Of a DNA stretch of 64,000 nt, positions 1 through 64,000 are shown piece by piece. Under the pieces are notes generated by a model that was given only the letters and a program-made list of their open reading frames with translations, made no database searches and was not told where the DNA came from. How positions within the stretch are numbered: position 1 is the stretch's first letter; the number at the start of each line of letters is the position of its first letter. This stretch comes from Candidatus Bathyarchaeota archaeon (GTDB lineage: Archaea > Thermoproteota > Bathyarchaeia > Bathyarchaeales > Bathycorpusculaceae), in NCBI GenBank assembly GCA_026014745.1, contig JAOZHS010000002.1:62001-126000 (forward strand), read 5' to 3'. The position numbers and the translations under genes were made by a program.

Positions 1-465
1 GGTTACTGCCATACTGATGTTTGGGAAGTAGAGGTAGCCTAAGGTGGGGGCTGTTGTGACATCAATTAGTGTTGCGAAGATGGCTGCGCCTCCGTAGGTT
101 GCAAGTAGGGCTGGAAGGAAGGCAGCGATGCTTTTTCCAAGCAAGATTTCGCTATCGGATATTGGGGTTGCCAGTAGGGGTTCGAGGCTTTTTTCGACTT
201 TTTCGCCGATGATGCTGTAGGATGCGATGCCGCCCGAGATGAATATCACGCCTATTATGAAGAAGAACATGAAAGAGTTGATTACGCCTGGAAGCGCAAA
301 GTCTGGAATGCCCCCCGAGATGGTTTGCCCCAGCACGCCTAGGAACAGAGGAAATCCTATGCCTACCAAGACGGGAAATAGGATGGTTGAATAGAGGAGG
401 CTCTTTTTCTTTGAGTATGCCCCTAACTCTTTGCTTGCGATCGTCCAAACATTTTGAAAGTCCAT
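1..465 (-). CDS. ABC-2 type transporter permease (partial, C-terminus outside window)
   Basis: Membrane subunit of an ABC exporter working with the ATPase encoded 5 bp upstream. The frame read from ATG 465 is open to the window edge (155 codons). It begins MDFQNVWTIASKELGAYSKK, the usual cytoplasmic start of ABC-2 permeases. A long hydrophobic segment (about residues 24-46), a second one (about 64-84) and the ABC-2 type stretch GEKVEKSLEPLLATPISDSE (about 88-107) follow. The last of these is the coupling region seen in NatB/CcmB-like permeases. A longer reading frame on the same strand at 152-448 is only a shadow. The substrate cannot be told. Same-strand order with the ATPase implies one operon, controlled by the operator near 1401-1426. 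Confidence 0.85.
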   Translation of the reverse strand, partial: MDFQNVWTIASKELGAYSKKKSLLYSTILFPVLVGIGFPLFLGVLGQTISGGIPDFALPGVINSFMFFFIIGVIFISGGIASYSIIGEKVEKSLEPLLATPISDSEILLGKSIAAFLPALLATYGGAAIFATLIDVTTAPTLGYLYFPNISMAVT

Positions 466-470
466 GTTTT

Positions 471-1382
471 TCAACTCCGAACTAATTTTAGGTAAACATC
501 CTCTAAGGTCGGGGTGGTTTGTGTGACGGATTGGATGCGACCGCCTGCTTTGCTGATTGCATCCAAAATCTCTGGGTTTTCCTTTTCGGGGAGGCTGACA
601 GAGACGATTAGTTTGTTGCCGGATATCTCAATTTTCCACTGCCCCCGCTTGACTGCAGCGACAATAGTTTCGTTGATGTTTTCAAGCCCGATAACGGTTT
701 TTGTGCCCCAAAGCGACATTCGCAGATCTTCAGGAGTGCCCTCAGAGAGCAGATTGGTTTTGAGCACACCGACGCGGTCACAGATGCGTTGGGCTTCATC
801 AAGCAGATGAGTGTTTATGAATATGGTGCGTTTTTCTTTTTTGAGTTCTAAGATGAATTCGCGGACGGTTTTTGCTGCTTCGGGGTCGAGGTTGGCGGTG
901 GGTTCGTCGAGGAAGATTACTTGGGGGTCATGGATGAGGGCGCGGGCGATGGCGAGTTTTTGCTTCATGCCTTTGCTGAAGCTGCCTGCGGGTCGGTCTT
1001 TTTTCTCCCAGAGTCCAAGCATTGTTAGGTAGCGTTGGATGCGTTCTTGGCGTTGGGTTTCGGGTAGTTTGTAGATTTTTCCGTAGAAGTCGAGGTTTTT
1101 GTAGGCGCTTAAGTCTTCGTATAGGCCGACGTTTTCGGGTAGGAGGCCTGTGATTTTTCTGATTTTTTGTGTGTCTGCTTTGTTTCCTATTTCGTAGTCG
1201 CCTATTCGGGCGTTGCCGCTGGTTTTGCTTATGAGGCAGCAGAGCATGCGTATTGTGGTTGTTTTGCCTGCGCCGTTGGGGCCTAGGAAGCCGAAGACTT
1301 CGCCTTCTTTTATTTTTAGGGTGAGGTTGTTTACGGCGGTGGTGGTTTCGAATGTTTTTGTTAGGTTTTCTGTTTCTATCAC
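471..1382 (-). CDS. ABC transporter ATP-binding protein
   Basis: Cytoplasmic ATPase of the exporter. Walker A GPNGAGKTT lies near residue 35, the ABC signature SFSKGMKQK near 140, Walker B VIFLDEP near 155, and the H-loop histidine in INTHLLDEA near 190. The C-terminal about 90 residues form the extension typical of drug and lantibiotic-type exporters. Start choice: an upstream TTG at 1397 is possible, but the sequence GGAGG at 1395-1391 is a good Shine-Dalgarno site 8 nt before GTG 1382, giving a start MIETENLTKTF typical of the family. It is followed after 5 bp by the permease gene. A 19-bp operator lies between the TATA-like box (about 1431-1436) and the start. Confidence 0.9.
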   Translation of the reverse strand: MIETENLTKTFETTTAVNNLTLKIKEGEVFGFLGPNGAGKTTTIRMLCCLISKTSGNARIGDYEIGNKADTQKIRKITGLLPENVGLYEDLSAYKNLDFYGKIYKLPETQRQERIQRYLTMLGLWEKKDRPAGSFSKGMKQKLAIARALIHDPQVIFLDEPTANLDPEAAKTVREFILELKKEKRTIFINTHLLDEAQRICDRVGVLKTNLLSEGTPEDLRMSLWGTKTVIGLENINETIVAAVKRGQWKIEISGNKLIVSVSLPEKENPEILDAISKAGGRIQSVTQTTPTLEDVYLKLVRS

Positions 1383-1400
1383 ACACACTTCCTCCAAACA

Positions 1401-1426
1401 TTTACCAAAATACAGTAAACATTTAC
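1401..1426 (-). promoter_or_regulatory. Operator of the ABC exporter operon (TTTAC-N9-GTAAA)
   Basis: Plus-strand positions 1401-1419 read TTTAC, nine bases, GTAAA, followed by another TTTAC at 1422-1426, giving three half-sites. The 19-bp site matches the one at 2733-2751, in front of the HTH regulator gene, at 18 of 19 bases. It lies just downstream of a TATA-like TTTAA (about 1431-1436, minus strand), at the expected transcription start, so repression by the HTH protein is the simplest reading (inference). Confidence 0.65.
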
Positions 1427-1443
1427 TAGCTTAAATGCTTTGT

Positions 1444-1490
1444 GATAAAACAAAAAAATAGATAAAACAAAAACAACAAAAAAATAGAAA
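1444..1490 (-). terminator. T-rich terminator after the PH-domain gene
   Basis: On the minus strand the 47 bases after the stop codon at 1491 contain several runs of five to seven T (for example opposite 1447-1456 and 1480-1486). Archaeal RNA polymerase stops at such oligo-T tracts. No hairpin is evident. Confidence 0.5.
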
Positions 1491-2207
1491 CTACAACTTC
1501 TGACGAAGCAAATCCCGAATCTCCCGAAGAGTCACCAAAATATCATCATCCAACCCCTCCAACTTCGGAACAGGCTCCTCAGTAGGATAAACAACCTCCG
1601 TACCCGTAACATAAGGCTCCCTAAACTTCCTAAGCTCCCTCAAAATGAAATCCCGCACCTCTTCATAGAAAACAATGCCATTGAGGTTCTCCTCAGGACC
1701 CTTCTGCGCACCCGAGTACCCGGCAGTTTCAATATGAACTGACCCGATCCTGAAGAGCCTATCGAAGGGACCTGCTTGGCTGGAGATGTTGGTTATGGTT
1801 CGGAAGGGGACATGTCGTCGAGTAACGGTGAAGATGCCTCGTTTGGAGTAGATTTCGGGCATGGTGTCGCCGGATTCTGCTTTCACGGAATACTCGATGC
1901 TTTTAACGTAATAGGGTAGCAAGATTAGAGTTGGAATAAACCACGCAAGATTAGTTATCAGATTCCAGAGGTTAACAGGAGCCCAGTAGTCATTGATTAA
2001 CTGCATCATGCTGGGGCTGGCAGGGTCTAAGGCAGCCATCGCAGCAACGAAGATGAAAGACAGAAGCACCACTACGAAAGAGAACAGGAAAACTATGACG
2101 CTTTTAATTATCAGCTTGTAGAGTAAGGCTTTTGAGGGTTTGAAGAGGGTTCCGCTTGTGATGGATTTAGTAGGTGGTCTAATGATTGTTTCAACGTTTT
2201 TTCCCAA
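1491..2207 (-). CDS. Membrane protein with bacterial PH domain (bPH2/DUF304-like)
   Basis: Predicted membrane protein of about 238 residues. Two hydrophobic segments (about residues 28-56 and 75-100) precede a bPH2-like domain that contains the hallmark stretch TVTRRHVPFRTITNIS followed by GPFDRLFRIGSVHIETAG. This family (YdbS/YdbT-like) is membrane-associated and of unclear function. A conserved C-terminal region rich in charged residues ends in a short helix, LREIRDLLRQK. Start choice: TTG 2207, because GGAGGTGA (2220-2213) sits 8 nt before it and overlaps the end of the HTH gene, whose stop is one base upstream. The two genes are therefore translationally coupled. Confidence 0.8.
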   Translation of the reverse strand: MGKNVETIIRPPTKSITSGTLFKPSKALLYKLIIKSVIVFLFSFVVVLLSFIFVAAMAALDPASPSMMQLINDYWAPVNLWNLITNLAWFIPTLILLPYYVKSIEYSVKAESGDTMPEIYSKRGIFTVTRRHVPFRTITNISSQAGPFDRLFRIGSVHIETAGYSGAQKGPEENLNGIVFYEEVRDFILRELRKFREPYVTGTEVVYPTEEPVPKLEGLDDDILVTLREIRDLLRQKL

Positions 2208-2208
2208 A

Positions 2209-2715
2209 CTATTCACCTCCCTTCCGCTTGTATCGGGGCGTCTCTTTAGCTGCAAGTTTGTTGAAAATGGCGATTGATTGTTTGGTCATGCATAGCTGCT
2301 TTTCGTCAGGCCTCAGGGTGAGGTCGTACTCTTGGATTATGGTGTCGAGGGTTTCTTGGCAGTCTTTTTCTTTGGGGCATTGTGGGCAGAGTTTTCCGCC
2401 GTAGGAGTCGTGGGCGTACCAGATTATGATTCCGAGTTTTTCGGTGTAGACTATGTAGACTTGGCTGCTGGTTTGGTAGTCGAAGCCTATTAGGAGTCCT
2501 TTGTAGTCGAGTAGGGTTTCGATGTCGAGGCGGTGGCTGTTGGCGTGTTCTTTGAGGGTTTTGGCGATTTTTTCTCGGGCGCGGTTTAGGACGCGGGATA
2601 CGTAGGCGGGGGTCCATTGTTGGGTTTGGTGTTCTTCGGCGATTGTGCTTGTGTTTTTGCCTTTTTGGAATTCTTGCCACACTATTGATTCGTCGGTTGA
2701 GAGTAGTGTTGCCAT
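2209..2715 (-). CDS. HTH transcriptional regulator with C-terminal Cys cluster
   Basis: DNA-binding protein of about 168 residues. The N-terminal part (about 8-60) has a sigma-70 region 4/LuxR-like helix-turn-helix: STDESIVWQEFQKGKNTSTI, then PAYVSRVLNRAREKIAKTL. The C-terminal half contains CPQCPKEKDC, a possible metal or redox site, in GGKLCPQCPKEKDCQETLD. ATG 2715 is chosen; a GTG at 2724 would add three residues. It is the first gene of an operon with the PH-domain gene. Its promoter carries the same operator as the ABC exporter, so autoregulation and control of the exporter are likely (inference). The ligand is unknown. Confidence 0.75.
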   Translation of the reverse strand: MATLLSTDESIVWQEFQKGKNTSTIAEEHQTQQWTPAYVSRVLNRAREKIAKTLKEHANSHRLDIETLLDYKGLLIGFDYQTSSQVYIVYTEKLGIIIWYAHDSYGGKLCPQCPKEKDCQETLDTIIQEYDLTLRPDEKQLCMTKQSIAIFNKLAAKETPRYKRKGGE

Positions 2716-2732
2716 TTCGCACACTTCAATTA

Positions 2733-2751
2733 TTTACCAAAATATAGTAAA
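2733..2751 (-). promoter_or_regulatory. Operator in front of the HTH regulator gene
   Basis: TTTAC at 2733-2737 and GTAAA at 2747-2751 with a 9-bp spacer, one mismatch from the operator at 1401-1419. A TATA-like CTTTAAAGC is at 2759-2767, so the site lies over the expected transcription start, as at the ABC operon. Confidence 0.65.
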
Positions 2752-2884
2752 GATTTCGCTTTAAAGCTTTCGGAGTCACCGCAGCAAGCAACAGTTACTG
2801 ATATATTGAGACTTAACATAACAGTTAATACAACGGAAAACAATACATTACATATCCTCAACCAAACAAGAGGCAGGAGGGTAA

Positions 2885-3118
2885 ACAACGAACAGATTCA
2901 TAAAATACAACAAATACTACCGCCTAGCCATAATCTGCTCAGTCATCGCCTTAGCCCCAATCATCTGGGCAATCATCGCCACAACCGCCTTTGCCGGATC
3001 AACCATAGCCACAATCAGCTTATTCTTCGTTCCAACCGCCATAGCCATAGCAGTCATCTTAGCGTTAAACTTCTGGTACGAAGGAGAAGACCGCCGAATA
3101 GGACTACGTAGAGCATAA
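2885..3118 (+). CDS. Small two-helix membrane protein, start codon unclear
   Basis: The plus frame from 2885 (just after a TAA) to the TAA at 3116 encodes 77 residues. Two strongly hydrophobic segments are followed by a charged tail, NFWYEGEDRRIGLRRA. Codon choice (GCC, ATC, ACC) matches the neighbouring genes, and hydrophobicity is far more regular than in the overlapping minus-strand frame, so this frame is the real one. No ATG, GTG or TTG occurs in frame. A strong GGAGGG (2876-2881) precedes it, and candidates are ACG 2888 or ATA 2900, or the N-terminus has been frameshifted. No family recognised. Confidence 0.5.
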   Translation, partial: TTNRFIKYNKYYRLAIICSVIALAPIIWAIIATTAFAGSTIATISLFFVPTAIAIAVILALNFWYEGEDRRIGLRRA

Positions 3119-3166
3119 AATAAATCGTTATGTGCTTCTTTTTGCAGCCAAAAGTTGTTGCGAAGA

Positions 3167-3186
3167 TAGTCAAGAATCCTTGACGA
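3167..3186 (+). promoter_or_regulatory. TAGTCAA-N6-TTGACKA regulatory site before secreted-protein gene
   Basis: TAGTCAA, GAATCC, TTGACGA at 3167-3186; the core GTCAAG-AATC-CTTGAC (3169-3184) is a perfect palindrome. A TATA-like CACATAAAC follows at 3191-3199, about 30 nt before the start codon. The same site occurs before three other surface-protein units, at 37351-37393, 51492-51546 and 58643-58685. Confidence 0.7.
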
Positions 3187-3229
3187 AAAAGCACATAAAC
3201 ACATCACAGGCTATAGCACTTTGATAAGC

Positions 3230-4417
3230 ATGAAGCGGGTACTTGTTGTTCAGCTTATTGCTTTGTTACTTTTACTAACAATAGCTGCGTCTTCAGCCCA
3301 AATCGCCGTCACAGCATCGTCGCCATCGTGGTCTAAAGAAAACAAGGCATTAGAGGCTAAAGCACTCCAATTTCTCAAGGACGTTGCAAACATTAACGTC
3401 TCAAGCTACCATAAATTTGTGCGAGTAAGCAATGAGGCACCCGTACCTCTACCGATGACGGGAAAAATGTTTCACTTTAACCTAACAACACGCGGCAGTC
3501 AAGTGGATGCAAGGGTATTTTTTAGAGGGGGCACACTTTTTTTGAGCGCAATCTATCCTGTAAAAGGGTCCATAATCCAATATGAACCGACACCTCAAGA
3601 CAGCTCAGCGATTGTTAAAAAAACCTTAACACGATTACAGGAGTTTTCAGACAAGGATTATCTGTCAACTTTTCAAAGCATGCTTAGCCAAACAGCAACA
3701 ATAGAACCTTCAGAGGTATCGAACGCTAATTGGACTCAAAAAATAGCGATGGAACACGATTCGATGGGTAATATTACTACAATAGCGTGGGAACCTTATG
3801 CAAATGGGCTCAGCTACCCCCAAAATCAACTCTATCTTGAATTTACGGAGGGGCAACTTACGCATTATGGCGATTTCTTGGGAGTTTATAAATTCGGTAA
3901 CTTGGAGCTTAAAGTCTCAGAGGCACAGGCAATTCAAATAGCCTTTGAACGTACACGTAACTATTCCTATACTGACAAGGGAGTGACCGCGTCTAACTTT
4001 ACTGTGCTATTACAATATGCCAAGGCAACTGCATACTTATCAGCCAGAGAAAACAACACACTCTACCCCTACTGGAATATCATGCTGCCCCTAGATAGAA
4101 TGTATCCGGGCGGAGTAACTTTTTTCCATGTTTTAATGTGGGCGGACACTGGCGAGATAATGTTTTTCTCGCCTATGGGCTTTTTTGGCGAAACTGACGA
4201 TGGCACTGTTCCTTCTGCGTCACCGCAGCAGACACCCACAGCCGACGCAGCCACACCCATTGCAGGTAGAGACGTAGGGAACCGCACGTTAATGACAACT
4301 GGCTTGATGATTTTCTCCGCAATACTAGCTGTAACCATAGTTGCGGGTTTGGTTTTCTATAAGCAGCGTAAAGGTTGGCGGGCCCGACGGGAATTGAACC
4401 CGCGACCTAAGGATTAA
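3230..4417 (+). CDS. Secreted, C-terminally anchored protein with PepSY-like ectodomain end
   Basis: Surface protein of about 395 residues of unknown function. It has a signal peptide (MKRVLVVQLIALLLLLTIAA), a long ectodomain with several N-glycosylation sequons, a short Thr/Pro/Ala linker (about 330-350), and a transmembrane helix (about 358-380) with basic residues after it. The region YPYWNIMLPLDRMYPGG ... MWADTGEI (about 280-310) resembles YWYIILRLDKVYAGG ... LFADTGDV of the membrane-anchored regulator at 50054-51349, suggesting a shared domain. ATG 3230 is preferred to TTG 3221. The reading frame does not stop after the membrane helix but runs 14 codons into the opposite-strand tRNA-Lys gene. 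The TAGTCAA site is upstream. Confidence 0.8.
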   Translation: MKRVLVVQLIALLLLLTIAASSAQIAVTASSPSWSKENKALEAKALQFLKDVANINVSSYHKFVRVSNEAPVPLPMTGKMFHFNLTTRGSQVDARVFFRGGTLFLSAIYPVKGSIIQYEPTPQDSSAIVKKTLTRLQEFSDKDYLSTFQSMLSQTATIEPSEVSNANWTQKIAMEHDSMGNITTIAWEPYANGLSYPQNQLYLEFTEGQLTHYGDFLGVYKFGNLELKVSEAQAIQIAFERTRNYSYTDKGVTASNFTVLLQYAKATAYLSARENNTLYPYWNIMLPLDRMYPGGVTFFHVLMWADTGEIMFFSPMGFFGETDDGTVPSASPQQTPTADAATPIAGRDVGNRTLMTTGLMIFSAILAVTIVAGLVFYKQRKGWRARRELNPRPKD

Positions 4418-4453
4418 GAGTCCTCCGCTCTAGCCTGACTGAGCCACGGGCCC
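4376..4453 (-). tRNA. tRNA-Lys (CTT), CCA encoded
   Basis: Read on the minus strand from 4453: acceptor GGGCCCG pairs with CGGGCCC near 4386-4380, D-arm GCTC...GAGC, anticodon loop CTCTTAA (anticodon CTT), T-arm CGGG-TTCAATT-CCCG, discriminator G, and encoded CCA at 4378-4376. All four arms fold, and no intron is seen. A TATA-like TTTTTAAAAG lies opposite 4464-4473. The 3' half overlaps the end of the convergent secreted-protein gene. Confidence 0.95.
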
Positions 4454-4571
4454 ACATAGTGTGCTTTTAAAAAGGGTTCCATTGAGAAATATAGAGCTTA
4501 CGGTAGTGTTGTTGCAGCCTGATGCAGCCAAACCATATAACCGCCCCCGCCTAAGGTGTTTTGGCGTTTTT

Positions 4572-5498
4572 ATGGCTAATTTGTTAGGCGAAGTCTACAT
4601 CACAAAAACCACCAACCGCGCCAAAGGCGTAGCAGCCCTCACAGGCAAGTTTGATTTAGCGGATTATCGAGGCAAAAAAGTCGCCCTAAAAGCCAACTTC
4701 AACAGCGCCGACCCCTTTCCCGCCTCAACCCACCTTGACACCCTCCGCACCCTCATCAACATCCTCAAAGCCGCTGGCGCAGAATCAATCACGCTGGCAG
4801 AACGCAGCGGCATGGGCAACACCCGAAACGTACTCGAACACATGGGCATCTTGGCGTTAGCCTCTGAGTTGGGCTTTGAAGTGGTTGTTTTAGATGAGTT
4901 GGAACGTGACGGCTGGATAAAATATGAACGAGACGACACCCATTGGCTTCGAGGCTTCTACCTTGCCCGAGTCTTTCATGATGCCGACAAAATCGTGCAA
5001 ACCTGTTGCCTTAAAACTCACCGTTTCGGCGGCAACTTCACGCTCTCCTTGAAGAATTCGGTGGGGATGGTGGCTAAGAGGGTGCCGGGCGGCTTGTTTG
5101 ATTACATGTGGGAGCTACATGGGTCGCCGTTTCAGCGGCAAATGATTACTGAAATCAACAACTACTACACCCTCGACTTCGCAATCATGGACGGCATTAA
5201 AGCCTTCATATCAGGCGGACCCGAAAGCGGCGGTCTTGTGGAGCCTGGCGTCATGTTGGCGAGTCGCGACAGGGTAGCGCTGGATGCTGTGGGGGTTGCG
5301 TTGCTCAAACTCTATGGTGCCAAAGGCAAAATAGGCGACGAAGGTGTGTTTGAGCAGGACCAGCTAAAGCGAGCCGCACAGTTGGGGTTTGGCGTGCAAT
5401 CAGCCCAGCAAATCCATCTAACAGCGCTAAACGCTGAGGCAAAACCCGATGTTGAGCGCATCGAAGCCGTTTTGAAGGGTCAAGTTGCCATGCATTGA
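4572..5498 (+). CDS. DUF362 domain-containing protein
   Basis: About 308 residues, one DUF362 domain over most of the length. Recognisable parts are VALKANFNSADPFPASTH near the start, LAERSGMGNTRNVLEHMGI, a central CCLKTHRFGGNFTLSLKNSVG, and the C-terminal MDGIKAFISGGPESGGLVEPG with ASRDRVALDAVGVALL. DUF362 proteins are often found with ferredoxins; this one lacks a 4Fe-4S cluster motif, and the reaction is unknown. ATG 4572 is preferred over the upstream in-frame codon at 4461 because the family begins here and a TATA-like CATATAA (about 4532-4538) lies about 35 nt upstream. It is transcribed divergently from tRNA-Lys. Confidence 0.85.
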   Translation: MANLLGEVYITKTTNRAKGVAALTGKFDLADYRGKKVALKANFNSADPFPASTHLDTLRTLINILKAAGAESITLAERSGMGNTRNVLEHMGILALASELGFEVVVLDELERDGWIKYERDDTHWLRGFYLARVFHDADKIVQTCCLKTHRFGGNFTLSLKNSVGMVAKRVPGGLFDYMWELHGSPFQRQMITEINNYYTLDFAIMDGIKAFISGGPESGGLVEPGVMLASRDRVALDAVGVALLKLYGAKGKIGDEGVFEQDQLKRAAQLGFGVQSAQQIHLTALNAEAKPDVERIEAVLKGQVAMH

Positions 5499-5550
5499 AC
5501 AGCTCAGCGAAGGCTTATTAGCGTAGAATTTTACTCGAAGGTGGAAGCCT

Positions 5551-6015
5551 ATGAATCCAGCTGAAAAAATTGTTTTTGAACCCATCGGCTACGTGAAAAC
5601 CGCGGCAGTCGGCGACGAAGTCAAAGACCGAACAAACCGTGCCCAAATCATCCTCAAATCCGAATATGTCGAGGCTCTATCAGGCATAACTGAGTTCTCG
5701 CACATTTACGTCCTCTTCTTTCTAAACCAAGTCACACCCCAACAGCGCAAAACCCAAAAGGTCTATCCACGCGGCCGACGTGACATGCCCCTGACGGGCA
5801 TCTTTGCAACCCGCACCATGATGCGCCCCAACCCCATCGGCATAACTGTTGTCGAACTCCAAAAAGTGGAAGGCACAACTTTGACGGTTAAGGGCTTAGA
5901 CGCTTATGATGGCACGCCTGTTCTAGACATTAAGCCCTATGACACTTGGGACGATCTGCAAAATGTCCGTGTTGCGGGGTGGTGGAAAAAACTCGCAGAA
6001 GAAAACCTAAAGTAA
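5551..6015 (+). CDS. trmO: tRNA (N6-threonylcarbamoyladenosine37-N6)-methyltransferase TrmO
   Basis: SAM-dependent beta-barrel methyltransferase (TsaA/VirR family, UPF0066) that methylates t6A37 in tRNA-Thr. In 154 residues the family landmarks appear in order: FEPIGYVKT at the start, YVEALSGITEFSHIYVLFF (about 38-56), RGRRDMPLTGIFATRTMMRPNPIG (about 73-96, the SAM-binding region), and GLDAYDGTPVLDIKPY (about 113-128). A purine-rich GAAGGTGG precedes ATG 5551. The 3' end overlaps the convergent 6007-6507 gene by 9 bp. Confidence 0.9.
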   Translation: MNPAEKIVFEPIGYVKTAAVGDEVKDRTNRAQIILKSEYVEALSGITEFSHIYVLFFLNQVTPQQRKTQKVYPRGRRDMPLTGIFATRTMMRPNPIGITVVELQKVEGTTLTVKGLDAYDGTPVLDIKPYDTWDDLQNVRVAGWWKKLAEENLK

Positions 6016-6507
6016 CTCTGCCACGCCGTAACGGTCGTCGAGTGCTTTAAGGAGGGCTCTTCTTAGGTCTTCGCCATGCAACTCGGAGGCTTTAAATCCG
6101 CCGACTTCAGCCGCCAACTCAGAGTCATCAAGAACCTGAGCCAACCAGTTCTCGAAATCGCCGCGGTAGAGGTGGAATTCTAATGAGTCTGAGGTGACCT
6201 GTCGCAGTAACCTGTAGAACTCCTCGAGCGATTGCGCGCTAAAACCGAGGGGTTTGTCAATGTCAACGTAGAATTGAAAAGCTTTCTCAGGGGGGATGTT
6301 GATGGCGAGTTTGAGGGCGTTTTTGCCTTTTTCTGTTAAGCCGTATCCTGCGCCGACTTTTCGTAGGAAGCCTTTGTGGGCAAGTTCCTGCACTTCGCTG
6401 ATGGCTTGGTTGGGTTCTAGGTTTACGGCTTGTGCGAACATGTTTATGTCCATACGGTTGGTGGCTTCATTCATGGTTTTTAGAATTCGGATTTGTTCGT
6501 CGTTCAA
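6007..6507 (-). CDS. Winged-helix protein with DUF5752-like C-terminal domain
   Basis: About 166 residues. The N-terminal wHTH (about 1-70) reads LNDEQIRILKTMNEATNRMD, then FAQAVNLEPNQAISEVQELAHKG and the wing GYGLTEKGKNAL. The C-terminal domain, FQFYVDIDKPLGFSAQSLEEF ... EFHLYRGDFENWLAQVLDDSELA, resembles DUF5752, a small archaeal domain of unknown function. TTG 6507 is chosen: GAGG lies 9-10 nt upstream, and a TATA-like ATTTAAAT (about 6546-6553) would start transcription near 6522, so the longer frame to 6591 would lie upstream of the transcript. Likely a DNA-binding regulator; target unknown. Confidence 0.7.
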   Translation of the reverse strand: MNDEQIRILKTMNEATNRMDINMFAQAVNLEPNQAISEVQELAHKGFLRKVGAGYGLTEKGKNALKLAINIPPEKAFQFYVDIDKPLGFSAQSLEEFYRLLRQVTSDSLEFHLYRGDFENWLAQVLDDSELAAEVGGFKASELHGEDLRRALLKALDDRYGVAELL

Positions 6508-6692
6508 GAAAAACGCCTCAATCAGGTAATTGAATAGTGCAGCGAAATTTAAATGTGTTAAGAAACCAACGCGGCAAAAATAATAGGTCATCTTTTAATG
6601 GATGCTTAAAACCTAAGATAGCGTTTGTAAAAAAATGCGACACACTTTTCCGCTATTATCCGTTAAAATTTTATATTTAATTAATTAAACGA

Positions 6693-7943
6693 ATGTATAT
6701 GCGTCAGAAAGTTAGCTCTGCTTTGTTTTGTGGATTTTGTATCCTTATGCTTTTTTTCGCTGATGCTAGCTCAACCATTGTGCCATCAGAGGATAGTTGG
6801 ACTCAAAAAACATCTATGCCTCAGGGCGGAGCCGTTTATGGAGCTGTAGTTATTAAAGAGAAAATTTATGCATTTGGCGGTTATTTCTATCGAGACTACA
6901 AATATTTTGGTGACCCTAATTCAACTGCTGACCCAGCTTTTAGTACTTGTGGGGAATATGACCCAACAACAGATAAGTGGACCGTTAAATCTGCTATGCC
7001 TACAAAACGTATCAACTTTGCAGCAGTTGCATATCAGAATAGAGTTTACATTATAGGCGGTCAAACATTCGGATTATCGACCGCTTTAGACACTGTTGAA
7101 ATTTATGATCCTGCCACGGATAAGTGGTCTGAAGCGGCGCCTCTAAACTCACCTCTCACAAATGTGCAAGCCTTTGTTGTTGACGATAAAATCTTTCTTC
7201 TGGGTGGGACTAGCGCGAGTTTGCAGATTTATGATCCGCAATTAGATTCTTGGTCTATAGGTGCCAGCAGTCCAGTTACGGTTAGTAAATTTGCTTCGGT
7301 AGCATTAGATGGCAAATTGTATGTTATTGGTGGGACAGAGCAATATTCTGAACCAAGCGGGCATGGTGGACGTCGGGTATATGATCGAGCGGTTAATGCT
7401 ACTCAGATTTATGATCCAACAACGGGTAACTGGACGCTTGGGCCTCCTCTGCCTCGACCTGTTTTTACCGCTGTTGCTGGTGCAACAACTGGGCAGATGG
7501 CGCCTAAAGGGATCTATGTTTTGGATACGAATGGTCCTTATTTTATCCAAGTTTTGGATTTTAAAAGCCAGAGTTGGACCAATGGCACGTCCATGCCCAC
7601 AAGCCCTTTAACGGCTGTCGTTGTTGTGTTTAACGATAGGCTGTATGTTATTGGAGGAATTTACAAAGAATTATATGTGACAAACCCTCTTGCTGATCCG
7701 ATGGATAATCCGCCGCCTCCCTTCCTAGCGGTTAATTATGAGTATGTTCCTTTTGGGTTTGGTAACTTTAATCCAATCCCTACCCTAACGCCCGTTCCTC
7801 CGACTGTTACGCCTACGCCCACCCCTAACACTTTGAGTACAATTTCAATAATCGCCATAGGTGCCGTTGTCGCCCTAATTATCGTTATAGTTACCGTTTT
7901 GATTATCAAAAGAGGAAACATTCGAATGCATGCATATCGGTAA
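6693..7943 (+). CDS. Kelch-repeat surface protein, signal peptide and C-terminal anchor
   Basis: About 416 residues. An N-terminal signal peptide (about 1-26) is followed by six kelch motifs, each with the pattern W..., hydrophobic strand, then YxxGG (for example KIYAFGG, RVYIIGG, KIFLLGG, KLYVIGG, RLYVIGG). These should form a six-bladed beta-propeller for binding. Then come a Pro/Thr-rich spacer, PTLTPVPPTVTPTPTP, and a transmembrane helix (about 385-407) with a basic tail, so the propeller is displayed outside the cell. TATA-like TTTTATATTTAA lies at about 6667-6678. Start ATG 6693 or 6699. The ligand is unknown. Confidence 0.85.
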   Translation: MYMRQKVSSALFCGFCILMLFFADASSTIVPSEDSWTQKTSMPQGGAVYGAVVIKEKIYAFGGYFYRDYKYFGDPNSTADPAFSTCGEYDPTTDKWTVKSAMPTKRINFAAVAYQNRVYIIGGQTFGLSTALDTVEIYDPATDKWSEAAPLNSPLTNVQAFVVDDKIFLLGGTSASLQIYDPQLDSWSIGASSPVTVSKFASVALDGKLYVIGGTEQYSEPSGHGGRRVYDRAVNATQIYDPTTGNWTLGPPLPRPVFTAVAGATTGQMAPKGIYVLDTNGPYFIQVLDFKSQSWTNGTSMPTSPLTAVVVVFNDRLYVIGGIYKELYVTNPLADPMDNPPPPFLAVNYEYVPFGFGNFNPIPTLTPVPPTVTPTPTPNTLSTISIIAIGAVVALIIVIVTVLIIKRGNIRMHAYR

Positions 7944-8042
7944 ATGGATTTAAAATAGAGTTGGCGCTGCGCTCCTCTCGAAACACTGTTTTCGTCGGCA
8001 AGTATTTTACCCTGCTAAACCTAAAACATAGTGGGATGCTTG

Positions 8043-8360
8043 ATGACTGATTTTATTGTTGTTTTAGTTACAGCCAAGGATAAGGTGGAGGCGGAGAAGA
8101 TTGGGATGGCGCTGCTTTTGGAGAAGTTGGTTGCCTGTGTGAATATTGTTGGGTCGGTGTCTTCTTGGTTTCATTGGAAGGGCAACGTTGACTATGCTGA
8201 GGAGTGTCTTTTGATTTTGAAGACGCGGCGAGATTTGTTTGATAGGGTGTCGGAGCGTGTGGGAGCGTTGCATAGTTATGAGGTTCCTGAGGTTTTGGCG
8301 TTGCCGGTTGTGGGGGTTTCGGCTACTTATTTGACGTGGTTGGAGGAAACCCTAAAGTAA
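8043..8360 (+). CDS. cutA: Divalent-cation tolerance protein CutA
   Basis: Small trimeric cytoplasmic protein of the CutA1 family, about 105 residues. The family pattern is complete: FIVVLVTAKDKVEAEKIGMALLLEKLVACVNI (conserved ACVNI), SSWFHWKGNVDYAEECLLILKTRRDLF, HSYEVPEVLALPV (the conserved HxYExPE motif), and a final YLTWLEETLK. ATG 8043 is preferred to the in-frame GTG at 8031. The physiological role (copper or other metal handling) is debated. It directly precedes the trp promoter on the same strand but is not obviously co-transcribed with it. Confidence 0.93.
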   Translation: MTDFIVVLVTAKDKVEAEKIGMALLLEKLVACVNIVGSVSSWFHWKGNVDYAEECLLILKTRRDLFDRVSERVGALHSYEVPEVLALPVVGVSATYLTWLEETLK

Positions 8361-8363
8361 CAG

Positions 8364-8395
8364 GTACATTTATGTACAGACAAGCCTTAAATAGC
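8364..8395 (+). promoter_or_regulatory. trp promoter with TGTACA-type inverted-repeat operator
   Basis: GTACAT-TT-ATGTAC (8364-8377) is a perfect inverted repeat and includes TGTACA at 8373-8378. It lies just upstream of the TATA-like CTTAAATAG (8387-8395). TGTACA is the TRP box bound by TrpY in Methanothermobacter (known); use of the same logic here is inference. No trpY-like gene is in the window. Confidence 0.6.
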
Positions 8396-8419
8396 GCACT
8401 GTTGTATGGTTGTGAACTA

Positions 8420-8491
8420 ATGGAGTATGACACAAATGGGGAATCGTCTTTGGCAACCCAACCAACCAAAACAAACCAACTAACACCCTAA
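8420..8491 (+). other. Short ORF in trp leader (23 codons)
   Basis: ATG 8420 lies about 27 nt after the TATA box, so it is at or near the transcript 5' end (leaderless). The frame ends with TAA 8489-8491, where the conserved trpE sequence begins in the next frame. A second overlapping frame (8436-8483, 15 codons) contains one Trp codon. It may be a coupling ORF for trpE or the real N-terminus separated by a one-base frameshift. Confidence 0.35.
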
Positions 8492-8493
8492 AC

Positions 8494-10431
8494 ATCAAAA
8501 AAATAACCCTAACCCAAACTCCACTCGAAGTTTTCACCAAACTACAAAACCACTACCAAACAGCCTACCTCCTAGAATCCATCGAAGGCCCCCAAAAACT
8601 AGCCCAATACAGCTTCATCGGATTCTGCCCCAAAACCACCCTACAAATCACCAACGGAACCGCAAAAACCACCAACAACCAAACAGGACAAACCACCACC
8701 CAACCCACCCATGACCCCTTCAGCCTAATCCAAAAACTCATCCAAACCGACACGCCCCAAAGCAACGAATACCGCTTCATCGGAGGCGCAGTCGGCTACC
8801 TCTCCTACGACACCGTGCGCTACTGCGAAAAACTACCCCAAAAATGCAACGATGACCGTTTCCCAGACGTAGAAATGGGCGTCTTCGACGACGGCTTGAT
8901 TTTTAATCACATCGAGGGACAAGTGTTCTATTATTACCGCGGCGAAAACCGCATCGAAGAACTTGAGGAACTACTCAAACAATCCACAGAAACCCCGATG
9001 TTGAGTTATTCGCAGCCCAAAGTGGAAACGGACAAGCAGCAGTATGAAGCCGCAGTGGAGAAAGCCAAAGAATACGTCACGGCAGGCGACATCTTCCAAG
9101 TCGTGCTCTCTAAACGTTACCAATTCCACTTCAAAGGCAGCCTCATCCCCTTCTACGAGGCGCTCCGAAGCATCAATCCCTCACCGTACATGTATTATCT
9201 CAAATTCGGCGACCACCAAATCGTCGGCTCCAGCCCCGAAATGCTGGTCCGCATCGACAACCGCATGGTCGAAACCTTCCCCATAGCAGGCACCAAACCC
9301 ATCGCGCCGAACCGCGCGGAAAACAAGCGCCTCGCCACCGAACTCCTCGCCGACCCCAAAGAACGCGCCGAACATGTGATGCTGGTGGATTTAGCCCGAA
9401 ACGACCTAGGGCGCATCTCAAAATATGGCTCAGTGTCCGTGCCCGAGTTCATGCAGGTCCACCAGTACAGCCATGTGCAGCATATTGTCTCGCAGGTTGT
9501 GGGTGAACTAAAAGATGAACTGCAAAGCTACGATGCAGTCCGCGCGGTCTTCCCCGCAGGCACCGTGTCGGGGGCACCTAAAGTGCGGGCTATGGAAATC
9601 ATCGACGAACTTGAAGGCTGCAGACGAGGACCCTACGCGGGAGCTGTGGGTTACTTCTCCTATAACGGCAACGCAGACTTCGCCATCGCAATACGCACCC
9701 TATTCGCAGACAAGAACCAAGCCTATCTTCAGGCGGGGGCAGGCATCGTTGCCGACTCTGTGCCTGAGAGGGAATGGTTTGAAACTGACCATAAAGCTAA
9801 GGCGTTGATACGCGCATTAGAATTGGCTGCGGGCAAAAAACCCCTCAGAGTCTTAGTCATCGACAACTATGACTCGTTTGTCTACAACCTCGTTCAATAC
9901 ATCGGCGAGTTAGGCGCACAAACCGTAGTTTATCGCAACGACCAAATCACGCTTGAAGAAGTCGCCAAACTCAAACCTGACCGCATAGTCATCTCACCCG
10001 GTCCCGGAAGCCCTGATGACGAAAAATACTTTGGCGTCTGCACCCAAATCCTGCAGCAACTCAGCCCCAACATACCTACCTTGGGCGTCTGCTTGGGGCA
10101 TCAGGGCATCATCAACGCTTACGGCGGCAAAATCATCCATGCCAAGAAGCTGATGCATGGCAAAACCTGCACCATCAAACACAGCCAAAAAGACCTCTTC
10201 AGCGGCGTCCGCAACCCATTCAACGCTACCCGTTACCATTCACTGGCTGGCGAACGCGTCTCCATCCCAGCTTGCCTTGAAATCACAGCCGAAGCCATAG
10301 ACGACGGCGAAATCATGGGCATCAAACACCTCAAATACCCAATCTATGGCGTACAATTCCATCCTGAATCCATACTTTGCGAAGACGGCAAAATCATCAT
10401 CAAAAACTTCCTCGAGGTCAAAACGCCATGA
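8494..10431 (+). CDS. trpEG: Anthranilate synthase, fused TrpE-TrpG
   Basis: Makes anthranilate from chorismate and glutamine, first step of Trp synthesis. TrpE part (about 1-450): LLESIEGP near residue 26 (the LLES motif of the Trp-feedback site), FIGGAVGYLSYDTVRY, DIFQVVLSKRY, AGTKPI, PAGTVSGAPKVRAMEI and YAGAVGYFS. TrpG part (about 455-645): LVIDNYDSFVYNLVQY, ISPGPGSP, the nucleophile Cys in LGVCLGHQG and the catalytic VQFHPES. There is no linker domain. In frame there is no ATG, GTG or TTG between the TGA at 8428-8430 and GTG 8815, which is far inside the conserved region. ATC 8494 fits the usual N-terminus; a frameshift from the 8420 ORF is the alternative. It overlaps trpD by ATGA. Confidence 0.9.
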   Translation: MKKITLTQTPLEVFTKLQNHYQTAYLLESIEGPQKLAQYSFIGFCPKTTLQITNGTAKTTNNQTGQTTTQPTHDPFSLIQKLIQTDTPQSNEYRFIGGAVGYLSYDTVRYCEKLPQKCNDDRFPDVEMGVFDDGLIFNHIEGQVFYYYRGENRIEELEELLKQSTETPMLSYSQPKVETDKQQYEAAVEKAKEYVTAGDIFQVVLSKRYQFHFKGSLIPFYEALRSINPSPYMYYLKFGDHQIVGSSPEMLVRIDNRMVETFPIAGTKPIAPNRAENKRLATELLADPKERAEHVMLVDLARNDLGRISKYGSVSVPEFMQVHQYSHVQHIVSQVVGELKDELQSYDAVRAVFPAGTVSGAPKVRAMEIIDELEGCRRGPYAGAVGYFSYNGNADFAIAIRTLFADKNQAYLQAGAGIVADSVPEREWFETDHKAKALIRALELAAGKKPLRVLVIDNYDSFVYNLVQYIGELGAQTVVYRNDQITLEEVAKLKPDRIVISPGPGSPDDEKYFGVCTQILQQLSPNIPTLGVCLGHQGIINAYGGKIIHAKKLMHGKTCTIKHSQKDLFSGVRNPFNATRYHSLAGERVSIPACLEITAEAIDDGEIMGIKHLKYPIYGVQFHPESILCEDGKIIIKNFLEVKTP

Positions 10432-11483
10432 TACGTGAAGGTATCCAAAAACTCATCGAATCCACCGATTTAACCCATGACGAAGCCGCACAAATCATGG
10501 GCGAAGTCATGTCGGGTAAAGCCACCAACGCGCAAACCGCCGCGTTTTTAACCGCGCTTAGATTGAAAGGCGAAGCAGTTGAGGAGCTGATTTCATTTGC
10601 GTCGGTTATGCGCAGCAACTGCCGCCAAATCCACCCCCACGTAAAAGGTCGCCTCGTCGACACATGCGGGACAGGCGGAGACAAAATTAAAACCTTCAAC
10701 GTCAGCACTGCCGCTGCCTTTGTAATAGCAGGCGCAGGCGTACCAGTAGCAAAGCACGGAAACCGCAGCGTAACCAGCAAGAGCGGAAGCGCGGACGTGC
10801 TTGAACAGTTGGGATTGAACCTTAATTTGGATCCCGACACCGTAGAAACCATCATCGAGCGAGTGGGCATCGGCTTCATGTTTGCCCCAGCCTTCCACCC
10901 CGCCATGAAATACGCAGCTGAACCTCGCCGCGAAATCGGCATCCGCACCGTCTTCAACATCTTAGGTCCACTCACCAATCCCGCAAACGCGTCCGCCCAA
11001 CTGTTAGGTGTCTATGATGCAAAGCTCGCGGCGCCGTTGGCTCTGGCATTAGGCGAATTGGGCTGCCAGGAGGCGATGGTGGTGCATGGACTCGACGGCT
11101 TAGACGAAATCTCAACCGTTGGCAGAACCCTGATTGCTCATCTAAAACACGCCAAAGTAACCATCAAAGAGCTAACACCTGATAGTCTCGGGTTAAAAAC
11201 CGCTCAACCTTCGGAGTTGCTGACATCGACCCCTGAGGAGAGCGCGAAAACCATTGTTCGAATCCTCTGCGGCAACTTAGACGACGCAAAAGCTGACATC
11301 GTCCTGCTGAATGCAGCTGCAGGGATTATGGTGGGTGGAAAAGCGGGTTCCTTTGCTGAGGGGCTTGAGTTAGCCCGAAAATCGGTTATGTCGGGTTGTG
11401 CTCGTAGGAAGCTTAAAGCCTTGATTGGGGCTTCTAATGGCAGTTTGGAAAAACTTGTGGAGTTAGAGTCTAAAATTGCTTAA
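10428..11483 (+). CDS. trpD: Anthranilate phosphoribosyltransferase
   Basis: Transfers phosphoribose from PRPP to anthranilate. About 351 residues. It has the TrpD landmarks: an all-alpha N-terminal part with LTHDEAAQIMGEVMSG and NAQTAAFLTALRLKG, the PRPP-binding DTCGTGGDKIKTFNVST (about 78-94), KHGNRSVTSKSGSADVLEQLG (about 108-128), FAPAFHPAMKY, GPLTNPA, and VVHGLDGLDEIS. ATG 10428 overlaps the trpEG stop codon (ATGA). The longer frame from 10377 would run inside trpEG and is not used. Confidence 0.95.
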   Translation: MIREGIQKLIESTDLTHDEAAQIMGEVMSGKATNAQTAAFLTALRLKGEAVEELISFASVMRSNCRQIHPHVKGRLVDTCGTGGDKIKTFNVSTAAAFVIAGAGVPVAKHGNRSVTSKSGSADVLEQLGLNLNLDPDTVETIIERVGIGFMFAPAFHPAMKYAAEPRREIGIRTVFNILGPLTNPANASAQLLGVYDAKLAAPLALALGELGCQEAMVVHGLDGLDEISTVGRTLIAHLKHAKVTIKELTPDSLGLKTAQPSELLTSTPEESAKTIVRILCGNLDDAKADIVLLNAAAGIMVGGKAGSFAEGLELARKSVMSGCARRKLKALIGASNGSLEKLVELESKIA

Positions 11484-12252
11484 TTTTCTTGATACCCTCG
11501 CCTTGAACGCCAAAGGAACCATCGCATCAGGATACTACCAAACACCCCAATCTGCTAAACAGGTGCAGGTTAGCCTAAAACAAACTATCATCAAAAGCAG
11601 AGGTCGCGCCGTGATTACGGAGATAAAAACTGCTTCGCCCTCGCTGGGAACAATCAGAGAACAAATAGACCCCAAAGAAGTAGCAAAAGCCATGGAACGC
11701 GGCGGCGCAACCGGACTCTCCGTATTAACCGAACCCAAACACTTCAACGGCTCACTGGACACGTTGATTCAAGCCCGAGAAGCCACCAAACTGCCCATCC
11801 TCATGAAAGACATAATCCTAAGCCCCCGCCAAATAGAGAAAGCCGCAGAAATCGGCGCCAACGCCATCCTCCTAATCCAAGGCCTCTTCGAGCGAGGCTA
11901 CGGCGAAATGGGACTAAACGGACTCATAACCTTCGCGCATGCCCGCGGGATAGAAGTCCTGCTTGAAACACACACAGAACAAGAATTTGCAGCTGCAATA
12001 AAAACCGATGCGGACCTCGTGGGCGTCAACAACCGCAACCTTGACACCTTAAAAATCGATTTAGAAACCACCAAAACCATCCTCCAAAAACAGGACAGGC
12101 GGGGCAAAATTGTCATCAGCGAAAGCGGCATCAAGACGCCTCAGGATGTGGCGTTTCTTCGGGGCTGCGGCGCAGATGGGTTCCTCATTGGCTCCAGCAT
12201 CATGTTAACACAGGATATCGAATTAAAAGTCAAGGAGTTCACTCAAGCATGA
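11476..12252 (+). CDS. trpC: Indole-3-glycerol phosphate synthase
   Basis: Ring closure of CdRP to indole-3-glycerol phosphate; a (beta/alpha)8 barrel of 258 residues. Landmarks in order: [15 protein letters not shown] (catalytic Lys; SPSLG replaces the usual SPSKG), [31 protein letters not shown] (second catalytic Lys), [45 protein letters not shown] and [12 protein letters not shown] 11476 starts 8 bp inside trpD. The SPSLG variant loses the lysine of the SPSKG motif and may affect phosphate or substrate loop contacts. It is a single-domain protein, not fused to TrpF. Confidence 0.95.
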
Positions 12253-13445
12253 ATCTAAGCAACTACCCTGTAAACGGAAAATACGGCAAATATGGCGGAC
12301 GCTTCGTCCCAGAAATCCTTATGGAAGCCATCAACGAACTTGACGAGGCATACGCAGCAGCTAAAGCAGACCCCAACTTCCAAAAAGAATTAGACTACTA
12401 TCTCGCCGAATTCGTCGGACGCCCAACGCCGTTATACTACGCCAAAAACCTCTCTGAAAAGATAGGCGGCGCAAAGATTTACCTAAAACGCGAAGACCTC
12501 GCCCATGGCGGCGCCCACAAAATCAACAACACCCTCGGTCAAGCATTACTTGCCAAACGAATGGGTAAAACCCGCGTTATCGCCGAAACAGGCGCAGGAC
12601 AGCATGGAGTTGCAACTGCCATCGCATGCGCCGCTTTGGGTCTTAAAGGCGTCGTCTATATGGGTACCGAGGATTGCGAACGTCAACGTCTTAACGTGTT
12701 TCGCATGAGACTGCTCAACACCGAAGTTTACCCCGTTGATTCAGGCTCAAAGACCCTTAAGGATTCGATTAATGAGGCGTTTCGTGACTGGGTAACCAAC
12801 CTCGAATCCACCTACTACCTCATCGGCTCCACAATGGGACCTCACCCGTACCCGATGATTGTTCGGGACTTCCAAAGCGTGATCGGCAAAGAAATCAAGC
12901 AACAATTCAAAGCCAAAACAGGCGGCTTACCTGACGCCTTAGTAGCTTGCGTGGGCGGCGGAAGCAACGCCATGGGCACCTTCTACCCCTTTGAAGACGA
13001 TACAAGCGTGGCTCTCTACGGAGTAGAAGCGGCAGGCGAAGGCATCCAAACCGGCAAACACTCAGCCACCCTCGCGGCAGGCTCCGAAGGCATATTCCAC
13101 GGCATGTACACCTACGTGCTCCAAGATGAGAATGGGCAAATAGCGGAGACTCACAGCGTATCGGCAGGCTTAGACTACCCCGGTGTCGGACCTGAACACA
13201 GCTTCCTTAAAACCATAAAACGGGCACAGTACGTTTACGCCAACGATAAAGAAGCAGTCGACGCGTTTCTCTTGCTCTGTAAAGAAGAAGGCATCCTCCC
13301 AGCCTTGGAATCCTCACATGCAGTTGCGCACGCCATCAAACTCGCACCCACCCTCAAGAAGTCCCAGTCAATAGTCGTCACCCTTAGCGGACGCGGCGAC
13401 AAAGACGTAGAAACCATAGCCAAATACACAGGTGCAAAAATATGA
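12249..13445 (+). CDS. trpB: Tryptophan synthase beta chain
   Basis: PLP enzyme joining indole and serine; 398 residues, TrpB1 type. Motifs: [40 protein letters not shown] (about 80-98, Lys forms the Schiff base with PLP), [13 protein letters not shown] (about 110-122, substrate carboxylate loop, catalytic Glu), [10 protein letters not shown] (about 236-245, PLP phosphate), and [13 protein letters not shown] (about 300-312, specific to the TrpA-coupled TrpB1). ATGA overlaps with trpC before and trpA after show tight coupling, consistent with an alpha2-beta2 complex. Confidence 0.97.
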
Positions 13446-14248
13446 ACACCATCCAATCAGTCTTCCAAAAGCAGAAGCAGCAGGGAAACGGCTGCCTAAT
13501 CGGCTACATAACCGCCGGCGACCCAACCCCACAGCGCACTCCCGAAATCGCTGATGCGCTCATCCGAGGCGGCGTAGACATCCTTGAATTGGGATTGCCC
13601 TTTTCGGATCCCATCGCGGATGGCCCCACAATCCAAAACGCAAGCCTCCGGGCAATCAAAGCGGGAACCACACCAAAACGGGTAATAGAAATTGCCCGCG
13701 AAATCAAGAGCCAACACGACATTCCACTGGTAATCATGACCTATTACAATCCCGTCTTCAAATTCGGCGTAAACAAATTTCTCGCAGAAGCTAAAGCAGC
13801 AGGCGTTGATGGCTTCATTGTGCCAGATTTGCCAGTTGAAGAAGCAGATGAGTTTAGAGAGGCAGCCCAAACCGCAAAGGTAAACACGATTTTCCTTGCG
13901 TCCCCCGCCACGTCGAAGGAACGTCTTGCTAAAATCGTCGATGCATCCTCAGGTTTTCTCTATCTCGTCTCACGCTTCGGAGTCACAGGCGCCCAAACAG
14001 CCGTTGCAGACACAACAGTGGAACTTATCCAAAAAGTCCAGCCCTATACGGAAGGCAAAGTGGCTTTGGCAGTGGGCTTTGGCATCTCGAAACCCGAACA
14101 CGTCAAACGCGTCATAGAGGCAGGCGCAGACGCAGCCATCGTCGGCAGCGCATTCATCAACATCATAGCCAAACAAGAAAAATCGATGCTAAAAGACCTT
14201 GAAGCGGCAGCTCAAAACCTAAAAACTGCAACCGCCAAAAAAATCTAA
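13442..14248 (+). CDS. trpA: Tryptophan synthase alpha chain
   Basis: Cleaves indole-3-glycerol phosphate to indole, channelled to TrpB. 268 residues, TIM barrel. Motifs: [36 protein letters not shown] (about 39-61; contains the catalytic Glu and Asp), [28 protein letters not shown] (about 122-136), [26 protein letters not shown] (about 172-185), and [12 protein letters not shown] then [10 protein letters not shown]. Last gene of the operon. ATG 13442 overlaps the trpB stop. Confidence 0.97.
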
Positions 14249-14270
14249 TTTTGTTTGGGATTTTTTTTAA
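14249..14270 (+). terminator. Oligo-T terminator of trp operon
   Basis: Starting right at the trpA stop, the plus strand has TTTT, TTT and a run of eight T (14261-14268). This is a typical archaeal intrinsic terminator. No stem-loop is seen. Confidence 0.5.
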
Positions 14271-14324
14271 AAAAAAAGAAAAGAGAAAGTTGTTTCTCGT
14301 TCTGTTTGCAAATAGTTTTCCTTA

Positions 14325-17300
14325 CTAAGTGATTAAAGCCGTTAGTCCACTGTTGAGGTTGAAGGGGAAGGGTCGGGTGTTGGCCACGTTTGTCCATAGA
14401 TAGCTGTATACTGCGCCGCTTGTGTAGCGTGTGAATGGATTGCCAAAAAAGTTGTTGAAGAAGGAAAACAGTAGGTTACTCATGGTTCGGCTACCATAAT
14501 TCGTGGTCCTGGAGGGGGGTGCTCCGTAATAGTAGGCAACGTCGCTGTCGGAATAGGTTAATGTGTTATAGGTTCCTGAGGCTGTAACGTTGTTGAAGTT
14601 CTGTCCCGAAGTTACTTGAACGGGCCCAATTATTATTGTGCAGCTTTTGCCAGGTTCAAGCGTGCTTGGGATGGATGAGCCTTTTAGCAGGTTTGCGTAT
14701 TGGGAATCTTGCAGCGTTATGTCACTGAGTGGAACGTTTCCTGTGTTTTTGATGACTATTTTGAAGTAAACATTGCTGTAGGCGGGAACCACTAGACCGG
14801 GCGCAGAGTTAGCGTCAACCCATTTGAAGCCATTGGTGGACACGTATTTGGTTACGTCTATGCATGGTTTAGGCGGGGGAGTTCCGTAGTAGTTGGCTTT
14901 GTCTGTAGCCGTGTATATTTTGTTGTTGTATTTTCCTGTGGCGGTGGCGGTGTTGGTGTGTTGGCATAATTGCGCTGTTACTGGACCCAGATAGTAGGTG
15001 AAGGTTTCATTGGGCGCTAAAGTGGATGGCAAGCTGATAGGGGATAGGCTGTAGGTGTTGTCTTTTAGTGTAATGCTTGATAGGGCTACGTTGCCTGTGT
15101 TGGTTATTTCAAATTTAAAGTAGATATTTGAACCTGCAGCCACTATAAGTCCAGGCGGTGTGTTAGCGTCAACCCACGTGACATTATCACACGAAACCCA
15201 CTTGATTAAACGGATTGAGGGACAGGGTTTGACGATGGCGTTGTAGTTTGCATTGTTAGTGTCGCTGTAGGTTGTGTTGTTGTATTTTCCTGTGGCTGTG
15301 GCTGTGTTTGTGTGCTGTCCTTGTTGTGCTTGAACGGGTCCATAGTAGCAAACAAAAGATGCATTAGGCGCCAGACTTGAGGGCACGCTTACGCCGCTTA
15401 AATCGTAGACGTTATCGGTCAAGGTTATGTTGGTTAACTCTACATTGCCGATGTTTGTTACGTTGAAACGGTAGTACAGATTTGAACCGGGTAAAACGGA
15501 GATGCCGGGTGGCGAGTCAGCGTCTACCCAGGTGCTGTTATCGGTTGAAATCTGTTTTATCACTTTGATTGCTGGGTTAGGGGGTTGGAGTCCATTGTAT
15601 GCAGCGCTCTCAGTAGCGTTGTATATGGTCTGGTTGTATGTGCCTGTTGCTGTTGCGACGTTTGTATGTGTACCCAGTTGGGCCGTAACTGGTCCAAAGT
15701 AATAAGTGTAAGTTTGGCTAGGCGACAACGTTGAGGGCAGAGATGGAGATATGCTGTATGTGTCGTCAGTTAAGGTTAAACTAGACAAATCAACGTTACC
15801 CGTGTTATTTACTATGTAGCGGAAGTAAACGTTTGAGCCAGCTAGAACGTCAATGGTTGTATCGGACCAAGTGCTGTTATCAGATGAGACCTGTTTAATT
15901 ACATCGATTGCTGGCTTTGGCACAACAGTAGCATTATAGTTCGCGTCATTTGAGTCGATGTAGGTAGTATTGTAATATTGACCTGTAGCGGTGGCGGTGT
16001 TTTTGTGTTGACCCAGCAAAGCGGAGGTTGGACCATAATAATAGGTGTATATCTCATTAGCCGCTAAGAACATCGGGGGAGAAGCACCAAGGCTGTATAC
16101 ATTATCGGTTAGGGTGATGTTGAATAATTCAACGTTCCCTGTGTTGTTTACCACATATCTGTAGTAAACATTTGAGCCGACATAGACCTCAAGCCCTGGC
16201 GGAGTGTCAGCGTCTATCCATGTGCTGTTGTCTGATGATATCTGTTTTATAACTTTGATTTGGGGGTTTGAACCGAAATAGTTGGCGTTGTGATAATCGC
16301 TGTATGTGGTGTTGTCGAATGTGCCTGTAGCGGTAACTGTGTTGGTGTGTTGGTTGTCCTGTGTGGTAACGGGTCCTAAATAGTAAATGAACACTTCATT
16401 TGGCGCCAAAGAGGCGGGCAAAGATAGATTCGTTAGAGGATAGAGGTTATCGGTTAAGGTTATGTTTGTGAGTTCAACGTTGCCTGTGTTTGTTATTGTG
16501 AATCTAAAGTAGACGTTGGAGCCCGTTGGGACGTTGATGCCGGGTGGCGTGTTTGTGTTAAGCCAAGTAGAGTTGTCTGTTGAGATTTCTTTGATGACTT
16601 GAATGGCGGGTGTTGCGCCGAAGTAGTTGGCGGTGTCTGTAGCGTTGTAGTAGATGCCACTTGGGCATCGACCAGACGCTGTTGCGGTGTTGGTTTGTTG
16701 CCCAATTAAGGCAGTAACTGGGCCATAATAGTAACTAAATGATTCACCCACTGCAAGGGAGGAGGGGAGTACTGCGCTTAGGGTGTAGACATTATCGACT
16801 AGGGAGAGATGGGTTAATTCTACGTTTCCAGTGTTATTGATGACATATTGGAAGTAGACGTTGGAACCTGCAAGTACCAAAAGACCAGGCGGCGAATTAG
16901 CTTCCACCCACGTAGCATTATCTGCAGAGACTAGTTTGACTAAGGATAAGGAGGGTTCGCAGCCGTAGTAGTTGGCGTCGTCACTTTCAGTGTAGTTGAC
17001 ATTGTTGTATTGGCTATTTATGGTGGCTGTGTTGGTGTGTTGACCAGCTAAAGCGGTTATGGGTCCCAGATAAACGGTGAAAGAAGCATTGGGCGCAAGC
17101 GTAGTTGGAATCGGAGCAGGTAAGCTGTAGGTGTTGTCTGTGAGGGTTATATTGGAGAGTTCAACGTTACCAATGTTGGTTACCTCAAATTTGTAGTAAA
17201 CGTTGTCCCCGGCTGGCAAAGTTAGCCCCGGTGGAGTGTTGGCGTCAATCCAAGTGGCATTATCAGAAGAAATGAACTTTATCAAGTCTATCACAGGATT

Positions 17301-18248
17301 TGGCAGCACCGTTCCGTTGTAGTTTGCGTCGTCGGTGTCGCTATATTTGGTGTTGTTGAACGTGCCCGTAGCATTTGCCGTGTTCGTGTGAACGCCTATT
17401 TGAGCGGTTACTGGACCATAGTAGTATAGGTATGAAGCGTTAGGAGCAAGGGTTGATGGTAGAGTTGGGCTGATGGGATAGAGGCTGTCGGTTAAGGTTA
17501 CGTTTGAGAGGGTTGCGTTGCCGGTGTTGGTGACGTTAAATCGGTAGTAGACGTTTGAGCCCGCGTTAACGGTTATTCCAGGCGGCGTATTGGCGTCAAT
17601 CCATGTGGCGTTGTCGGTTGAGATCATTTTGGTTACTGCAATCGAGGGATTAGCTGTGCACACGATGACTAAGGAAATGCCATTTAGTGGAAATCCTGGA
17701 GTCGCAGAAGTCGCTAATGTGCTGCCTTCGAGGACTCTTATGTGAATTATTATGGTATAGGTGCCGGGTGTTATACTGAAAGCCGCTTCGTATCCTTGTG
17801 CGTGAGTGCTGTTGCCATCGTAGCCTTGACCTACCCAAACAAAGGCAGGAAGGGAAGTTCCGTTGCCTGCATTGCCGGTGTATACTTTGTTGGAGACTGA
17901 ACCGATGGCGCCCCAAGCATCATTTGGGCTAACTATTGCAGGGATTCCTGGTGCAGTCATTACTAGAACATACATTGTGTTTGTGCTGCAATCATAACGC
18001 AAAGATGCATTTGATAGTACGGGAAAAGAAGGGTTGCCTGCACGGTACATGTAGGAAAAGAAGTCGCCGCCGACGTTTAGGTTCCATTGTGTTGGGTCGC
18101 CGTTCATTTGGGCTGGAGCATAGGTGGGTTGGGGTGGATTTGCAGCGGCAGCAGGTTGGAGGAGTATCATTGAGGAAGCAAGGGTAGCAACTAAAAGCAG
18201 AACAGTCAATTGACGAGTGACTTTGGGCATTAAAGGGCAAAGTCTCAA
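14325..18248 (-). CDS. Giant secreted protein with nine Ig-like CARDB/DUF11-type repeats
   Basis: About 1,307 residues. A signal peptide (MRLCPLMPKVTRQLTVLLLV ... QPAAAA) and a unique N-terminal domain of about 180 residues precede nine tandem repeats of about 110 residues. Each repeat has SSDNSTW-type, TPPG, SNVYYRF, NTGNVELTNITLTDN, LAPN and YYGP-V-A-GQHTNTATATG blocks, as in DUF11/CARDB adhesion repeats of S-layer-linked proteins. Sequons (NXS/T) are dense. No C-terminal membrane helix is obvious; the tail is aromatic and Asn-rich (SFFNNFFGNPF). TTG 18248 is chosen because AAGGAG sits 8 nt before it; an ATG at 18230 is the alternative. It is divergent from the RiPP-like cluster. Confidence 0.8.
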   Translation of the reverse strand: MRLCPLMPKVTRQLTVLLLVATLASSMILLQPAAAANPPQPTYAPAQMNGDPTQWNLNVGGDFFSYMYRAGNPSFPVLSNASLRYDCSTNTMYVLVMTAPGIPAIVSPNDAWGAIGSVSNKVYTGNAGNGTSLPAFVWVGQGYDGNSTHAQGYEAAFSITPGTYTIIIHIRVLEGSTLATSATPGFPLNGISLVIVCTANPSIAVTKMISTDNATWIDANTPPGITVNAGSNVYYRFNVTNTGNATLSNVTLTDSLYPISPTLPSTLAPNASYLYYYGPVTAQIGVHTNTANATGTFNNTKYSDTDDANYNGTVLPNPVIDLIKFISSDNATWIDANTPPGLTLPAGDNVYYKFEVTNIGNVELSNITLTDNTYSLPAPIPTTLAPNASFTVYLGPITALAGQHTNTATINSQYNNVNYTESDDANYYGCEPSLSLVKLVSADNATWVEANSPPGLLVLAGSNVYFQYVINNTGNVELTHLSLVDNVYTLSAVLPSSLAVGESFSYYYGPVTALIGQQTNTATASGRCPSGIYYNATDTANYFGATPAIQVIKEISTDNSTWLNTNTPPGINVPTGSNVYFRFTITNTGNVELTNITLTDNLYPLTNLSLPASLAPNEVFIYYLGPVTTQDNQHTNTVTATGTFDNTTYSDYHNANYFGSNPQIKVIKQISSDNSTWIDADTPPGLEVYVGSNVYYRYVVNNTGNVELFNITLTDNVYSLGASPPMFLAANEIYTYYYGPTSALLGQHKNTATATGQYYNTTYIDSNDANYNATVVPKPAIDVIKQVSSDNSTWSDTTIDVLAGSNVYFRYIVNNTGNVDLSSLTLTDDTYSISPSLPSTLSPSQTYTYYFGPVTAQLGTHTNVATATGTYNQTIYNATESAAYNGLQPPNPAIKVIKQISTDNSTWVDADSPPGISVLPGSNLYYRFNVTNIGNVELTNITLTDNVYDLSGVSVPSSLAPNASFVCYYGPVQAQQGQHTNTATATGKYNNTTYSDTNNANYNAIVKPCPSIRLIKWVSCDNVTWVDANTPPGLIVAAGSNIYFKFEITNTGNVALSSITLKDNTYSLSPISLPSTLAPNETFTYYLGPVTAQLCQHTNTATATGKYNNKIYTATDKANYYGTPPPKPCIDVTKYVSTNGFKWVDANSAPGLVVPAYSNVYFKIVIKNTGNVPLSDITLQDSQYANLLKGSSIPSTLEPGKSCTIIIGPVQVTSGQNFNNVTASGTYNTLTYSDSDVAYYYGAPPSRTTNYGSRTMSNLLFSFFNNFFGNPFTRYTSGAVYSYLWTNVANTRPFPFNLNSGLTALIT

Positions 18249-18500
18249 AGCAATTAACTCCTTAAAAGCCAAAGAACCAGAACTTTGGTATGTGATAAAA
18301 ATATTTGTGGTAACACTGTGGCAGATACAAGCGCCCTAACCGCAAGTTTTCAAGTCAAAAGGTGGAGTCAGCTGATAAAAGAGCCAAGTTTATTCTGCAA
18401 CAAGGGGCTACCCCGTTTACTGGCAAAGCTTAAGGTGGTATGTCTTTTTTTGACCCCGCAGATTGGTAAGAAACGCCGGAGAAAGCGCTGAGTGGGTAGT

Positions 18501-18536
18501 TTTAAATAGATATTCAACCCAAATTGGAATCGGAGA
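18501..18536 (+). promoter_or_regulatory. Promoter and ribosome-binding site of the RiPP-like operon
   Basis: TATA-like TTTAAATA at 18501-18508; transcription would start near 18530. GGAGA at 18532-18536 lies 6 nt before GTG 18543, which supports this start for the precursor gene. The 250 bases between here and the divergent giant-protein gene hold no clear gene. Confidence 0.6.
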
Positions 18537-18542
18537 ATCATT

Positions 18543-18803
18543 GTGTCTACAACAAAAGAAAAAAACCGTGCACTTGTCTACAAGGCTCTTACCGACCCCG
18601 CTTTCCGCAAGCAACTTTCTACTCAACCAGCAAAAGCATTAGGCGTATCAACATTGTCCCCCGAAAAAGAAGTTATGATTAAAAAAGCATTGTCTGCGAT
18701 CAACGAACTAGAGAGCAAGATTGGCTCAATCGCTGACGAGCTTCTATGTGCAAACGGCGGACCATGTGGAATAGCCAAATTGGACGTAGCAAAACGCCGA
18801 TGA
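18543..18803 (+). CDS. Putative RiPP precursor peptide
   Basis: 86 residues. The N-terminal leader has RALVYKALTDPAFRKQL followed by QPAKALG, which resembles nitrile-hydratase-like (NHLP) leader peptides (ALxDPAFRxxLxxxPxxALxxLG); a second helix follows (VMIKKALSAINELESKIGSI). The C-terminus changes character: LLCANGGPCGIAKLDV then AKRR, with two Cys separated by five residues in a Gly/Asn-rich stretch, plausible for thioether or other radical modification. Its stop overlaps the start of a radical SAM/SPASM gene (ATGA), and two more radical SAM genes follow. Precursor identity is inferred from size, composition and position; no protease or exporter gene is adjacent. Confidence 0.7.
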   Translation: MSTTKEKNRALVYKALTDPAFRKQLSTQPAKALGVSTLSPEKEVMIKKALSAINELESKIGSIADELLCANGGPCGIAKLDVAKRR

Positions 18804-20065
18804 GGCTAAACGCTATTTTCCACTTTTTTTATTTAAACAGCAAACAGTACAGGTTTGACTCCGACTCACTTGAAGTGATTCAAGTTGAAGAAAATACTCA
18901 AAATGAGACAGGCAAAGATAAGTTATCTAAACCGAAGCCCTCGAAGAGAAAGACCACAAGAAATAGTGATCATGTCGAAGTCTTGGTTAATGCAACTCAA
19001 AAATGCAACCTAAACTGCAGTTACTGCTTTGTTGACAAAGGAAGATTCAGTTATAACGACCAAAGATGCGAAGCGCTATCTCCGCAGACGGCAAAGCACC
19101 TGGTTGAGGAGTTGCCGAGAAAGCTTCCGTGGGCTAAGCATTTTTGCATCCACTTCTATGGCGGGGAACCAATGCTTAACCTCAAAGCAATAGACCAAGC
19201 CATAGACGCTGCGTCGCAAAGTGGGGTTGAGTTCTCTTTTGCGGTAACGACAAATGGCACCGTAGCAACCAAAAAAGCGATGACTACGCTAAAACGGGGA
19301 AACTTCAATGTGGTTTTAAGCATCGATGGTCCAAGCCACATTCATAACGAGTGCAGAAAAACAAAACATGGTGAACCCACCCATGCAAAGGTTCTGGAGT
19401 TTCTCCAGAAAGCAAAGTCAGAGGGTCTCCACGTGAGGGGTTCAAGTGTGGTCCGAAGAGGCTGGTCACTTAAAGAAGCCTGTGCCTACCTTGACACACT
19501 CCCAGTGGATGCGGTGAAAGCTCAAGCTGTTCGATTGCCACCCGAAAACCCTCTGAGTTTAGGCGAATCCGAAAGGTCTGACTATTTTAGCCATTTACAG
19601 CAGATAGGTCAAGAAGCAATTGACAGCATAAAAAATGGCAAGGTTCCAAGAGACGACCGATTCAACCACAGAGTTCTGCAACTCCTCTGCAAAATGAGCC
19701 GTGATTCGTTTTGTGGGGCGGGCACCCGAACATTTGGGATGTCTTCAGACGGCACAATGCTGCCCTGCGTCTTGCTGGCCGGCAAACAAGAGACCGCGCT
19801 GGGCAACATAGGTGACGGCGGAGAATGGGCAAAAAATGGGGTGACTTGGGCTAAAAAGCATAAGCCAAGGCGTGAATGTTTTGAATGCTGGGCTTTGCCC
19901 CTATGTGGCGGAGGTTGCCCTGCTATGCTTTCGGTGTGTGGAGATGACGAGTGTGAACTTGTCAGGATGAACTGCGAAGTTGCCCTTCAGATATACGCTG
20001 CTTTCTTGGATCATCCTCAGGATTTGCTTGTTCTTTCGGAGGTTTTGGAAAACAATGACAGTTGA
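18800..20065 (+). CDS. Radical SAM/SPASM peptide maturase (first)
   Basis: 421 residues. The N-terminal region (AIFHFFYLNSKQYRFDSDSL) resembles the short peptide-recognition segment of maturases such as the SCIFF enzyme. The radical SAM core starts at CNLNCSYC (about 85-92, CxxxCxxC binding the 4Fe-4S cluster), with FYGGEPML (SAM-binding GGE) near 130. The C-terminal SPASM domain has CGAGTRTFGMSSDGTMLPC and CFECWALPLCGGGCPAM plus later Cys, enough for two auxiliary clusters. Probable substrate: the peptide encoded immediately upstream (ATGA overlap at 18800). Thioether or C-C crosslinking is the usual chemistry of this group; which applies here is unknown. ATG 18800 is preferred to 18746, which lies inside the precursor gene. 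Confidence 0.85.
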   Translation: MRLNAIFHFFYLNSKQYRFDSDSLEVIQVEENTQNETGKDKLSKPKPSKRKTTRNSDHVEVLVNATQKCNLNCSYCFVDKGRFSYNDQRCEALSPQTAKHLVEELPRKLPWAKHFCIHFYGGEPMLNLKAIDQAIDAASQSGVEFSFAVTTNGTVATKKAMTTLKRGNFNVVLSIDGPSHIHNECRKTKHGEPTHAKVLEFLQKAKSEGLHVRGSSVVRRGWSLKEACAYLDTLPVDAVKAQAVRLPPENPLSLGESERSDYFSHLQQIGQEAIDSIKNGKVPRDDRFNHRVLQLLCKMSRDSFCGAGTRTFGMSSDGTMLPCVLLAGKQETALGNIGDGGEWAKNGVTWAKKHKPRRECFECWALPLCGGGCPAMLSVCGDDECELVRMNCEVALQIYAAFLDHPQDLLVLSEVLENNDS

Positions 20066-21251
20066 ATTAACTGCTCTCGGACGTAAACTGGCTTTTGACC
20101 CAAACGTTGTTACGCCTCCGACAATTAATGAGGGGCTGTTTCCTAAACCGTGTAGTTTGGCGTTAGATATCTCGGGTTCATGCAATTTGAGATGTGTTTA
20201 CTGCGCCGAGAATGCCACAATGCCCCACCGAGAACCAATGCAGGCTAAAACACTTAACCAAAGCATTGATTGCCTCTTTAAGTGGTCAGGCAAAGGCGGC
20301 GTATCAATTCATTTAGGCAGCGGTGAACCCCTCCTTAATCCCCCGTTAGTCAAAGAAATCGATAAAAAAGCCCACCTGCGAGCAAAACAAAGCAACAGGG
20401 AATTATCTCTGCACCTCACCACCAACGGGACTTTGCTAAATGAAGAGATTGAGCGGTGGCTAGTCAAAAGAGGCTGGAGCGTCAAAATAAGCTTAGACGG
20501 AGACCAAGCTATCCATGATCGCTTCCGCGTAGACAACGTCGGCACAGGCACCTTTAACAGGGTTAACCCCTCCGTTTGCCGATTAGCAAAAAAGATACCC
20601 CAACAGTTTAGCACTACATCCGTGCTCTGTCACGGTACAGATCCCAAAGATGTTTTCTACGCTATTGCCACAATGGGTGTTAGAAACATAGAGATGGTAC
20701 CCATAGCGACAACGCAGTCATCGAAGTATGCTTTGCGTCAAGAGGATTTAGAGGCATACCGCGACTACATTTTTGACTACGTTCAACGGCTTGCTAAAGG
20801 CGAGAAAGTCCCAGTGAACATACGCTTCCACAAAAGGCTACTCAAAGTGTTAGGATACGGCAACACTCGAGTTCCATGCGGGGCTGGAAGAAACTTTTTC
20901 GCCGTTGGACCAGACGGACACATTTACCCCTGTTTTAGGTTTGTCGGATTACCAAAATATGCATTAGGAGACCTATCGGGCTTAAGCATAGAGAAAGCCA
21001 AAGAGTTCACGGCTTGGGCGGGACGACCCTACGAGCAGAGAAGCCAATGCCAAAGCTGCTGGGCTTCCTCACTTTGTGGTGGACCATGTTATGCAGTTGC
21101 AGAACTTTTCGGAAACGGCGAAGCCTTGCCATCCTACTGTGAAATAGTAAAAATGGAGGCAGAAGCTGCGCTATGGCTTGCCGACTACCTTCGGGCGAAC
21201 AACATTGAAAGACTAGTCGAATTAATGGATTACCAAGTTGATGAGGAGTAA
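20055..21251 (+). CDS. Radical SAM/SPASM protein (second)
   Basis: 398 residues, overlapping the previous gene by 11 bp. Motifs: LDISGSCNLRCVYCAEN (CxxxCxxC about 37-44), HLGSGEPLLNPP (GEP in place of GGE), LTTNGTLL, and KISLDGDQAIHDRFR. The C-terminal SPASM-like part has PCGAGRNFFAVGPDGHIYPCFRFV and CQSCWASSLCGGPCYAVAELF and a later Cys. It has a different leader-binding region from the first maturase, so it may act on a different residue or form a heteromeric pair, as seen in some two-enzyme RiPP systems (inference). No B12 domain. Codon use is similar to its neighbours. Confidence 0.83.
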   Translation: MTVELTALGRKLAFDPNVVTPPTINEGLFPKPCSLALDISGSCNLRCVYCAENATMPHREPMQAKTLNQSIDCLFKWSGKGGVSIHLGSGEPLLNPPLVKEIDKKAHLRAKQSNRELSLHLTTNGTLLNEEIERWLVKRGWSVKISLDGDQAIHDRFRVDNVGTGTFNRVNPSVCRLAKKIPQQFSTTSVLCHGTDPKDVFYAIATMGVRNIEMVPIATTQSSKYALRQEDLEAYRDYIFDYVQRLAKGEKVPVNIRFHKRLLKVLGYGNTRVPCGAGRNFFAVGPDGHIYPCFRFVGLPKYALGDLSGLSIEKAKEFTAWAGRPYEQRSQCQSCWASSLCGGPCYAVAELFGNGEALPSYCEIVKMEAEAALWLADYLRANNIERLVELMDYQVDEE

Positions 21252-21254
21252 CGT

Positions 21255-22505
21255 TTGCGGGTAACCCTTGTTAAGCCACCCGAACAGGCAAGGCTCAATT
21301 TTGGAACATTCAGTCTAGCAGTTCTCGCCTCAGCCGTAACAGACATCGCCGACGTCAACATATTGGACGCCACATACCTCTCAATGCAGGACTCGGTAGC
21401 TGCAATTTTGAATCAAAAACCCGATGTCGTGGGCATCACAACGATGAGCCTACAATCTGTCGATAAAGTCGCCCTTCTCGTACAAAGCATTCGACAGAAA
21501 GGGTTCATGGGCAAAATAGTGGCGGGTGGACACGGAGCCTCAATGCTGCCGCTTCCAGTTCTGCAAAGCGGAGCCGACGTTGTGGTTTATGGAGAAGGCG
21601 AGGAGACGTTTAGAGAACTGTTACAGAATGGGTTTTCAGAGCAGATTCAGGGAATCTATTTCTTAAAAGACGGAACCTTACAGAAGACCCCGCCCAGAAA
21701 CCTCGTCGATATTGAGAAGCTAAAGGCACCCGCGAGAAATCTCTGTCCTAAAGTTGACGATGACATTTTTCTTTTGGAGACAAGCCGAGGCTGCCCGCAT
21801 TCATGTTCCTTTTGTGAAACAAGCCGTTTCTTCTTTTGCACTTGGCGGGGAAAATCGCCCCACAAAGTTGTTGAAGAAATCAAAGGAATAGTTAACGACG
21901 GCGCGGTTGCTATCCAGATTGCAGATGACAATTTCACAGCTAACCCCAAACGAGTAATCGAAATATGCCGCCTACTAAAAGACCAGCCTTTGCCGCTGTT
22001 TTTTATGTTTTCTGCACGTACTGACGACCTGCTAAAGGAACCTGCGTTAATTGGAGCTCTTGCAGAAGGAAATTTTCTGCGCGCCACCATAGGCGTGGAG
22101 ACGCTTGTGCCACAAATCGCCAAGTCAATTGGGAAACCAATCGATTTTAGTCAGCATAAACAGGCTTTTAACAAACTACGGAAAGCAGGCATCTTTTCGG
22201 TTGCATCATTTATTGTCGGGTTGCCCGCTGAGACTGAAGCAATGAGGGCGCAGTATGTTGAGTGGGCGGTTGAGCTTGCGGATTCTGCGGTGTTTTTGCC
22301 CTTTCAGCCATTTCCTGGAACTCCCATGGAGGCTAAGGTAAGTGAACCTGAAGATTGGTGTGTTAGATGCGCGGAGGAGTTAACGTTAGCGTTTAGGAGG
22401 CATCCCGTGGCGTTGGAGCGGCTGGGTTTGGCGGCACAAGAAAGTACGGTGCGAGGAATGCTTGCTAGGGTTACTTTGAAAAATTGGGCGTCAGGCGGCG
22501 CCTGA
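21255..22505 (+). CDS. B12-binding-type radical SAM protein
   Basis: About 416 residues, starting with TTG 21255, 3 bp after the previous stop. The N-terminal cobalamin-binding-like Rossmann domain (about 1-130) has VTLVKPPEQ, DVVGITTMSLQ, VAGGHGASMLP and VVVYGEGEETFREL. The radical SAM core has ETSRGCPHSCSFC (CxxxCxxC about 178-185) and IQIADDNFTANPKR. It lacks the usual DxHxxG, so cobalamin may bind base-off or weakly. Homologues methylate unactivated carbons, epimerise, or remain uncharacterised. Position suggests a third tailoring step on the upstream peptide (inference). Last gene of the cluster. Confidence 0.83.
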   Translation: MRVTLVKPPEQARLNFGTFSLAVLASAVTDIADVNILDATYLSMQDSVAAILNQKPDVVGITTMSLQSVDKVALLVQSIRQKGFMGKIVAGGHGASMLPLPVLQSGADVVVYGEGEETFRELLQNGFSEQIQGIYFLKDGTLQKTPPRNLVDIEKLKAPARNLCPKVDDDIFLLETSRGCPHSCSFCETSRFFFCTWRGKSPHKVVEEIKGIVNDGAVAIQIADDNFTANPKRVIEICRLLKDQPLPLFFMFSARTDDLLKEPALIGALAEGNFLRATIGVETLVPQIAKSIGKPIDFSQHKQAFNKLRKAGIFSVASFIVGLPAETEAMRAQYVEWAVELADSAVFLPFQPFPGTPMEAKVSEPEDWCVRCAEELTLAFRRHPVALERLGLAAQESTVRGMLARVTLKNWASGGA

Positions 22506-22713
22506 AGTTGAGATTTGACGAAAGCCGTGAAGCAACAACAAAAATCTAGCCCTCAGATATCATGAACCTCTATTTTGCAGAAAATTCTACAACCAACCTG
22601 CACTCAACTAAACGCAGCCACAAAAAACAGCCGCTACATCGACCGCTCAAAGATGATGCGCAAGTGAACCTCTGCCTTTATCTTATATTAAAAAAATTGA
22701 TTTACTGGGTACC

Positions 22714-22824
22714 TTAGCTGTCGTCGTCCCAGCATTCGAGGCACATGCCATCGCAGTTTTCGTAGTCCTGTTTTGTTATTTCTCGACCGCACGCTTTGCA
22801 GCGGGGTTTCTTGTTTGCGCTCAT
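22714..22824 (-). CDS. 36-residue zinc-ribbon-like miniprotein
   Basis: ATG 22824 to TAA 22714. The peptide starts MSANKKPRCKACGREITKQD and continues with YENCDGMCLECWDDDS. Cysteines come as CxxC, then CxxxCxxC, which would bind one Zn (rubredoxin or TRASH-like knuckle). High Cys content, a clean start and an acidic end argue against chance. It lies between the RiPP-like cluster and SRP RNA on the opposite strand. It might be a small regulator or RNA-binding protein; the function is unknown. Confidence 0.7.
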   Translation of the reverse strand: MSANKKPRCKACGREITKQDYENCDGMCLECWDDDS

Positions 22825-22945
22825 ATTAATCTGCTTGCAGTTTCCACTTAATAGAACTTATCATCCAAAACCCAAGAAGAATACTTCACGAATCTTAAGT
22901 CAGCGGCGTGCGAAAGTTTTAAAGTCTGATACCTCTCTTTATCTG

Positions 22946-23267
22946 CGGCGATGGATCTTAGGCGGTGGGTTAGGGGTCCATTATCACCGTAAATCCCCTC
23001 TATGACGGGCTGACATCTGCGGATGAGGCGTCAAAGGCCGCTTGGGGTTTCATTTCCGAACCAGTGACTATCCGTCCTTTGGGGCTGGCGGTCGATGGGT
23101 GGCTTCCGTAGGGGAGCTATTTCATCGTTTAGCAGGCGAACCCGGCTAGGCTCGGGAGAGAGCAACCTAAGTTTGGACGTTATGCGCTCAAGGGGGTGCG
23201 GGTATGAGTGTAGGGTTTGAGGTTCCCATGCGGAGTCTAGGCGTCAAACCGCAGCGGTCCATCGCTA
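22946..23267 (+). ncRNA. ffs: Archaeal SRP RNA (7S RNA)
   Basis: Scaffold RNA of the signal recognition particle, binding SRP19 and SRP54. The ends pair: GCGATGGATC at 22948 with GGTCCATCGC ending at 23265. Near the 5' end, an Alu-domain-like block has GGTTAGGGGTCC followed by CCGTAAATCCCC (the UGUAA-like motif). Near 23127-23180 lies the S-domain helix 8: AACCCGGCTAGGCTCGGGAG and AGAGCAACC, matching the conserved asymmetric-loop and GNRA-type pattern. Length about 320 nt is usual for archaea. TATA-like TTTTAAAG at about 22917-22924 lies 25 nt upstream. Confidence 0.88.
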
Positions 23268-23357
23268 CTTCAACTTTTATGTCAAAAAGAAGCCTAAGGG
23301 CGAGTAACGACTTGTTGTGCTGATGCTGGGTATGCGGTTCACCAAGCTATTTGTAGT

Positions 23358-23499
23358 CTATTTGGTTGCTAATATTCAAGGTATGCAGAAACGATAGAGG
23401 AGGGGGCTATCCCTAAGGGGGTAGGTCACTATTGGCTGAAAACAATCTCATTAGCATGTTGGAGACCAGTAAATATCCCCGCTTTAAACAGAGATGGGG
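23358..23499 (+). repeat. Dispersed non-coding repeat family 1, copy B (shortened)
   Basis: Matches copies at 48472-48651 (+) and 29608-29771 (-): starts CTATTTGGTTGCTAATATTC, then ATGCAGAAACGATAGAGG, GGTAGGTC-CTATTGGC, AGCATGTTGGAGACCAGTA and CCCC. It lacks about 44 bp found in the other two, between short direct repeats (ATGCAGAAA). It ends in a CCCC...GGGG hairpin (23477-23499). It lies between SRP RNA and the end of the beta-helix gene; no ORF. Confidence 0.75.
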
Positions 23500-23544
23500 T
23501 AGATCTTCAACCTGACCCTACACAAGAAAAAACCAAAGAAAGGG

Positions 23545-25893
23545 CTATTTGCGGCGATATTTTGTCAGCCAGAAAATTGCTGCGAACACCATAGCAATTA
23601 CAATTATGATGAGTACATACCATAGTATTTCGGGCAATTGCGATGGTCCCTCAGAAATGTCAGGGGTTGCAGTTGGAGTTGTTTTAGGTGTGGGAGTTGG
23701 GGTAGGTGTGGGCTGGATTATTTCAGCGATGGTGATAGAGTTGCTGGTTCCTTTGTGCCCGTTGCCGTCGTCGACTGTTATTGTGAATGTGCCCTCCTCG
23801 GGTATGGAGACTGTTCCGAGCCAGGTGCCCCATGAGAAGGTTCCTGAAGTGGCGGGTGTAATTGAGCTACTGTTTACGCTGATAGTGACTTTTCCTGAAA
23901 AGGCTGCGATGTTTCCTGCTACGTCGAGGGCGGTGATTCGAATGTTAAAGGGTTCACCGGGAGCTGCTGAGGGGGGTACGTAAACCATGAAGCGAACAGT
24001 TGACCCCGGCATGACCGTTAAGAAGGTTGCAGTTGTTACATCCTGATAGGAGGCCCCAACAACATATACTCCGACAGGAAGGAAACCAAAGATGGCGTTT
24101 CCGCTAACGAGTATGTCATTGAGACTGTGTTGGGCGTCAACTTCCCATGAGTTGCCATACTGGTCATAAGCAGTTGTCGTGTAGGTTATGGAACTGCCAA
24201 CTGTCATGGTTGCCGCTTGAGGACTAATCACTAGATGGTCTATGAATTCTATGAAGCTGCTGCTGTAGGGCAGATAATCGTAGATTGTTTGGTTACCTAA
24301 GAAGTCAAAGGGTTCATCAAGAAAACCATCTGTGTTTGCATCGACGCCTATTTGGCTTGGTCCAGTACCGTTCGGATGCGCCCAATAGTTGCCTCCAATC
24401 ATGCGTCCCCCATCATTAATAATTCTGTGACCAACTTGCAGCGTGGTGTTTAGGTGGAAAACTTCTGAAACCGCAGAAGGTCCAGTTAAGTTGATGCTTT
24501 GGGGATTAACGTACGCGGTATCATTGACTAGGTTGTTGTAGAAGTTGAATTGCTGAGTGGAATGTTCTGATAATTCATCACCCATGCAGAACGTATAGGA
24601 ATTGTTTTGAAGATTATTGTTAAACACATTAGTAGTGCTAACATCGTCAGTACTGGTTGACCAAAACAATGTTTCATTATTGTTTTCAAAGAGGTTGTCC
24701 GATACCGTACAGTTAGAATCTAAAATAGCTAACGCTGAAGCGTACAATGGGGCAGTATTTTCTTCGTCAAAGCCGTTATTACTGAAAAGGTTGCTGTTAA
24801 TTGTGGTGTTGGTTTCATATTCTAAAAACGTGCCAAACCAAGTGTTGTTGCTTATAATGCAGTCTTCTAAGGTAAGTTGGTTGTCACCTTCAGCAAGTAA
24901 ACCGACCAAACCGTTAGCTAAGAGTCCTTGTTTCATGGTGGCGTTACATGACAGAACTAACGCGTTGTAAGCGTAATTTTGGTTGAAACTAAAATCTTGA
25001 AGCGTAAAATTGTTGCCAAATGACACGAAACCTTGCTGGCATCTAGTGATGCTAACATTAGAGGCTGAGAAATCGTCACAGAACAGTGCTTCAACCCCTG
25101 CATTTCCATTAGTGATGGAGCTATCAGTGAAGGTACAGTTGCTCAGGCCAATAAAGAAACCCATCGCGGTATTGTTGAATTCGCAGTTTTGGACGTTAAT
25201 TTGCCCAGAAGATATTACCCCCAGACCATATTGACTATCATGTATGGTGCAGTCGGTGACATTGAAGTTGCGGCAGTCTTGCGCCATGAAACTTTGTGAG
25301 TTGTTGTTTAGGTAAAGGTGGCTTAGGGTAAAATTGGCGCTATCAATAGTTTCAATGCCTACAGTGTTATTCTTGACATGACAACCTAAAACCGAAAAGT
25401 TCCCTGCGTACAATGCTACTAAACCATAGCTATTGTTACTTAATCGTGAATCCTGCAATGCAAAATCACTGGCACTAAAAGCAAAAATGCCAGCCCCAGT
25501 GTTATTAGTAAACATACAGTTCTGCGCAGTAAAGGTTACCTCCTCAGCAAAAACCCCATAGAACGAAGAGGTCTCGTTAATGTTATCTAAAAGGACGTTA
25601 CGACTTCCAGAAACGATAAAAACCGCACAATCCTCATCTGCTTGAGTTAATTCTATGAGGAAGTTTTGCCCATCAACAACTACATCGCTAGCGTTAATAG
25701 TCAAAGCAATGCCTGAGCCACTCCAAGCACCCATGATACGATAACTACCAGCCTCCGAAATCACATAGGGAAGGGTTATGTCTGTCCACACATCAGCCTT
25801 CACAGTCACAAACAAACCCAACATCGATGCTAAAGTTAAGAGCATAACAAGGGTGCAAACTAGGGGTTTTTTATTATTCATGAAAGACACCAT
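23545..25893 (-). CDS. Large right-handed beta-helix surface protein
   Basis: 782 residues. Signal peptide (MVSFMNNKKPLVCTLVMLLT). A long NosD/pectate-lyase-like parallel beta-helix (about 60-450) is seen as short repeated strands with NCTF, NNT, DSxxxxNxxGL and many Asn. A region with Ig-like character follows (VRFMVYVPPSAAPGEPFNIRI ... SVNSSSI, about 610-720), then a Thr/Pro spacer (IQPTPTPTPTPKTTPTATP) and a transmembrane helix with a YRRK tail. It is an extracellular, membrane-anchored protein. TATA-like ATTTAAATAG lies at about 25939-25948. ATG 25893 or 25881. Related to the beta-helix protein at 51943-53763 in design. Ligand, enzymatic or S-layer role unknown. Confidence 0.82.
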   Translation of the reverse strand: MVSFMNNKKPLVCTLVMLLTLASMLGLFVTVKADVWTDITLPYVISEAGSYRIMGAWSGSGIALTINASDVVVDGQNFLIELTQADEDCAVFIVSGSRNVLLDNINETSSFYGVFAEEVTFTAQNCMFTNNTGAGIFAFSASDFALQDSRLSNNSYGLVALYAGNFSVLGCHVKNNTVGIETIDSANFTLSHLYLNNNSQSFMAQDCRNFNVTDCTIHDSQYGLGVISSGQINVQNCEFNNTAMGFFIGLSNCTFTDSSITNGNAGVEALFCDDFSASNVSITRCQQGFVSFGNNFTLQDFSFNQNYAYNALVLSCNATMKQGLLANGLVGLLAEGDNQLTLEDCIISNNTWFGTFLEYETNTTINSNLFSNNGFDEENTAPLYASALAILDSNCTVSDNLFENNNETLFWSTSTDDVSTTNVFNNNLQNNSYTFCMGDELSEHSTQQFNFYNNLVNDTAYVNPQSINLTGPSAVSEVFHLNTTLQVGHRIINDGGRMIGGNYWAHPNGTGPSQIGVDANTDGFLDEPFDFLGNQTIYDYLPYSSSFIEFIDHLVISPQAATMTVGSSITYTTTAYDQYGNSWEVDAQHSLNDILVSGNAIFGFLPVGVYVVGASYQDVTTATFLTVMPGSTVRFMVYVPPSAAPGEPFNIRITALDVAGNIAAFSGKVTISVNSSSITPATSGTFSWGTWLGTVSIPEEGTFTITVDDGNGHKGTSNSITIAEIIQPTPTPTPTPKTTPTATPDISEGPSQLPEILWYVLIIIVIAMVFAAIFWLTKYRRK

Positions 25894-25976
25894 CCAAGAT
25901 TAACGCTATAACTGACCCCTTGTTTAGTGTCTAAACTATTTAAATCCAGAGTATTAATAATACAGATTACTATTGC

Positions 25977-26010
25977 CAAAAGATTTTACAAAAAAATAGA
26001 AAAAGAAGAA
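25977..26010 (-). terminator. T-rich terminator after ftsZ
   Basis: Minus-strand sequence just after the ftsZ stop codon contains T tracts (up to seven T opposite 25991-25997). No hairpin; typical for archaeal termination. Confidence 0.45.
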
Positions 26011-26014
26011 AGAT

Positions 26015-27046
26015 TTAGCGGAACTTCAAGATTCCGAGGTGCTTTTCGTTCTTTTTCAAGAACGCGCTCTCAACACCAGTGACAACCGCCATGACGGAAA
26101 CGGCACCCTTCAAGTCGTTGTCGACTCTTGCGCCCCAAATGATTTTTACTTTGGGTGGAAGGCTGCGTTTCATGATTTCGGCTGCGCGGTTAACTTCACT
26201 AAGTGTTAAATCTTCGCCGCCAGAGACATGAATGAGTAAGCCTTGGGCTTTGGTGACGTCTTCGATGTCTAGTAGGCGTCCGTTGAGTGCTTTTTCTACG
26301 GCTGCTTCAACGCGTCCTTCGCCGGTACCTTCGCCGATGCCGATGGATGCTAAGCCTGCGCCGCTCATGATTGCTTTGAGGTCTGCATAATCCATGTTGA
26401 TGAGGCTGGCGGTGGTTATTGTTTCAGTTACGCCTTTGACAAATTTGCCGACAGTGGTGTTTGCAACGCCGAGTGCTTCCCGGAAGGGCAGGTTGCCTGC
26501 GACTTTGACGAGTCGGTTGTTGTCGATAACGACTACGGTGTCACACACAGCCTTGAGGCGGTTTAAGCCTTTTTTGGCTGCAGCCATACGGGCGGTTTCA
26601 ACTTCGAAAGGCAAGGTAACCACACCGACAAGTAAAGGCGAGAGTGGGCTGCCTGCGAATTTTCTTCGTAGGTGGTCAGCTAAGCCGATTATGGAGCCGG
26701 TGCCAGTGCCTCCGCCTAATCCAGCAACTAGAAAGATAATGTTGGATTTGCTGAGTTCGTAGATGACTTCGTTGGCGCTTTCGTATAGGGCTTTTTCGCC
26801 GACGTCAGGATATCCGCCACTGCCGAGGCCGCGGGTGAGTTTTTCACCGATTAAGATGCGTTTGTCGGCTTTGGATATTTTTAGGTGAGTTGCGTCGGTG
26901 TTTACGGCGACGAGTTTGCCGCCGGTGATTCCTTTTTCTTTAACCCAGGTAATCACGTTGCAACCTGCGCCGCCGAGTCCAACGGCGACTACGGTTGGTA
27001 CTGCCATTCTGGCAAATTTTTCTATTTTTTCTTCTTGTGTCTCCAC
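26015..27046 (-). CDS. ftsZ: Cell division GTPase FtsZ
   Basis: Tubulin-like GTPase forming the division ring. 343 residues: VVAVGLGGAGCNVI (P-loop-like, about 19-32), the tubulin signature GLGGGTGTGSIIGLADHL (about 109-126), VIDNNRL, then FREALGVANTTVGKFVKGVTE, and the C-terminal domain SIGIGEGTGEGRVEAAVEKAL (about 236-256). No clear C-terminal FtsZ peptide (ends EKHLGILKFR). A GTG at 27046 is used, but the frame stays open upstream with a plausible tail (EEQYPYQEAPF), and no standard start codon lies there. A TATA-like TTAATAAA near 27127-27134 would put the transcript start near 27105. FtsZ fits Bathyarchaeia and Euryarchaeota more than Crenarchaeota. Confidence 0.95.
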   Translation of the reverse strand: METQEEKIEKFARMAVPTVVAVGLGGAGCNVITWVKEKGITGGKLVAVNTDATHLKISKADKRILIGEKLTRGLGSGGYPDVGEKALYESANEVIYELSKSNIIFLVAGLGGGTGTGSIIGLADHLRRKFAGSPLSPLLVGVVTLPFEVETARMAAAKKGLNRLKAVCDTVVVIDNNRLVKVAGNLPFREALGVANTTVGKFVKGVTETITTASLINMDYADLKAIMSGAGLASIGIGEGTGEGRVEAAVEKALNGRLLDIEDVTKAQGLLIHVSGGEDLTLSEVNRAAEIMKRSLPPKVKIIWGARVDNDLKGAVSVMAVVTGVESAFLKKNEKHLGILKFR

Positions 27047-27256
27047 GAATGGAGCTTCTTGATATGGATATTGTTCTTCGTTTTGGATATTTAATCCCCC
27101 GTCATTTATCGTTGCAAGTTCGCTTTATTAAGTATTCTGTATTAATATTCAATACGCATTCCTGTTGAACTTGACTACAAAAACACAAAAACACGTTGCT
27201 AGTTTCGTAATATACCTTAAATAGAATCATCGCAACTCTCAAGCGAGGCGAAACGT

Positions 27257-27655
27257 GTGAAAAAGCTCACTCTAATGAAAAAATTCATGCAGAACTACGT
27301 CGGCAAAGGCATCCGGCTCTTTATTCAAGAGGAGGAAGCCAAATTTCAGGTCCACACTATCGAGATTATGCAGAAGGTTGATGAAACTTGCCCTGTAAAG
27401 GGCCTCAAAATCGGCGAGTACTTTTTGCATCTTGTCGCTATAGACCCTAAGGGTAGTGAAGCGTCAATTGTTTGCAATTGGAATGATGATTTGCTAAAAA
27501 GCCTCATGGCGAATTATAAGGAAGCAAAAGACGCTCAATATTCGCAGGTAACTATGTTTCATGACCCCCTCTCAGATGACCCAAACAAGTGGATGCTAAC
27601 CTGGGGAAACGAACTATTAGAGCCAAAACCTGACCCTATACCCTACATCAGCTAA
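27257..27655 (+). CDS. Conserved hypothetical protein, 132 residues
   Basis: No family recognised. The protein is mixed alpha/beta, with basic start KKLTLMKKFMQNYVGKG, then hydrophobic core blocks IRLFIQEEE, GLKIGEYFLHLVAID and EASIVCNW, and a Pro-rich end (EPKPDPIPY). No signal peptide or membrane helix, so probably cytoplasmic. Start GTG 27257 has GAGGCG about 6 nt upstream, and TATA-like CTTAAATA lies at about 27212-27219. It is followed by a strong hairpin terminator, so it is a single-gene unit. Confidence 0.65.
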   Translation: MKKLTLMKKFMQNYVGKGIRLFIQEEEAKFQVHTIEIMQKVDETCPVKGLKIGEYFLHLVAIDPKGSEASIVCNWNDDLLKSLMANYKEAKDAQYSQVTMFHDPLSDDPNKWMLTWGNELLEPKPDPIPYIS

Positions 27656-27665
27656 TCTCGCCCCT

Positions 27666-27715
27666 GCCCACCCATTTTTTGGGCTTTTAATTTTTGTTTT
27701 TGTTGTTTCTTTTGT
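27666..27715 (+). terminator. Hairpin plus T-tract terminator
   Basis: Stem GCCCA (27666-27670) with TGGGC (27680-27684), loop of nine bases, followed by TTTTAATTTTTGTTTTTGTTG. It follows the 27257-27655 gene by 11 bp. Confidence 0.65.
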
Positions 27716-27810
27716 CAGGCACGTTGGGGAAGAATTTTGGACAAGGTTAATATGACGCCGCTGTGAAGAGTGCAGATAACAAGAGCGCAACCGCAGTTAA
27801 TTAAACTCGG

Positions 27811-28155
27811 TTGAAAGTTAAGGGAAGGTGGGGAAACATTAACCTAAAACTTTACGCAATAAAAAATCTAAACCAGCAACCTTGTAACCGCATCCAACTT
27901 GTCGTCGTCGACCTTGACAAAAGCAAACGTTACCCCCTAAACTTCGTCTGTGTCCTGCCCCGATACTTCCGCATCCTAGAAAAACGCAGCAGCAAATTCG
28001 CCAAACTCTTCGGAGACAAAAGCTTCACCACCGCTAAACGGCTCCTCGAAGATGCCTCAACCCAAGAAGCTGACCCCGAAATCCAAACCGTCATCAAACA
28101 ACGCATAAAAGACATTGACCAAAAAGAATACGCCGAACCCAAACCGGCGCAATAA
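27811..28155 (+). CDS. Hypothetical protein, 114 residues
   Basis: No family recognised. The N-terminal half is beta-rich (GNINLKLYAIKNLNQQPCNR, then IQLVVVDLDKSKRYPLNFVCVLP). The C-terminal half is helical and charged (KLFGDKSFTTAKRLLEDAST ... IQTVIKQRIKDIDQKEY), ending in a Pro/Lys tail. TTG 27811 is tentative; the upstream base composition leaves the exact start open. Codon use (GCC, ACC, CTC) matches neighbours, supporting a real gene. After the stop, AGCC...GGCT with TTTTTT (about 28161-28187) could terminate it. Confidence 0.55.
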   Translation: MKVKGRWGNINLKLYAIKNLNQQPCNRIQLVVVDLDKSKRYPLNFVCVLPRYFRILEKRSSKFAKLFGDKSFTTAKRLLEDASTQEADPEIQTVIKQRIKDIDQKEYAEPKPAQ

Positions 28156-28254
28156 CAACAAGCCAATTACCTTCTCGGGCTTTTTTAAGCAAATTTTAGT
28201 TCATTTTTAATGAACAAACGTAATAAAAATGGAAAAGCAGCGTAGACTTAGTAG

Positions 28255-29463
28255 TTATTTGATGGAAAGCAGAAGAGGCAACAGATACTGCTTTGTAACC
28301 AATCCGTATCCGCCTTTTGCCGCGGAAGCCTCATCGAATTTTTCGACACCGTCGGGCTGCATGGAGGGAGCTGCGATTGCGAAGGGCACGGGGTCGCGTG
28401 AGTGGGTGCCGAGTGCTATGGGGGTGGGGTGGTCGGGTAAAATGGCGACTGCATAGGGCTCTTTCATGCCCCCAAGGATTCTGCCAAGCATACGTTTGTC
28501 GAGGTCTTCAATTGTTTTGACTTTTAGCTTGACGTCCTGCACGTGACCTGCCTCGTCGGGGGCTTCCACATGTACAAACACCAAATCGTTAGTCTCAAAC
28601 GCTTTAAGCGCGGCGTCAGCTTTACCCTCATAATTGGTATTGTAGAGACCAGTGGCGCCTTCCACATTGATTATTTCCATACCCGCATAACAACCAAGAC
28701 CCTTCACCAAATCCACAGCAGAAATCACCGCGGACTTCACGCCGAACTTTTCTTTAAGCGTGGGCATGCTGGGTTTTTTGCCGCCGCCCCAAGGCCAAAT
28801 CAGATTGCCCGGGTTTTTGCCAGCCTTTTGCCGAGCAATGTTGACGGGGTGGTTGGGGAGTATGTTTCTTGACTTTGCGATTAGGTCGCGGAGGAATTGG
28901 GCGTCTTTTTCTGCTTGGGCGGTTTGGGCTTTGGGCAGTACCTCTTTGACAGCTGTGCCTTTTACGTCGTGGGGTGGGGTGCATTGGATTTGTTCAGGGT
29001 ATTGGAAGTTGCGTAGGATGAGGTAATGTCGGTAGTCTAGCCCGGGGTAGAATTCGATTTTGCCGGGTTGGTCGAAGGCTTTTTGGCATGCTGCGATGAG
29101 TTCTGTGGCTTCGGGGGTGGTTATGTGTCCTGCGGAGTAGTCGGCGATGGCGCCGTCGCGTTCGGTGATGATGTTGCAGCGATAGGCGGTGTCGTTTGGT
29201 CCAAGTTTTATGCCTCTGGAGGGGGCTTCGAGGGGTCCTCTTCCTGGGCAGTAAATGCGTGGGTCATATCCTAGCACGGAGCATATGGCTACGTCGGAGC
29301 CGGCTGTGCATTCTGGGGGGACGTTGCAGATTTGGCCGCTTCTGCCACGCTGGGCGATGGCGTCCATGTTGGGTTTGTAGGCTACTTCAAGGGGCGTTTT
29401 GCCGCCTAATTCAGGTATGGGATAATCAGCCATTCCGTCTCCGATAACCAGTAGATACTTCAT
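28255..29463 (-). CDS. apgM: 2,3-bisphosphoglycerate-independent phosphoglycerate mutase (archaeal ApgM)
   Basis: Interconverts 3- and 2-phosphoglycerate in glycolysis and gluconeogenesis; alkaline-phosphatase fold with two metal ions. 402 residues, usual for ApgM. Motifs: MKYLLVIGDGMADYP at the N-terminus (metal Asp), CTAGSDVAICSVLGYDPR (about 53-70, nucleophile Ser), PGRGPLEAPSRGI, NPGNLIWPWGGGKKP, VHVEAPDEAGH (about 280-290, metal His/Asp) and ILPDHPTPI...THSRDPVPFAI (about 343-365). ATG 29463 begins at the family N-terminus. Confidence 0.95.
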   Translation of the reverse strand: MKYLLVIGDGMADYPIPELGGKTPLEVAYKPNMDAIAQRGRSGQICNVPPECTAGSDVAICSVLGYDPRIYCPGRGPLEAPSRGIKLGPNDTAYRCNIITERDGAIADYSAGHITTPEATELIAACQKAFDQPGKIEFYPGLDYRHYLILRNFQYPEQIQCTPPHDVKGTAVKEVLPKAQTAQAEKDAQFLRDLIAKSRNILPNHPVNIARQKAGKNPGNLIWPWGGGKKPSMPTLKEKFGVKSAVISAVDLVKGLGCYAGMEIINVEGATGLYNTNYEGKADAALKAFETNDLVFVHVEAPDEAGHVQDVKLKVKTIEDLDKRMLGRILGGMKEPYAVAILPDHPTPIALGTHSRDPVPFAIAAPSMQPDGVEKFDEASAAKGGYGLVTKQYLLPLLLSIK

Positions 29464-29607
29464 GAAGTATGGCTCCTGCCGTTGCTTTCAACAATGCGTA
29501 ACCCGTATTTATCTACTTAGCCATCCAAAACCCGACGTTAACTTGGAAAATTCTGGGATTCTGCCTCCAACACCTCAAAGACCACCCAGCCACACCCTTA
29601 TTCAACA

Positions 29608-29771
29608 GGGGATTTCTACTGGTTTTCAACATACTTTTGGGCTATTTCTGAGCCAATAGGACCTACCCCTCTTAGGTTTCTGCATAGAACCTCTAATAGG
29701 CACCAAATATGCCCGCCTACCCCTCCCCCTCTATCGATTTCTGCATAGCTTGGATATTAGCATCCAAATAG
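29608..29771 (-). repeat. Dispersed non-coding repeat family 1, copy C
   Basis: On the minus strand it reads CTATTTGGATGCTAATATCC, ATGCAGAAATCGATAGAGGG, GCGGGCATATTTGGTGCC, TATTAGAGGTTCTATGCAG, AGGGGTAGGTCCTATTGGC, AAAACCAGTAGAAATCCCC, nearly the same as copy A at 48472-48651. It lies in the 408-bp gap between divergent apgM and lhr. No coding potential is seen. Confidence 0.8.
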
Positions 29772-29871
29772 GTCAGATTCCTTGTTTAACTCAAAAACGC
29801 AAATATCAGGATGTTCAGGACAGGGGTTAGCTAAAGAGTTAAAACATGCTCTAAACGCATAGGTTAACCAG

Positions 29872-32763
29872 ATGCAGCCACAAACCGCCCCATCCGTTTT
29901 CAAGTTACTTGCCCCGCAGGTTCAAGCCGTCATCGCTGAGCAGGGCTTTACAGACCCCACGCTGCCCCAGACGCTTGCGTTTCCCGCGGTGTTGGCTGGC
30001 GAAAACGTGCTTTTGATTGCACCCACGGGCACAGGCAAAACCGAAGCCGTGCTGCTACCAATCCTATCCAAGCTAGTCGAGCAGAAAACCGCCGAGCAAC
30101 AGGGCATCCGACTTCTCTACATCACGCCGCTACGAGCGCTGAACCGTGACATGCTCAAGCGTTTGCTCTATTGGGGTGAACGGTTGGGCTTGTCGGTGGA
30201 GGTGCGGCATGGTGACACGGAACTAAAGACGCGTCGGATGCAAGCTAAAAAGCCCCCCACAGTTCTTGTGACGACGCCTGAGACGTTGCAGGCGATTTTG
30301 CCGGGAACTCAGATGCGGCGACACCTCAAACACGTCCAGACCGTAGTGGTGGATGAGGTGCATGATTTGGCTGCCAGCAAACGCGGCGCCCAACTCTCAC
30401 TGGGGCTGGAGCGGCTCCGACTGGTGACAAAGAAAGATTTTCAGCGTATCGGCTTATCCGCAACCATCGGCAACCCCCAAGAAGTCGCAAGCTACCTTGC
30501 GGGCAACCGCAGAAAAATCCACATCATCGAGGCGTCGCTGGAGAAAAGCTACCGCTACAACGTCGAGCACCCCAGCCCCAGCCAAGTTGATTATGATGTG
30601 GCGGGAAAACTCGACACTTCGCCTGAGGCTGCTGCACGCATCCGCCGCATCCTTGAGCTTGTAGATTCACATAGGTCAACGTTGATTTTTGTGAACAGTC
30701 GCACCGTCGCCGAAGTTTTGGGGCATAAGCTGGCATTGCTGGGGCGAGAGGATGTTGCGGTGCATCATGGCTCCATCTCAAAGGAGGAACGCATCGCCAT
30801 CGAGGACGCATTCAAGGCGGGGCAGCTTAGAGCCATTATTTGTACGAGTACGTTGGAGTTGGGGATTGATGTGGGGCAGGTGGATTTGGTGGTGCAGTAC
30901 ATGTCGCCGCGGCAGGTTACCAGCCTTGTGCAACGGGTTGGGCGTAGCGGTCACAGTTTGGGCAGGGCATCTGAGGGCACCATAATCACCGCGTATCCTG
31001 ATGATGCGTTGGAGGCTTTGGCGGCGATAAGAAACGCTAAGGCGGGGCGTATTGAGGCGGTTCCGATGCATACTGCTGCGTTGGATGCGTTGGGGCATCA
31101 AATCGCGGGGGTTCTGATGGATAACCAAACAGTCACCGTTGAAGATTTGACGCGGCTAATCCACCGCGCCTACCTCTACCGCCACCTCCCAAAAACGGAG
31201 CTGCAAGACCTGCTACGCTTTTTAGACAGCCTCAACCAAATAAGACTCAACGAAGACGAAACCACCGTGACTAAAACCCGAAAAACCCGCCCCTACTACT
31301 ACGAAAACCTATCCATGATACCCGACGAACGTCGCTACCCCGTCATCAACGTCATTTCTGACCGCAAAATCGGCAGCCTCGGGGATGAATTCATGGCGCT
31401 CCACGCCCGAGTCGGCTTAAGCTTCATCATGAGGGGCAAAGTGTGGCGGATTGTACAGATTGAGGACGAGGCGGGTACGGTGCATGTGGTGCCCTCTGAG
31501 GATCCGATGGCGTCTGTGCCCGGCTGGGACGGAGAAATCCTCCCTGTGCCCTACGAGTTAGCGCAGCAGTCAGGTGTGAACCGCCGACGAATCGCCGAGG
31601 TTCTTCGCGAAACAGGTGACGCAACGGTGGCGGCTGAGGTGTTGGCGAAGGAGTTAGGCAGTGACCAAGCCAGCATGCAAACCGCCATCACTGAAATCGA
31701 AGAGCACATAAAAGTAGGCGCACCCCTGCCCACCGAAAACCACATCGTGCTAGAAGTTTATGACCGCTATCTTGTGGTGCATGCGTGTTTTGGCGAGTTG
31801 GTTAATAAGACGTTGGGTGGAGTCTTTGACAGCGTGCTCTCGGAGCGGGAAATTATCAGTGGTTGGTGGGCGGATGGGTATCGCATCCTTATTGAGGCGC
31901 CTCGCAAACTTAACAAACTCGAACTCGCCGACTTGCCAAAGACCCTTTTTGGGTTAAGCGATGACGCGGTGGATGACGCGTTCAAACGATATTTGGACTC
32001 AAAGTTTCCTTTTGGTTACAAAATGAAGTTTGTGGCGGAACGCTTCGGCGTGTTGCCCCGGGGTAAAACGATGAGTTACCAGCGGCAAGCCGAACTCAAA
32101 GCCCGCTTCGACAACACTCCGATCTATCGCGAAACCATCCGCGAAGCCCTTATGGAAAAAGTCGACTTACCTCACGCCAAACAAATCATGCATGAAGTAG
32201 CGGAAGGTAAAATCAAAGTCTCCACCTACATCAGCTACGAGAAGCCCACGCCTCTTGCCTACCACATCCTCTCACAATTCGGCGACGTAACCGAACTCAT
32301 GGCACCTGAACGTGTGTTGGTGGGCAACATCGACCAACTCAAAATGGCCATCGACGCCCGCGATGTGACGCTTTTGTGTATGAAGTGCGGTGAATGGAAA
32401 ACCGTTCAGAAAATCCGAGACCTACCTGAACAGCCCACTTGTGGAAACTGCGGCTCGGGACTTTTGGCGCCCCTTTATCGGCATCAAAATCATGTTCAAC
32501 TCCAAGAAGCCTTGGCTCGGCGGCGAAGCGGCGGGGAGTTGTCGCCTGAGGAACTCAAGGAGCTTAGTGTGGCGCGGCGTAAGGCTGATTTGATTTTAAG
32601 CTATGGGAAGCAGGCGGTTAGGGCGTTGCAGGTGAAGGGTGTGGGGCCTGAGACGGCGTCACGTATTTTGGGCAAAATGCATCCCGACGAAGACGACTTC
32701 TACATGGATTTGTTAAAGGCGAAGATTCAGTTTCTGCGGACCCGCGAATACTGGGACAAATAG
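29872..32763 (+). CDS. lhr: Lhr-type DEAD/DEAH superfamily 2 helicase
   Basis: ATP-dependent 3'-5' DNA/RNA helicase of the Lhr family, 963 residues. Domain 1: Q-motif-like QTLAFPAVLAGENVLLIAPTGTGKTEAVLLP (Walker A about 49-56), PLRALNRDM (Ia), TTPETLQ, DEVHDLAASKRG (motif II about 163-166) and SATIGNP (III). Domain 2: IFVNSRTVAEVLG (IV), VHHGSISKEERIAIED, CTSTLELGIDVG (V), and QRVGRSGH (VI). Then the Lhr winged-helix and core domain, a Zn-ribbon-like CMKCGEWKTVQ and CGNCGSG (about 832-865), and a helix-hairpin-helix-like VKGVGPETASRILG near the end. Likely role is repair or recombination. Confidence 0.9.
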   Translation: MQPQTAPSVFKLLAPQVQAVIAEQGFTDPTLPQTLAFPAVLAGENVLLIAPTGTGKTEAVLLPILSKLVEQKTAEQQGIRLLYITPLRALNRDMLKRLLYWGERLGLSVEVRHGDTELKTRRMQAKKPPTVLVTTPETLQAILPGTQMRRHLKHVQTVVVDEVHDLAASKRGAQLSLGLERLRLVTKKDFQRIGLSATIGNPQEVASYLAGNRRKIHIIEASLEKSYRYNVEHPSPSQVDYDVAGKLDTSPEAAARIRRILELVDSHRSTLIFVNSRTVAEVLGHKLALLGREDVAVHHGSISKEERIAIEDAFKAGQLRAIICTSTLELGIDVGQVDLVVQYMSPRQVTSLVQRVGRSGHSLGRASEGTIITAYPDDALEALAAIRNAKAGRIEAVPMHTAALDALGHQIAGVLMDNQTVTVEDLTRLIHRAYLYRHLPKTELQDLLRFLDSLNQIRLNEDETTVTKTRKTRPYYYENLSMIPDERRYPVINVISDRKIGSLGDEFMALHARVGLSFIMRGKVWRIVQIEDEAGTVHVVPSEDPMASVPGWDGEILPVPYELAQQSGVNRRRIAEVLRETGDATVAAEVLAKELGSDQASMQTAITEIEEHIKVGAPLPTENHIVLEVYDRYLVVHACFGELVNKTLGGVFDSVLSEREIISGWWADGYRILIEAPRKLNKLELADLPKTLFGLSDDAVDDAFKRYLDSKFPFGYKMKFVAERFGVLPRGKTMSYQRQAELKARFDNTPIYRETIREALMEKVDLPHAKQIMHEVAEGKIKVSTYISYEKPTPLAYHILSQFGDVTELMAPERVLVGNIDQLKMAIDARDVTLLCMKCGEWKTVQKIRDLPEQPTCGNCGSGLLAPLYRHQNHVQLQEALARRRSGGELSPEELKELSVARRKADLILSYGKQAVRALQVKGVGPETASRILGKMHPDEDDFYMDLLKAKIQFLRTREYWDK

Positions 32764-32844
32764 TCTATTGTTGCTTATTGGAGTCGTCGGGTTTTGTGCG
32801 ATAAGGATTTTAAGGCTAGCTAAGCTTTACTGTTGAGAACGCAG

Positions 32845-33564
32845 ATGCCTACGAAAGCTATTTTGTTTGACATGTTCGACACACTCGTGATTATCAACAA
32901 GAATCACGATTTCTACAGCCCAGCCGTAAAAAGAATGTACAACTACCTAAACCAAAACGGCATAGACGTGCCCTTTGAGAAATTCAACGACACCTACACT
33001 CAGGAACGGGACCGCATCTACGCCCAAGCCGACGCCAACTGGGAAGAACCCCACTTCAACGTCCGCGTTGTGGAGACCCTCAAAGCCTTAGGCTACAACT
33101 ACCCCCTCTCAAGTCCCGTAGTGTCGACAGCGACCAGCGAGTTCTGCGAGGAATTCATGAAAGTAGTCCAAGTGGACCCCGACGCTCAAGCGCTACTCAG
33201 CCAATTAGAAGGCAAATACCTCTTAGGCGTCGTATCTAACTTTGCTATCCCCGAATGCGTCCTAAAACTGCTCCGAATCCACGGCCTCGACGAGTACTTT
33301 GATGTTGTAACAGTTTCGGCTGCGGTGAATAAGCGCAAGCCTAGCCCCGAAATTTTTGAACTCACTCTCAATATGTTAAAAGTAAAGGCTTCAGATGCTG
33401 TTTTTGTAGGCGACACTATAGACGCTGATGTTGAAGGACCAAAAGCTGTGGGCATGAAGTCGGTGTATATTGAACGGCGGCCTCAAACGCCTTCAGAAAA
33501 GTTTTGTCCCGACCAAACAATCCAGCGCCTAAGCGAGTTGCCCTTGGCGCTCACACGCTGCTAA
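32845..33564 (+). CDS. HAD-superfamily hydrolase
   Basis: About 239 residues. Motif I: ILFDMFDTLV (nucleophile Asp; family form D-x-F-D-T). Motif II is within LLGVVSNFAIPECVLKLL (Ser/Asn). Motif III Lys in NKRKPSPEIFELTL (about 155-168). Motif IV is VFVGDTIDADVEGPKAVGM (about 181-199). The cap is helical and inserted between motifs I and II (C1 cap). ATG 32845 is preferred to the TTG at 32833. A phosphatase or dehalogenase-like phosphohydrolase; substrate unknown. It overlaps the convergent regulator gene by 36 bp. Confidence 0.85.
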   Translation: MPTKAILFDMFDTLVIINKNHDFYSPAVKRMYNYLNQNGIDVPFEKFNDTYTQERDRIYAQADANWEEPHFNVRVVETLKALGYNYPLSSPVVSTATSEFCEEFMKVVQVDPDAQALLSQLEGKYLLGVVSNFAIPECVLKLLRIHGLDEYFDVVTVSAAVNKRKPSPEIFELTLNMLKVKASDAVFVGDTIDADVEGPKAVGMKSVYIERRPQTPSEKFCPDQTIQRLSELPLALTRC

Positions 33565-33888
33565 GATTGACTCCTCAAGCGGCGAGGCAGATTTTTTTGT
33601 TTTGCCCGAGTTTTTGAGCATCAGGATTAGTTTTCGGTGGCATCGAAGAAAATCCATGCCTTTTGCTGTTATGAGGTATATGTCTTTTTTGTCTTGGCTG
33701 GTTTGAATTATCAAGTTGTGCTCTAGCAAGTAAGTGACGTAGGCGTTTAGTTGAGTGAAACTTAGGCTTGCTCTATACATTATCTGTGTCTTTAGGACGC
33801 CTTCTTGGGTTATGTCCAGTATGTCCGCAATTATTCGTAAATGGTCGCGTCTTTTCTGTTTAGAATACAGCATCTTTTGAGTCAACAC
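33529..33888 (-). CDS. Winged-helix transcriptional regulator
   Basis: 119 residues, one archaeal wHTH domain: YSKQKRRDHLRIIADILDI, then GVLKTQIMYRASLSFTQLNA (recognition helix) and YLLEHNLIIQTSQDKKD with IYLITAKGMDFL (wing). The basic N-terminus and charged C-terminal tail are common in this family, which is abundant in Bathyarchaeia and Thaumarchaeota. No ligand-binding domain. TATA-like ATATATGTTTAA is opposite 33928-33939. A DNA-binding switch; target not known. Confidence 0.8.
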   Translation of the reverse strand: MLTQKMLYSKQKRRDHLRIIADILDITQEGVLKTQIMYRASLSFTQLNAYVTYLLEHNLIIQTSQDKKDIYLITAKGMDFLRCHRKLILMLKNSGKTKKSASPLEESILAACERQGQLA

Positions 33889-34039
33889 ACAACTTTTTAG
33901 TCTTATTTCTCCTTATAAGTTTTTTATTTAAACATATATAGATTCGGAAAAAAGCGAAAAATCCACAAAAAACACCACGATTCCGCACAAGCCGTTGAGC
34001 ACAGAAAACCTTTACTGCCACAAAACCCAACCACAAACC

Positions 34040-34537
34040 ATGTTAATCGGCGCAATTTCTGACACCCACGACAACCTTCCCCTCATCGAAAAAGCAATAC
34101 AAACCCTAAACCAACAAAACGTCGAACTCGTTCTCCACGCAGGCGACTACGTGGCGGGCTTTGTTGTCCCTAAACTTGCCCAGCTAAAATGCCCCTTAAT
34201 CGGCGTGTTTGGCAACAACGACGGCGACCATGAACTTTTAAAAAAACGGTTCAGTCAAACCAGCAACTGCACTCTTCACGACCGCTTCGCCGCCGTAACC
34301 TGTGGAGACTACAGGGTTGCTTTGCTACATGGCGATGACACCGAACTATTCGATTCGTTAGTGGACAGCGGCTACTTCAACGCCATCGTCCATGGACACT
34401 CACACATGAAAGGTATCCAAACCAAAGGCAAAACCCTGCTCGTCAACCCCGGCGAAGTCTGCGGCTACCTCACAGGAAAAGGAACCCTCGCCATCATAGA
34501 CACTGCCAGAAACGAGGCAAAAATACTCGAACTCTAA
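34040..34537 (+). CDS. YfcE/MJ0936-like metallophosphoesterase
   Basis: About 165 residues, a compact calcineurin-like phosphoesterase. Metal-binding motifs are complete: MLIGAISDTHDN (DxH), VLHAGDYV (GDxx), VFGNNDGDHELL (GNND), LLHGDDTEL (H), and HGHSHMKGI (GHSH). The likely activity is on phosphodiesters or as a nucleotidase with Mn or Ni. ATG 34040 is chosen; the in-frame TTG at 33995 would add 15 residues not usual for the family. Confidence 0.88.
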   Translation: MLIGAISDTHDNLPLIEKAIQTLNQQNVELVLHAGDYVAGFVVPKLAQLKCPLIGVFGNNDGDHELLKKRFSQTSNCTLHDRFAAVTCGDYRVALLHGDDTELFDSLVDSGYFNAIVHGHSHMKGIQTKGKTLLVNPGEVCGYLTGKGTLAIIDTARNEAKILEL

Positions 34538-34715
34538 GACGCTATTTAAACCAAAACCCTACATTCCATAATAGCTAAGCGTTGCTTAGGGGGTAACACG
34601 GGGGCTTCTTTGTCAATCTCTATTCAAAATCAACCGCTCGCCTGAGACGGTTTTGCATTTTTTGAGGCGATTACATATAAATCCCTTCACGTGCCCGTGG
34701 TTAATCCTGATAATT

Positions 34716-35465
34716 ATGGAAAATAATTCTACAGCCTTCACCAATGCAGCGCTTAAACTCAAAGAAGCCGTAAAATACGAGAGCATGGGCAAATACGAAA
34801 GCGCAATTATGGCGCTCGACGAAGCACTCGCAATTCAACCCGATAACTCAGATGCATGGCTAATCAAGGGCGTTCTTTTAGGCAAACAGGGTCGATGCAG
34901 CGAAGCCCAAAAATGCTATGACAAAATCCTCGAGTACAATCCCCAATCTGCAGATGCTTGGCGCCTCAAAGCAGCTACCTACAGTTCCCTAGACCAACAT
35001 GAGAAAGCGATTGAATGCTTCCTCTGTGCCATAAAAATCAAACCCGACAGCTTAGAGTTTCGGCTAGCCCTTGCAGCGACACTTCAAAAACTCAAACGCT
35101 ACGAAGAGGCAGAGGCGTGCTTTGCTCAAACAAAACAGTACTGGCCAAACGATGCGCGAGTGGACTACTACACGGGCGTCATGTGGGGCAACCGCGCTGA
35201 CTACCAAAAAGGACTCGCCTGCTTCGAGGCTGCCTTGCAGCTAAAACCTGACTTTTTGGATGCAATGCTCGCAAAAGGCATCATGCTGGGTAAACTGGGC
35301 AGAAAAGAGGAAGCTCAAGCAGTAGCCAACCAAATCCTCGAAATTAAAGGCGCCAACGCCAAAGATAAGCCGCAAACCGCTTCTGTTCAGTCAGAAAACG
35401 AATCCATACGCAGCGATTTTAAGGTAGCTCAAGAGAAATTCAAGAACCGCTTTAACCAAAGTTAA
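34716..35465 (+). CDS. Tetratricopeptide-repeat protein
   Basis: About 249 residues, five to six TPR units of 34 residues: ALKLKEAVKYESMGKYESAI, ALAIQPDNSDAWLIKGVLLG, ILEYNPQSADAWRLKAATYS, AIKIKPDSLEFRLALAATLQ, KQYWPNDARVDYYTGVMWG and ALQLKPDFLDAMLAKGIMLG. TPRs form a superhelix for protein-protein contact. A hydrophilic tail follows. Start ATG 34716; TATA-like CATATAAAT at about 34674-34682, giving a very short leader. No signal peptide. Partner unknown. Confidence 0.88.
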   Translation: MENNSTAFTNAALKLKEAVKYESMGKYESAIMALDEALAIQPDNSDAWLIKGVLLGKQGRCSEAQKCYDKILEYNPQSADAWRLKAATYSSLDQHEKAIECFLCAIKIKPDSLEFRLALAATLQKLKRYEEAEACFAQTKQYWPNDARVDYYTGVMWGNRADYQKGLACFEAALQLKPDFLDAMLAKGIMLGKLGRKEEAQAVANQILEIKGANAKDKPQTASVQSENESIRSDFKVAQEKFKNRFNQS

Positions 35466-35475
35466 CCAATTAAAC

Positions 35476-35772
35476 CTACGGATGAGGAGCGGCGGCTAGG
35501 ATTTTTGCTCCTTCTTCTTCGGTCCAAGCCTTGAGGGTATGTGAGCGGACGTTTCCCATGCTGCCCAAACACGCCAATATAGCAACCATGTCCTCATCGC
35601 TTAGGCCCTCCACAATCATCGCAAAATCGTATACGCCCATGGTGTAGAAGAGTTGCATTTTGCCGCCTGCTTTCTCAATCATGGAGTGGGTAGTTTTGAT
35701 TCGTTGGGGAGCTTCGGAGACTTTTTTGATGCCTTGCTCAGTCCAATTACCTAACACAACAAAATTCGCCAA
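35476..35772 (-). CDS. GYD domain-containing protein
   Basis: 98 residues, full-length GYD family (AsnC/Lrp ligand-domain-like dimeric alpha+beta barrel). Begins FVVLGNWTEQGIKKVSEAPQR, then IEKAGGKMQLFYTMGVYDFAM (the GxYD motif that names the family) and IVEGLSDEDMVAILACLGSMGNV, ending TLKAWTEEEGAKIL. TTG 35772 is the start. Function unknown. Confidence 0.88.
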   Translation of the reverse strand: MANFVVLGNWTEQGIKKVSEAPQRIKTTHSMIEKAGGKMQLFYTMGVYDFAMIVEGLSDEDMVAILACLGSMGNVRSHTLKAWTEEEGAKILAAAPHP

Positions 35773-35869
35773 AAATCACCAACCTCTAGAATCAACAGCA
35801 AAAATAAAACCTTTTGCAGCAGCACACATTGCCCCATCAAGGCTAAGGGGCTCAAAAGGGCATTAGCGA

Positions 35870-37303
35870 TTATGCATTGGTTGGCTTTTGTCGCCTCTCA
35901 CGGTTTAGAGCCAATAACCCCCCTATAATTATCCCAATAACCACCACTGCTACCGCTACTCCAAGAAGTATCTGTATTAGGTTGATTTGTACGGGTGAAC
36001 TATTAGGCGTCGCCGTTACGTTTGGTAGAGCGTTTAAAGAGAAAACAATCGATACTTGGTGGCTACTGAAATGTGTCGTGAACCAAACGTAGTAGCAATT
36101 TGCGTTTTGGCTGTAGCCCTGGTTTTGGGCTGGTTGACCATCAATCAGAACTTCAATTGAAGATGCATTCGGCACTGCAATTTTCGGAACCGTAATGTTG
36201 CCAAAGCCTGTGTTTCCAGCCTGCCCACTTAATACAAACGACAACTGGGCAGCTTGTGCGGATTCGCTTGTTAGGATAATGTCTGAAAACTGGGCAGGAG
36301 TCACATTTCCAGCTAACGACATTCTCACTATTGACCCGCTAGAGTTTGTTTCAATTCTGGGCGGCGGGGTCAATACGGGTCTTGGAGTCGGTCTGGGCGA
36401 CGGCGTTGGCGTGGCTGATGGCGGCATGGCAACGGGAGCGGTTGGGGGTGGACTGGGCGTTTCGGTCAGGTACACTGTTTGTATGGGGCTCCACTCGCTT
36501 TTCCCCAAATTTGTGTCGGCTTGTATTTGAAACTTGAGGGAGGTGGCATTTCGCAAATGTGATGGCAGCAGATCGTAAAGCGGAAACGTCAAAATCGTGT
36601 AGGTTGTGTTTGACTGGCGTTTGCAAGTACTGTCTGTATAATAATCACAGGTATAGTCCGGTTCGGCCATGCGTAAAAGATAATATATCGAGGTGAGTGA
36701 GCCGGTTAGGGGCTGGTTTGTAATTTTGAATTCTATGGTGCTGTTATCGACCTGTTGGGTCTCACCGGTTGTATAATTAACGATATCATAGGAGGCGCGC
36801 TTAAAGGTAGCCGTGAACTCTGGCCATATCGGCCAAATTGGGGGCGGGGGGTTTGTGTGTGCAGGGTTTTGTGTTGGATTTGCAATTGGATAATCGACTG
36901 GCTCAGCTTGAATGAATAGCGTCATCTCACTTCTTGAGGGTGCATATACTTGGCCATTCTCGAATGATTGCCCAGGAAATTCTACGAAAAAAGTACGGTT
37001 GCCTGCTGGGTAAAACGCGTAAAAAAGGGTGGCGCCTCCTGTGGCATTGGTTGAGACAGGATAATTCCATCCGAGGTTCGTTCCAGCCGAAAGGTTGACA
37101 AACCGGTCATTGGAGGTGGGGGGAGCAGGAGTAACTTGGAATTCAAAGGCCACCCACTGGCCGACTCCAACAGGGTTAGGCTTGAGCGCTATCGAGATCG
37201 AAGTTGGAACTACCGTTTGTCCACTGTCAGGCGCAGAAACTAGAGGGAAACTTGAAGCCAACACGACTAAAAGGATTAAAGCCAAACAAACGCTGTTTTT
37301 CAA
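35870..37303 (-). CDS. Secreted protein with Thr/Pro spacer and C-terminal membrane anchor
   Basis: 477 residues. Signal peptide (MKNSVCLALILLVVLASSFP). First domain about 25-125 is Ig-like (TSISIALKPNPVGVGQWVAF, then FQVTPAPPT ... FYAFYPAGNRTFFVEFPG). The middle domain is about 150-280. A Pro/Thr/Ser-rich spacer (about 285-320) is followed by a domain about 325-425 with GNVTPAQFSDIILTSESAQA. The TM helix is about 440-465, with a basic tail (NRERRQK). Sequons are numerous. TTG 37303 gives a near-leaderless transcript from TATA-like CTTTTTAA (opposite 37338-37345). Two TAGTCAA-type sites lie directly upstream. Function unknown. Confidence 0.78.
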   Translation of the reverse strand: MKNSVCLALILLVVLASSFPLVSAPDSGQTVVPTSISIALKPNPVGVGQWVAFEFQVTPAPPTSNDRFVNLSAGTNLGWNYPVSTNATGGATLFYAFYPAGNRTFFVEFPGQSFENGQVYAPSRSEMTLFIQAEPVDYPIANPTQNPAHTNPPPPIWPIWPEFTATFKRASYDIVNYTTGETQQVDNSTIEFKITNQPLTGSLTSIYYLLRMAEPDYTCDYYTDSTCKRQSNTTYTILTFPLYDLLPSHLRNATSLKFQIQADTNLGKSEWSPIQTVYLTETPSPPPTAPVAMPPSATPTPSPRPTPRPVLTPPPRIETNSSGSIVRMSLAGNVTPAQFSDIILTSESAQAAQLSFVLSGQAGNTGFGNITVPKIAVPNASSIEVLIDGQPAQNQGYSQNANCYYVWFTTHFSSHQVSIVFSLNALPNVTATPNSSPVQINLIQILLGVAVAVVVIGIIIGGLLALNRERRQKPTNA

Positions 37304-37350
37304 TAGATTTCCCGCAACTAAACTTGAATCGATTCGGTTAAAAAGTTTTT

Positions 37351-37393
37351 TCGTAAAAGTTCCTTGACTAAGATAGTCGATTTTTCTTGACTT
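37351..37393 (-). promoter_or_regulatory. Tandem TAGTCAA-type sites before the 35870-37303 gene
   Basis: Minus strand: proximal TAGTCAA-GGAACT-TTTACGA (37370-37351) and distal AAGTCAA-GAAAAA-TCGACTA (37393-37374), centres 23 bp apart (about two helical turns). The proximal site ends about 5 bp before the TATA-like box. Same pattern as at 3167, 51492 and 58643. Confidence 0.65.
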
Positions 37394-37457
37394 AAAGTTA
37401 ATTGCCTATACTTTGAACAAAATGCAAAAGCTTTCTATTTATCGGGTTCTTGATAGG

Positions 37458-38387
37458 CTAATCTCTGTTGTAGGGTTCCCGCAACGAATTAGCTTTCACA
37501 AATAGCCCTCTGAGTTCCTCGTCGCTTGCTCCCTGTCGGAGAGGTGTTAAAATGTCGGTGAGGTTGTCGTTGCGCATCAGGCAGGGTTTGAGTTTGCCGT
37601 CACTGGTTACACGTATCCGTGTGCAGTGCATACAAAAGTCGGTGTTTTCGATGGGATGCACCACTTCCACAGTGGCGTTTGGTAGGTGATAGATGAGGCG
37701 GTTATGCATAAAGGGACGCTTCTCCACCGACACAGCTTTCTCCAAAAGCATGGCTTCCTGCTCGTCTAAGCTGCGGTGATGCACCTCATAGTAATGGTCA
37801 CCGACGTTCACTGGATCCAACTCTATGAGCTGCAAAATCGCGCCTGTGCGTCCCGCATACTCAATCATATCCGAAACGTCCCCCACGTTGACGCCTTTTA
37901 GCAGAACCATATTGAGCTTCACAGGGTTAAAACCAGCCTCCAACGCAGCCGATACCCCCTTTAAGGCGTCAGGCAAGTTTCCGCCAGTTAACCTGTTATA
38001 GGTGTCAGGGTTTAGTGATGCCAAACTGATGTTAACGCGACGCAACCCACAATCATGCAGCCTCTTTGCCACATCCGCCAACAACAACCCATTCGTAGTC
38101 AACGACAAATCACGCAGACCCGGCAAAGCCGAAATTCCCGCCACAATCTCAGGCAAGTCCTCGCGCATAAGCGGTTCCCCACCCGTCAACTTCACCCGCG
38201 AAATCCCCAAACCCACCGCAACACGGGCAATCCGAACAATCTCCTCAACCGACATCCTCTCCGCAGACCGATTCGCAAGCTCCACTTCGCCTTCACGGTG
38301 GCAGTAGGTGCAGTGGAGGTTGCAGCGTTGCGTAACGGATATGCGGATGTTTAGGAGCGGTCTGCCGCAGTTGTCATTTAGGGTCAA
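37458..38387 (-). CDS. moaA: GTP 3',8-cyclase MoaA
   Basis: Radical SAM enzyme for the first step of molybdenum cofactor synthesis, GTP to 3',8-cH2GTP. 309 residues. N-terminal cluster CNLHCTYCHREGE (about 17-29, CxxxCxxC), VKLTGGEPLMREDL (about 62-75, GGEP), LTTNGLLL and RVNISLASLNPDTYNRLTGG. C-terminal cluster: TDFCMHCTRIRVTSDGKLKPCLM (about 255-277). It lacks the usual C-terminal Gly-Gly (ends REPYNRD), as in several archaeal forms. TTG 38387 overlaps the moaB stop. Last gene of moaC-moaB-moaA. Confidence 0.93.
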   Translation of the reverse strand: MTLNDNCGRPLLNIRISVTQRCNLHCTYCHREGEVELANRSAERMSVEEIVRIARVAVGLGISRVKLTGGEPLMREDLPEIVAGISALPGLRDLSLTTNGLLLADVAKRLHDCGLRRVNISLASLNPDTYNRLTGGNLPDALKGVSAALEAGFNPVKLNMVLLKGVNVGDVSDMIEYAGRTGAILQLIELDPVNVGDHYYEVHHRSLDEQEAMLLEKAVSVEKRPFMHNRLIYHLPNATVEVVHPIENTDFCMHCTRIRVTSDGKLKPCLMRNDNLTDILTPLRQGASDEELRGLFVKANSLREPYNRD

Positions 38388-38923
38388 TGTTGTTCACGTG
38401 CATGTTTAACGATGTGAGATGCCTCAGGCAAAATCAGAGTTTCCAACGCGGTTTGCACTGCATCAGGCGAACCTGGAATACAGAAAAACGCGCGTCCCTT
38501 CGCAACCCCCGCGGTAGCCCGAGACAAAACCGCCGGCGAACCCACCTTATCATAGCTGATGCGACGGAAAAACTCGCCAAACCCGGGCAGAGTCTTCTCA
38601 AAGAAGGGCGTTACGGTTTCGATGGTAATGTCTGTTGGTGTTATGCCTGTTCCGCCCGAAAAAATGGCAACATCAAGATTTTCTACGCCCAACGCATACA
38701 TGGCGGCGTCTTGAAGCGCGGTTTCGTCGTCGGGTATGATTTTTTTGAAAACCACTTTCTGCCCAGCCTTTTGGAGCAACTCTACGATTTTGTCGCCGCC
38801 CACGTCACTGACCTTTTTTTCGCCCGAGGCAAGCTGCTGGGCGCGGCTGGTGCTGCAGATAAATACCCCGAAGGTTAGGGTTTTGGGTGCATGTGATTTG
38901 TGTTGTTTGCTACTTTCGCTCAT
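38384..38923 (-). CDS. moaB: MoaB/MogA-family molybdopterin adenylyltransferase
   Basis: Activates molybdopterin by adenylylation in Moco assembly. 179 residues. Motifs: LTFGVFICSTSRA near the start, DKIVELLQKAGQKVVFKKIIPDDE, and the signature AIFSGGTGITPTDITIETVTPFF (about 105-127, GGTG and TxxDxT). Ends with ARATAGVAKGRAFFCIPGSPDAV (PGSP). Two bases separate it from moaC, and it overlaps moaA by TTGA. The N-terminal about 15 residues are polar and extra compared with typical MoaB. Confidence 0.92.
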   Translation of the reverse strand: MSESSKQHKSHAPKTLTFGVFICSTSRAQQLASGEKKVSDVGGDKIVELLQKAGQKVVFKKIIPDDETALQDAAMYALGVENLDVAIFSGGTGITPTDITIETVTPFFEKTLPGFGEFFRRISYDKVGSPAVLSRATAGVAKGRAFFCIPGSPDAVQTALETLILPEASHIVKHAREQH

Positions 38924-38925
38924 GG

Positions 38926-39357
38926 TTATGCCTGCTTAAACTTTTTCACAACATGAATCTGTGTAATTGCCGTGGAAGGATACTGCCCGCCAGCGTCTTT
39001 CTCGTACTGCTTAGTCATGTCCCAAACAGTGAGAAGAGCCACGGAAACCGCGGTGAGGGCTTCCATTTCTACGCCTGTCTGCGCACGGGTCTTCACGGTG
39101 GCTGTGGCTTCAACCGTGGTTTTGTCCAAAACCTTCACCGAAACCTCCACGTTGGTTAGGGGGAGGGGATGGCATAGGGGGATGAGGTCGCTGGTTTTTT
39201 TCGCTGCCAGGACGCCTGCGATTTTGGCGGTGTAGAGGGGGTCACCTTTGGCGATTTTGCCTGCCTCGATTAGGGTGATGGTTTGGGTTTTGAGGCGTAT
39301 GGTGCCGGCTGCGGTGGCTTCGCGGTTGACCTCGGCTTTACTGGAAACATCAATCAT
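38926..39357 (-). CDS. moaC: Cyclic pyranopterin monophosphate synthase MoaC
   Basis: Second Moco enzyme. Begins MIDVSSKAEVNREATAAG, followed by the conserved KGDPLYTAKIAGVLAAKKTSDLIPLCHPLPLTNVEV (about 45-80, LCHP), TGVEMEALTAVSVALLTVWDM (about 105-125) and a final VVKKFK. ATG 39357 is preferred to ATG 39402: a TATA-like GCATAAAAG opposite 39413-39421 would start transcription near 39392, downstream of 39402, and GGAAGG precedes 39357. Head of the moaCBA operon. Confidence 0.92.
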   Translation of the reverse strand: MIDVSSKAEVNREATAAGTIRLKTQTITLIEAGKIAKGDPLYTAKIAGVLAAKKTSDLIPLCHPLPLTNVEVSVKVLDKTTVEATATVKTRAQTGVEMEALTAVSVALLTVWDMTKQYEKDAGGQYPSTAITQIHVVKKFKQA

Positions 39358-39515
39358 AGCCAACAGTTTTCCTTCCTTAGCGTTATTCCCTGTCGATAAC
39401 ATTGTAAAGGGTCTCTTTTATGCATTAAGCGCCACTCAATGTTTTTGCCATGAAGCAACCACATAGCTTTATTTGTGCAGAAGCGGCGTATCAGCGGCGG
39501 TCTGGAGGTGAAACC

Positions 39516-39644
39516 GTGAGTAAAAACAGCCCCCAAAAAACCAAAAAACCCATAACCGTCCAAGAAGCCGGGCACCTCGGCGGACAGCGAGTCAAACAAC
39601 TTATCGCCCAAGGCAAGGCGCACGAAAAACAAACCCAAACCTAA
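39516..39644 (+). CDS. Small basic KGG-motif-like protein, 42 residues
   Basis: Starts with GTG 39516 after a very good Shine-Dalgarno sequence (GGAGGTG at 39503-39509). Sequence SKNSPQKTKKPITVQEAGHL then GGQRVKQLIAQGKAHEK resembles small hydrophilic proteins with the KGG or GEA-like unit (TVxEAGxxGGxxV) found in many prokaryotes. No longer frame is needed. It lies between moaC and the tail-fibre region. Confidence 0.6.
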   Translation: MSKNSPQKTKKPITVQEAGHLGGQRVKQLIAQGKAHEKQTQT

Positions 39645-39696
39645 AAACCAAAAAAATGTTTTAAAAAAAAGAAAAAGAAAGAGCAGCTACTGCTGC

Positions 39697-39864
39697 TTAG
39701 TTCGGTTTAGCTTTTAGCTCAGCGTTTTCCTTTTTGAGCGCCGCATTCTCCTCCAACATAGCTTTCATGACGACGTTGAGTTGTGTCATCATGTCGTTGA
39801 TGCGGAGGTTGAGCATGCCGATTTGCTGCATGATGGGTGAGGCTTCTGGTGTGGATTGTGTCAA
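39697..39864 (-). CDS. Coiled-coil miniprotein, 55 residues
   Basis: TTG 39864 to TAA 39697. A strong GGGAGGTGA lies 5 nt before the start. It reads MTQSTPEASPIMQQIGMLNL, then a heptad-like helix RINDMMTQLNVVMKAMLEEN and AALKKENAELKAKPN. It starts 37 bp after the tail-fibre-like gene on the same strand, so it is likely in one operon. It could be a trimeric partner or chaperone of the fibre (inference). T-rich minus-strand sequence from 39690 down may terminate the unit. Confidence 0.65.
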   Translation of the reverse strand: MTQSTPEASPIMQQIGMLNLRINDMMTQLNVVMKAMLEENAALKKENAELKAKPN

Positions 39865-39901
39865 GTGATTCACCTCCCTATGTTGCGTTTGAATGTGTTG
39901 G

Positions 39902-42900
39902 TTAGGCTGCAGTTTGGGTCAGTTTGAGTTGGTTTTCTAGTGCTTCGACGCGGCTGCGGAGTTTTTTGATTTCAACCAGCAAAGGCACGCCAAGCCATTC
40001 GTAGTGCACGCCTTCGGGCGTACCTTCCTTATCTTTGAAGACGAGTTGTGGGCATTGTTGGTTGACTTCTTCGGCTATGAGGCCTAATTGTGTACCTTCG
40101 GTTTTCGCGCGTTCTTGGTCTTTCCAGTCAAAACTCACCGGTCTGAGGTTGTATACCCATGAGCAGTCAGTGACATTACAGATGTTGTCTTTGAATCGAA
40201 TGGATGAGGTGTTGTATCCAATCTGTCCATTTGAATTTCTGTAGAGGGGACCATATTGTGTGGTGTTTGCCCAAGATGATGCCACGATGAGGCCGTCAAC
40301 TACCCAGTTGGATCCAACTCTCATGTATGAGCCATCTTTGTATATGTAAGGTCCACCAGAACCGAATTGTATGCCGGCTTGGCTTCTGTCTCCGGCTCCT
40401 TGTAAAGATAATCTGTTTGCGTTGTTTATGTCCACTATGTAGATGTCGTCGCCGACTTGGAATGCGTCTCCGTTGCTTCCACCGCCATGGATCACGCTGT
40501 CACTGTCTACTCTACCCGAAATGTTGATAGATGAACCGTAGGGCTTCAAAGTGTCAATAATGTAGATTCCGTCACCCGATGCACTATTTAGGTGATCAGT
40601 GAATACAGTGCTTGCGTCTAAAGTTGCTAGTCCGCCGGCGGAATTTTGGACTTGCAAAACGCCTGCCGCGCTACAAACAACTCGCACAGAACCAGCAGTC
40701 CAACCACCTGGGGGTGAAGTCAAAGATGTGGGTGAATCAAGTTCGATCCATTTTGCGAAATCCTGACCTGACCCCTTAACATGGAACACATTATCAGTGT
40801 AAATGTACCCGCCTGCCGACGCGAGTTTTAGGTTTGTTGTGCCGCCAGCCGCAGTAATGTATGTGTAATCACTTGCAGGGTCATAGGCAAATGCTCCCTT
40901 AGTGTTGCCGCCATATGCAACATTGATTGCCGCACTGTTATTTGTGCTGTTGAGGTTAAGGTACGCTGCTCCAGAATGCGAAATATTGGTGTCAGAGGAT
41001 ACGTTTAATGTTCCGCTCGAACCAGAAAGGCTACCGCCAGTTTTTAAATTGCCATCAATTGTTACAGCGTCGGGTGTACGCCATTCGTTTGCCGCGTTTC
41101 TGTACCATTGTACATCGGTACCTGCAAGTATTCCAGCATCTGAGCCAGTTTTAGGAAGCTGGAGTTGCCCAGTAGTTGTTATAACCATCCATGTCGATGT
41201 GGCGTCTATGTTTGTGAATTTAATTGGAGCCGCGGAACCAGTTGTACTTTCAAGTCCACTCTCTATGTAGTTAGTACCGTCTGGAAAGGGGATAAACCGC
41301 AGTTGTGAAGTAGTAGCTGTAGTATTCATCAAAAGTAGCATAGGACTATATTTGCTCATGGTTATGTTGTTGGTTACTGTGCCGCCGTTCCATGTAGGTA
41401 CTGACCATGTTCCGTCTCCCCGGAGGAAAGTGCTTGAAGATGGCGTGCCACTACCAAGGCTGGATAGGTAGTTAGTGAATGGTGTGTTGTTGAAATCGAT
41501 GTGATATCCAGCTGCAACAGCAATTTTAAGGTTAACATTAGAAGTTAGGTAAGTGAGGCTGTTTGTGTGGTCATAACCGAATGTGCCCCGAGTCGATGGT
41601 GTGGGATCACCGTAAGCCAAGTTAATAACGGGACTACCGGTAGTGCTTTTCACGTTAAAAAACACATTATTAGCATGCACAACATTTGTGTCAGTCGCTA
41701 TGTTTAGAGCGCCGCCATAACCGTAAAGTCCACCACCAAGGGTTAAATCACTATCAATCGTTACAGAGTCGGGTGTGCGCCAAACATTTGCGGCATTTCT
41801 GTACCATTGGCAGTCGGTTCCAACTAACAAACCTGCATTGGAACCCAACGTTGGTATCTGCACTTGACCTGCCGTTGTTATGACCATCCACGTTTGTTGT
41901 GCATACATATTTGTGAAGAGTAGAGGAGCCGAAGAACCAGTTGAACCATTGATAGCGCTTTCAATATAATTGGTGCCCTCTGGATGAGCCACAAACCGTA
42001 GACGCGCCAGAGAAGGGCTGTCCAAATTAAGAGCAGCACCACTTTTGCTTACAGTAATATCACCCGTTACTGTACCGCCATTCCATGCGGGTGCTTTCCA
42101 TTGTGGTAGAAGCGTAGAGGAATCTATAGTTAAAACCTCTCCAGCAGAACCACTATCATTTGTTGAGTCGTAGAGTTTTTGTCCTACTGCCTGAGGGGCT
42201 CCGCCGTAGAGCCGTAGGGAATCAAACAGGTAAATTCCCTCACCTTGAGAGGATATCAGATGATCTGTGTGGAGCTGACTGGTGTATAGGTCACCAAGAA
42301 CCCAGTGTTCAGTCGCTTCATTGTAGTACTGCGAGGCTAACGCTGGAAGATATTCGCCAACACTATTCTGAGCCTGAGCCAACCGTAATGCTACCTCGGA
42401 GGTGTTTCCCCATTGGATGACTGGGTGGTTTTCGTTTATGTCAAGAAATATGCCCGAGTACCCGGAGGCTCCATGAACATTCAAGTTACCTAAATCCAAA
42501 TGAGCAGGTGATGCACTACCCCAAATAGACTGCTGCAAGTAAAGCGTACTATGTGGATTATTGGTTATCGTCACAACATCTGAAGGTGTATAACCTTTCC
42601 CGCCAAAACCTTCAACAACATGAATTTCTCTTATTTTGCCGTTAACGACAACTTGAAATTGTGCTCCGCGACCACTCGAATCTTCGATTCTAATCTCAGC
42701 GCCCGTAAATATTGAGTCGTAATAGTCTCCTTGCTGCGTAATGCTAATCCCCGTTATTTTTCCATAGTTATCTACGGAACTTACCTCTGCAGATGCTAAA
42801 TTAGTTCCTTGAGTAGGAGCGCTAATTGTTATGGGATCTCCTTGCGAATAACCACTGCCTGGATCGAGTATCAGTATATTCGTGATTGGTCCATTTATAA

Positions 42901-43876
42901 CGGGATAAAGCCGTGCTCCAGCGCCATTGGTCGGTTTTTGTATATCCACATCAGCGAAATGATAACCGCTTCCCTGATTATCGACCGGTACCGGATCTTG
43001 TATCACTCCATCAACCACGTTTATATATGCGTGCGCTCCTGATCCGCCACTAATCGTATCAGTCAAATTTAACTGCGGATGATCCGACGGACTGGTGAAA
43101 CCATGGCCAATCTGTACTGCTCCACCGCCAGTACCCTTCGCGGGATCAGTCATTGAACCGAAAAACCCAAAGCAGCCAACGTCATATCTGAACAAAGACC
43201 TTCGGCTTATATCCAGCATGCCTTTGCCAGTTATATTGCCATTAACTGTCATGTTTCCTTCAACGACTTGGTCACCTCCAATAACTTGGGTTCCTTCAAC
43301 ATCTTGTTGTCGGTCGCTTGAAACCACCAACGAATCAATACAAATAGGGTTGTTTTCTCCATTAATAATACCGACATCAATTATATCGGTGGCAGAAGTC
43401 ATTGTTTCAGTGGTTGATGAATAAATTAAAGTGCCATCCACCCACAAACTAGCCACTCCGTCATTGCCGCTGCCCACTTGTCTTTGAATTTCCACGCGAT
43501 ACCACGTTTCGGCTGAAAGGGAGACTGGATCGGATACCTGATTTCCACTAGGCGTACATAACACCCAGCGGTAATTTGACCCATCGTTATATATTCTTGC
43601 GGCTACACCGTCATTGAAACCTGAAGCAGACAATCTAAGAAAAGTAATGTAATTCCCTGATGTCGGTAAATTTTCCATGTAAAGGTAGCAAAGTGCAAAA
43701 GTGTTACCTAATCTGTTCAGCCCAGTTTTCAAAGTGGAGCCATAAGCATTTGAATTTGCTCTCATGCCGTAAGCGCCTTGTTTTACTGGCGAAGAAACAG
43801 TGGAGACGTTGGCGCCATGACCCGACCAAGCACCGAAATCATTGCTTTCGAAGTCATCACTAAAAAGCACTGTCAT
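39902..43876 (-). CDS. Phage tail fibre-like protein with C-terminal S74 chaperone domain
   Basis: 1,324 residues without a signal peptide. N-terminal jelly-roll/LamG-like domain (about 1-190: LFSDDFESNDFGAW, WYRVEIQRQVGSGNDGVASL). Gly-rich beta-prism-like strands (about 270-460: NQGSGYHFADVDI, DPGSGYSQGDPITISAP, GGKGYTPSDVVTI). Then two tandem copies of about 205-250 residues, each with NGGTVT, GTNYIES, TWMVITT-GQ and QWYRNAAN-WRTPD. The C-terminus has NTSSIRFKDNICNVTDCSWV, WKDQERAKTEGTQLGLIAEE and a final helix KKLRSRVEALENQLKL, matching the Peptidase_S74 intramolecular chaperone, whose Ser-Lys dyad cuts itself off after trimer folding. GGAGGGCAGG precedes ATG 43876. Likely a trimeric receptor-binding fibre; viral or domesticated origin is open. 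Confidence 0.82.
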   Translation of the reverse strand: MTVLFSDDFESNDFGAWSGHGANVSTVSSPVKQGAYGMRANSNAYGSTLKTGLNRLGNTFALCYLYMENLPTSGNYITFLRLSASGFNDGVAARIYNDGSNYRWVLCTPSGNQVSDPVSLSAETWYRVEIQRQVGSGNDGVASLWVDGTLIYSSTTETMTSATDIIDVGIINGENNPICIDSLVVSSDRQQDVEGTQVIGGDQVVEGNMTVNGNITGKGMLDISRRSLFRYDVGCFGFFGSMTDPAKGTGGGAVQIGHGFTSPSDHPQLNLTDTISGGSGAHAYINVVDGVIQDPVPVDNQGSGYHFADVDIQKPTNGAGARLYPVINGPITNILILDPGSGYSQGDPITISAPTQGTNLASAEVSSVDNYGKITGISITQQGDYYDSIFTGAEIRIEDSSGRGAQFQVVVNGKIREIHVVEGFGGKGYTPSDVVTITNNPHSTLYLQQSIWGSASPAHLDLGNLNVHGASGYSGIFLDINENHPVIQWGNTSEVALRLAQAQNSVGEYLPALASQYYNEATEHWVLGDLYTSQLHTDHLISSQGEGIYLFDSLRLYGGAPQAVGQKLYDSTNDSGSAGEVLTIDSSTLLPQWKAPAWNGGTVTGDITVSKSGAALNLDSPSLARLRFVAHPEGTNYIESAINGSTGSSAPLLFTNMYAQQTWMVITTAGQVQIPTLGSNAGLLVGTDCQWYRNAANVWRTPDSVTIDSDLTLGGGLYGYGGALNIATDTNVVHANNVFFNVKSTTGSPVINLAYGDPTPSTRGTFGYDHTNSLTYLTSNVNLKIAVAAGYHIDFNNTPFTNYLSSLGSGTPSSSTFLRGDGTWSVPTWNGGTVTNNITMSKYSPMLLLMNTTATTSQLRFIPFPDGTNYIESGLESTTGSAAPIKFTNIDATSTWMVITTTGQLQLPKTGSDAGILAGTDVQWYRNAANEWRTPDAVTIDGNLKTGGSLSGSSGTLNVSSDTNISHSGAAYLNLNSTNNSAAINVAYGGNTKGAFAYDPASDYTYITAAGGTTNLKLASAGGYIYTDNVFHVKGSGQDFAKWIELDSPTSLTSPPGGWTAGSVRVVCSAAGVLQVQNSAGGLATLDASTVFTDHLNSASGDGIYIIDTLKPYGSSINISGRVDSDSVIHGGGSNGDAFQVGDDIYIVDINNANRLSLQGAGDRSQAGIQFGSGGPYIYKDGSYMRVGSNWVVDGLIVASSWANTTQYGPLYRNSNGQIGYNTSSIRFKDNICNVTDCSWVYNLRPVSFDWKDQERAKTEGTQLGLIAEEVNQQCPQLVFKDKEGTPEGVHYEWLGVPLLVEIKKLRSRVEALENQLKLTQTAA

Positions 43877-44090
43877 CTATACCTGCCCTCCAAAATGGCT
43901 GGTTTTTGGTTTTCAACCTTTAAGAAATTTATAATTTTGAGGTTCACAATCATAGTTTTTCACTGATTACATCAAGGTTGCTTTGTTGATAGGTTGTTTT
44001 GTGCTGTGTGTGGTTCCTTGGGTGGGCTATCCTGAGTCCATCCTGTGGGGTGAAGGGGAAAATTGCTGGTCGGTTGCTTATTTTGGGTTA

Positions 44091-44372
44091 TAATAGTTTA
44101 TCAGTGAATCAAAATTTTTGTTTGTCCTCTGATTGTGGTGTTGGTCTTGTGGAGAAAAAACCAGTCTATACATACGCCCACACTCACACCGCGACGGCTT
44201 CAACATATCCCCATGTTAGGCGTGTGGTAAAATTCGATTATGCCACACCCAAACAGACCCCAAAACACAAAGCAAACCCAAAAAACAACCCAAACCAACA
44301 ACCACCATGTGGCAACCATAAAACCGCCACACCCACACAAAGAGACAAAAAATTGGTTTTGACAAGGAGGGT
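44091..44372 (+). repeat. Dispersed repeat family 2, copy D1, with imperfect terminal inverted repeats
   Basis: Shares about 200 bp with the reverse complement of 54857-55136. Shared blocks include TTGTGGAGAAAAAA, TTCAACATA...ATGTT, GCGTGTGGTA and TATGCCACAC, CAAACAGACCCCAAAACAC. The left end TTTATCAGTGAATCAAAATT and the right end (reverse: CAATTTTTTGTCTCTTTGTG) form loose inverted repeats. Inside are hairpins such as GTGTGG...CCACAC. It fills the 540-bp gap between the tail-fibre-like gene and the ArsR-type gene. Confidence 0.65.
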
Positions 44373-44420
44373 GTAAACAATTTTTAGAGAATCGCAGAAA
44401 AAACCTGTGCCTTCGACGGG

Positions 44421-44684
44421 TTATGGTTTTTCCCATGCTTCAATCAGTTCAGCAATCGCCTTTGCTTTTGGTGAGTCCTGATTTAGCCGATAGAGCCGTA
44501 CGCGTCCGTAGGTGCGTTCTTGGAGGAGTCCTTCGGTTTGGAGGAGTTTTAGGTGGTTGGCGGTTGCGGTGTAGTTCATGTTTATACGCCGCGCAATGTC
44601 AGACACGTTTAGTTGGCCGAGTTGGTTGATGAGTTTGAGGATTTTTAGCCGCGGCTTCGACGCCAAAACATCTTCAAGCTCCAT
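44421..44684 (-). CDS. ArsR-family winged-helix regulator
   Basis: 87 residues, a single wHTH: LASKPRLKILKLINQLGQLN, VSDIARRINMNYTATANHLK (recognition helix), LLQTEGLLQERTYGRVRLYR (wing) and a C-terminal helix AIAELIEAWE (dimerisation). No metal-binding Cys of ArsR itself. It starts 2 bp after the cdc6-like gene, so both are in one operon. Confidence 0.87.
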   Translation of the reverse strand: MELEDVLASKPRLKILKLINQLGQLNVSDIARRINMNYTATANHLKLLQTEGLLQERTYGRVRLYRLNQDSPKAKAIAELIEAWEKP

Positions 44685-44686
44685 AT

Positions 44687-45865
44687 TTATCGCTCCGCTT
44701 GGAGGCTTGCAGCCATCTCCTTCTCCAGTTCGCCTGCGGGAACTGTGGGCAACGACACCCGCGTGGATCTACCCCGCGTTTCAAGCGTCGCCACCTCCGT
44801 CTTGAGAACCCCCAAAGACGCAAGGTACTGGATATATTTCCAGAGTTGGGTGTGGCTATTGGGTTCCACTTCGTATTCTTCGCAGACTACCCCATATGCC
44901 TGTTCAGCTTCCGCGAGTGAGACGTAGGCGGAGTCGTTTTCTTTAAAGTACCGTGCAATAGCCAACAGGAGCAGCTTCTCATGGAAGCCCAGTGAAGCCA
45001 GTTCGCTGCGGCGCATGCTGGGGATGATGTTGGAGACTGCCATGCGGACGCATTCAGCCGCCACATAGGAGGCATCTTGGGCATCGGCGTATTTTCCTGC
45101 GCGCCACAACAACTCAATCCCAAACCGAGCGTTGCCCGTCTCTGAATACGCTAGTTCCGCCACTAAATCCACCACATCCTCAGGCACTGCGCCCCGCTCA
45201 AACGCTAAGCCCACACGCTTCGTGAGGATGTCGATGAGTTCGGGTTTGCCGTAGCGTTCCAGTTGGATGATGCTGCGTTGCAGGGTGCTGCGCGCGCTTT
45301 CATCGAGTGGCGCGATTGCTTTTAGGTCGCGCATTATGAATATGAAGGAGAGGCGTTGGGGGCTGCCTTGGCGCATCTCATGGATACGGGTCAATTTGTA
45401 GACGGCATCAGAGCCTTCCTTTTCTATGAGGCTGTCAAACTCGTCAAGGGACAGGATTAGGTGGGTTTCTTCCTCGTCTAATACCTGCATTAGCGTGGCG
45501 AGGATTTCTTCTGCGCCGTAGCCTCGGGCGGGAAAGTTGGGACGAAACGCCAAGACCGCGCGGTGCAGGATGGGTTGGAGGCTGCCTCGGAATTCGCGGC
45601 AGTTGACATGGACGTAGCGGAATTTGATGCCGCGTTTGTTCGCTTCAGAGGTCAGGTGGGCGCCGAAGTGCTGGGATAGCGCGGTTTTGCCAGTGCCGAC
45701 GTCGCCGGTTATGATGACGCGTTGGGCCATGCGGTCGGCGCAGCGTAGGATGAAGCTAAAGAATTCAAAGAGGAGCCGTTGTTGGGTTTCACGGTGCGGC
45801 AGCTGCGGGGGGATGTAGTTTATGTCTAGTTTGGATTCGTCTTTGAATACGCTGTTTGCCGACAC
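44687..45865 (-). CDS. cdc6: Cdc6/Orc1-family replication initiator-like ATPase
   Basis: 392 residues. AAA+ domain: ITGDVGTGKTALSQHFG (Walker A about 52-60), LILSLDEFDSLIEKEG (Walker B about 136-142), FIFIMRDLKAIAPLDE (sensor 1), and GNARFGIELLWRAG (sensor 2, Arg, about 257-270). The C-terminal winged helix (about 290-385) has LGFHEKLLLLAIARYFKEND and YIQYLASLGVLKTEV. Role: origin recognition and MCM loading, or related ATPase function. It lies in an operon with an ArsR-type gene; the divergent promoter region holds palindromes (45909-45942) but no full ORB box that I can read. Confidence 0.9.
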   Translation of the reverse strand: MSANSVFKDESKLDINYIPPQLPHRETQQRLLFEFFSFILRCADRMAQRVIITGDVGTGKTALSQHFGAHLTSEANKRGIKFRYVHVNCREFRGSLQPILHRAVLAFRPNFPARGYGAEEILATLMQVLDEEETHLILSLDEFDSLIEKEGSDAVYKLTRIHEMRQGSPQRLSFIFIMRDLKAIAPLDESARSTLQRSIIQLERYGKPELIDILTKRVGLAFERGAVPEDVVDLVAELAYSETGNARFGIELLWRAGKYADAQDASYVAAECVRMAVSNIIPSMRRSELASLGFHEKLLLLAIARYFKENDSAYVSLAEAEQAYGVVCEEYEVEPNSHTQLWKYIQYLASLGVLKTEVATLETRGRSTRVSLPTVPAGELEKEMAASLQAER

Positions 45866-45908
45866 TTTTGACGCCTAGGTAGCTATTGTTTTTTGGATAA
45901 TTTATGTT

Positions 45909-45942
45909 TTCCAAACAGAAGTTGGAATCTATAAAGCTTTAT
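45909..45942. promoter_or_regulatory. Palindromes between divergent cdc6 and 45995 genes
   Basis: TTCCAA-N7-TTGGAA (45909-45927) and the perfect palindrome ATAAAGCTTTAT (45931-45942), which offers a TATA-like box in both directions, about 65 bp from each start. It could be a bidirectional promoter with a Cdc6-binding or autoregulatory site (inference). Confidence 0.45.
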
Positions 45943-45994
45943 AACTAGTTCGGCTGATTGAAGGCTAAGCTTCATGAATTGCAAGACTTGAGTC

Positions 45995-47482
45995 GTGAGA
46001 ATAGTGGTATATTCAGAGTGGGTAAAACGCAAACAAACCGAAGTCCTAAGCTGGCAAATAAACAAACCCAACGACGATGACGACGGCGGATTCCAAGCAG
46101 AAAAACCCAACGACATCGGCGGAGTCTGGACCACCGCAGAAGTCCTCTTCACAATACTCAAATACAAAACACTACCCCCCTCAGACAGCCGAATCCAACG
46201 CGCCAAAAACTGGCTAATCCGCCACCGAAACCTCGGCGGCGACTACGGCGACGGCTGGCCCCTCATCAACCGCGGCAACAGCTTCGTAGACACCACTTCC
46301 CGCGCAATCCTTGCCCTCTCATTCTTCCCCGACGACCCCGAAGCCGTAGATGCCATAAAAAAAGCCAAAGACTGGCTAATAGAGAACCAAAATGAAGACG
46401 GCGGCTGGAGCATATGGAAATACGAAGACAGCCTCGTCTCCGCCACCAGTTGGGCGCTTCTTGCGCTTCGCCAAATTGTAGATTTGTTCCCCGAGGACGA
46501 AAACGCAAAGTGCGCTACTCTAAAAGGAGCCACTTGGCTAAAGCTTGCCCAAGCCAAAAATGGCCTATGGGGTTTCACGCCTAATGGGCATTTGCCAGTT
46601 GCGCAAACCAACAACGCCACCACCCGCATGGCTGTTTACACCCTCTTCAGTTTAGGCGAGGATTTAGAGGAGTATCTGCCTGCTCTGAAGTCGTTTTTGG
46701 CGGAATTTGAGGCTGAAGGCAGATGGCGCACCATAAACGAAACGTATACGCTCAAATACTTTGGCGAAGGGCTGGATCAGCGGCTGTCATGGTTTAATGC
46801 GCCGTTTATGGTTATGATGCTTGTCACGTATGCGCGGTGCGTGCCCGGCTGCATTGAGATAAAGCCAATAATTGATGGGGTTGAGTCTCTCAAAAAATTT
46901 GACGCCGCCTATGAGGGCAAAGATGTTACGGACATATCTATAGGCGGCAACTTAGACATTCGTCCTTGGGCGTCTGTGCAGTACCTGCGTGGACTGCTCG
47001 AAGCGGAGTCTTACCTACAGGAACACCTCGACGAGTACGTCGCAGTGATGGGCAAAAAAGTTGAGGTTATCGAGAAAGCAGGCATGCTAAAATCAATGCC
47101 TATCCTTATGCCGCTTAGGCGTACAAGTAGCGTGTATGCGAGCGGTAGGTTTCTTATGATGATGATACCCGCGTTAGGTCTGGGCTTAATCGGTACCGCC
47201 TATTTTGCTGAGTTGTTTGGTTTTGAGGAGGCAGTGATTGTTAGCCTTTTTGCGGTGTATATGGTTACGTTTGGGGCGCTGGTTATTGGTTACCATCAGA
47301 AGGTTGTGTCAAAATCTAAATTCTGCTTTATGTATTTCCCGATTTGGGCGCTTGCTGTAACGGGCACCGTGCTGTTCATCATAGGCGAAGAGATTGAAGC
47401 GCTTGTGGTGTTGTTACTTATAGGGTTCCCAGAGTTACTTTCGCTGGTTATGAATAAAATTGGCAAAGAAGAACACAAATAA
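45995..47482 (+). CDS. Prenyltransferase/squalene-cyclase-like toroid protein with C-terminal membrane helices
   Basis: 495 residues. The N-terminal about 330 residues contain repeated helical units with the QW/PFTB-type pattern: AKNWLIRHRNLGGDYGDGWP, AKDWLIENQNEDGGWSIWKY, ATWLKLAQAKNGLWGFTPNG. These form an (alpha/alpha)6 toroid as in prenyltransferases and terpene cyclases. No DxDD cyclase motif in the expected place and no clear Zn ligand triad are seen, so activity is uncertain. The C-terminal about 110 residues hold four hydrophobic helices (MMMIPALGLGLIGTAYF, VSLFAVYMVTFGALVIGY, FPIWALAVTGTVLFII, ALVVLLLIGFPELL). GTG 45995. Possibly a membrane-linked sensor or lipid-modifying protein. 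Confidence 0.75.
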   Translation: MRIVVYSEWVKRKQTEVLSWQINKPNDDDDGGFQAEKPNDIGGVWTTAEVLFTILKYKTLPPSDSRIQRAKNWLIRHRNLGGDYGDGWPLINRGNSFVDTTSRAILALSFFPDDPEAVDAIKKAKDWLIENQNEDGGWSIWKYEDSLVSATSWALLALRQIVDLFPEDENAKCATLKGATWLKLAQAKNGLWGFTPNGHLPVAQTNNATTRMAVYTLFSLGEDLEEYLPALKSFLAEFEAEGRWRTINETYTLKYFGEGLDQRLSWFNAPFMVMMLVTYARCVPGCIEIKPIIDGVESLKKFDAAYEGKDVTDISIGGNLDIRPWASVQYLRGLLEAESYLQEHLDEYVAVMGKKVEVIEKAGMLKSMPILMPLRRTSSVYASGRFLMMMIPALGLGLIGTAYFAELFGFEEAVIVSLFAVYMVTFGALVIGYHQKVVSKSKFCFMYFPIWALAVTGTVLFIIGEEIEALVVLLLIGFPELLSLVMNKIGKEEHK

Positions 47483-47609
47483 CCAGCCAACTTGCCTTTT
47501 TTCCATGATTTTTCGATGCGTCGATTCTCATTGGATTCAGCACGCCAAATTTGCTTTCTAAACACAAGACTAATTAAGTAATAGTGCAATCCATATTTTC
47601 CGACACTCC

Positions 47610-48176
47610 ATGATACCAAAATATTTCTTTTTCACGAAGGGAGTTGGCAAACATAAAGAGCAACTCCAATCATTTGAGTTAGCCCTCCGTGATGCAGGAA
47701 TCCAAATGTGCAACCTCGTCAGCGTATCTAGCATCGTGCCACCCGGATGTGAACTAGTAACCCGGGAAAAAGGTCTCAAAATGATACACCCTGGCGAAAT
47801 CACCTTTGTCGTCATCGCCCGCAACGCAACCAACGAACCTCATCGCCTCGTCGCATCCAGCATCGGCGTCGCTATACCCAGTGAGAAAAACCAATACGGC
47901 TACCTCTCTGAGCATCACAGCTTTGGACAAACTGACGAAGCCGCAGGCGACTACGCCGAAGACCTTGCAGCCACCATGCTTGCCACCACCATGGGCATAC
48001 AATTTGACCCCGAAACTGCCTGGGATGAACGCAAAAAAATCTTCAAAACCACAGGGCTCATCATAAAAACCGCCAACACTACCCAATCTGCTGCAGGCGA
48101 CAAAAACGGTCTCTGGACCACAACCATCTCAGCCGCAGTACTAGTACCTCCTGAGAACGGCAACGGCAAAGAATAA
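47610..48176 (+). CDS. pdaD: Pyruvoyl-dependent arginine decarboxylase
   Basis: Decarboxylates arginine to agmatine for polyamine (and archaeosine or agmatidine-linked) metabolism; self-cleaving proenzyme, a trimer of alpha-beta pairs. 188 residues. The processing site is within [13 protein letters not shown] (about 31-43): cleavage between the Ser-Ser pair makes the pyruvoyl group on the second Ser. [31 protein letters not shown] and the catalytic Glu in [14 protein letters not shown] (about 113-126) follow. ATG 47610. Confidence 0.94.
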
Positions 48177-48187
48177 AAAAGAAACAA

Positions 48188-48224
48188 GCAAGTTTCTTTC
48201 GCACTTGCCCGCTTTTTATTGTTT
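48188..48224 (+). terminator. Hairpin terminator of pdaD
   Basis: GCAAGT (48188-48193) pairs with ACTTGC (48203-48208), loop of nine, then CCGCTTTTTATTGTTT. It begins 12 bp after the pdaD stop. Confidence 0.7.
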
Positions 48225-48322
48225 AGATTTTAGCTCTGCATTAACGCCGCATCCGTCTCCAGAATGGCATTTTGCCTTGTAAAAAGCTCATCGTAACCTA
48301 ATACTAAGCGATTTTTTGATAA

Positions 48323-48409
48323 CAAATAGGCATTCTTGTTTTGCTGGGTGTTATTGCTGTTCTGCTGGTTAGGGTAGTCTTCTATCTGCGAAAAAGAAGC
48401 ATAAAATAG
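48323..48409 (+). pseudogene. Remnant of a membrane-anchor tail
   Basis: After a TAA (48320-48322) the frame reads QIGILVLLGVIAVLLVRVVF then YLRKRSIK and stop. This is the exact style of the C-terminal transmembrane helix plus basic tail of the surface proteins in this window. No start codon or ectodomain remains, so it is likely a decayed gene end. Chance is not excluded. Confidence 0.3.
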
Positions 48410-48471
48410 CCACTCTATTGTTGTCCAAAGTTAATGCTTCAGGAATCGCGTTCAATGAATCTGTTTGGCGT

Positions 48472-48651
48472 CTATTTGGATGCTAATATTCAATCAATGC
48501 TGAAACGATAGAGGGGGAGGGGCTAAGCGGGCATATTTGGTGCCTATTAGAGGTTCTATGCAGAAACCTAAGAGGGGTAGGTCCTATTGGCAGAAAACAA
48601 GCCCAAAAGCATGTTGAAAACCAGTAGAAAGCCCCGCCAAAAAAGGGAGGG
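48472..48651 (+). repeat. Dispersed non-coding repeat family 1, copy A
   Basis: CTATTTGGATGCTAATATTC, GCTGAAACGATAGAGGGGGA, GCGGGCATATTTGGTGCC, TATTAGAGGTTCTATGCAG, CTAAGAGGGGTAGGTCC, AAAACCAGTAGAAAGCCCC, then a hairpin CCCCGCC-AAAAAA-GGGAGGGG. Very close to copy C (29608-29771, inverted) and to copy B (23358-23499). It lies between convergent pdaD and nucS. Confidence 0.8.
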
Positions 48652-48680
48652 GTACCATCTGAGATATCTGGTCACTGTCG

Positions 48681-49463
48681 TTATGCATCAAAGAAGTGTT
48701 CCAGCTTGGAGTTTCCTGCTTTCTTGAGCACCTGCGCACAGTCTTTGGGGTCTAGCGCCTTAAACTCAAGCCCCATAGTCGCCAGTAGCACTTGCACGTC
48801 TTTACCTAAACTCGGCGCGACCAGTACAGCTCGGACTTCGCGGTTAATTTTGGCTTTGATGGGTTCGATGTATTTGGCGAGTTGCAGGACGGCTTCTTTG
48901 CTGGCGGTTCGGCGTTTGACTTCGATTATGACGAGGCGACCGTTTTTGTCTTCGCCATAGATGTCTACAAAGCCAGGTTCGACATGTTTTTCCCAGCTAA
49001 TGGGTTTGAAGCCTTCTTCAAAGAGTTCAGGTTTTAGGAGAATTGCGCGGTGCATGTCATCTTCTGTTGCGTGCAAGAGGAATTCTCCTGCGTCATTGAG
49101 AGCCATCGCGGAGACCAAGAAAATCTCGGAGAAGGTTACGCGTACGGTTTCGCGGGGTTTTTGGCGTACGCCATGGATTTCTAAGCCTTCCTCTTTAATT
49201 TGAACATGAAAAGCGCCCCCCGCAGGTTGCCAGTTAACAGGCTCATAACCCACAGGACGATGCACAAGCAGTGAACCGTCGGATTTGATGATGAGGAGAC
49301 GTTCGCCGGGTTGTAGGGTGGAGCTTGCTCTGCCCGAATAGTGCACATGACAGTCGCCTGCTATTACAAGGGTTCTTCTTTGTGCGAAGGCTTTCTCGAT
49401 AAGAACTGCGGCTTCCGCTAGGTTGGGGTGGGTTAAGACTGCGAGTTTGTTGGGTTGCGCCAT
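48681..49463 (-). CDS. nucS: Endonuclease NucS (EndoMS)
   Basis: Mismatch or branched-DNA endonuclease linked to PCNA. 260 residues. N-terminal DNA-binding half with RRTLVIAGDCHVHYSGRASS and GERLLIIKSDGSLLVHRP. C-terminal RecB-like nuclease: EPGFVDIYGEDKNGRLVIIEVKRRTASKEAVLQL (about 160-195; the D, E-x-K catalytic set), then YIEPIKAKINREVRAVLVAP. Ends SKLEHFFDA, a PIP-box-like tail that binds PCNA. ATG 49463 is chosen: TATA-like CCTAAATAGG opposite 49477-49486 gives a leaderless start; the TTG at 49496 would be upstream of the transcript. Confidence 0.93.
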   Translation of the reverse strand: MAQPNKLAVLTHPNLAEAAVLIEKAFAQRRTLVIAGDCHVHYSGRASSTLQPGERLLIIKSDGSLLVHRPVGYEPVNWQPAGGAFHVQIKEEGLEIHGVRQKPRETVRVTFSEIFLVSAMALNDAGEFLLHATEDDMHRAILLKPELFEEGFKPISWEKHVEPGFVDIYGEDKNGRLVIIEVKRRTASKEAVLQLAKYIEPIKAKINREVRAVLVAPSLGKDVQVLLATMGLEFKALDPKDCAQVLKKAGNSKLEHFFDA

Positions 49464-49529
49464 TAAATGTTCAGCCAACCTATTTAGGTAAGGCAAAGGT
49501 ACATAAGAATTCTTGAAGGAACCGCCGCT

Positions 49530-50087
49530 ATGGATTGGAAAAGCAAACGCTCAATCATGCACCGCTATGACGTAACCGCAGACATGTATGATGAACGCTA
49601 CAGTGAAGAACAAAACCGAAAATACAAAAAAGCCCTCGAAACCGTCACGGTCGCTGACAAGGCGGTTTTGGATGTGGGTTGCGGTTCAGGCATGTTTTTT
49701 GACCAAATTGCCTCAGAAGCCAGACTCGTGGTGGGGGTAGATGTCTCTCACGGACTACTTCTGAAAGCAAAACAACAAGCGGCAAAGTATGAAAACGTGG
49801 CTTTATTGCAGGCTGACGCAGACCACTTGCCATTTCGAGACGGCGTATTTGGGGCGGCGTTTGCGTTTACCGTGCTGCAGAATATGCCTAAACCCCAAGA
49901 GACCCTCAAAGAGTTGAAGCGAGTGGTTGGATGCGGCGGTCAAGTGGTGGCGACGGGGCTTAAGAAGGCGCTACCGCTCGAGCGATTTATGGATATTTTA
50001 GAGGACAGCGGATTGGAATGGGCAAGTTTCGTGGATGAAGATTCCATTAACTGTTATGTTGCCACTTCGGCTCCGCTTAACATTTGA
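49530..50087 (+). CDS. Class I SAM-dependent methyltransferase
   Basis: 185 residues. Motif I: VLDVGCGSGMFFDQIA (about 45-60); the acidic end of beta2 is in VVGVDVSHGLL; motif post I/II: LLQADADHLPFRDGVFGAAF (about 90-109); motif III-like VVGCGGQVVATGL. The N-terminal YDVTADMYDERYSEEQNRKY is typical of UbiE/MenG-like enzymes. Substrate unknown. Divergent from nucS (66 bp) and overlapping the convergent regulator by 34 bp. Confidence 0.85.
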   Translation: MDWKSKRSIMHRYDVTADMYDERYSEEQNRKYKKALETVTVADKAVLDVGCGSGMFFDQIASEARLVVGVDVSHGLLLKAKQQAAKYENVALLQADADHLPFRDGVFGAAFAFTVLQNMPKPQETLKELKRVVGCGGQVVATGLKKALPLERFMDILEDSGLEWASFVDEDSINCYVATSAPLNI

Positions 50088-51349
50088 ACATCCACCACGT
50101 CACCAGTATCAGCGAAGAGTCCGATTGTGACTTCGTTTATGCCGCCAGCGTATACTTTGTCGAGGCGAAGGATAATGTACCAGTAGGGAACCAACGCGAC
50201 GCTGTTACTGCCCCGAGGATGAGGCACAAACTGAACCGAAACAGGTTGGTCTTGAATGCCAAAACCTGTGACTTTTTCGCCGTTAAAGTCCCAGCTAAGG
50301 GTTTTTGCATAGGTTTTTGCGATGGTTACAGCTTCTTCTTGGTTGATGTTGACGTTGGTGTTGGCTACCGTGAAGAGGAAGTAGCCGTCGGTTAATTCGG
50401 TTAAGATGTTGTTCTGGAAGGTCATGCGGAGGCTTTTTGCGTTGAAGTCCACTCCATTCTCGGTGTAGAGCCAGAGGAACTCGACGGATGGTCCAGTTAC
50501 GGTGATTTGAAGTTTTATGTTTCCCGTAGTGACTTCTAGATTTTGGGTTCGGTTAACGGTAGCTAGTAGGTCACTCATTTCTTGCAGATAGGTGTCTCCG
50601 GAGATGGTTTTGTAGCGGTTAAGGATGTATTTTGCGTTTTGCAAGACATCGTTGGGTTGGGGATTAGAGAATATGGGTGAGCTTTCAATCATGGTTAATT
50701 CGTAGCGTGAAAGATGGTTAGCTCGGAAACGCAGATCCACGTCAAGGTTGCTGAAGTCGTTTGAGAGTGCATACTTGAGATTTTCTTCTGTAGCTCTAAA
50801 GTCATTACGGTACTCTAAATTGTTGCTAAGCATAGTGATTTCGTATTTGTTGGTGTCGATTTGGGTTATGTCACGGATGACTTCGGCAGCGCGGTTTGTA
50901 TCCATGCCCCACGAGAGCAGTTGCTCATTTTCGGCTGCTATCGTTGAATATTTTGCTGAGAGGTCATTTATTGAGTAAAATAGCACTCCAGAAACTGAGG
51001 CTAAAAGGATAACTGCGATGGCTAAACCAGTGAAGAGAGTTTTCCATTTAAACGGCAACTTTAACGCATTGGCCGGTTCGGCTTTGGGGGCTTCCTCAAC
51101 ACCCTTCATGGCGCTCACAGTTGCTAACCCGAAGGTGGAGAGTTTGTATTTGCCGTTTTCCATTTTAAAAATAAGTTCGCCTAAGCTTTCAAGGTGATAA
51201 GTCAAATGAGAACTTGAAACTTCAAGTTGCTCCACCATCTCCATAAAAGTCATGGGTTTGTCGGCGAGCATACGGAGAATTTTGCGGCGAACAGGATGCT
51301 TAAGGGACGTAAACATTATTGAGTAGATTTCTTCTTCAGTGCTGGCCAT
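50054..51349 (-). CDS. Membrane-anchored winged-helix regulator with extracytoplasmic sensor domain
   Basis: 431 residues. Cytoplasmic ArsR-like wHTH (about 10-80): SLKHPVRRKILRMLADKPMT, FMEMVEQLEVSSSHLTYHLE, FKMENGKYKLSTFGLATVS. One transmembrane helix about 105-127 (TLFTGLAIAVILLASVSGVL). The ectodomain starts with a short coil (SAKYSTIAAENEQLLSW) and ends with TIAKTYAKTLSWDF and PYWYIILRLDKVYAGGINEV ... LFADTGDV, similar to the end of the 3230-4417 secreted protein. This is a one-component membrane transcription factor. Candidate regulator for the TAGTCAA sites lying 140-200 bp away in the divergent promoter (inference). TATA-like TTTTATACAC opposite 51377-51386. Confidence 0.82.
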   Translation of the reverse strand: MASTEEEIYSIMFTSLKHPVRRKILRMLADKPMTFMEMVEQLEVSSSHLTYHLESLGELIFKMENGKYKLSTFGLATVSAMKGVEEAPKAEPANALKLPFKWKTLFTGLAIAVILLASVSGVLFYSINDLSAKYSTIAAENEQLLSWGMDTNRAAEVIRDITQIDTNKYEITMLSNNLEYRNDFRATEENLKYALSNDFSNLDVDLRFRANHLSRYELTMIESSPIFSNPQPNDVLQNAKYILNRYKTISGDTYLQEMSDLLATVNRTQNLEVTTGNIKLQITVTGPSVEFLWLYTENGVDFNAKSLRMTFQNNILTELTDGYFLFTVANTNVNINQEEAVTIAKTYAKTLSWDFNGEKVTGFGIQDQPVSVQFVPHPRGSNSVALVPYWYIILRLDKVYAGGINEVTIGLFADTGDVVDVQMLSGAEVAT

Positions 51350-51491
51350 GCGAATGAACCTAAGAGGTATTGTTTAAGACAGTGTATAAAACTTACCAAA
51401 TATCCGTTCTTCAGACGCGTTTTGGCGTATTATTCAAAGTTTCAGAGCGTTAAAATTTGGTTTTAGTATATAAATGGGGTTTCTTGGTGGT

Positions 51492-51546
51492 TAGTCAAGA
51501 AAGTTTGACTAAACATGAACGTCGCTTAGTCAAGGATTATTGACGA
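51492..51546 (+). promoter_or_regulatory. Tandem TAGTCAA-type sites before the three-gene surface operon
   Basis: Site 1 TAGTCAA-GAAAGT-TTGACTA (51492-51511, perfect arms) and site 2 TAGTCAA-GGATTA-TTGACGA (51527-51546), centres 35 bp apart. A TATA-like GCTTTTAGCA follows at 51551-51560, 34 bp before ATG 51594. Located between this operon and the divergent membrane-anchored HTH regulator. Confidence 0.75.
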
Positions 51547-51593
51547 AAAAGCTTTTAGCATTTTTAGAAGGTAGGAGACTTGACGGATGCGGC

Positions 51594-51926
51594 ATGAACA
51601 AGTGGATAACGGAAGTGACGGCTTTAGCCTGTATGGTTCTGTTTGTTACTGCTTTATGTGCCGCTGCACACCCCTTCAAAGCCGCCGTTTCCCCAGATGA
51701 CTTTACTACCGTTCAAGTCGCAACGGAAAAGACTGAACCCACGCCTCAGCCTTCAGCACCCGTAAACGCTGACATCCCCCAAACCACGCCGTCCCCAACC
51801 GAAACGCCTACATCCACCGCAACCCCGAATAGTTCATTTCCTATGGGGCAATTCATAGCGATCATTGCTTCGGTGTCGGTGGCAACTATTGGGTTATTTT
51901 TGTATTTTCGCAAACCCAAAAAATAA
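51594..51926 (+). CDS. Small anchored surface protein, 110 residues
   Basis: Signal or anchor helix MNKWITEVTALACMVLFVTA then ALCAAAHPF. A Thr/Pro-rich extracellular stretch (about 45-82: TEPTPQPSAPVNADIPQTTP, SPTETPTSTATP) leads to a second transmembrane helix (FIAIIASVSVATIGLFLYFR) with KPKK at the end. It has no globular domain and looks like a stalk; it might act as a spacer or glycosylated coat. ATG 51594 is preferred to an upstream TTG. First gene of an operon with the next two. Confidence 0.65.
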   Translation: MNKWITEVTALACMVLFVTALCAAAHPFKAAVSPDDFTTVQVATEKTEPTPQPSAPVNADIPQTTPSPTETPTSTATPNSSFPMGQFIAIIASVSVATIGLFLYFRKPKK

Positions 51927-51942
51927 AAAAGTGCATAAGACA

Positions 51943-53763
51943 ATGAAGAAAAAAATCTTGGCACTAATCATCGTAGCAGTGCTAGTCTCCTCTGTGAGTT
52001 TGCAATTCGTCGAAATTAACGATGCAGACCCATATATTGCGCCCGAAGAAGCACCTGCGGGTTTCAGAATCCAAAAGGATGGCGCCTGCGACATTCCAGG
52101 CGTTGAGCGCCAAGGAGTCGTTTACACTTTAACATGCGATATTTTTGATACCGTTGTGATAGAACGCGACGGGATAACGCTAGAGGGCAATGGTCACACC
52201 ATCAGAGGAAATGGTGGCTCGATTGGGGTCTGGTTACAGGACAAAAGCAATGTGACGATACAAAACCTCAACATTGTAAACTTTACTCATGGAATAAGGT
52301 TTAGCCATTATGCACCTTATTGGCGGTCAGGACAAAATCCTAATTTCACCATCTCTTGCAGTGTCGAAAGTTGCAATATCACTGGAAACGATTATGGGAT
52401 TTCATTATATTTTGCTAGCAACTGCAGTGTTTTAGGAAACTACATAGCGAATAGCACCTACGGAGTAGACTTGTCGGGCTCCAATAATGTCTTTAGACTA
52501 AACCGTATAGAAGAGAACAAATACAATTTCGTGGAATCAGCAGAGTACATCAATGACGTAGATTCGTCGAATAAAATCAACAGTAAGCCTGTTTACTATT
52601 GGATTAATCAGCACAACCAGATCGTGCCCGATGACGCTGGGATGGTGGTTCTCAAAAACTGTAGCGAAATCAGGGTTCAAAACTTAAGTTTTAGCAACAG
52701 CAGATGCGGCATATCGTTATACAATACTAACAATTCAGTACTTATAGGGAACAAGCTCGCCCAAAACTACAAAGGACTTGAATTATGGCGTTCCCACAAC
52801 AACAGCATAATATACAATCATATAACAAACGCCACCTTTGATGGAATCGAAATCTATCACTCTGAGAACACTACAATAGCACATAACCTCATTGCCAACA
52901 ACGAAAACGGCATTTATCACCGGGCAGAAGCAAAAAACGAAGTGATATCTGATAATTTGATTATCAACAACAAACACTCAGGTATACTGGGGGGCTCAGA
53001 TTACTCCAAAATAACTCATAATTTTGTTGTTGACAACGGCGGCGGCATAACAGTTGGGTCAGCCTGCCAAGTGACAAGAAACAACATTACCCGAAACAGC
53101 GCGTCGGGGATAATTTTTAGGTCGAACAACCTAATAACTGATAACTACATTTCCAAAAACCAAATCGGACTTATGACAAACAACGGTCAAGGAAACATAA
53201 TCACACAAAACAGCATAATCGAGAACGATGACTGGGGCAGCAGATTTCAAGGTGAAACTGAAAACAACCTGATTTACTATAACAACTTCATACTGAATAA
53301 TGGCAGTGAACTTCAGGCATCAATCAAGGGCTATTGGGTTTTCGATTTAAGCACAATTTCCGAGGAGGACCATCCGCCGCCCCAGCATGTAGCGGGGGCA
53401 TACAACTCATGGGATAATGGGACAGTGGGTAACTATTGGAGCAATTACCATCTCCTCTATCCTTACGCCCAAGCGGTAGAAAACCAATCCTTTAGCAATG
53501 AACCATACGTCATTGACGATAACAACAAAGACAATTATCCTCTGTTACGACCAATCAAATTTAACACCATAGAAATGCCTTCAACCGATGCCCCCCCAGA
53601 AATGTACATCAGCCCAGTCAAACCAATCGAAGAGCAACATGAACCTATCGAGCCTTCTCCGACTACGCCAGTAACTGGAACTATTGTACTATCTATTTTG
53701 GGTGCCGCAGGGTTAGTTGTGGTTTTTCTAGTTTATTTCAGACATAGAAGGAAAGTCAAATGA
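51943..53763 (+). CDS. NosD-like beta-helix surface protein
   Basis: 606 residues. Signal peptide MKKKILALIIVAVLVSSVSL. Parallel beta-helix of PbH1/NosD repeats (about 85-470): TLEGNGHTIRGNGGSIGVWL, SVESCNITGNDYGISLYFAS, NSVLIGNKLAQNYKGLELWR, then NTTIAHNLIANNENGIYHR. The YNSWDNGTVGNYWSNY stretch (about 515-530) is typical of archaeal NosD-type surface proteins. A Pro-rich linker and a transmembrane helix with an RHRRKVK tail follow. Anchored outside. Start ATG 51943 is 16 bp after the upstream gene; it overlaps the next gene by ATGA. NosD domains elsewhere act in copper loading or carbohydrate binding; role here unknown. Confidence 0.83.
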   Translation: MKKKILALIIVAVLVSSVSLQFVEINDADPYIAPEEAPAGFRIQKDGACDIPGVERQGVVYTLTCDIFDTVVIERDGITLEGNGHTIRGNGGSIGVWLQDKSNVTIQNLNIVNFTHGIRFSHYAPYWRSGQNPNFTISCSVESCNITGNDYGISLYFASNCSVLGNYIANSTYGVDLSGSNNVFRLNRIEENKYNFVESAEYINDVDSSNKINSKPVYYWINQHNQIVPDDAGMVVLKNCSEIRVQNLSFSNSRCGISLYNTNNSVLIGNKLAQNYKGLELWRSHNNSIIYNHITNATFDGIEIYHSENTTIAHNLIANNENGIYHRAEAKNEVISDNLIINNKHSGILGGSDYSKITHNFVVDNGGGITVGSACQVTRNNITRNSASGIIFRSNNLITDNYISKNQIGLMTNNGQGNIITQNSIIENDDWGSRFQGETENNLIYYNNFILNNGSELQASIKGYWVFDLSTISEEDHPPPQHVAGAYNSWDNGTVGNYWSNYHLLYPYAQAVENQSFSNEPYVIDDNNKDNYPLLRPIKFNTIEMPSTDAPPEMYISPVKPIEEQHEPIEPSPTTPVTGTIVLSILGAAGLVVVFLVYFRHRRKVK

Positions 53764-54806
53764 AGAGAAAAACAGCATTAATCCTTTCAACAGCTTTATT
53801 GTTGTTTTCTCTTGTTGTGGGAGAATTTGTGGGGGTTACGTTAGCTGACCCTTTCATGCCTGCCAATTCATGGTCCAATCCGCCCACTCCACCTTCATTT
53901 AACGTGCAATCGCCATATGAAAAACTCAGCTATTGGGTTGATAGCGATGTTTGGCTGGATTTCACGGTTACGCCGCCGCTGACATATTGGTATAGTCCAG
54001 ACAGGAGTTCCTACCCCAGCCATTACGCCACCTCTTTTGGCGAAATTACCTATGTCGGGTTTTCAGTTGATGGACAAACAGAAACCGCGGTCAACAAGGT
54101 TTCAGAATATCAAAGCGTTGAAACATATTCGGTTAATATTGGGCGGTTATCGGCGGGGCAACACACAATCCGCATCACTGCCCAAGGTTCTGGGCGATAT
54201 GGCAACCTCACCCATGACCTCTACAGTGGCTCAAACCACAGTATCCAAGAGAGCACTAAAACCAAATTTCTCCAAAACAGCATAAAACTCAGCTTTACAG
54301 TGAACCAAGACCACCCAACCACGCCGCCCAACTTCACGTTAGTAAGCCCCTCGAACAAGACGTACTACTACTTCGTTAACTCCGTTTACTACCCAGATTC
54401 GGAACATGTGAATTATGTGGGTTTACGCTACCGATCCGACGATATTCACTTATCGGTTGGATACAGCTTCGACGATGACCCAAACATCATAGCCGCCACC
54501 AACGGCACTAAAATAAGCATACCAATCACCAGCCACAGCCTAACCCTCCACGCCAAAGACACCTTCGGAAACCAAGCCACCCAAACAGCATACTACAAAA
54601 TATTACCCTACGAATCACCTACCCATCGTCCCCATACACCACAGCAACGATTAAACGGAACATTACGCCCAGAGGCACAACAACAAATCCAACATTTTGC
54701 TGTGAACGTGTTTGGGTTAATGGTTGCCTTTGTTGCCGTTGTTATCGGCACTGTTGTTTTGGTTTATTTCAAGACACGCAAAAAACGGCTACCAAAAAGT
54801 CAGTAA
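53760..54806 (+). CDS. Secreted beta-rich protein with C-terminal anchor
   Basis: 348 residues. Signal peptide MKRKTALILSTALLLFSLVV (cleaved near GVTLA). Ectodomain of two Ig- or fibronectin-like parts: about 45-175 (SYWVDSDVWLDFTVTPPLTY, YVGFSVDGQTETAVNK, AGQHTIRITAQGSGRYGN) and about 190-285 (PNFTLVSPSNKTYYYFVNSV, SVGYSFDDDPNIIAA, LTLHAKDTFGNQAT). TM helix about 318-340 and a KTRKKRL tail. Third gene of the operon, coupled to the beta-helix gene. The three probably form or stabilise one surface complex (inference). Confidence 0.78.
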   Translation: MKRKTALILSTALLLFSLVVGEFVGVTLADPFMPANSWSNPPTPPSFNVQSPYEKLSYWVDSDVWLDFTVTPPLTYWYSPDRSSYPSHYATSFGEITYVGFSVDGQTETAVNKVSEYQSVETYSVNIGRLSAGQHTIRITAQGSGRYGNLTHDLYSGSNHSIQESTKTKFLQNSIKLSFTVNQDHPTTPPNFTLVSPSNKTYYYFVNSVYYPDSEHVNYVGLRYRSDDIHLSVGYSFDDDPNIIAATNGTKISIPITSHSLTLHAKDTFGNQATQTAYYKILPYESPTHRPHTPQQRLNGTLRPEAQQQIQHFAVNVFGLMVAFVAVVIGTVVLVYFKTRKKRLPKSQ

Positions 54807-54856
54807 CAGGCTGTTGCGTTTAGAGACCTCAGATAGTGGGTACATAGCTCCTCCTT

Positions 54857-55136
54857 ATTTATCAGTAGATTAAAATTTTTGGTTTGTCTCTTTGTGTGGG
54901 TGCGGCGTTTTACGGCATGCCACAAGTTAGCAGTAGATCGCGTTTGTTTTTTGGGGTTACAGTGTGTTTTGGGGTCTGTTTGAGTGTGGCATAACCGAAC
55001 CCTACCACACGCTCAACATAGAAGTATGTTGAAACCGCTGCAATGTGCGTGTAAAGTTATGTTTGGACGGTTTTTTTCTCCACAAAAACCACAACCCGCA
55101 CACAAACAAAAAAAATTGATCTATTGGTAAAGTAAA
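54857..55136 (-). repeat. Dispersed repeat family 2, copy D2, with imperfect terminal inverted repeats
   Basis: Inverted copy of the 44091-44372 element. The left end TTATTTATCAGTAGATTAAA and the reverse of the right end (TATTTACTTTACCAATAGATC) plus TTTTTTGTTTGT form loose terminal inverted repeats. It fills most of the 335-bp gap between the surface operon and the SMC-like operon. No transposase; MITE-like. Confidence 0.65.
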
Positions 55137-55141
55137 TAGGG

Positions 55142-55771
55142 TTAATCGTCTGGTTCTTCGGTTTCTTCATCAGGTTCAGCTTGCGAGATTGCGTCTTGGG
55201 CTTCTGCCTTCTGCTTCTCAGCCGAAAGCAACATGTCAATAAGGGCTTTTTGGTCCACTTCTGCCCTTGTTCGCCAATCCAGATACAACTGCCCCGCATC
55301 ATCTTGCATAAGGTAGCCTGCGCGGATGTAGCGGTCCACGTTTAAGCTGACCTTCCAGTTAGGCATCTTCTCGGATAGCAGCTTTTCGACGTCTTTGCGT
55401 GCGGCTTGCCCCTTTTTGCTAACAACAAAGCTTATGGTAATAGCTAAACCTGCAAGGTCATCAATACGCCAACCCATCAACTTGTCCTTAGTCACTGACC
55501 CATTGCGCAGCGCCACAAAGAATCGTGCCTTGTCAAGCTCTTCGATAGTGGGCTTCTGGGGAGCAGTTTCCTCCTCAAACACCACTTTCACCTGCAAATC
55601 CATGGGCTCTAAATAATCCTCCAAAACATCCAGCACCTTGGGGTAATCAGCGCCAAGCGCCTTGTGGAGTTCCCAGCCTTTCACACCGGGCTTCTGGTGG
55701 CGTTTATAGAAGAGCATCTGTGTGGCTTTCTTTACTTTGCCTGCGTAGGCTCCTTTCTTTTTTGCACTCAT
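55142..55771 (-). CDS. Candidate KITE (tandem winged-helix) subunit of SMC-like complex
   Basis: About 209 residues. Two winged-helix-like segments: KKATQMLFYKRHQKPGVKGW with ELHKALGADYPKVLDVLEDY (about 15-55), and KKGQAARKDVEKLLSEKMPN with LNVDRYIRAGYLMQDDAGQL then YLDWRTRAEVD (about 115-175), the latter like the Nse1/Nse3 and ScpB wHTH pair. Acidic tail (EPDEETEEPDD). ATG 55771 overlaps the upstream gene stop (ATGA). KITE proteins bind kleisin in Smc5/6, MukBEF and Smc-ScpAB; assignment here is by fold-like patterns plus operon position. Uncertain. Confidence 0.6.
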   Translation of the reverse strand: MSAKKKGAYAGKVKKATQMLFYKRHQKPGVKGWELHKALGADYPKVLDVLEDYLEPMDLQVKVVFEEETAPQKPTIEELDKARFFVALRNGSVTKDKLMGWRIDDLAGLAITISFVVSKKGQAARKDVEKLLSEKMPNWKVSLNVDRYIRAGYLMQDDAGQLYLDWRTRAEVDQKALIDMLLSAEKQKAEAQDAISQAEPDEETEEPDD

Positions 55772-56595
55772 GGCTGTTTTCCTTCCTTCCATTTTTGCCA
55801 GTCCTCCACCGACACAACAATCGGAACCGAGATAGATTGCACGTCTAAGGCGGCGGTGCGAGGCTGCGTGTAGGGAAGGATGAATATGGTTTCTTCGAGG
55901 CGGTCAATCTCCATTGTAGCGTAACCGTAGGTAACCAAGAAGCTGGTAAGAAACGCACGTTGTACGGTTTCCTCGTAGGTGTCGGCGCCGATGAAGTTCC
56001 AATAGGCAATTTTTTGGCTATCGCCTTTTTCGTTGACTGTGACTTTTAGTTCTTGCCAGTAGGTTTCTAATTCTTCGGAGAATTCTTTGTCGCTAAGCAC
56101 CCGCTGCTTCACCAATTCTTCGCGGCTAACTGCGCCAGTGGCGACTTCTGAAACGTCTATGTCTTTCCAGCGGTCCCCCAATGGAGCCAACGCCTCCCAA
56201 TACAGCAGTCCCTGTGCAATGTTAGGCAGACTAAGCTGCTCGAACTCTACCAGCGGACTCCACGCGCCAAGAAACACATCCACCATGCCTTCACGGCTGG
56301 TCTGGCGGATTTTTTCCTCCAGCAGAAACGGGTCGGTGTAGAGTGAGGTGGAGCGTTGTTTTACCCATTCGCTCTGCATCTTGATGACCGTGGCAAGGTG
56401 GCTGAGGGTTTCGGCGTCGAGTTTGAGTTCGTCGGGTTGTTGCCAGTTGGGGAAGTATTGCTTGACTATGCCGATGATTTCGTCGACGTTTAGGGTGAAG
56501 GGGTCAACTTGGTGGGTTTCGATGGCTAAGCACATTTCGATGATGCGTTCTAGGCGTTCTTTGCCCAGTTTTTTGCTTTCGTGAGGCGGAGTCAT
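55768..56595 (-). CDS. Candidate kleisin subunit of SMC-like complex
   Basis: 275 residues. The N-terminal helical part, LERIIEMCLAIETHQVDPFT then LNVDEIIGIVKQYFPNW and LDAETLSHLATVIKMQSEWV, follows the ScpA/kleisin N-domain pattern (xIxxHxVDPxxxxVxxIxxxY..., then LxxxAxxxxxKSxxL). A middle region has FLLEEKIRQTSREGMVDVFL and a hydrophobic C-terminal region FILPYTQPRTAALDV. ATG 56595 overlaps the SMC-like stop. Kleisins bridge the two SMC heads; the call rests on this pattern, gene order (SMC, kleisin, KITE) and translational coupling. The C-terminal winged helix typical of kleisins is not clearly visible to me. Confidence 0.55.
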   Translation of the reverse strand: MTPPHESKKLGKERLERIIEMCLAIETHQVDPFTLNVDEIIGIVKQYFPNWQQPDELKLDAETLSHLATVIKMQSEWVKQRSTSLYTDPFLLEEKIRQTSREGMVDVFLGAWSPLVEFEQLSLPNIAQGLLYWEALAPLGDRWKDIDVSEVATGAVSREELVKQRVLSDKEFSEELETYWQELKVTVNEKGDSQKIAYWNFIGADTYEETVQRAFLTSFLVTYGYATMEIDRLEETIFILPYTQPRTAALDVQSISVPIVVSVEDWQKWKEGKQP

Positions 56596-58511
56596 TTGGT
56601 GACCTCCCGTACGACGGATTTGCCCTCCAAATTCTGCACTGTAATTACGTTGGCGTCTTGCTGGGCAAACGTGATTTGGCTAGGCGTAATAACAACATAC
56701 TGTGCCGCGGCGTCTTTTATGAGGGCTACTAGGACTTTGGCTATCATCTCGCGGTTTTTGGGGTCCATGTGGATGTCGTATTCGTCTACGGCGCGGAAAG
56801 GCGACCGCACATGCTGCTGTAGTGCTAACAAAAACGCCATCGTTGCGGTGGTTCGTTCGCCGCCGCTCTGCGTATAAGCATCTAACGCAACTGGTTTGCT
56901 GCCCTTGAAACCCACGAAGATATCCAGCCCCGCGGTTTCGATGTCCTGTGGGTTAGAAAGCTGCACTTCGCCTGTTGCAAGGGTTTGGCTCATGATACGC
57001 TGATACTCCATGTTGACACGGCTAAGCAGGTTTTCCATGACGCTACGCCAGGATTGTAGCCGCGTTTTGACTTCCTCAAGCGTTTTTTCGCGGTTCTCAG
57101 CCACTAACTGCGCTTTCTCTTTGAGTTCGAGATAGAGTTTAGAGTAGGATTCGTATTGTCGCTCAATCTCCTCTGACACAGAAGCTAACGCTGCAAGGTG
57201 ACCCTCAGTTTGACCTATTTCATCTTGAATATCACTTGGGCTCTTGATGACGGCGATACGTTCGCCCAGCGCCAATGCTTTTTGGGTGGCGACGTTGAGG
57301 GCTTCTTGGGCTTCACGCAGAAGCTTCTCGATGTTTTTAAGGTCGTTTTGTGCTGTTGCCCGCTTAAACTCCAGCAACGCGAGGGTGACACGTTTGTCGA
57401 TTGCGGCGTTAGAGTTTTGGTCGGTGGATTGCTCGAGTGTTAGATGTTTGGTTTGGTTTTCTTGCAGTTGTTGGGTGGCTTTTTGGATTTGTTGCTGCGC
57501 GGTTTGTAGGAGGGTTTTTAGGTTTTCTGTTCGCAGCAGCTTAAACTGGCTTTTTGCGGGGAGGGTTTCGAGTAGTTGGGCTTCAGTTAGCAGTTGACTG
57601 AGCAAGTCTTGGGCAGATTGGCTCTGCGCAACTTGCCGCTCATATTCAACCCGTGCATCAAAAATCGCTTTTAACTCGTCTCGAAGTGTCTGCTGCTTAG
57701 TTGCTTGCCCATCCAACTCGGCTATGAGGGCTTGGCGTTGGTCTTCGATTTTGCCCAGCGCCTGTTGATTCTTGTTATAGTTAGCTTGGAGATTTTTAAC
57801 GGTGCTCTCGCGGCGTTCGACGTCTGCCCAGACGAGTTCGCGGTCGAGGAAGCGACGTTTTATTTGAAGCTGCTTTTTCTCTTGGAACTTCTCGTATTGT
57901 TCTCGCCAGTAGTTGAGGGTCTGTTCCGCCTGTTCGAGGAGTTTGCCCACTGATTCTTCTTGGCTGAGGATGCGGGTTAGTTTGGTTTTGGCTTCCACCA
58001 CATTCACGCGGAAGGGTTCGAGCCCCACGGCGGCTTCCACCATGCGGAGCTTATCGACGTTGCTAAGGACGCTGAACTGTTCAACCATGTTTTGATGCAT
58101 GATGATAAGCATGTTGTCTGGGTCAACGCCGAATTTGCCCAGCAGGCGCTCTACGTCTTGTTTGCTGGCGGCGCGGTTTTCGAGTTCAAACCAGTATTTG
58201 CCGTCTCGACGTAGGACGCGGGTAAGGAAAAGTTGATCTTTGCTGTATTTTGCGACGGGGCGGCGGTTGCCCTGTTTGCTGTTGTCTAAAATTAGGGTGA
58301 CGCGGGCTTGGTCTTGTCCCCAGCGTATGAGGTCGCTGAGTTTGCGGCTGCGTTCGGTGTAGGTTTGCCCCAGCCCCACCGAGATGGCAAGGAGTAGGCT
58401 GGATTTTCCTGCGCCATTCGGACCGCCGATTACGTTAACGCCTTTTTTGAAGGGGACGCGGGCGTATTCGTAACTCATAAAGTTTTCAACGATAAGTTCC
58501 TGAATAAGCAT
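56592..58511 (-). CDS. Compact SMC5/6-related ATPase
   Basis: 639 residues, much shorter than SMC (about 1,150). N-terminal head: MLIQELIVENFMSYEYARVP, Walker A GPNGAGKSSLLLAISVGLG (about 30-48), then LSDLIRWGQDQARVTLIL and MLIIMHQNMVEQF (Q-loop-like), as in SMC6. Central heptad-rich coiled coil about 175-480, with a non-helical patch about 320 (LETLPAKSQFKLLRTEN) that could be a minimal hinge; no CxxC zinc hook of Rad50. C-terminal head: signature QSGGERTTATMAFLLALQQH (about 556-575), Walker B PFRAVDEYDIHMDPKNREM (about 580-598), resembling the SMC6 LDEFDVYMD block. Head of a three-gene, overlapping operon. Likely DNA-loop or repair complex. Confidence 0.85.
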   Translation of the reverse strand: MLIQELIVENFMSYEYARVPFKKGVNVIGGPNGAGKSSLLLAISVGLGQTYTERSRKLSDLIRWGQDQARVTLILDNSKQGNRRPVAKYSKDQLFLTRVLRRDGKYWFELENRAASKQDVERLLGKFGVDPDNMLIIMHQNMVEQFSVLSNVDKLRMVEAAVGLEPFRVNVVEAKTKLTRILSQEESVGKLLEQAEQTLNYWREQYEKFQEKKQLQIKRRFLDRELVWADVERRESTVKNLQANYNKNQQALGKIEDQRQALIAELDGQATKQQTLRDELKAIFDARVEYERQVAQSQSAQDLLSQLLTEAQLLETLPAKSQFKLLRTENLKTLLQTAQQQIQKATQQLQENQTKHLTLEQSTDQNSNAAIDKRVTLALLEFKRATAQNDLKNIEKLLREAQEALNVATQKALALGERIAVIKSPSDIQDEIGQTEGHLAALASVSEEIERQYESYSKLYLELKEKAQLVAENREKTLEEVKTRLQSWRSVMENLLSRVNMEYQRIMSQTLATGEVQLSNPQDIETAGLDIFVGFKGSKPVALDAYTQSGGERTTATMAFLLALQQHVRSPFRAVDEYDIHMDPKNREMIAKVLVALIKDAAAQYVVITPSQITFAQQDANVITVQNLEGKSVVREVTK

Positions 58512-58642
58512 AACTAACTATTTGCCTCTATTTGCGGAAAATAGTAGTGCAGAACTCTCTTATTTAACTAAAACGGATAGGTTTGTAACAAATATAGGGA
58601 GTTATGATTCTTTTCAATTCTGAAATTTTCAAGAAATGGAAG

Positions 58643-58685
58643 TAGTCAAGAAACTTTGACTAAACTAATCAAGAATCCTTTACGA
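58643..58685 (+). promoter_or_regulatory. Tandem TAGTCAA-type sites before the LamG gene
   Basis: Site 1 TAGTCAA-GAAACT-TTGACTA (58643-58662) and a weaker site 2 TAATCAA-GAATCC-TTTACGA (58666-58685), centres 23 bp apart. A TATA-like TTTTAAATG (58692-58700) follows 6 bp downstream. Same layout as at 37351 and 51492. Confidence 0.72.
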
Positions 58686-58736
58686 ACAGTCTTTTAAATG
58701 CACTCAAGCAATAACACTTTTGAAGGTAAAAAAATA

Positions 58737-60251
58737 ATGAAGAAATCTCTTTCCGCCATGTTCATTATTGTTATCCTTTCAATTTCTATATTAGCCGCAT
58801 GTACCCAAAACTTCATTGTAGAAGCTCAGGGCGTCTTGAACCCCCGCACTGATGGCTTGATGGCTTGGTGGAAACTTGATGAGGGCAGCGGAAGAACAGT
58901 GGCGGATTCTTCGGGCAATAATTATGACGGAACAATTACTGGATGTCAATGGGTGAAAAATGGAGGAATCACTTCTTTAGGTTTCAATGGCGCCCAATCA
59001 GATTTTGTCAGCCTTCCATCATTTGACCTACAAAACATAGATTCATTAACAGTAGTCTCTTGGATAAACTCAGATTTATCCAAAGTCGGGTTCATAGTAT
59101 TTCTTGGTGATTCAGGGACCGCAGAAATGGGCAACGGGGATTTGAGTGAGGAAACACAAAGGTTAAACCTCAATCCAGACCATGCTGGCTTTAGCGTTAA
59201 ATTATCTAATGGACACTGGGTAGGAGTTTCTTCTCCAGTCCCCATGCAACCTAATACGTGGCACCAAATTGTAGGAGTATGGGTTCGAGGAACTTCTTTG
59301 AAGGTTTATGTTGACGGCAGTTTAGCTGCCCAAACTGATGATGTAGCAAATTTGGGTCTGTTTAACTCAGGCTACGGATTTCCAAACTCACTTGGGATAT
59401 ATAGTCAAAATCTATGGAGTCAAATAGACTACTTCAAGGGACAAATGAGCAACGTCATGATTTATAGTAAGGCTTTGTCTGATCAGGAAATACAAACGCT
59501 CAACAGCCAGTTTGGTCAATCTTTGCATACACCATCGCTCACCCTTTCATGCACAAGTCAAACTTCACAGCAAGTCTTCAACGTTTTCAAGATTAGCGGC
59601 GACTTAACCTCTGATGGGATAGCAATTCCTAATGCGCCTGTTTATGTTTCATACAGTGTCACAAATGGAGAATCATGGCAAGACCTCACCTTGTTATACA
59701 CCGACGCAGACGGCACTTACTCAGCACTTTGGCTACCAACGGTGACAAGCAATTATCAAATAAAAGCCATCTACAAAGGAGACGAAAACAACTTAGGCGC
59801 GGTCAACACCATCAACATTGCCATACAGCCATCCGCCGACCAAAATGTCTTCTCAATATCGTCAAACTCAACCATAACCGCTCTATCCTTTAACCCAGAA
59901 AGCAAACAACTAAAGTTCAATGTTACAGGAGACGGCGGAACTAGCGGCTACACCTATGTTTTCATTCCAAACGCTCTACTAACCCCCGGCAACGAATTAA
60001 CCGTGCAATTGGACAATAGCCCAATTAACTATACCGTTAACCAGCAAGATAATGGGTGGCTTCTTTTCTTTGCATACCACCATAGCAGCCACGTGGTCAC
60101 TATAAGTTTAGATTTAACATCAGCAGAACCTAAAGCTTTTGACTTCAGCGAAATCGAGAACTACGTGTTGCTGGTGGTCATCGCTTGCACTGCAGCAGCT
60201 ATAACTGTTCTGTTAGCGGTTTTCAGAATGAGCAAAAAGAATACCCACTGA
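58737..60251 (+). CDS. LamG/concanavalin-like secreted protein with anchor
   Basis: 504 residues. Signal peptide MKKSLSAMFIIVILSISILA. LamG-type jelly roll (about 40-225): DGLMAWWKLDEGSGRTVADS, GFNGAQSDFVSLPSF, LTVVSWINS, WHQIVGVWVRGTSLKVYVDG, FKGQMSNVMIYSKALSDQEI. These jelly rolls bind glycans. Then an Ig-like/Big domain about 240-340 (FKISGDLTSDGIAIPNAPVY) and a further beta domain, a TM helix about 470-492, and a short basic tail RMSKKNTH. ATG 58737 is used, with the TATA-like box about 40 bp upstream. Sites of the TAGTCAA type precede it. Confidence 0.82.
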   Translation: MKKSLSAMFIIVILSISILAACTQNFIVEAQGVLNPRTDGLMAWWKLDEGSGRTVADSSGNNYDGTITGCQWVKNGGITSLGFNGAQSDFVSLPSFDLQNIDSLTVVSWINSDLSKVGFIVFLGDSGTAEMGNGDLSEETQRLNLNPDHAGFSVKLSNGHWVGVSSPVPMQPNTWHQIVGVWVRGTSLKVYVDGSLAAQTDDVANLGLFNSGYGFPNSLGIYSQNLWSQIDYFKGQMSNVMIYSKALSDQEIQTLNSQFGQSLHTPSLTLSCTSQTSQQVFNVFKISGDLTSDGIAIPNAPVYVSYSVTNGESWQDLTLLYTDADGTYSALWLPTVTSNYQIKAIYKGDENNLGAVNTINIAIQPSADQNVFSISSNSTITALSFNPESKQLKFNVTGDGGTSGYTYVFIPNALLTPGNELTVQLDNSPINYTVNQQDNGWLLFFAYHHSSHVVTISLDLTSAEPKAFDFSEIENYVLLVVIACTAAAITVLLAVFRMSKKNTH

Positions 60252-60359
60252 AACGTAAAGCGCACCTGTGGAGGAGTTTTGTCAGGGAAAACGAAGAAAT
60301 CAACCGTTAACTACGTGGCAATTCACAAATTTTAAATAAAGATAATCGAAACAAACAAA

Positions 60360-61256
60360 GTGGAAGGTTGTTCTGGGCTAGGTTTGGCAGAGATGACACG
60401 AACCGTTGATCTTTGCATGTGGGCTAAAAATGGAGAAAGAACGCTGCCCTTTGTTTTAGAACGGATTAACTCGGTAATTCCACGCGAAATGATTCATCAA
60501 AAAATCATGATTGACGACCACAGCACTGACAACACACCCGCTATTGGAAAAAAGTTCGGCTGGAACGTGATTCCAAATGAGGGGCATGGAATAGGGCACG
60601 CAGCCAACCTTGCTCTTAAAAAGGTTAAAACAGATGTTTTCTGCTCTTTTGAACAAGACCTACTACTCGCGCCAAATTGGTTTGAAGGCGTCTATCCGTT
60701 GATATTTAAAGAAAACACGGTGGTAGCGTCTGGTCTTCGATTTCTCTCAGCACCACGAGCAGCAAGAGACTTAGAAATATATATTTACAATGATTTATGC
60801 TCAAATTACTCTAAGGGACTAATTGATACACGACATTTCCCCCGAACAATCGATAATACAATCTATCGAACGGCTTTTTTGACAAACATGGGGGGCTTTG
60901 ATTTTCTTCGAAGTGGGGGAGGACAGGACAGCCGCTTAAGCCAAAAAATTCTAAGAACCGCCTATTCATGGAAAGTCAACTATAACGTGATTTCGGTGCA
61001 TTTGCGACCTAACAGTTACCTCAATGAGCTACGACATCAAAAATGGTATGCAACCACCATGTCTGAGATTTTGCAGCCATTCAATATTGAACCGCCAATT
61101 GGTTCAACATTCTTCCGATTGGTTAAATCTCCCCTAACCTCTATCAAAATTGTTAAACGCACCAAAAATCCATCACTGACTATCTATTATCCAACTTTAC
61201 TAGTTATCCAGTTAATAGGTTTCTTGCAGGGCAAAAAATTCGCTAACCCAGTCTAG
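60360..61256 (+). CDS. Family 2-like glycosyltransferase
   Basis: 298 residues, GT-A fold. Core: TVDLCMWAKNGERTLPFVLE near the start, IMIDDHSTDNTPAIGKKFGW (about 49-68, the D-x-S-x-D-x-T GT2 motif), GIGHAANLALKKVKTDVFCS (about 77-96) then FEQDLLLAP (DxD-like), and RTAFLTNMGGFDFLRSGGGQDSRLSQKI (acceptor side, about 178-205). The C-terminal hydrophobic patch YYPTLLVIQLIGFLQG may attach to the membrane. GTG 60360 lies about 25 bp after TATA-like TTTTAAATA (about 60329-60337), nearly leaderless. Likely S-layer or surface glycan synthesis; sugar not determinable. Confidence 0.82.
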   Translation: MEGCSGLGLAEMTRTVDLCMWAKNGERTLPFVLERINSVIPREMIHQKIMIDDHSTDNTPAIGKKFGWNVIPNEGHGIGHAANLALKKVKTDVFCSFEQDLLLAPNWFEGVYPLIFKENTVVASGLRFLSAPRAARDLEIYIYNDLCSNYSKGLIDTRHFPRTIDNTIYRTAFLTNMGGFDFLRSGGGQDSRLSQKILRTAYSWKVNYNVISVHLRPNSYLNELRHQKWYATTMSEILQPFNIEPPIGSTFFRLVKSPLTSIKIVKRTKNPSLTIYYPTLLVIQLIGFLQGKKFANPV

Positions 61257-61393
61257 CAAAGTGATTGAATCCATCACGCCAAAGGCCATTTTTGTTGGCT
61301 AATTGTTTTTGGGAACAACACCTTATTGAGGACGAAACGGAATATTATATTCTGTCTAACTTTTTGGGGATTCACCTGTCCTGAGGGTTACGT

Positions 61394-62662
61394 TTGTTAG
61401 AGGTTGATTTGAAAACAAGAATCAGACTTGAGGATTTTGAAGGCATTGTGCCGGAAGACCAAATTCAAAGCGTACACGCGTTAGGCGAAAAGCTAAAGGG
61501 CAAATCAGTCACGCACGTGAACTCAACCTCATTTGGCGGGGGAGTAGCAGAGATTTTGCAGAATATGATTCCGCTTATGCGGGAGGCAGGCTTGGATGTG
61601 AAGTGGGAAGTCATAGAAGCCGACCCCGATTTTTTTAATATAACAAAGAAAATTCACAACGCCTTACAAGGAGCCAACCTTGACCTCAGCAAAGAAGAAA
61701 AAAGGGCATATCTGGAGGTCAACAGGATGAACAGCGAGACAACGGAATTGGGCAGCGACATCGTCATGGTGCATGATGCTCAACCAGTTGCGCTTATTGC
61801 ATTCTGCCCTAACAGAGACAACTGTTGGATTTGGCGGTGCCATGTTGACCTCTCCACGCCCAATCTATCTGTCTGGAACTTTCTAGAACCCTACGTCGCA
61901 CGCTATGACGCCACGGTTTTTACATCCAAAGAATACGTCATGCCCAGCTTGGTTGTTCCTACGCTTTCTATAAGACCGCCATCCATTAACCCCCTTAACG
62001 AAAAAAACAGAGAACTAACCGAATCAGAGAAACTAGAGGTGTTAGAGCGGTTCGGGGTGAAACCTGACCAGCCAATCCTCACGCAGGTAGGACGATTCGA
62101 CCCTTGGAAGGACCCTTGCGGCGCAATTGATGTTTACAGGCGCGTCAAAGAGCAGTTTGAAACGGTTCAGCTTTTGCTCATTGGGGGGATGGCAACGGAT
62201 GACCCCGAAGGTATGCGATACTTCAAAGAAGCCCAACGCCATGCCGCCGGTGACCCAGACATTCACCTTATTTTGACGGATTCAAAAGGCATCAAAGATG
62301 TCGAGGTTAACGCTTTTCAACGCGCCTCGCAAGTGGCGCTTCAGATGTCCACGCGTGAAGGTTTCGGCTTAACAGTGGCTGAAGCCCTCTGGAAGGGTGT
62401 TCCGGTGGTGGGAAGAAGGGTTGGCGGAGTTCCACTTCAAATCGTGGACGGCGAGAATGGCTTTCTTGTCGGTAGTGTGGAGCAGGCTGCTGAGCGAACC
62501 TTGTACCTGTTGAAGAATAGGGAGAGGGCTAAGCAGATGGGTGCCAGCGGGAAAGAGAGGGTGCGGGAACACTTTTTGATTATTAGCCATATCCGCGATT
62601 ACTTACTGCTGTTTAACAGCCTGCTAAGCGTCAAACAGCCATTTAGTGGTAAGACGCTGTAA
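61394..62662 (+). CDS. treT: Trehalose synthase-type glycosyltransferase (TreT-like, GT4)
   Basis: 422 residues, two Rossmann domains (GT-B). N-terminal HVNSTSFGGGVAEILQNMIP (about 41-60; TreT hallmark SFGGGVAEIL), WEVIEADPDFFNITKKIHNA, VMVHDAQPVALI, IWRCHVDLSTPN. C-terminal donor site: QVGRFDPWKDPCGAIDVYRR (about 234-253), LLIGGMATDDPEG, MSTREGFGLTVAEALWKGVP (about 317-336, EGFGLTxxEAL) and GRRVGGVPLQIVDGENGFLV. Makes trehalose from NDP-glucose and glucose in characterised TreT; substrate is inferred from family. TTG 61394. Osmoprotection or compatible solute. Confidence 0.88.
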   Translation: MLEVDLKTRIRLEDFEGIVPEDQIQSVHALGEKLKGKSVTHVNSTSFGGGVAEILQNMIPLMREAGLDVKWEVIEADPDFFNITKKIHNALQGANLDLSKEEKRAYLEVNRMNSETTELGSDIVMVHDAQPVALIAFCPNRDNCWIWRCHVDLSTPNLSVWNFLEPYVARYDATVFTSKEYVMPSLVVPTLSIRPPSINPLNEKNRELTESEKLEVLERFGVKPDQPILTQVGRFDPWKDPCGAIDVYRRVKEQFETVQLLLIGGMATDDPEGMRYFKEAQRHAAGDPDIHLILTDSKGIKDVEVNAFQRASQVALQMSTREGFGLTVAEALWKGVPVVGRRVGGVPLQIVDGENGFLVGSVEQAAERTLYLLKNRERAKQMGASGKERVREHFLIISHIRDYLLLFNSLLSVKQPFSGKTL

Positions 62663-62748
62663 GCTAAGACCACGGTTTTGTGTTGTTGTCTTTACGTAGC
62701 CACAAAGCCTTATGAAAACCAAGTTTTCTGTGAAAAGTGGTGTAATTG

Positions 62749-62961
62749 ATGACTAAACCCGATTCGCCCGCTCCAAAAAAACCTCGTGACCCTAAAAGAG
62801 TTGCTGTTTCCCCCTCGTCGCCTGAAAATCCGCCTTCACCTAAACCATTAAACCGTCCTAACCCAGAAAAGTTTACATGTCTAACCTGCGGCGAAACCTT
62901 TAGCACCCGAGAAGAACTCAGTTTGCATATGGAGATGGCGCATCACACTCGGATGCGTTGA
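62749..62961 (+). CDS. Small C2H2 zinc finger protein
   Basis: 70 residues. Pro/Ser/Lys-rich N-terminal tail (KPDSPAPKKPRDPKRVAVSP, SSPENPPSPKPLNRPNPEK) and one classical C2H2 finger FTCLTCGETFSTREELSLHM then EMAHH (Cys-x2-Cys...His-x4-His with hydrophobic F and L). ATG 62749, one codon after an in-frame TTG. Archaeal single-finger proteins are often DNA- or RNA-binding regulators; the tail is disordered and basic. Function unknown. Confidence 0.82.
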   Translation: MTKPDSPAPKKPRDPKRVAVSPSSPENPPSPKPLNRPNPEKFTCLTCGETFSTREELSLHMEMAHHTRMR

Positions 62962-63007
62962 AGAGAATTGTCTACATAAAGATTATTCGCAAGTTTACTG
63001 ACAAAAG

Positions 63008-63027
63008 AAGTCAAGAAAAATTGACTA
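63008..63027. promoter_or_regulatory. Orphan TAGTCAA-type site near nusA 3' end
   Basis: AAGTCAA-GAAAAA-TTGACTA, close to the distal site at 37374-37393. No obvious TATA box or gene starts just downstream on either strand, so it may be a decayed or unused copy. It lies in the gap between the C2H2 gene and nusA. Confidence 0.5.
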
Positions 63028-63144
63028 AGAGAAGTAGAGGGAAGCTGGAGGCTAAACGGGCAACCCGTTACAGGACTATAGGTAACATTACGTATCGAAT
63101 CAGCGACGGCTCATCGCCTAGTCAGCCGACAATGCGGCTATAAC

Positions 63145-63582
63145 TTAGGTAATGCTCACGTTCTGAATGTCAAAGTAACGCTTTGCTAAAAAGCGCAAAC
63201 GTTCGGCGTTTTTGCCGTTTTTACCTATTGCGACGCCCTTGTCTTTGGGGTTAACGGTTATGACAGCCATCTTTTTGCCGTCAGTACGTTCGGTGACGCG
63301 GATTTCGCGGACTGTGGCGGGTTTGAGAGCGTTTTTCATGAAGGTAACGGGATCTTCGCTGTATTCGATGATTTCGTGTTTTTTGCCGGTCATGCGTTCG
63401 AGGGTGTGGATGTTACGTCCGCCTTTTCCTATGGCGACGCCCACTTGGCCTTGGTTGACGATGAATATTGCCCGTTCTTGTTCTTCGTCTATGATGCAGT
63501 CTTTTACGCTTGCGCCGCTGATGCTTTCAAACAATGCTATGTACCGCATTTCGTCGCAGGTAATTTTTATGCCAGTTGTCAG
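63145..63582 (-). CDS. nusA: NusA-like transcription factor (archaeal, KH domains)
   Basis: About 145 residues from a CTG start. Two KH domains: DCIIDEEQERAIFIVNQGQV with GVAIGKGGRNIHTLERMTGK (first GxxG), and AVITVNPKDKGVAIGKNGKN with AERLRFLAKRY (second GxxG). Archaeal NusA has only the KH part, not the S1 or N-terminal domain of bacteria. Start: the ATG at 63549 leaves out the family N-terminus TTGIKITCDEMRYIALFE; CTG 63582-63580 with GGAGG 7 nt upstream restores it. Follows rpl30e by 34 bp, as usual in archaea. The expected rps12 does not follow here. Confidence 0.9.
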   Translation of the reverse strand: MTTGIKITCDEMRYIALFESISGASVKDCIIDEEQERAIFIVNQGQVGVAIGKGGRNIHTLERMTGKKHEIIEYSEDPVTFMKNALKPATVREIRVTERTDGKKMAVITVNPKDKGVAIGKNGKNAERLRFLAKRYFDIQNVSIT

Positions 63583-63616
63583 TTTTTTTCCTCCAATATT
63601 ATATTATCTTAAATTT

Positions 63617-63934
63617 TTATTCTTCTGTTGGTGCTGTCTCGACTATCTTGAGAATATCTGAGTCCCCAGTTTCGCGGATGCTAAGAGCAGAGATAATGAA
63701 GAGTTTGCTGCAGACTTCAGCGAGATCCATTGAGCCACCTTTGTAGGTTATCACGGGAACCTTTGAGATTTCTCCATAGTATTCGATTTCTTCTTTTATG
63801 TCTTGTGGACAGTTGTTGGCTAAAACAATCATTTTAGCCTTGCCAGTTTTGGCGTTCTGCAATGCAACATTGGCTCCGAAAGAGACTTTGCCAGTTTTCA
63901 CTGCTGACGCTAATGCTTTATCTATGTCTATCAT
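63617..63934 (-). CDS. rpl30e: Ribosomal protein L30e
   Basis: 105 residues, L7Ae/L30e RNA-binding fold. Key stretch: IDKALASAVKTGKVSFGANV, KMIVLANNCPQDIKEEIEYY, then VPVITYKGGSMDLAEVCSKL (family motif) and FIISALSIRETGDSDIL. ATG 63934 overlaps the rpoA2 stop (ATGA). Gene order rpoA2-rpl30e-nusA is conserved in archaea, supporting the call. Confidence 0.95.
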   Translation of the reverse strand: MIDIDKALASAVKTGKVSFGANVALQNAKTGKAKMIVLANNCPQDIKEEIEYYGEISKVPVITYKGGSMDLAEVCSKLFIISALSIRETGDSDILKIVETAPTEE

Positions 63935-64000
63935 TCAGTTTTTCCTCCATCTTTTTCTTGTCTTTCGAAAGTTGACATGTACAATTCAACTAGGCCTGTG
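63931..64000 (-). CDS. rpoA2: RNA polymerase subunit A'' C-terminus (partial)
   Basis: The open minus frame at the window edge reads TGLVELYMSTFERQEKDGGK then TE and TGA (63933-63931). The block GTGLVELYM is the characteristic end of archaeal RpoA''. The rest lies beyond the window. Overlaps rpl30e by ATGA. Confidence 0.85.
   Translation of the reverse strand, partial: TGLVELYMSTFERQEKDGGKTE

Follow-up and report, generated by a model that had tools for sequence, protein, structure and literature searches.

A four-gene archaeal locus combining an NHLP-like leader peptide with three radical SAM enzymes

Does the small open reading frame that precedes three radical SAM genes in a Candidatus Bathyarchaeota archaeon encode the substrate of those enzymes, and what would they make of it? 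The genes lie in the window analyzed here, a 64,000-nucleotide stretch of contig JAOZHS010000002.1. A first-pass annotation had read them as a RiPP-like cluster. Layout and homology make a RiPP pathway very probable: the leader is of the NHLP class, the two SPASM enzymes are distinct, and a B12-binding radical SAM enzyme and a one-transcript layout favor the same reading. The core may be shorter than the Cys/Gly-rich C-terminus, and radical SAM peptide clusters have proved less exceptional for the lineage than was implied.

Gene layout and the small open reading frame

The organization of the locus is read directly from the DNA (Table 1), and re-reading it reproduces the four genes, coordinates and junctions of the first-pass annotation. 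The precursor stop and SPASM1 start overlap as ATGA, the SPASM1 and SPASM2 genes overlap by 11 bp, and a gap of 3 bp separates SPASM2 from the B12-radical SAM gene. GGAGG stands upstream of SPASM2 and GAGGAG upstream of the B12-radical SAM gene. A longer SPASM1 frame from 18746 would begin inside the precursor gene; the start at 18800 is favored for the ATGA junction that results from it. This spacing suggests that the four genes are probably on one transcript. The TATA-like box lies about 35–43 nt ahead of the start codon, a placement that suits an archaeal promoter, although the string by itself is not rarer than chance within the window. Scans for sigma-70 promoters and terminators, both methods unsuited to archaea, returned chance-level results.

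Table 1. Coordinates of the locus and its surroundings (numbering of the window)
Feature	Position	Strand	Remarks
Surface-type protein, 1315 aa	14325–18272	−	repeated 'SSDNATWIDANTPPG' units
TATA-like box TTTTAAATA	18500–18508	+	possible operon promoter, from sequence
GGAG, Shine-Dalgarno-like	18532–18535	+	7 nt upstream of precursor GTG
Precursor ORF, 86 aa	18543–18803	+	GTG start; NHLP/Os1348-like leader and short C-terminal core
ELLCANGG, precursor residues 66–73	18738–18761	+	double-glycine leader-end motif (ELxxAxGG)
Cys69 codon	18747–18749	+	just upstream of Cys75 codon
Putative core PCGIAKLDVAKRR, residues 74–86	18762–18800	+	if cut after GG; inferred from sequence
Cys75 codon	18765–18767	+	
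SPASM1, radical SAM/SPASM enzyme 1, 421 aa	18800–20065	+	CX3CX2C at residue 69; full SPASM Cys set; N-terminal region shortened
SPASM2, radical SAM/SPASM enzyme 2, 398 aa	20055–21251	+	CX3CX2C at residue 43; SPASM domain
B12-binding radical SAM enzyme, 416 aa	21255–22505	+	TTG start; likely C-methyltransferase or related
Archaeal SRP RNA, RF01857	22949–23264	+	154.5 bits; directly downstream of cluster
Beta-helix-like surface-type protein, 782 aa	23545–25893	−	
FtsZ/tubulin-like protein	26015–27046	−	

The small gene is more than a chance reading frame, since none of the other five frames there has as good a codon score and its product matches both NF038399, the model of the Os1348 NHLP clan, and nitrile hydratase alpha chains of the PDB. 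The homology is observed at modest scores. NF038399 gives E=8.4e-6 against the whole library and 25.8 bits (curated cutoff 40), TIGR03793 gives 18.2 bits (curated cutoff 50.9), and TIGR04509, also under its curated cutoff, matches more weakly than NF038399. In a PDB sequence search every match is a nitrile hydratase alpha chain, the top one, with a duplicated domain, at E=0.001 and the remaining ones at E of about 1.3–1.7; Pfam NHase_alpha reaches only E=0.18. A single-sequence AlphaFold (AF2) model has a mean pLDDT of 84 and predicts helices at residues 4–17, 19–27, 29–33 and 40–70, followed by a disordered tail. A fold search with this model found no significant match, its top hit being Os1348 itself (6lk7; E=3.5, TM 0.36). 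By these comparisons the NHLP/Os1348-type leader is real though sub-cutoff, and the NHLP-like helical leader of the first-pass annotation is borne out by NF038399, the nitrile hydratase alpha match and the predicted helices.

The precursor tail and its processing

The tail reads ELLCANGG-PCGIAKLDVAKRR, and its only cysteines are Cys69 and Cys75. It had been described as a Cys/Gly-rich C-terminus; Cys and Gly are indeed present, but that description missed the ELxxAxGG double-glycine leader-end motif within it. Residues E66, L67, A70, G72 and G73 agree with the double-glycine leader end known for NHLP and bacteriocin leaders (PMC2887384, PMC10885120, PMC10858898). The pattern E[LMI]xx[VIALM]xGG occurs nowhere in the 56,709 residues of 167 other ORFs, a count that is indicative only, as the pattern was written post hoc.

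Given ELLCANGG at residues 66–73, the core could be as short as PCGIAKLDVAKRR, which has a single Cys. Gly72 and Gly73 would then end the leader, Cys69 would belong to it, and at most one thioether could form, at Cys75; the second SPASM enzyme would make a carbon–carbon bond, carry out an epimerization, or work jointly with the first. The position of the motif where it is expected and its absence from the control residues argue for this shorter core, as do the Gly-Gly termini of NHLP leaders (PMC2887384) and a predicted helix that stops at residue 70. Double-glycine cleavage is nonetheless poorly matched by Ser at −12 and by Pro at P1', directly after GG, and a genome-wide search of this 97.5% complete genome found neither a Peptidase_C39 at E<=0.1 nor a C1 peptidase. 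Because of these misfits both readings of the core are kept, the shorter one being rather unlikely.

The missing peptidases also bear on a second alternative, in which the peptide is modified and neither cleaved nor exported, persisting as an intracellular modified small protein or giving rise to a redox cofactor in the manner of mycofactocin or PQQ. Inspection of the neighboring genes agrees with the first-pass annotation that no exporter or protease adjoins the cluster, and the leader is predicted to be a compact helical unit, both of which suit a retained peptide. Against this, no dehydrogenase or other cofactor user adjoins the cluster and the GG motif suggests exported-peptide ancestry, leaving retention distinctly improbable. 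Under the preferred reading, an NHLP-leader RiPP modified on its tail, the sequence suggests a cut after Gly73; with no cognate protease or exporter found, unlinked host proteins would perform it, or the peptide would stay unprocessed.

Three radical SAM enzymes and their candidate chemistry

All three enzymes retain an intact cluster-binding CX3CX2C motif, and both SPASM domains lie above the TIGR04085 cutoff. For each SPASM enzyme the top two NCBIfam models are PapB and the Nif11-peptide maturase, with all family models under their curated cutoffs; PapB (NF047865, cutoff 340) scores 160.4 bits for SPASM1 and 211.7 bits for SPASM2. The SCIFF and PeaB models also score high for both, below cutoffs, and the 'ScfB-related orphan maturase' NF040492, likewise below cutoff, ties with SCIFF for SPASM1. 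The closest solved structure for both is CteB (5wgg); a structure model of SPASM1 was set aside at pLDDT 50. In a 19-row tree SPASM2 falls with NlpM (support 90/85, not starred), and SPASM1 sits on an unresolved long branch. The two maturases are therefore different, as first annotated: they are distantly related, at 29% identity, and their separate places in the tree, which has long branches, together with this identity rule out a recent duplication.

The CX3CX2C motif is preceded by 42 residues in SPASM2 and 68 in SPASM1, compared with 93 in NlpM and 111 in PeaB. A clear RRE was seen in neither SPASM enzyme, the N-terminal region of SPASM1 being short and predicted at low confidence, and N-terminal regions of this length make a full fused RRE unlikely in both. 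As a separate observation, genome G000 (2.7 Mb) encodes 15 SPASM-domain proteins, two of which, at C1:1169414 and C1:1170442, look like a tandem pair.

SCIFF and PeaB-type enzymes are thioether formers. PapB also forms thioethers, and it accepts Cys-Xn-Asp with n=0–6 (PMC9413430). The tail contains Cys75-X5-Asp81 and no repeated CX3D/E motifs; this spacing falls inside the PapB range and offers a concrete candidate bridge. From family resemblance, the chances that at least one SPASM enzyme forms a thioether are about even, and Cys69/Cys75 are the sites at which such chemistry would first be expected.

The third enzyme, annotated from the start as a B12-type radical SAM protein, has a B12-binding domain (PF02310) at 55.4 bits against a Pfam cutoff of 32.1, followed by a Radical_SAM domain (PF04055), also above cutoff. 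Its best NCBIfam models are BchE and ApyD, both below cutoffs, and BchE is not known to be a methyltransferase. Relatives at E<=1e-35 occur in 82 of 257 class genomes, and the nine loci around the nearest of them in the class contain no NHLP-like peptide cluster. Methylation by this enzyme is a tentative proposal, with a chance somewhat short of even.

These elements can be assembled into a pathway. The helical NHLP-class leader (about residues 1–70) would present the disordered C-terminal tail to the two SPASM enzymes, which would link Cys75, Cys69 or both, through the thiol, to a carbon in the side chain of a residue close by; the expected bridges are ranthipeptide thioethers, each lowering the mass by 2 Da. 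Afterwards or in parallel, the B12-radical SAM enzyme would place one or more methyl groups on unactivated tail carbons (+14 Da each) or catalyze a related reaction. That the enzymes act on this peptide at all we infer from layout and homology. A bolder version is a long shot: a new archaeal RiPP class in which two distantly related SPASM enzymes use one NHLP-type leader and each makes a thioether of its own, on Cys69 and Cys75 across Gly-Gly, with B12-dependent C-methylation and a modified small protein that stays in the cell as the product.

Distribution and comparison with known systems

The cluster stands alone among the genomes searched, as judged by homology. The precursor has no true homologue in 60 relatives, where weak matches are unrelated ORFs, or in viral contigs or plasmids. 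SPASM2 has no match in 31 same-genus genomes (1e-30), 397 other phylum genomes (E<=1e-40) or viral contigs, and one scan of genome contigs yielded nothing closer than two remote radical SAM proteins; for SPASM1, the 256 other genomes of the class contain a single, remote match (1e-22). Searches of open-licence papers did not find a cluster of this kind described for the lineage, though as evidence of absence this is weak. Third-codon GC is 0.38–0.48 in the cluster genes versus 0.57 ± 0.05 in 22 other window genes, which either horizontal gain or relaxed constraint could explain.

Large surface-type protein genes flank the cluster on the opposite strand, and the SRP RNA downstream, being of the archaeal type, marks the organism as an archaeon. 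In two sister genomes (G010 and G018) trpA and the FtsZ-like gene, which flank the cluster here, are on separate contigs, so the neighborhood is variable; in the sister regions read beside these genes, neither the cluster nor either surface-protein gene was present. A clean island insertion is not supported, no insertion boundary being drawn with the flanks on separate contigs in both sisters. The FtsZ/tubulin-like protein itself occurs, at 87–89% identity, in just 5 of the 31 other genomes of the genus.

This distribution bears on a third alternative, that the small ORF is not a substrate and some other protein of the cell is what the enzymes act on, or that the B12-radical SAM enzyme is an unrelated passenger. 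Some related SPASM enzymes elsewhere adjoin larger proteins instead of short annotated peptides, the nearest B12-radical SAM relatives lie outside RiPP clusters, and the pairing of precursor and enzymes lacks comparative support. Yet NHLP homology in an ORF that overlaps SPASM1, with such tight spacing, would otherwise be a strong coincidence, and a non-substrate role is very unlikely. The best overall explanation is still an NHLP-leader RiPP with SPASM thioethers and B12-dependent methylation of the tail, a combination given roughly even odds. It is weakened because among the genomes searched the precursor has no relative and the SPASM enzymes no close one, so the pairing is without evolutionary support, and also because specific family matches are all sub-cutoff, no RRE is clear and the kin of the B12-radical SAM enzyme lie outside RiPP clusters.

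The first-pass annotation had called the arrangement unusual in an archaeon. The enzyme set is the cluster's own, but same-genus genome G001 makes the lineage less exceptional. At loci L026, L027 and L028 it encodes four precursor-like proteins of 146–160 aa, and an Os1348-like segment is matched at three of their sites. Two of those three continue with a YydG-group radical SAM gene and then an ABC exporter, followed in L026 by a small conserved protein and a B12-radical SAM gene. The window cluster is thus one peptide system among several in the lineage, set apart by the enzymes it uses. As an observation in their own right, these G001 loci are possible archaeal epimerized-peptide clusters.

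Matches to the Os1348 model elsewhere in the phylum are mostly not comparable: L009, L014 and L019 adjoin LigB-like dioxygenase genes, L013 and L018 fall inside replication factor C-like proteins, and L015 is close to YcaO. The L015 match, in an f51 genome of this phylum, is a small Os1348-like peptide ORF with a YcaO-like gene nearby, and a YcaO-like gene adjoins the related match L017. In genome G046 (L025), a PapB-like SPASM enzyme (2391–3749) has in its vicinity a 68-aa Gly-rich peptide (1684–1890) whose N-terminus looks signal-like, as well as an HTH protein and an ABC ATPase.

Should the pathway work as proposed, an archaeal NHLP-leader peptide would be processed by three radical SAM enzymes, and the four genes would form a small system to probe how one substrate is shared by two different SPASM enzymes in which no leader-binding domain is obvious. 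A genus with several unrelated NHLP-like peptide clusters is a little-explored source of modified peptides.

A comparison with known systems places the locus between several families. It has in common with NHLP/Os1348 (proteusin-class) precursors a nitrile-hydratase-like helical leader, a Gly-Gly near the leader end and a short Cys-bearing tail. It differs in its sub-cutoff NF038399 and TIGR03793 scores, a leader shorter than that of many proteusins and its archaeal origin; it also has no adjoining NHLM ABC transporter, and no C39 peptidase was found genome-wide. Polytheonamide-type proteusin pathways likewise combine an NHLP leader with B12-type radical SAM methyltransferases. The present cluster, in contrast, has a single short B12-radical SAM enzyme alongside two SPASM enzymes of the PapB/NlpM group, and no C1 protease was found.

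The PapA/PapB ranthipeptide system (freyrasin, NF047865) is similar in its top-ranked PapB model, radical SAM CX3CX2C with SPASM, and a Cys with a downstream Asp. The cluster departs from it with scores of 160 and 212 bits against 340, no CX3D/E repeats, two enzymes, an NHLP-type leader and an extra B12-radical SAM enzyme. SPASM2 groups, at 30% identity, with NlpM (TIGR04064; Prosthecochloris plasmid, L100), which adjoins a long-leader precursor of a related class, as the SPASM enzymes do here. The leader of the cluster is, however, NHLP-like and not Nif11, and SPASM2 lacks an N-terminal region of the usual length. Although the G001 loci L026, L027 and L028 differ in having precursors of about 150 aa without GG, a YydG-like epimerase-type enzyme and an ABC exporter, they share with the window cluster an Os1348-like segment, an adjoining radical SAM gene and the genus, and one of them also has a B12-radical SAM enzyme.
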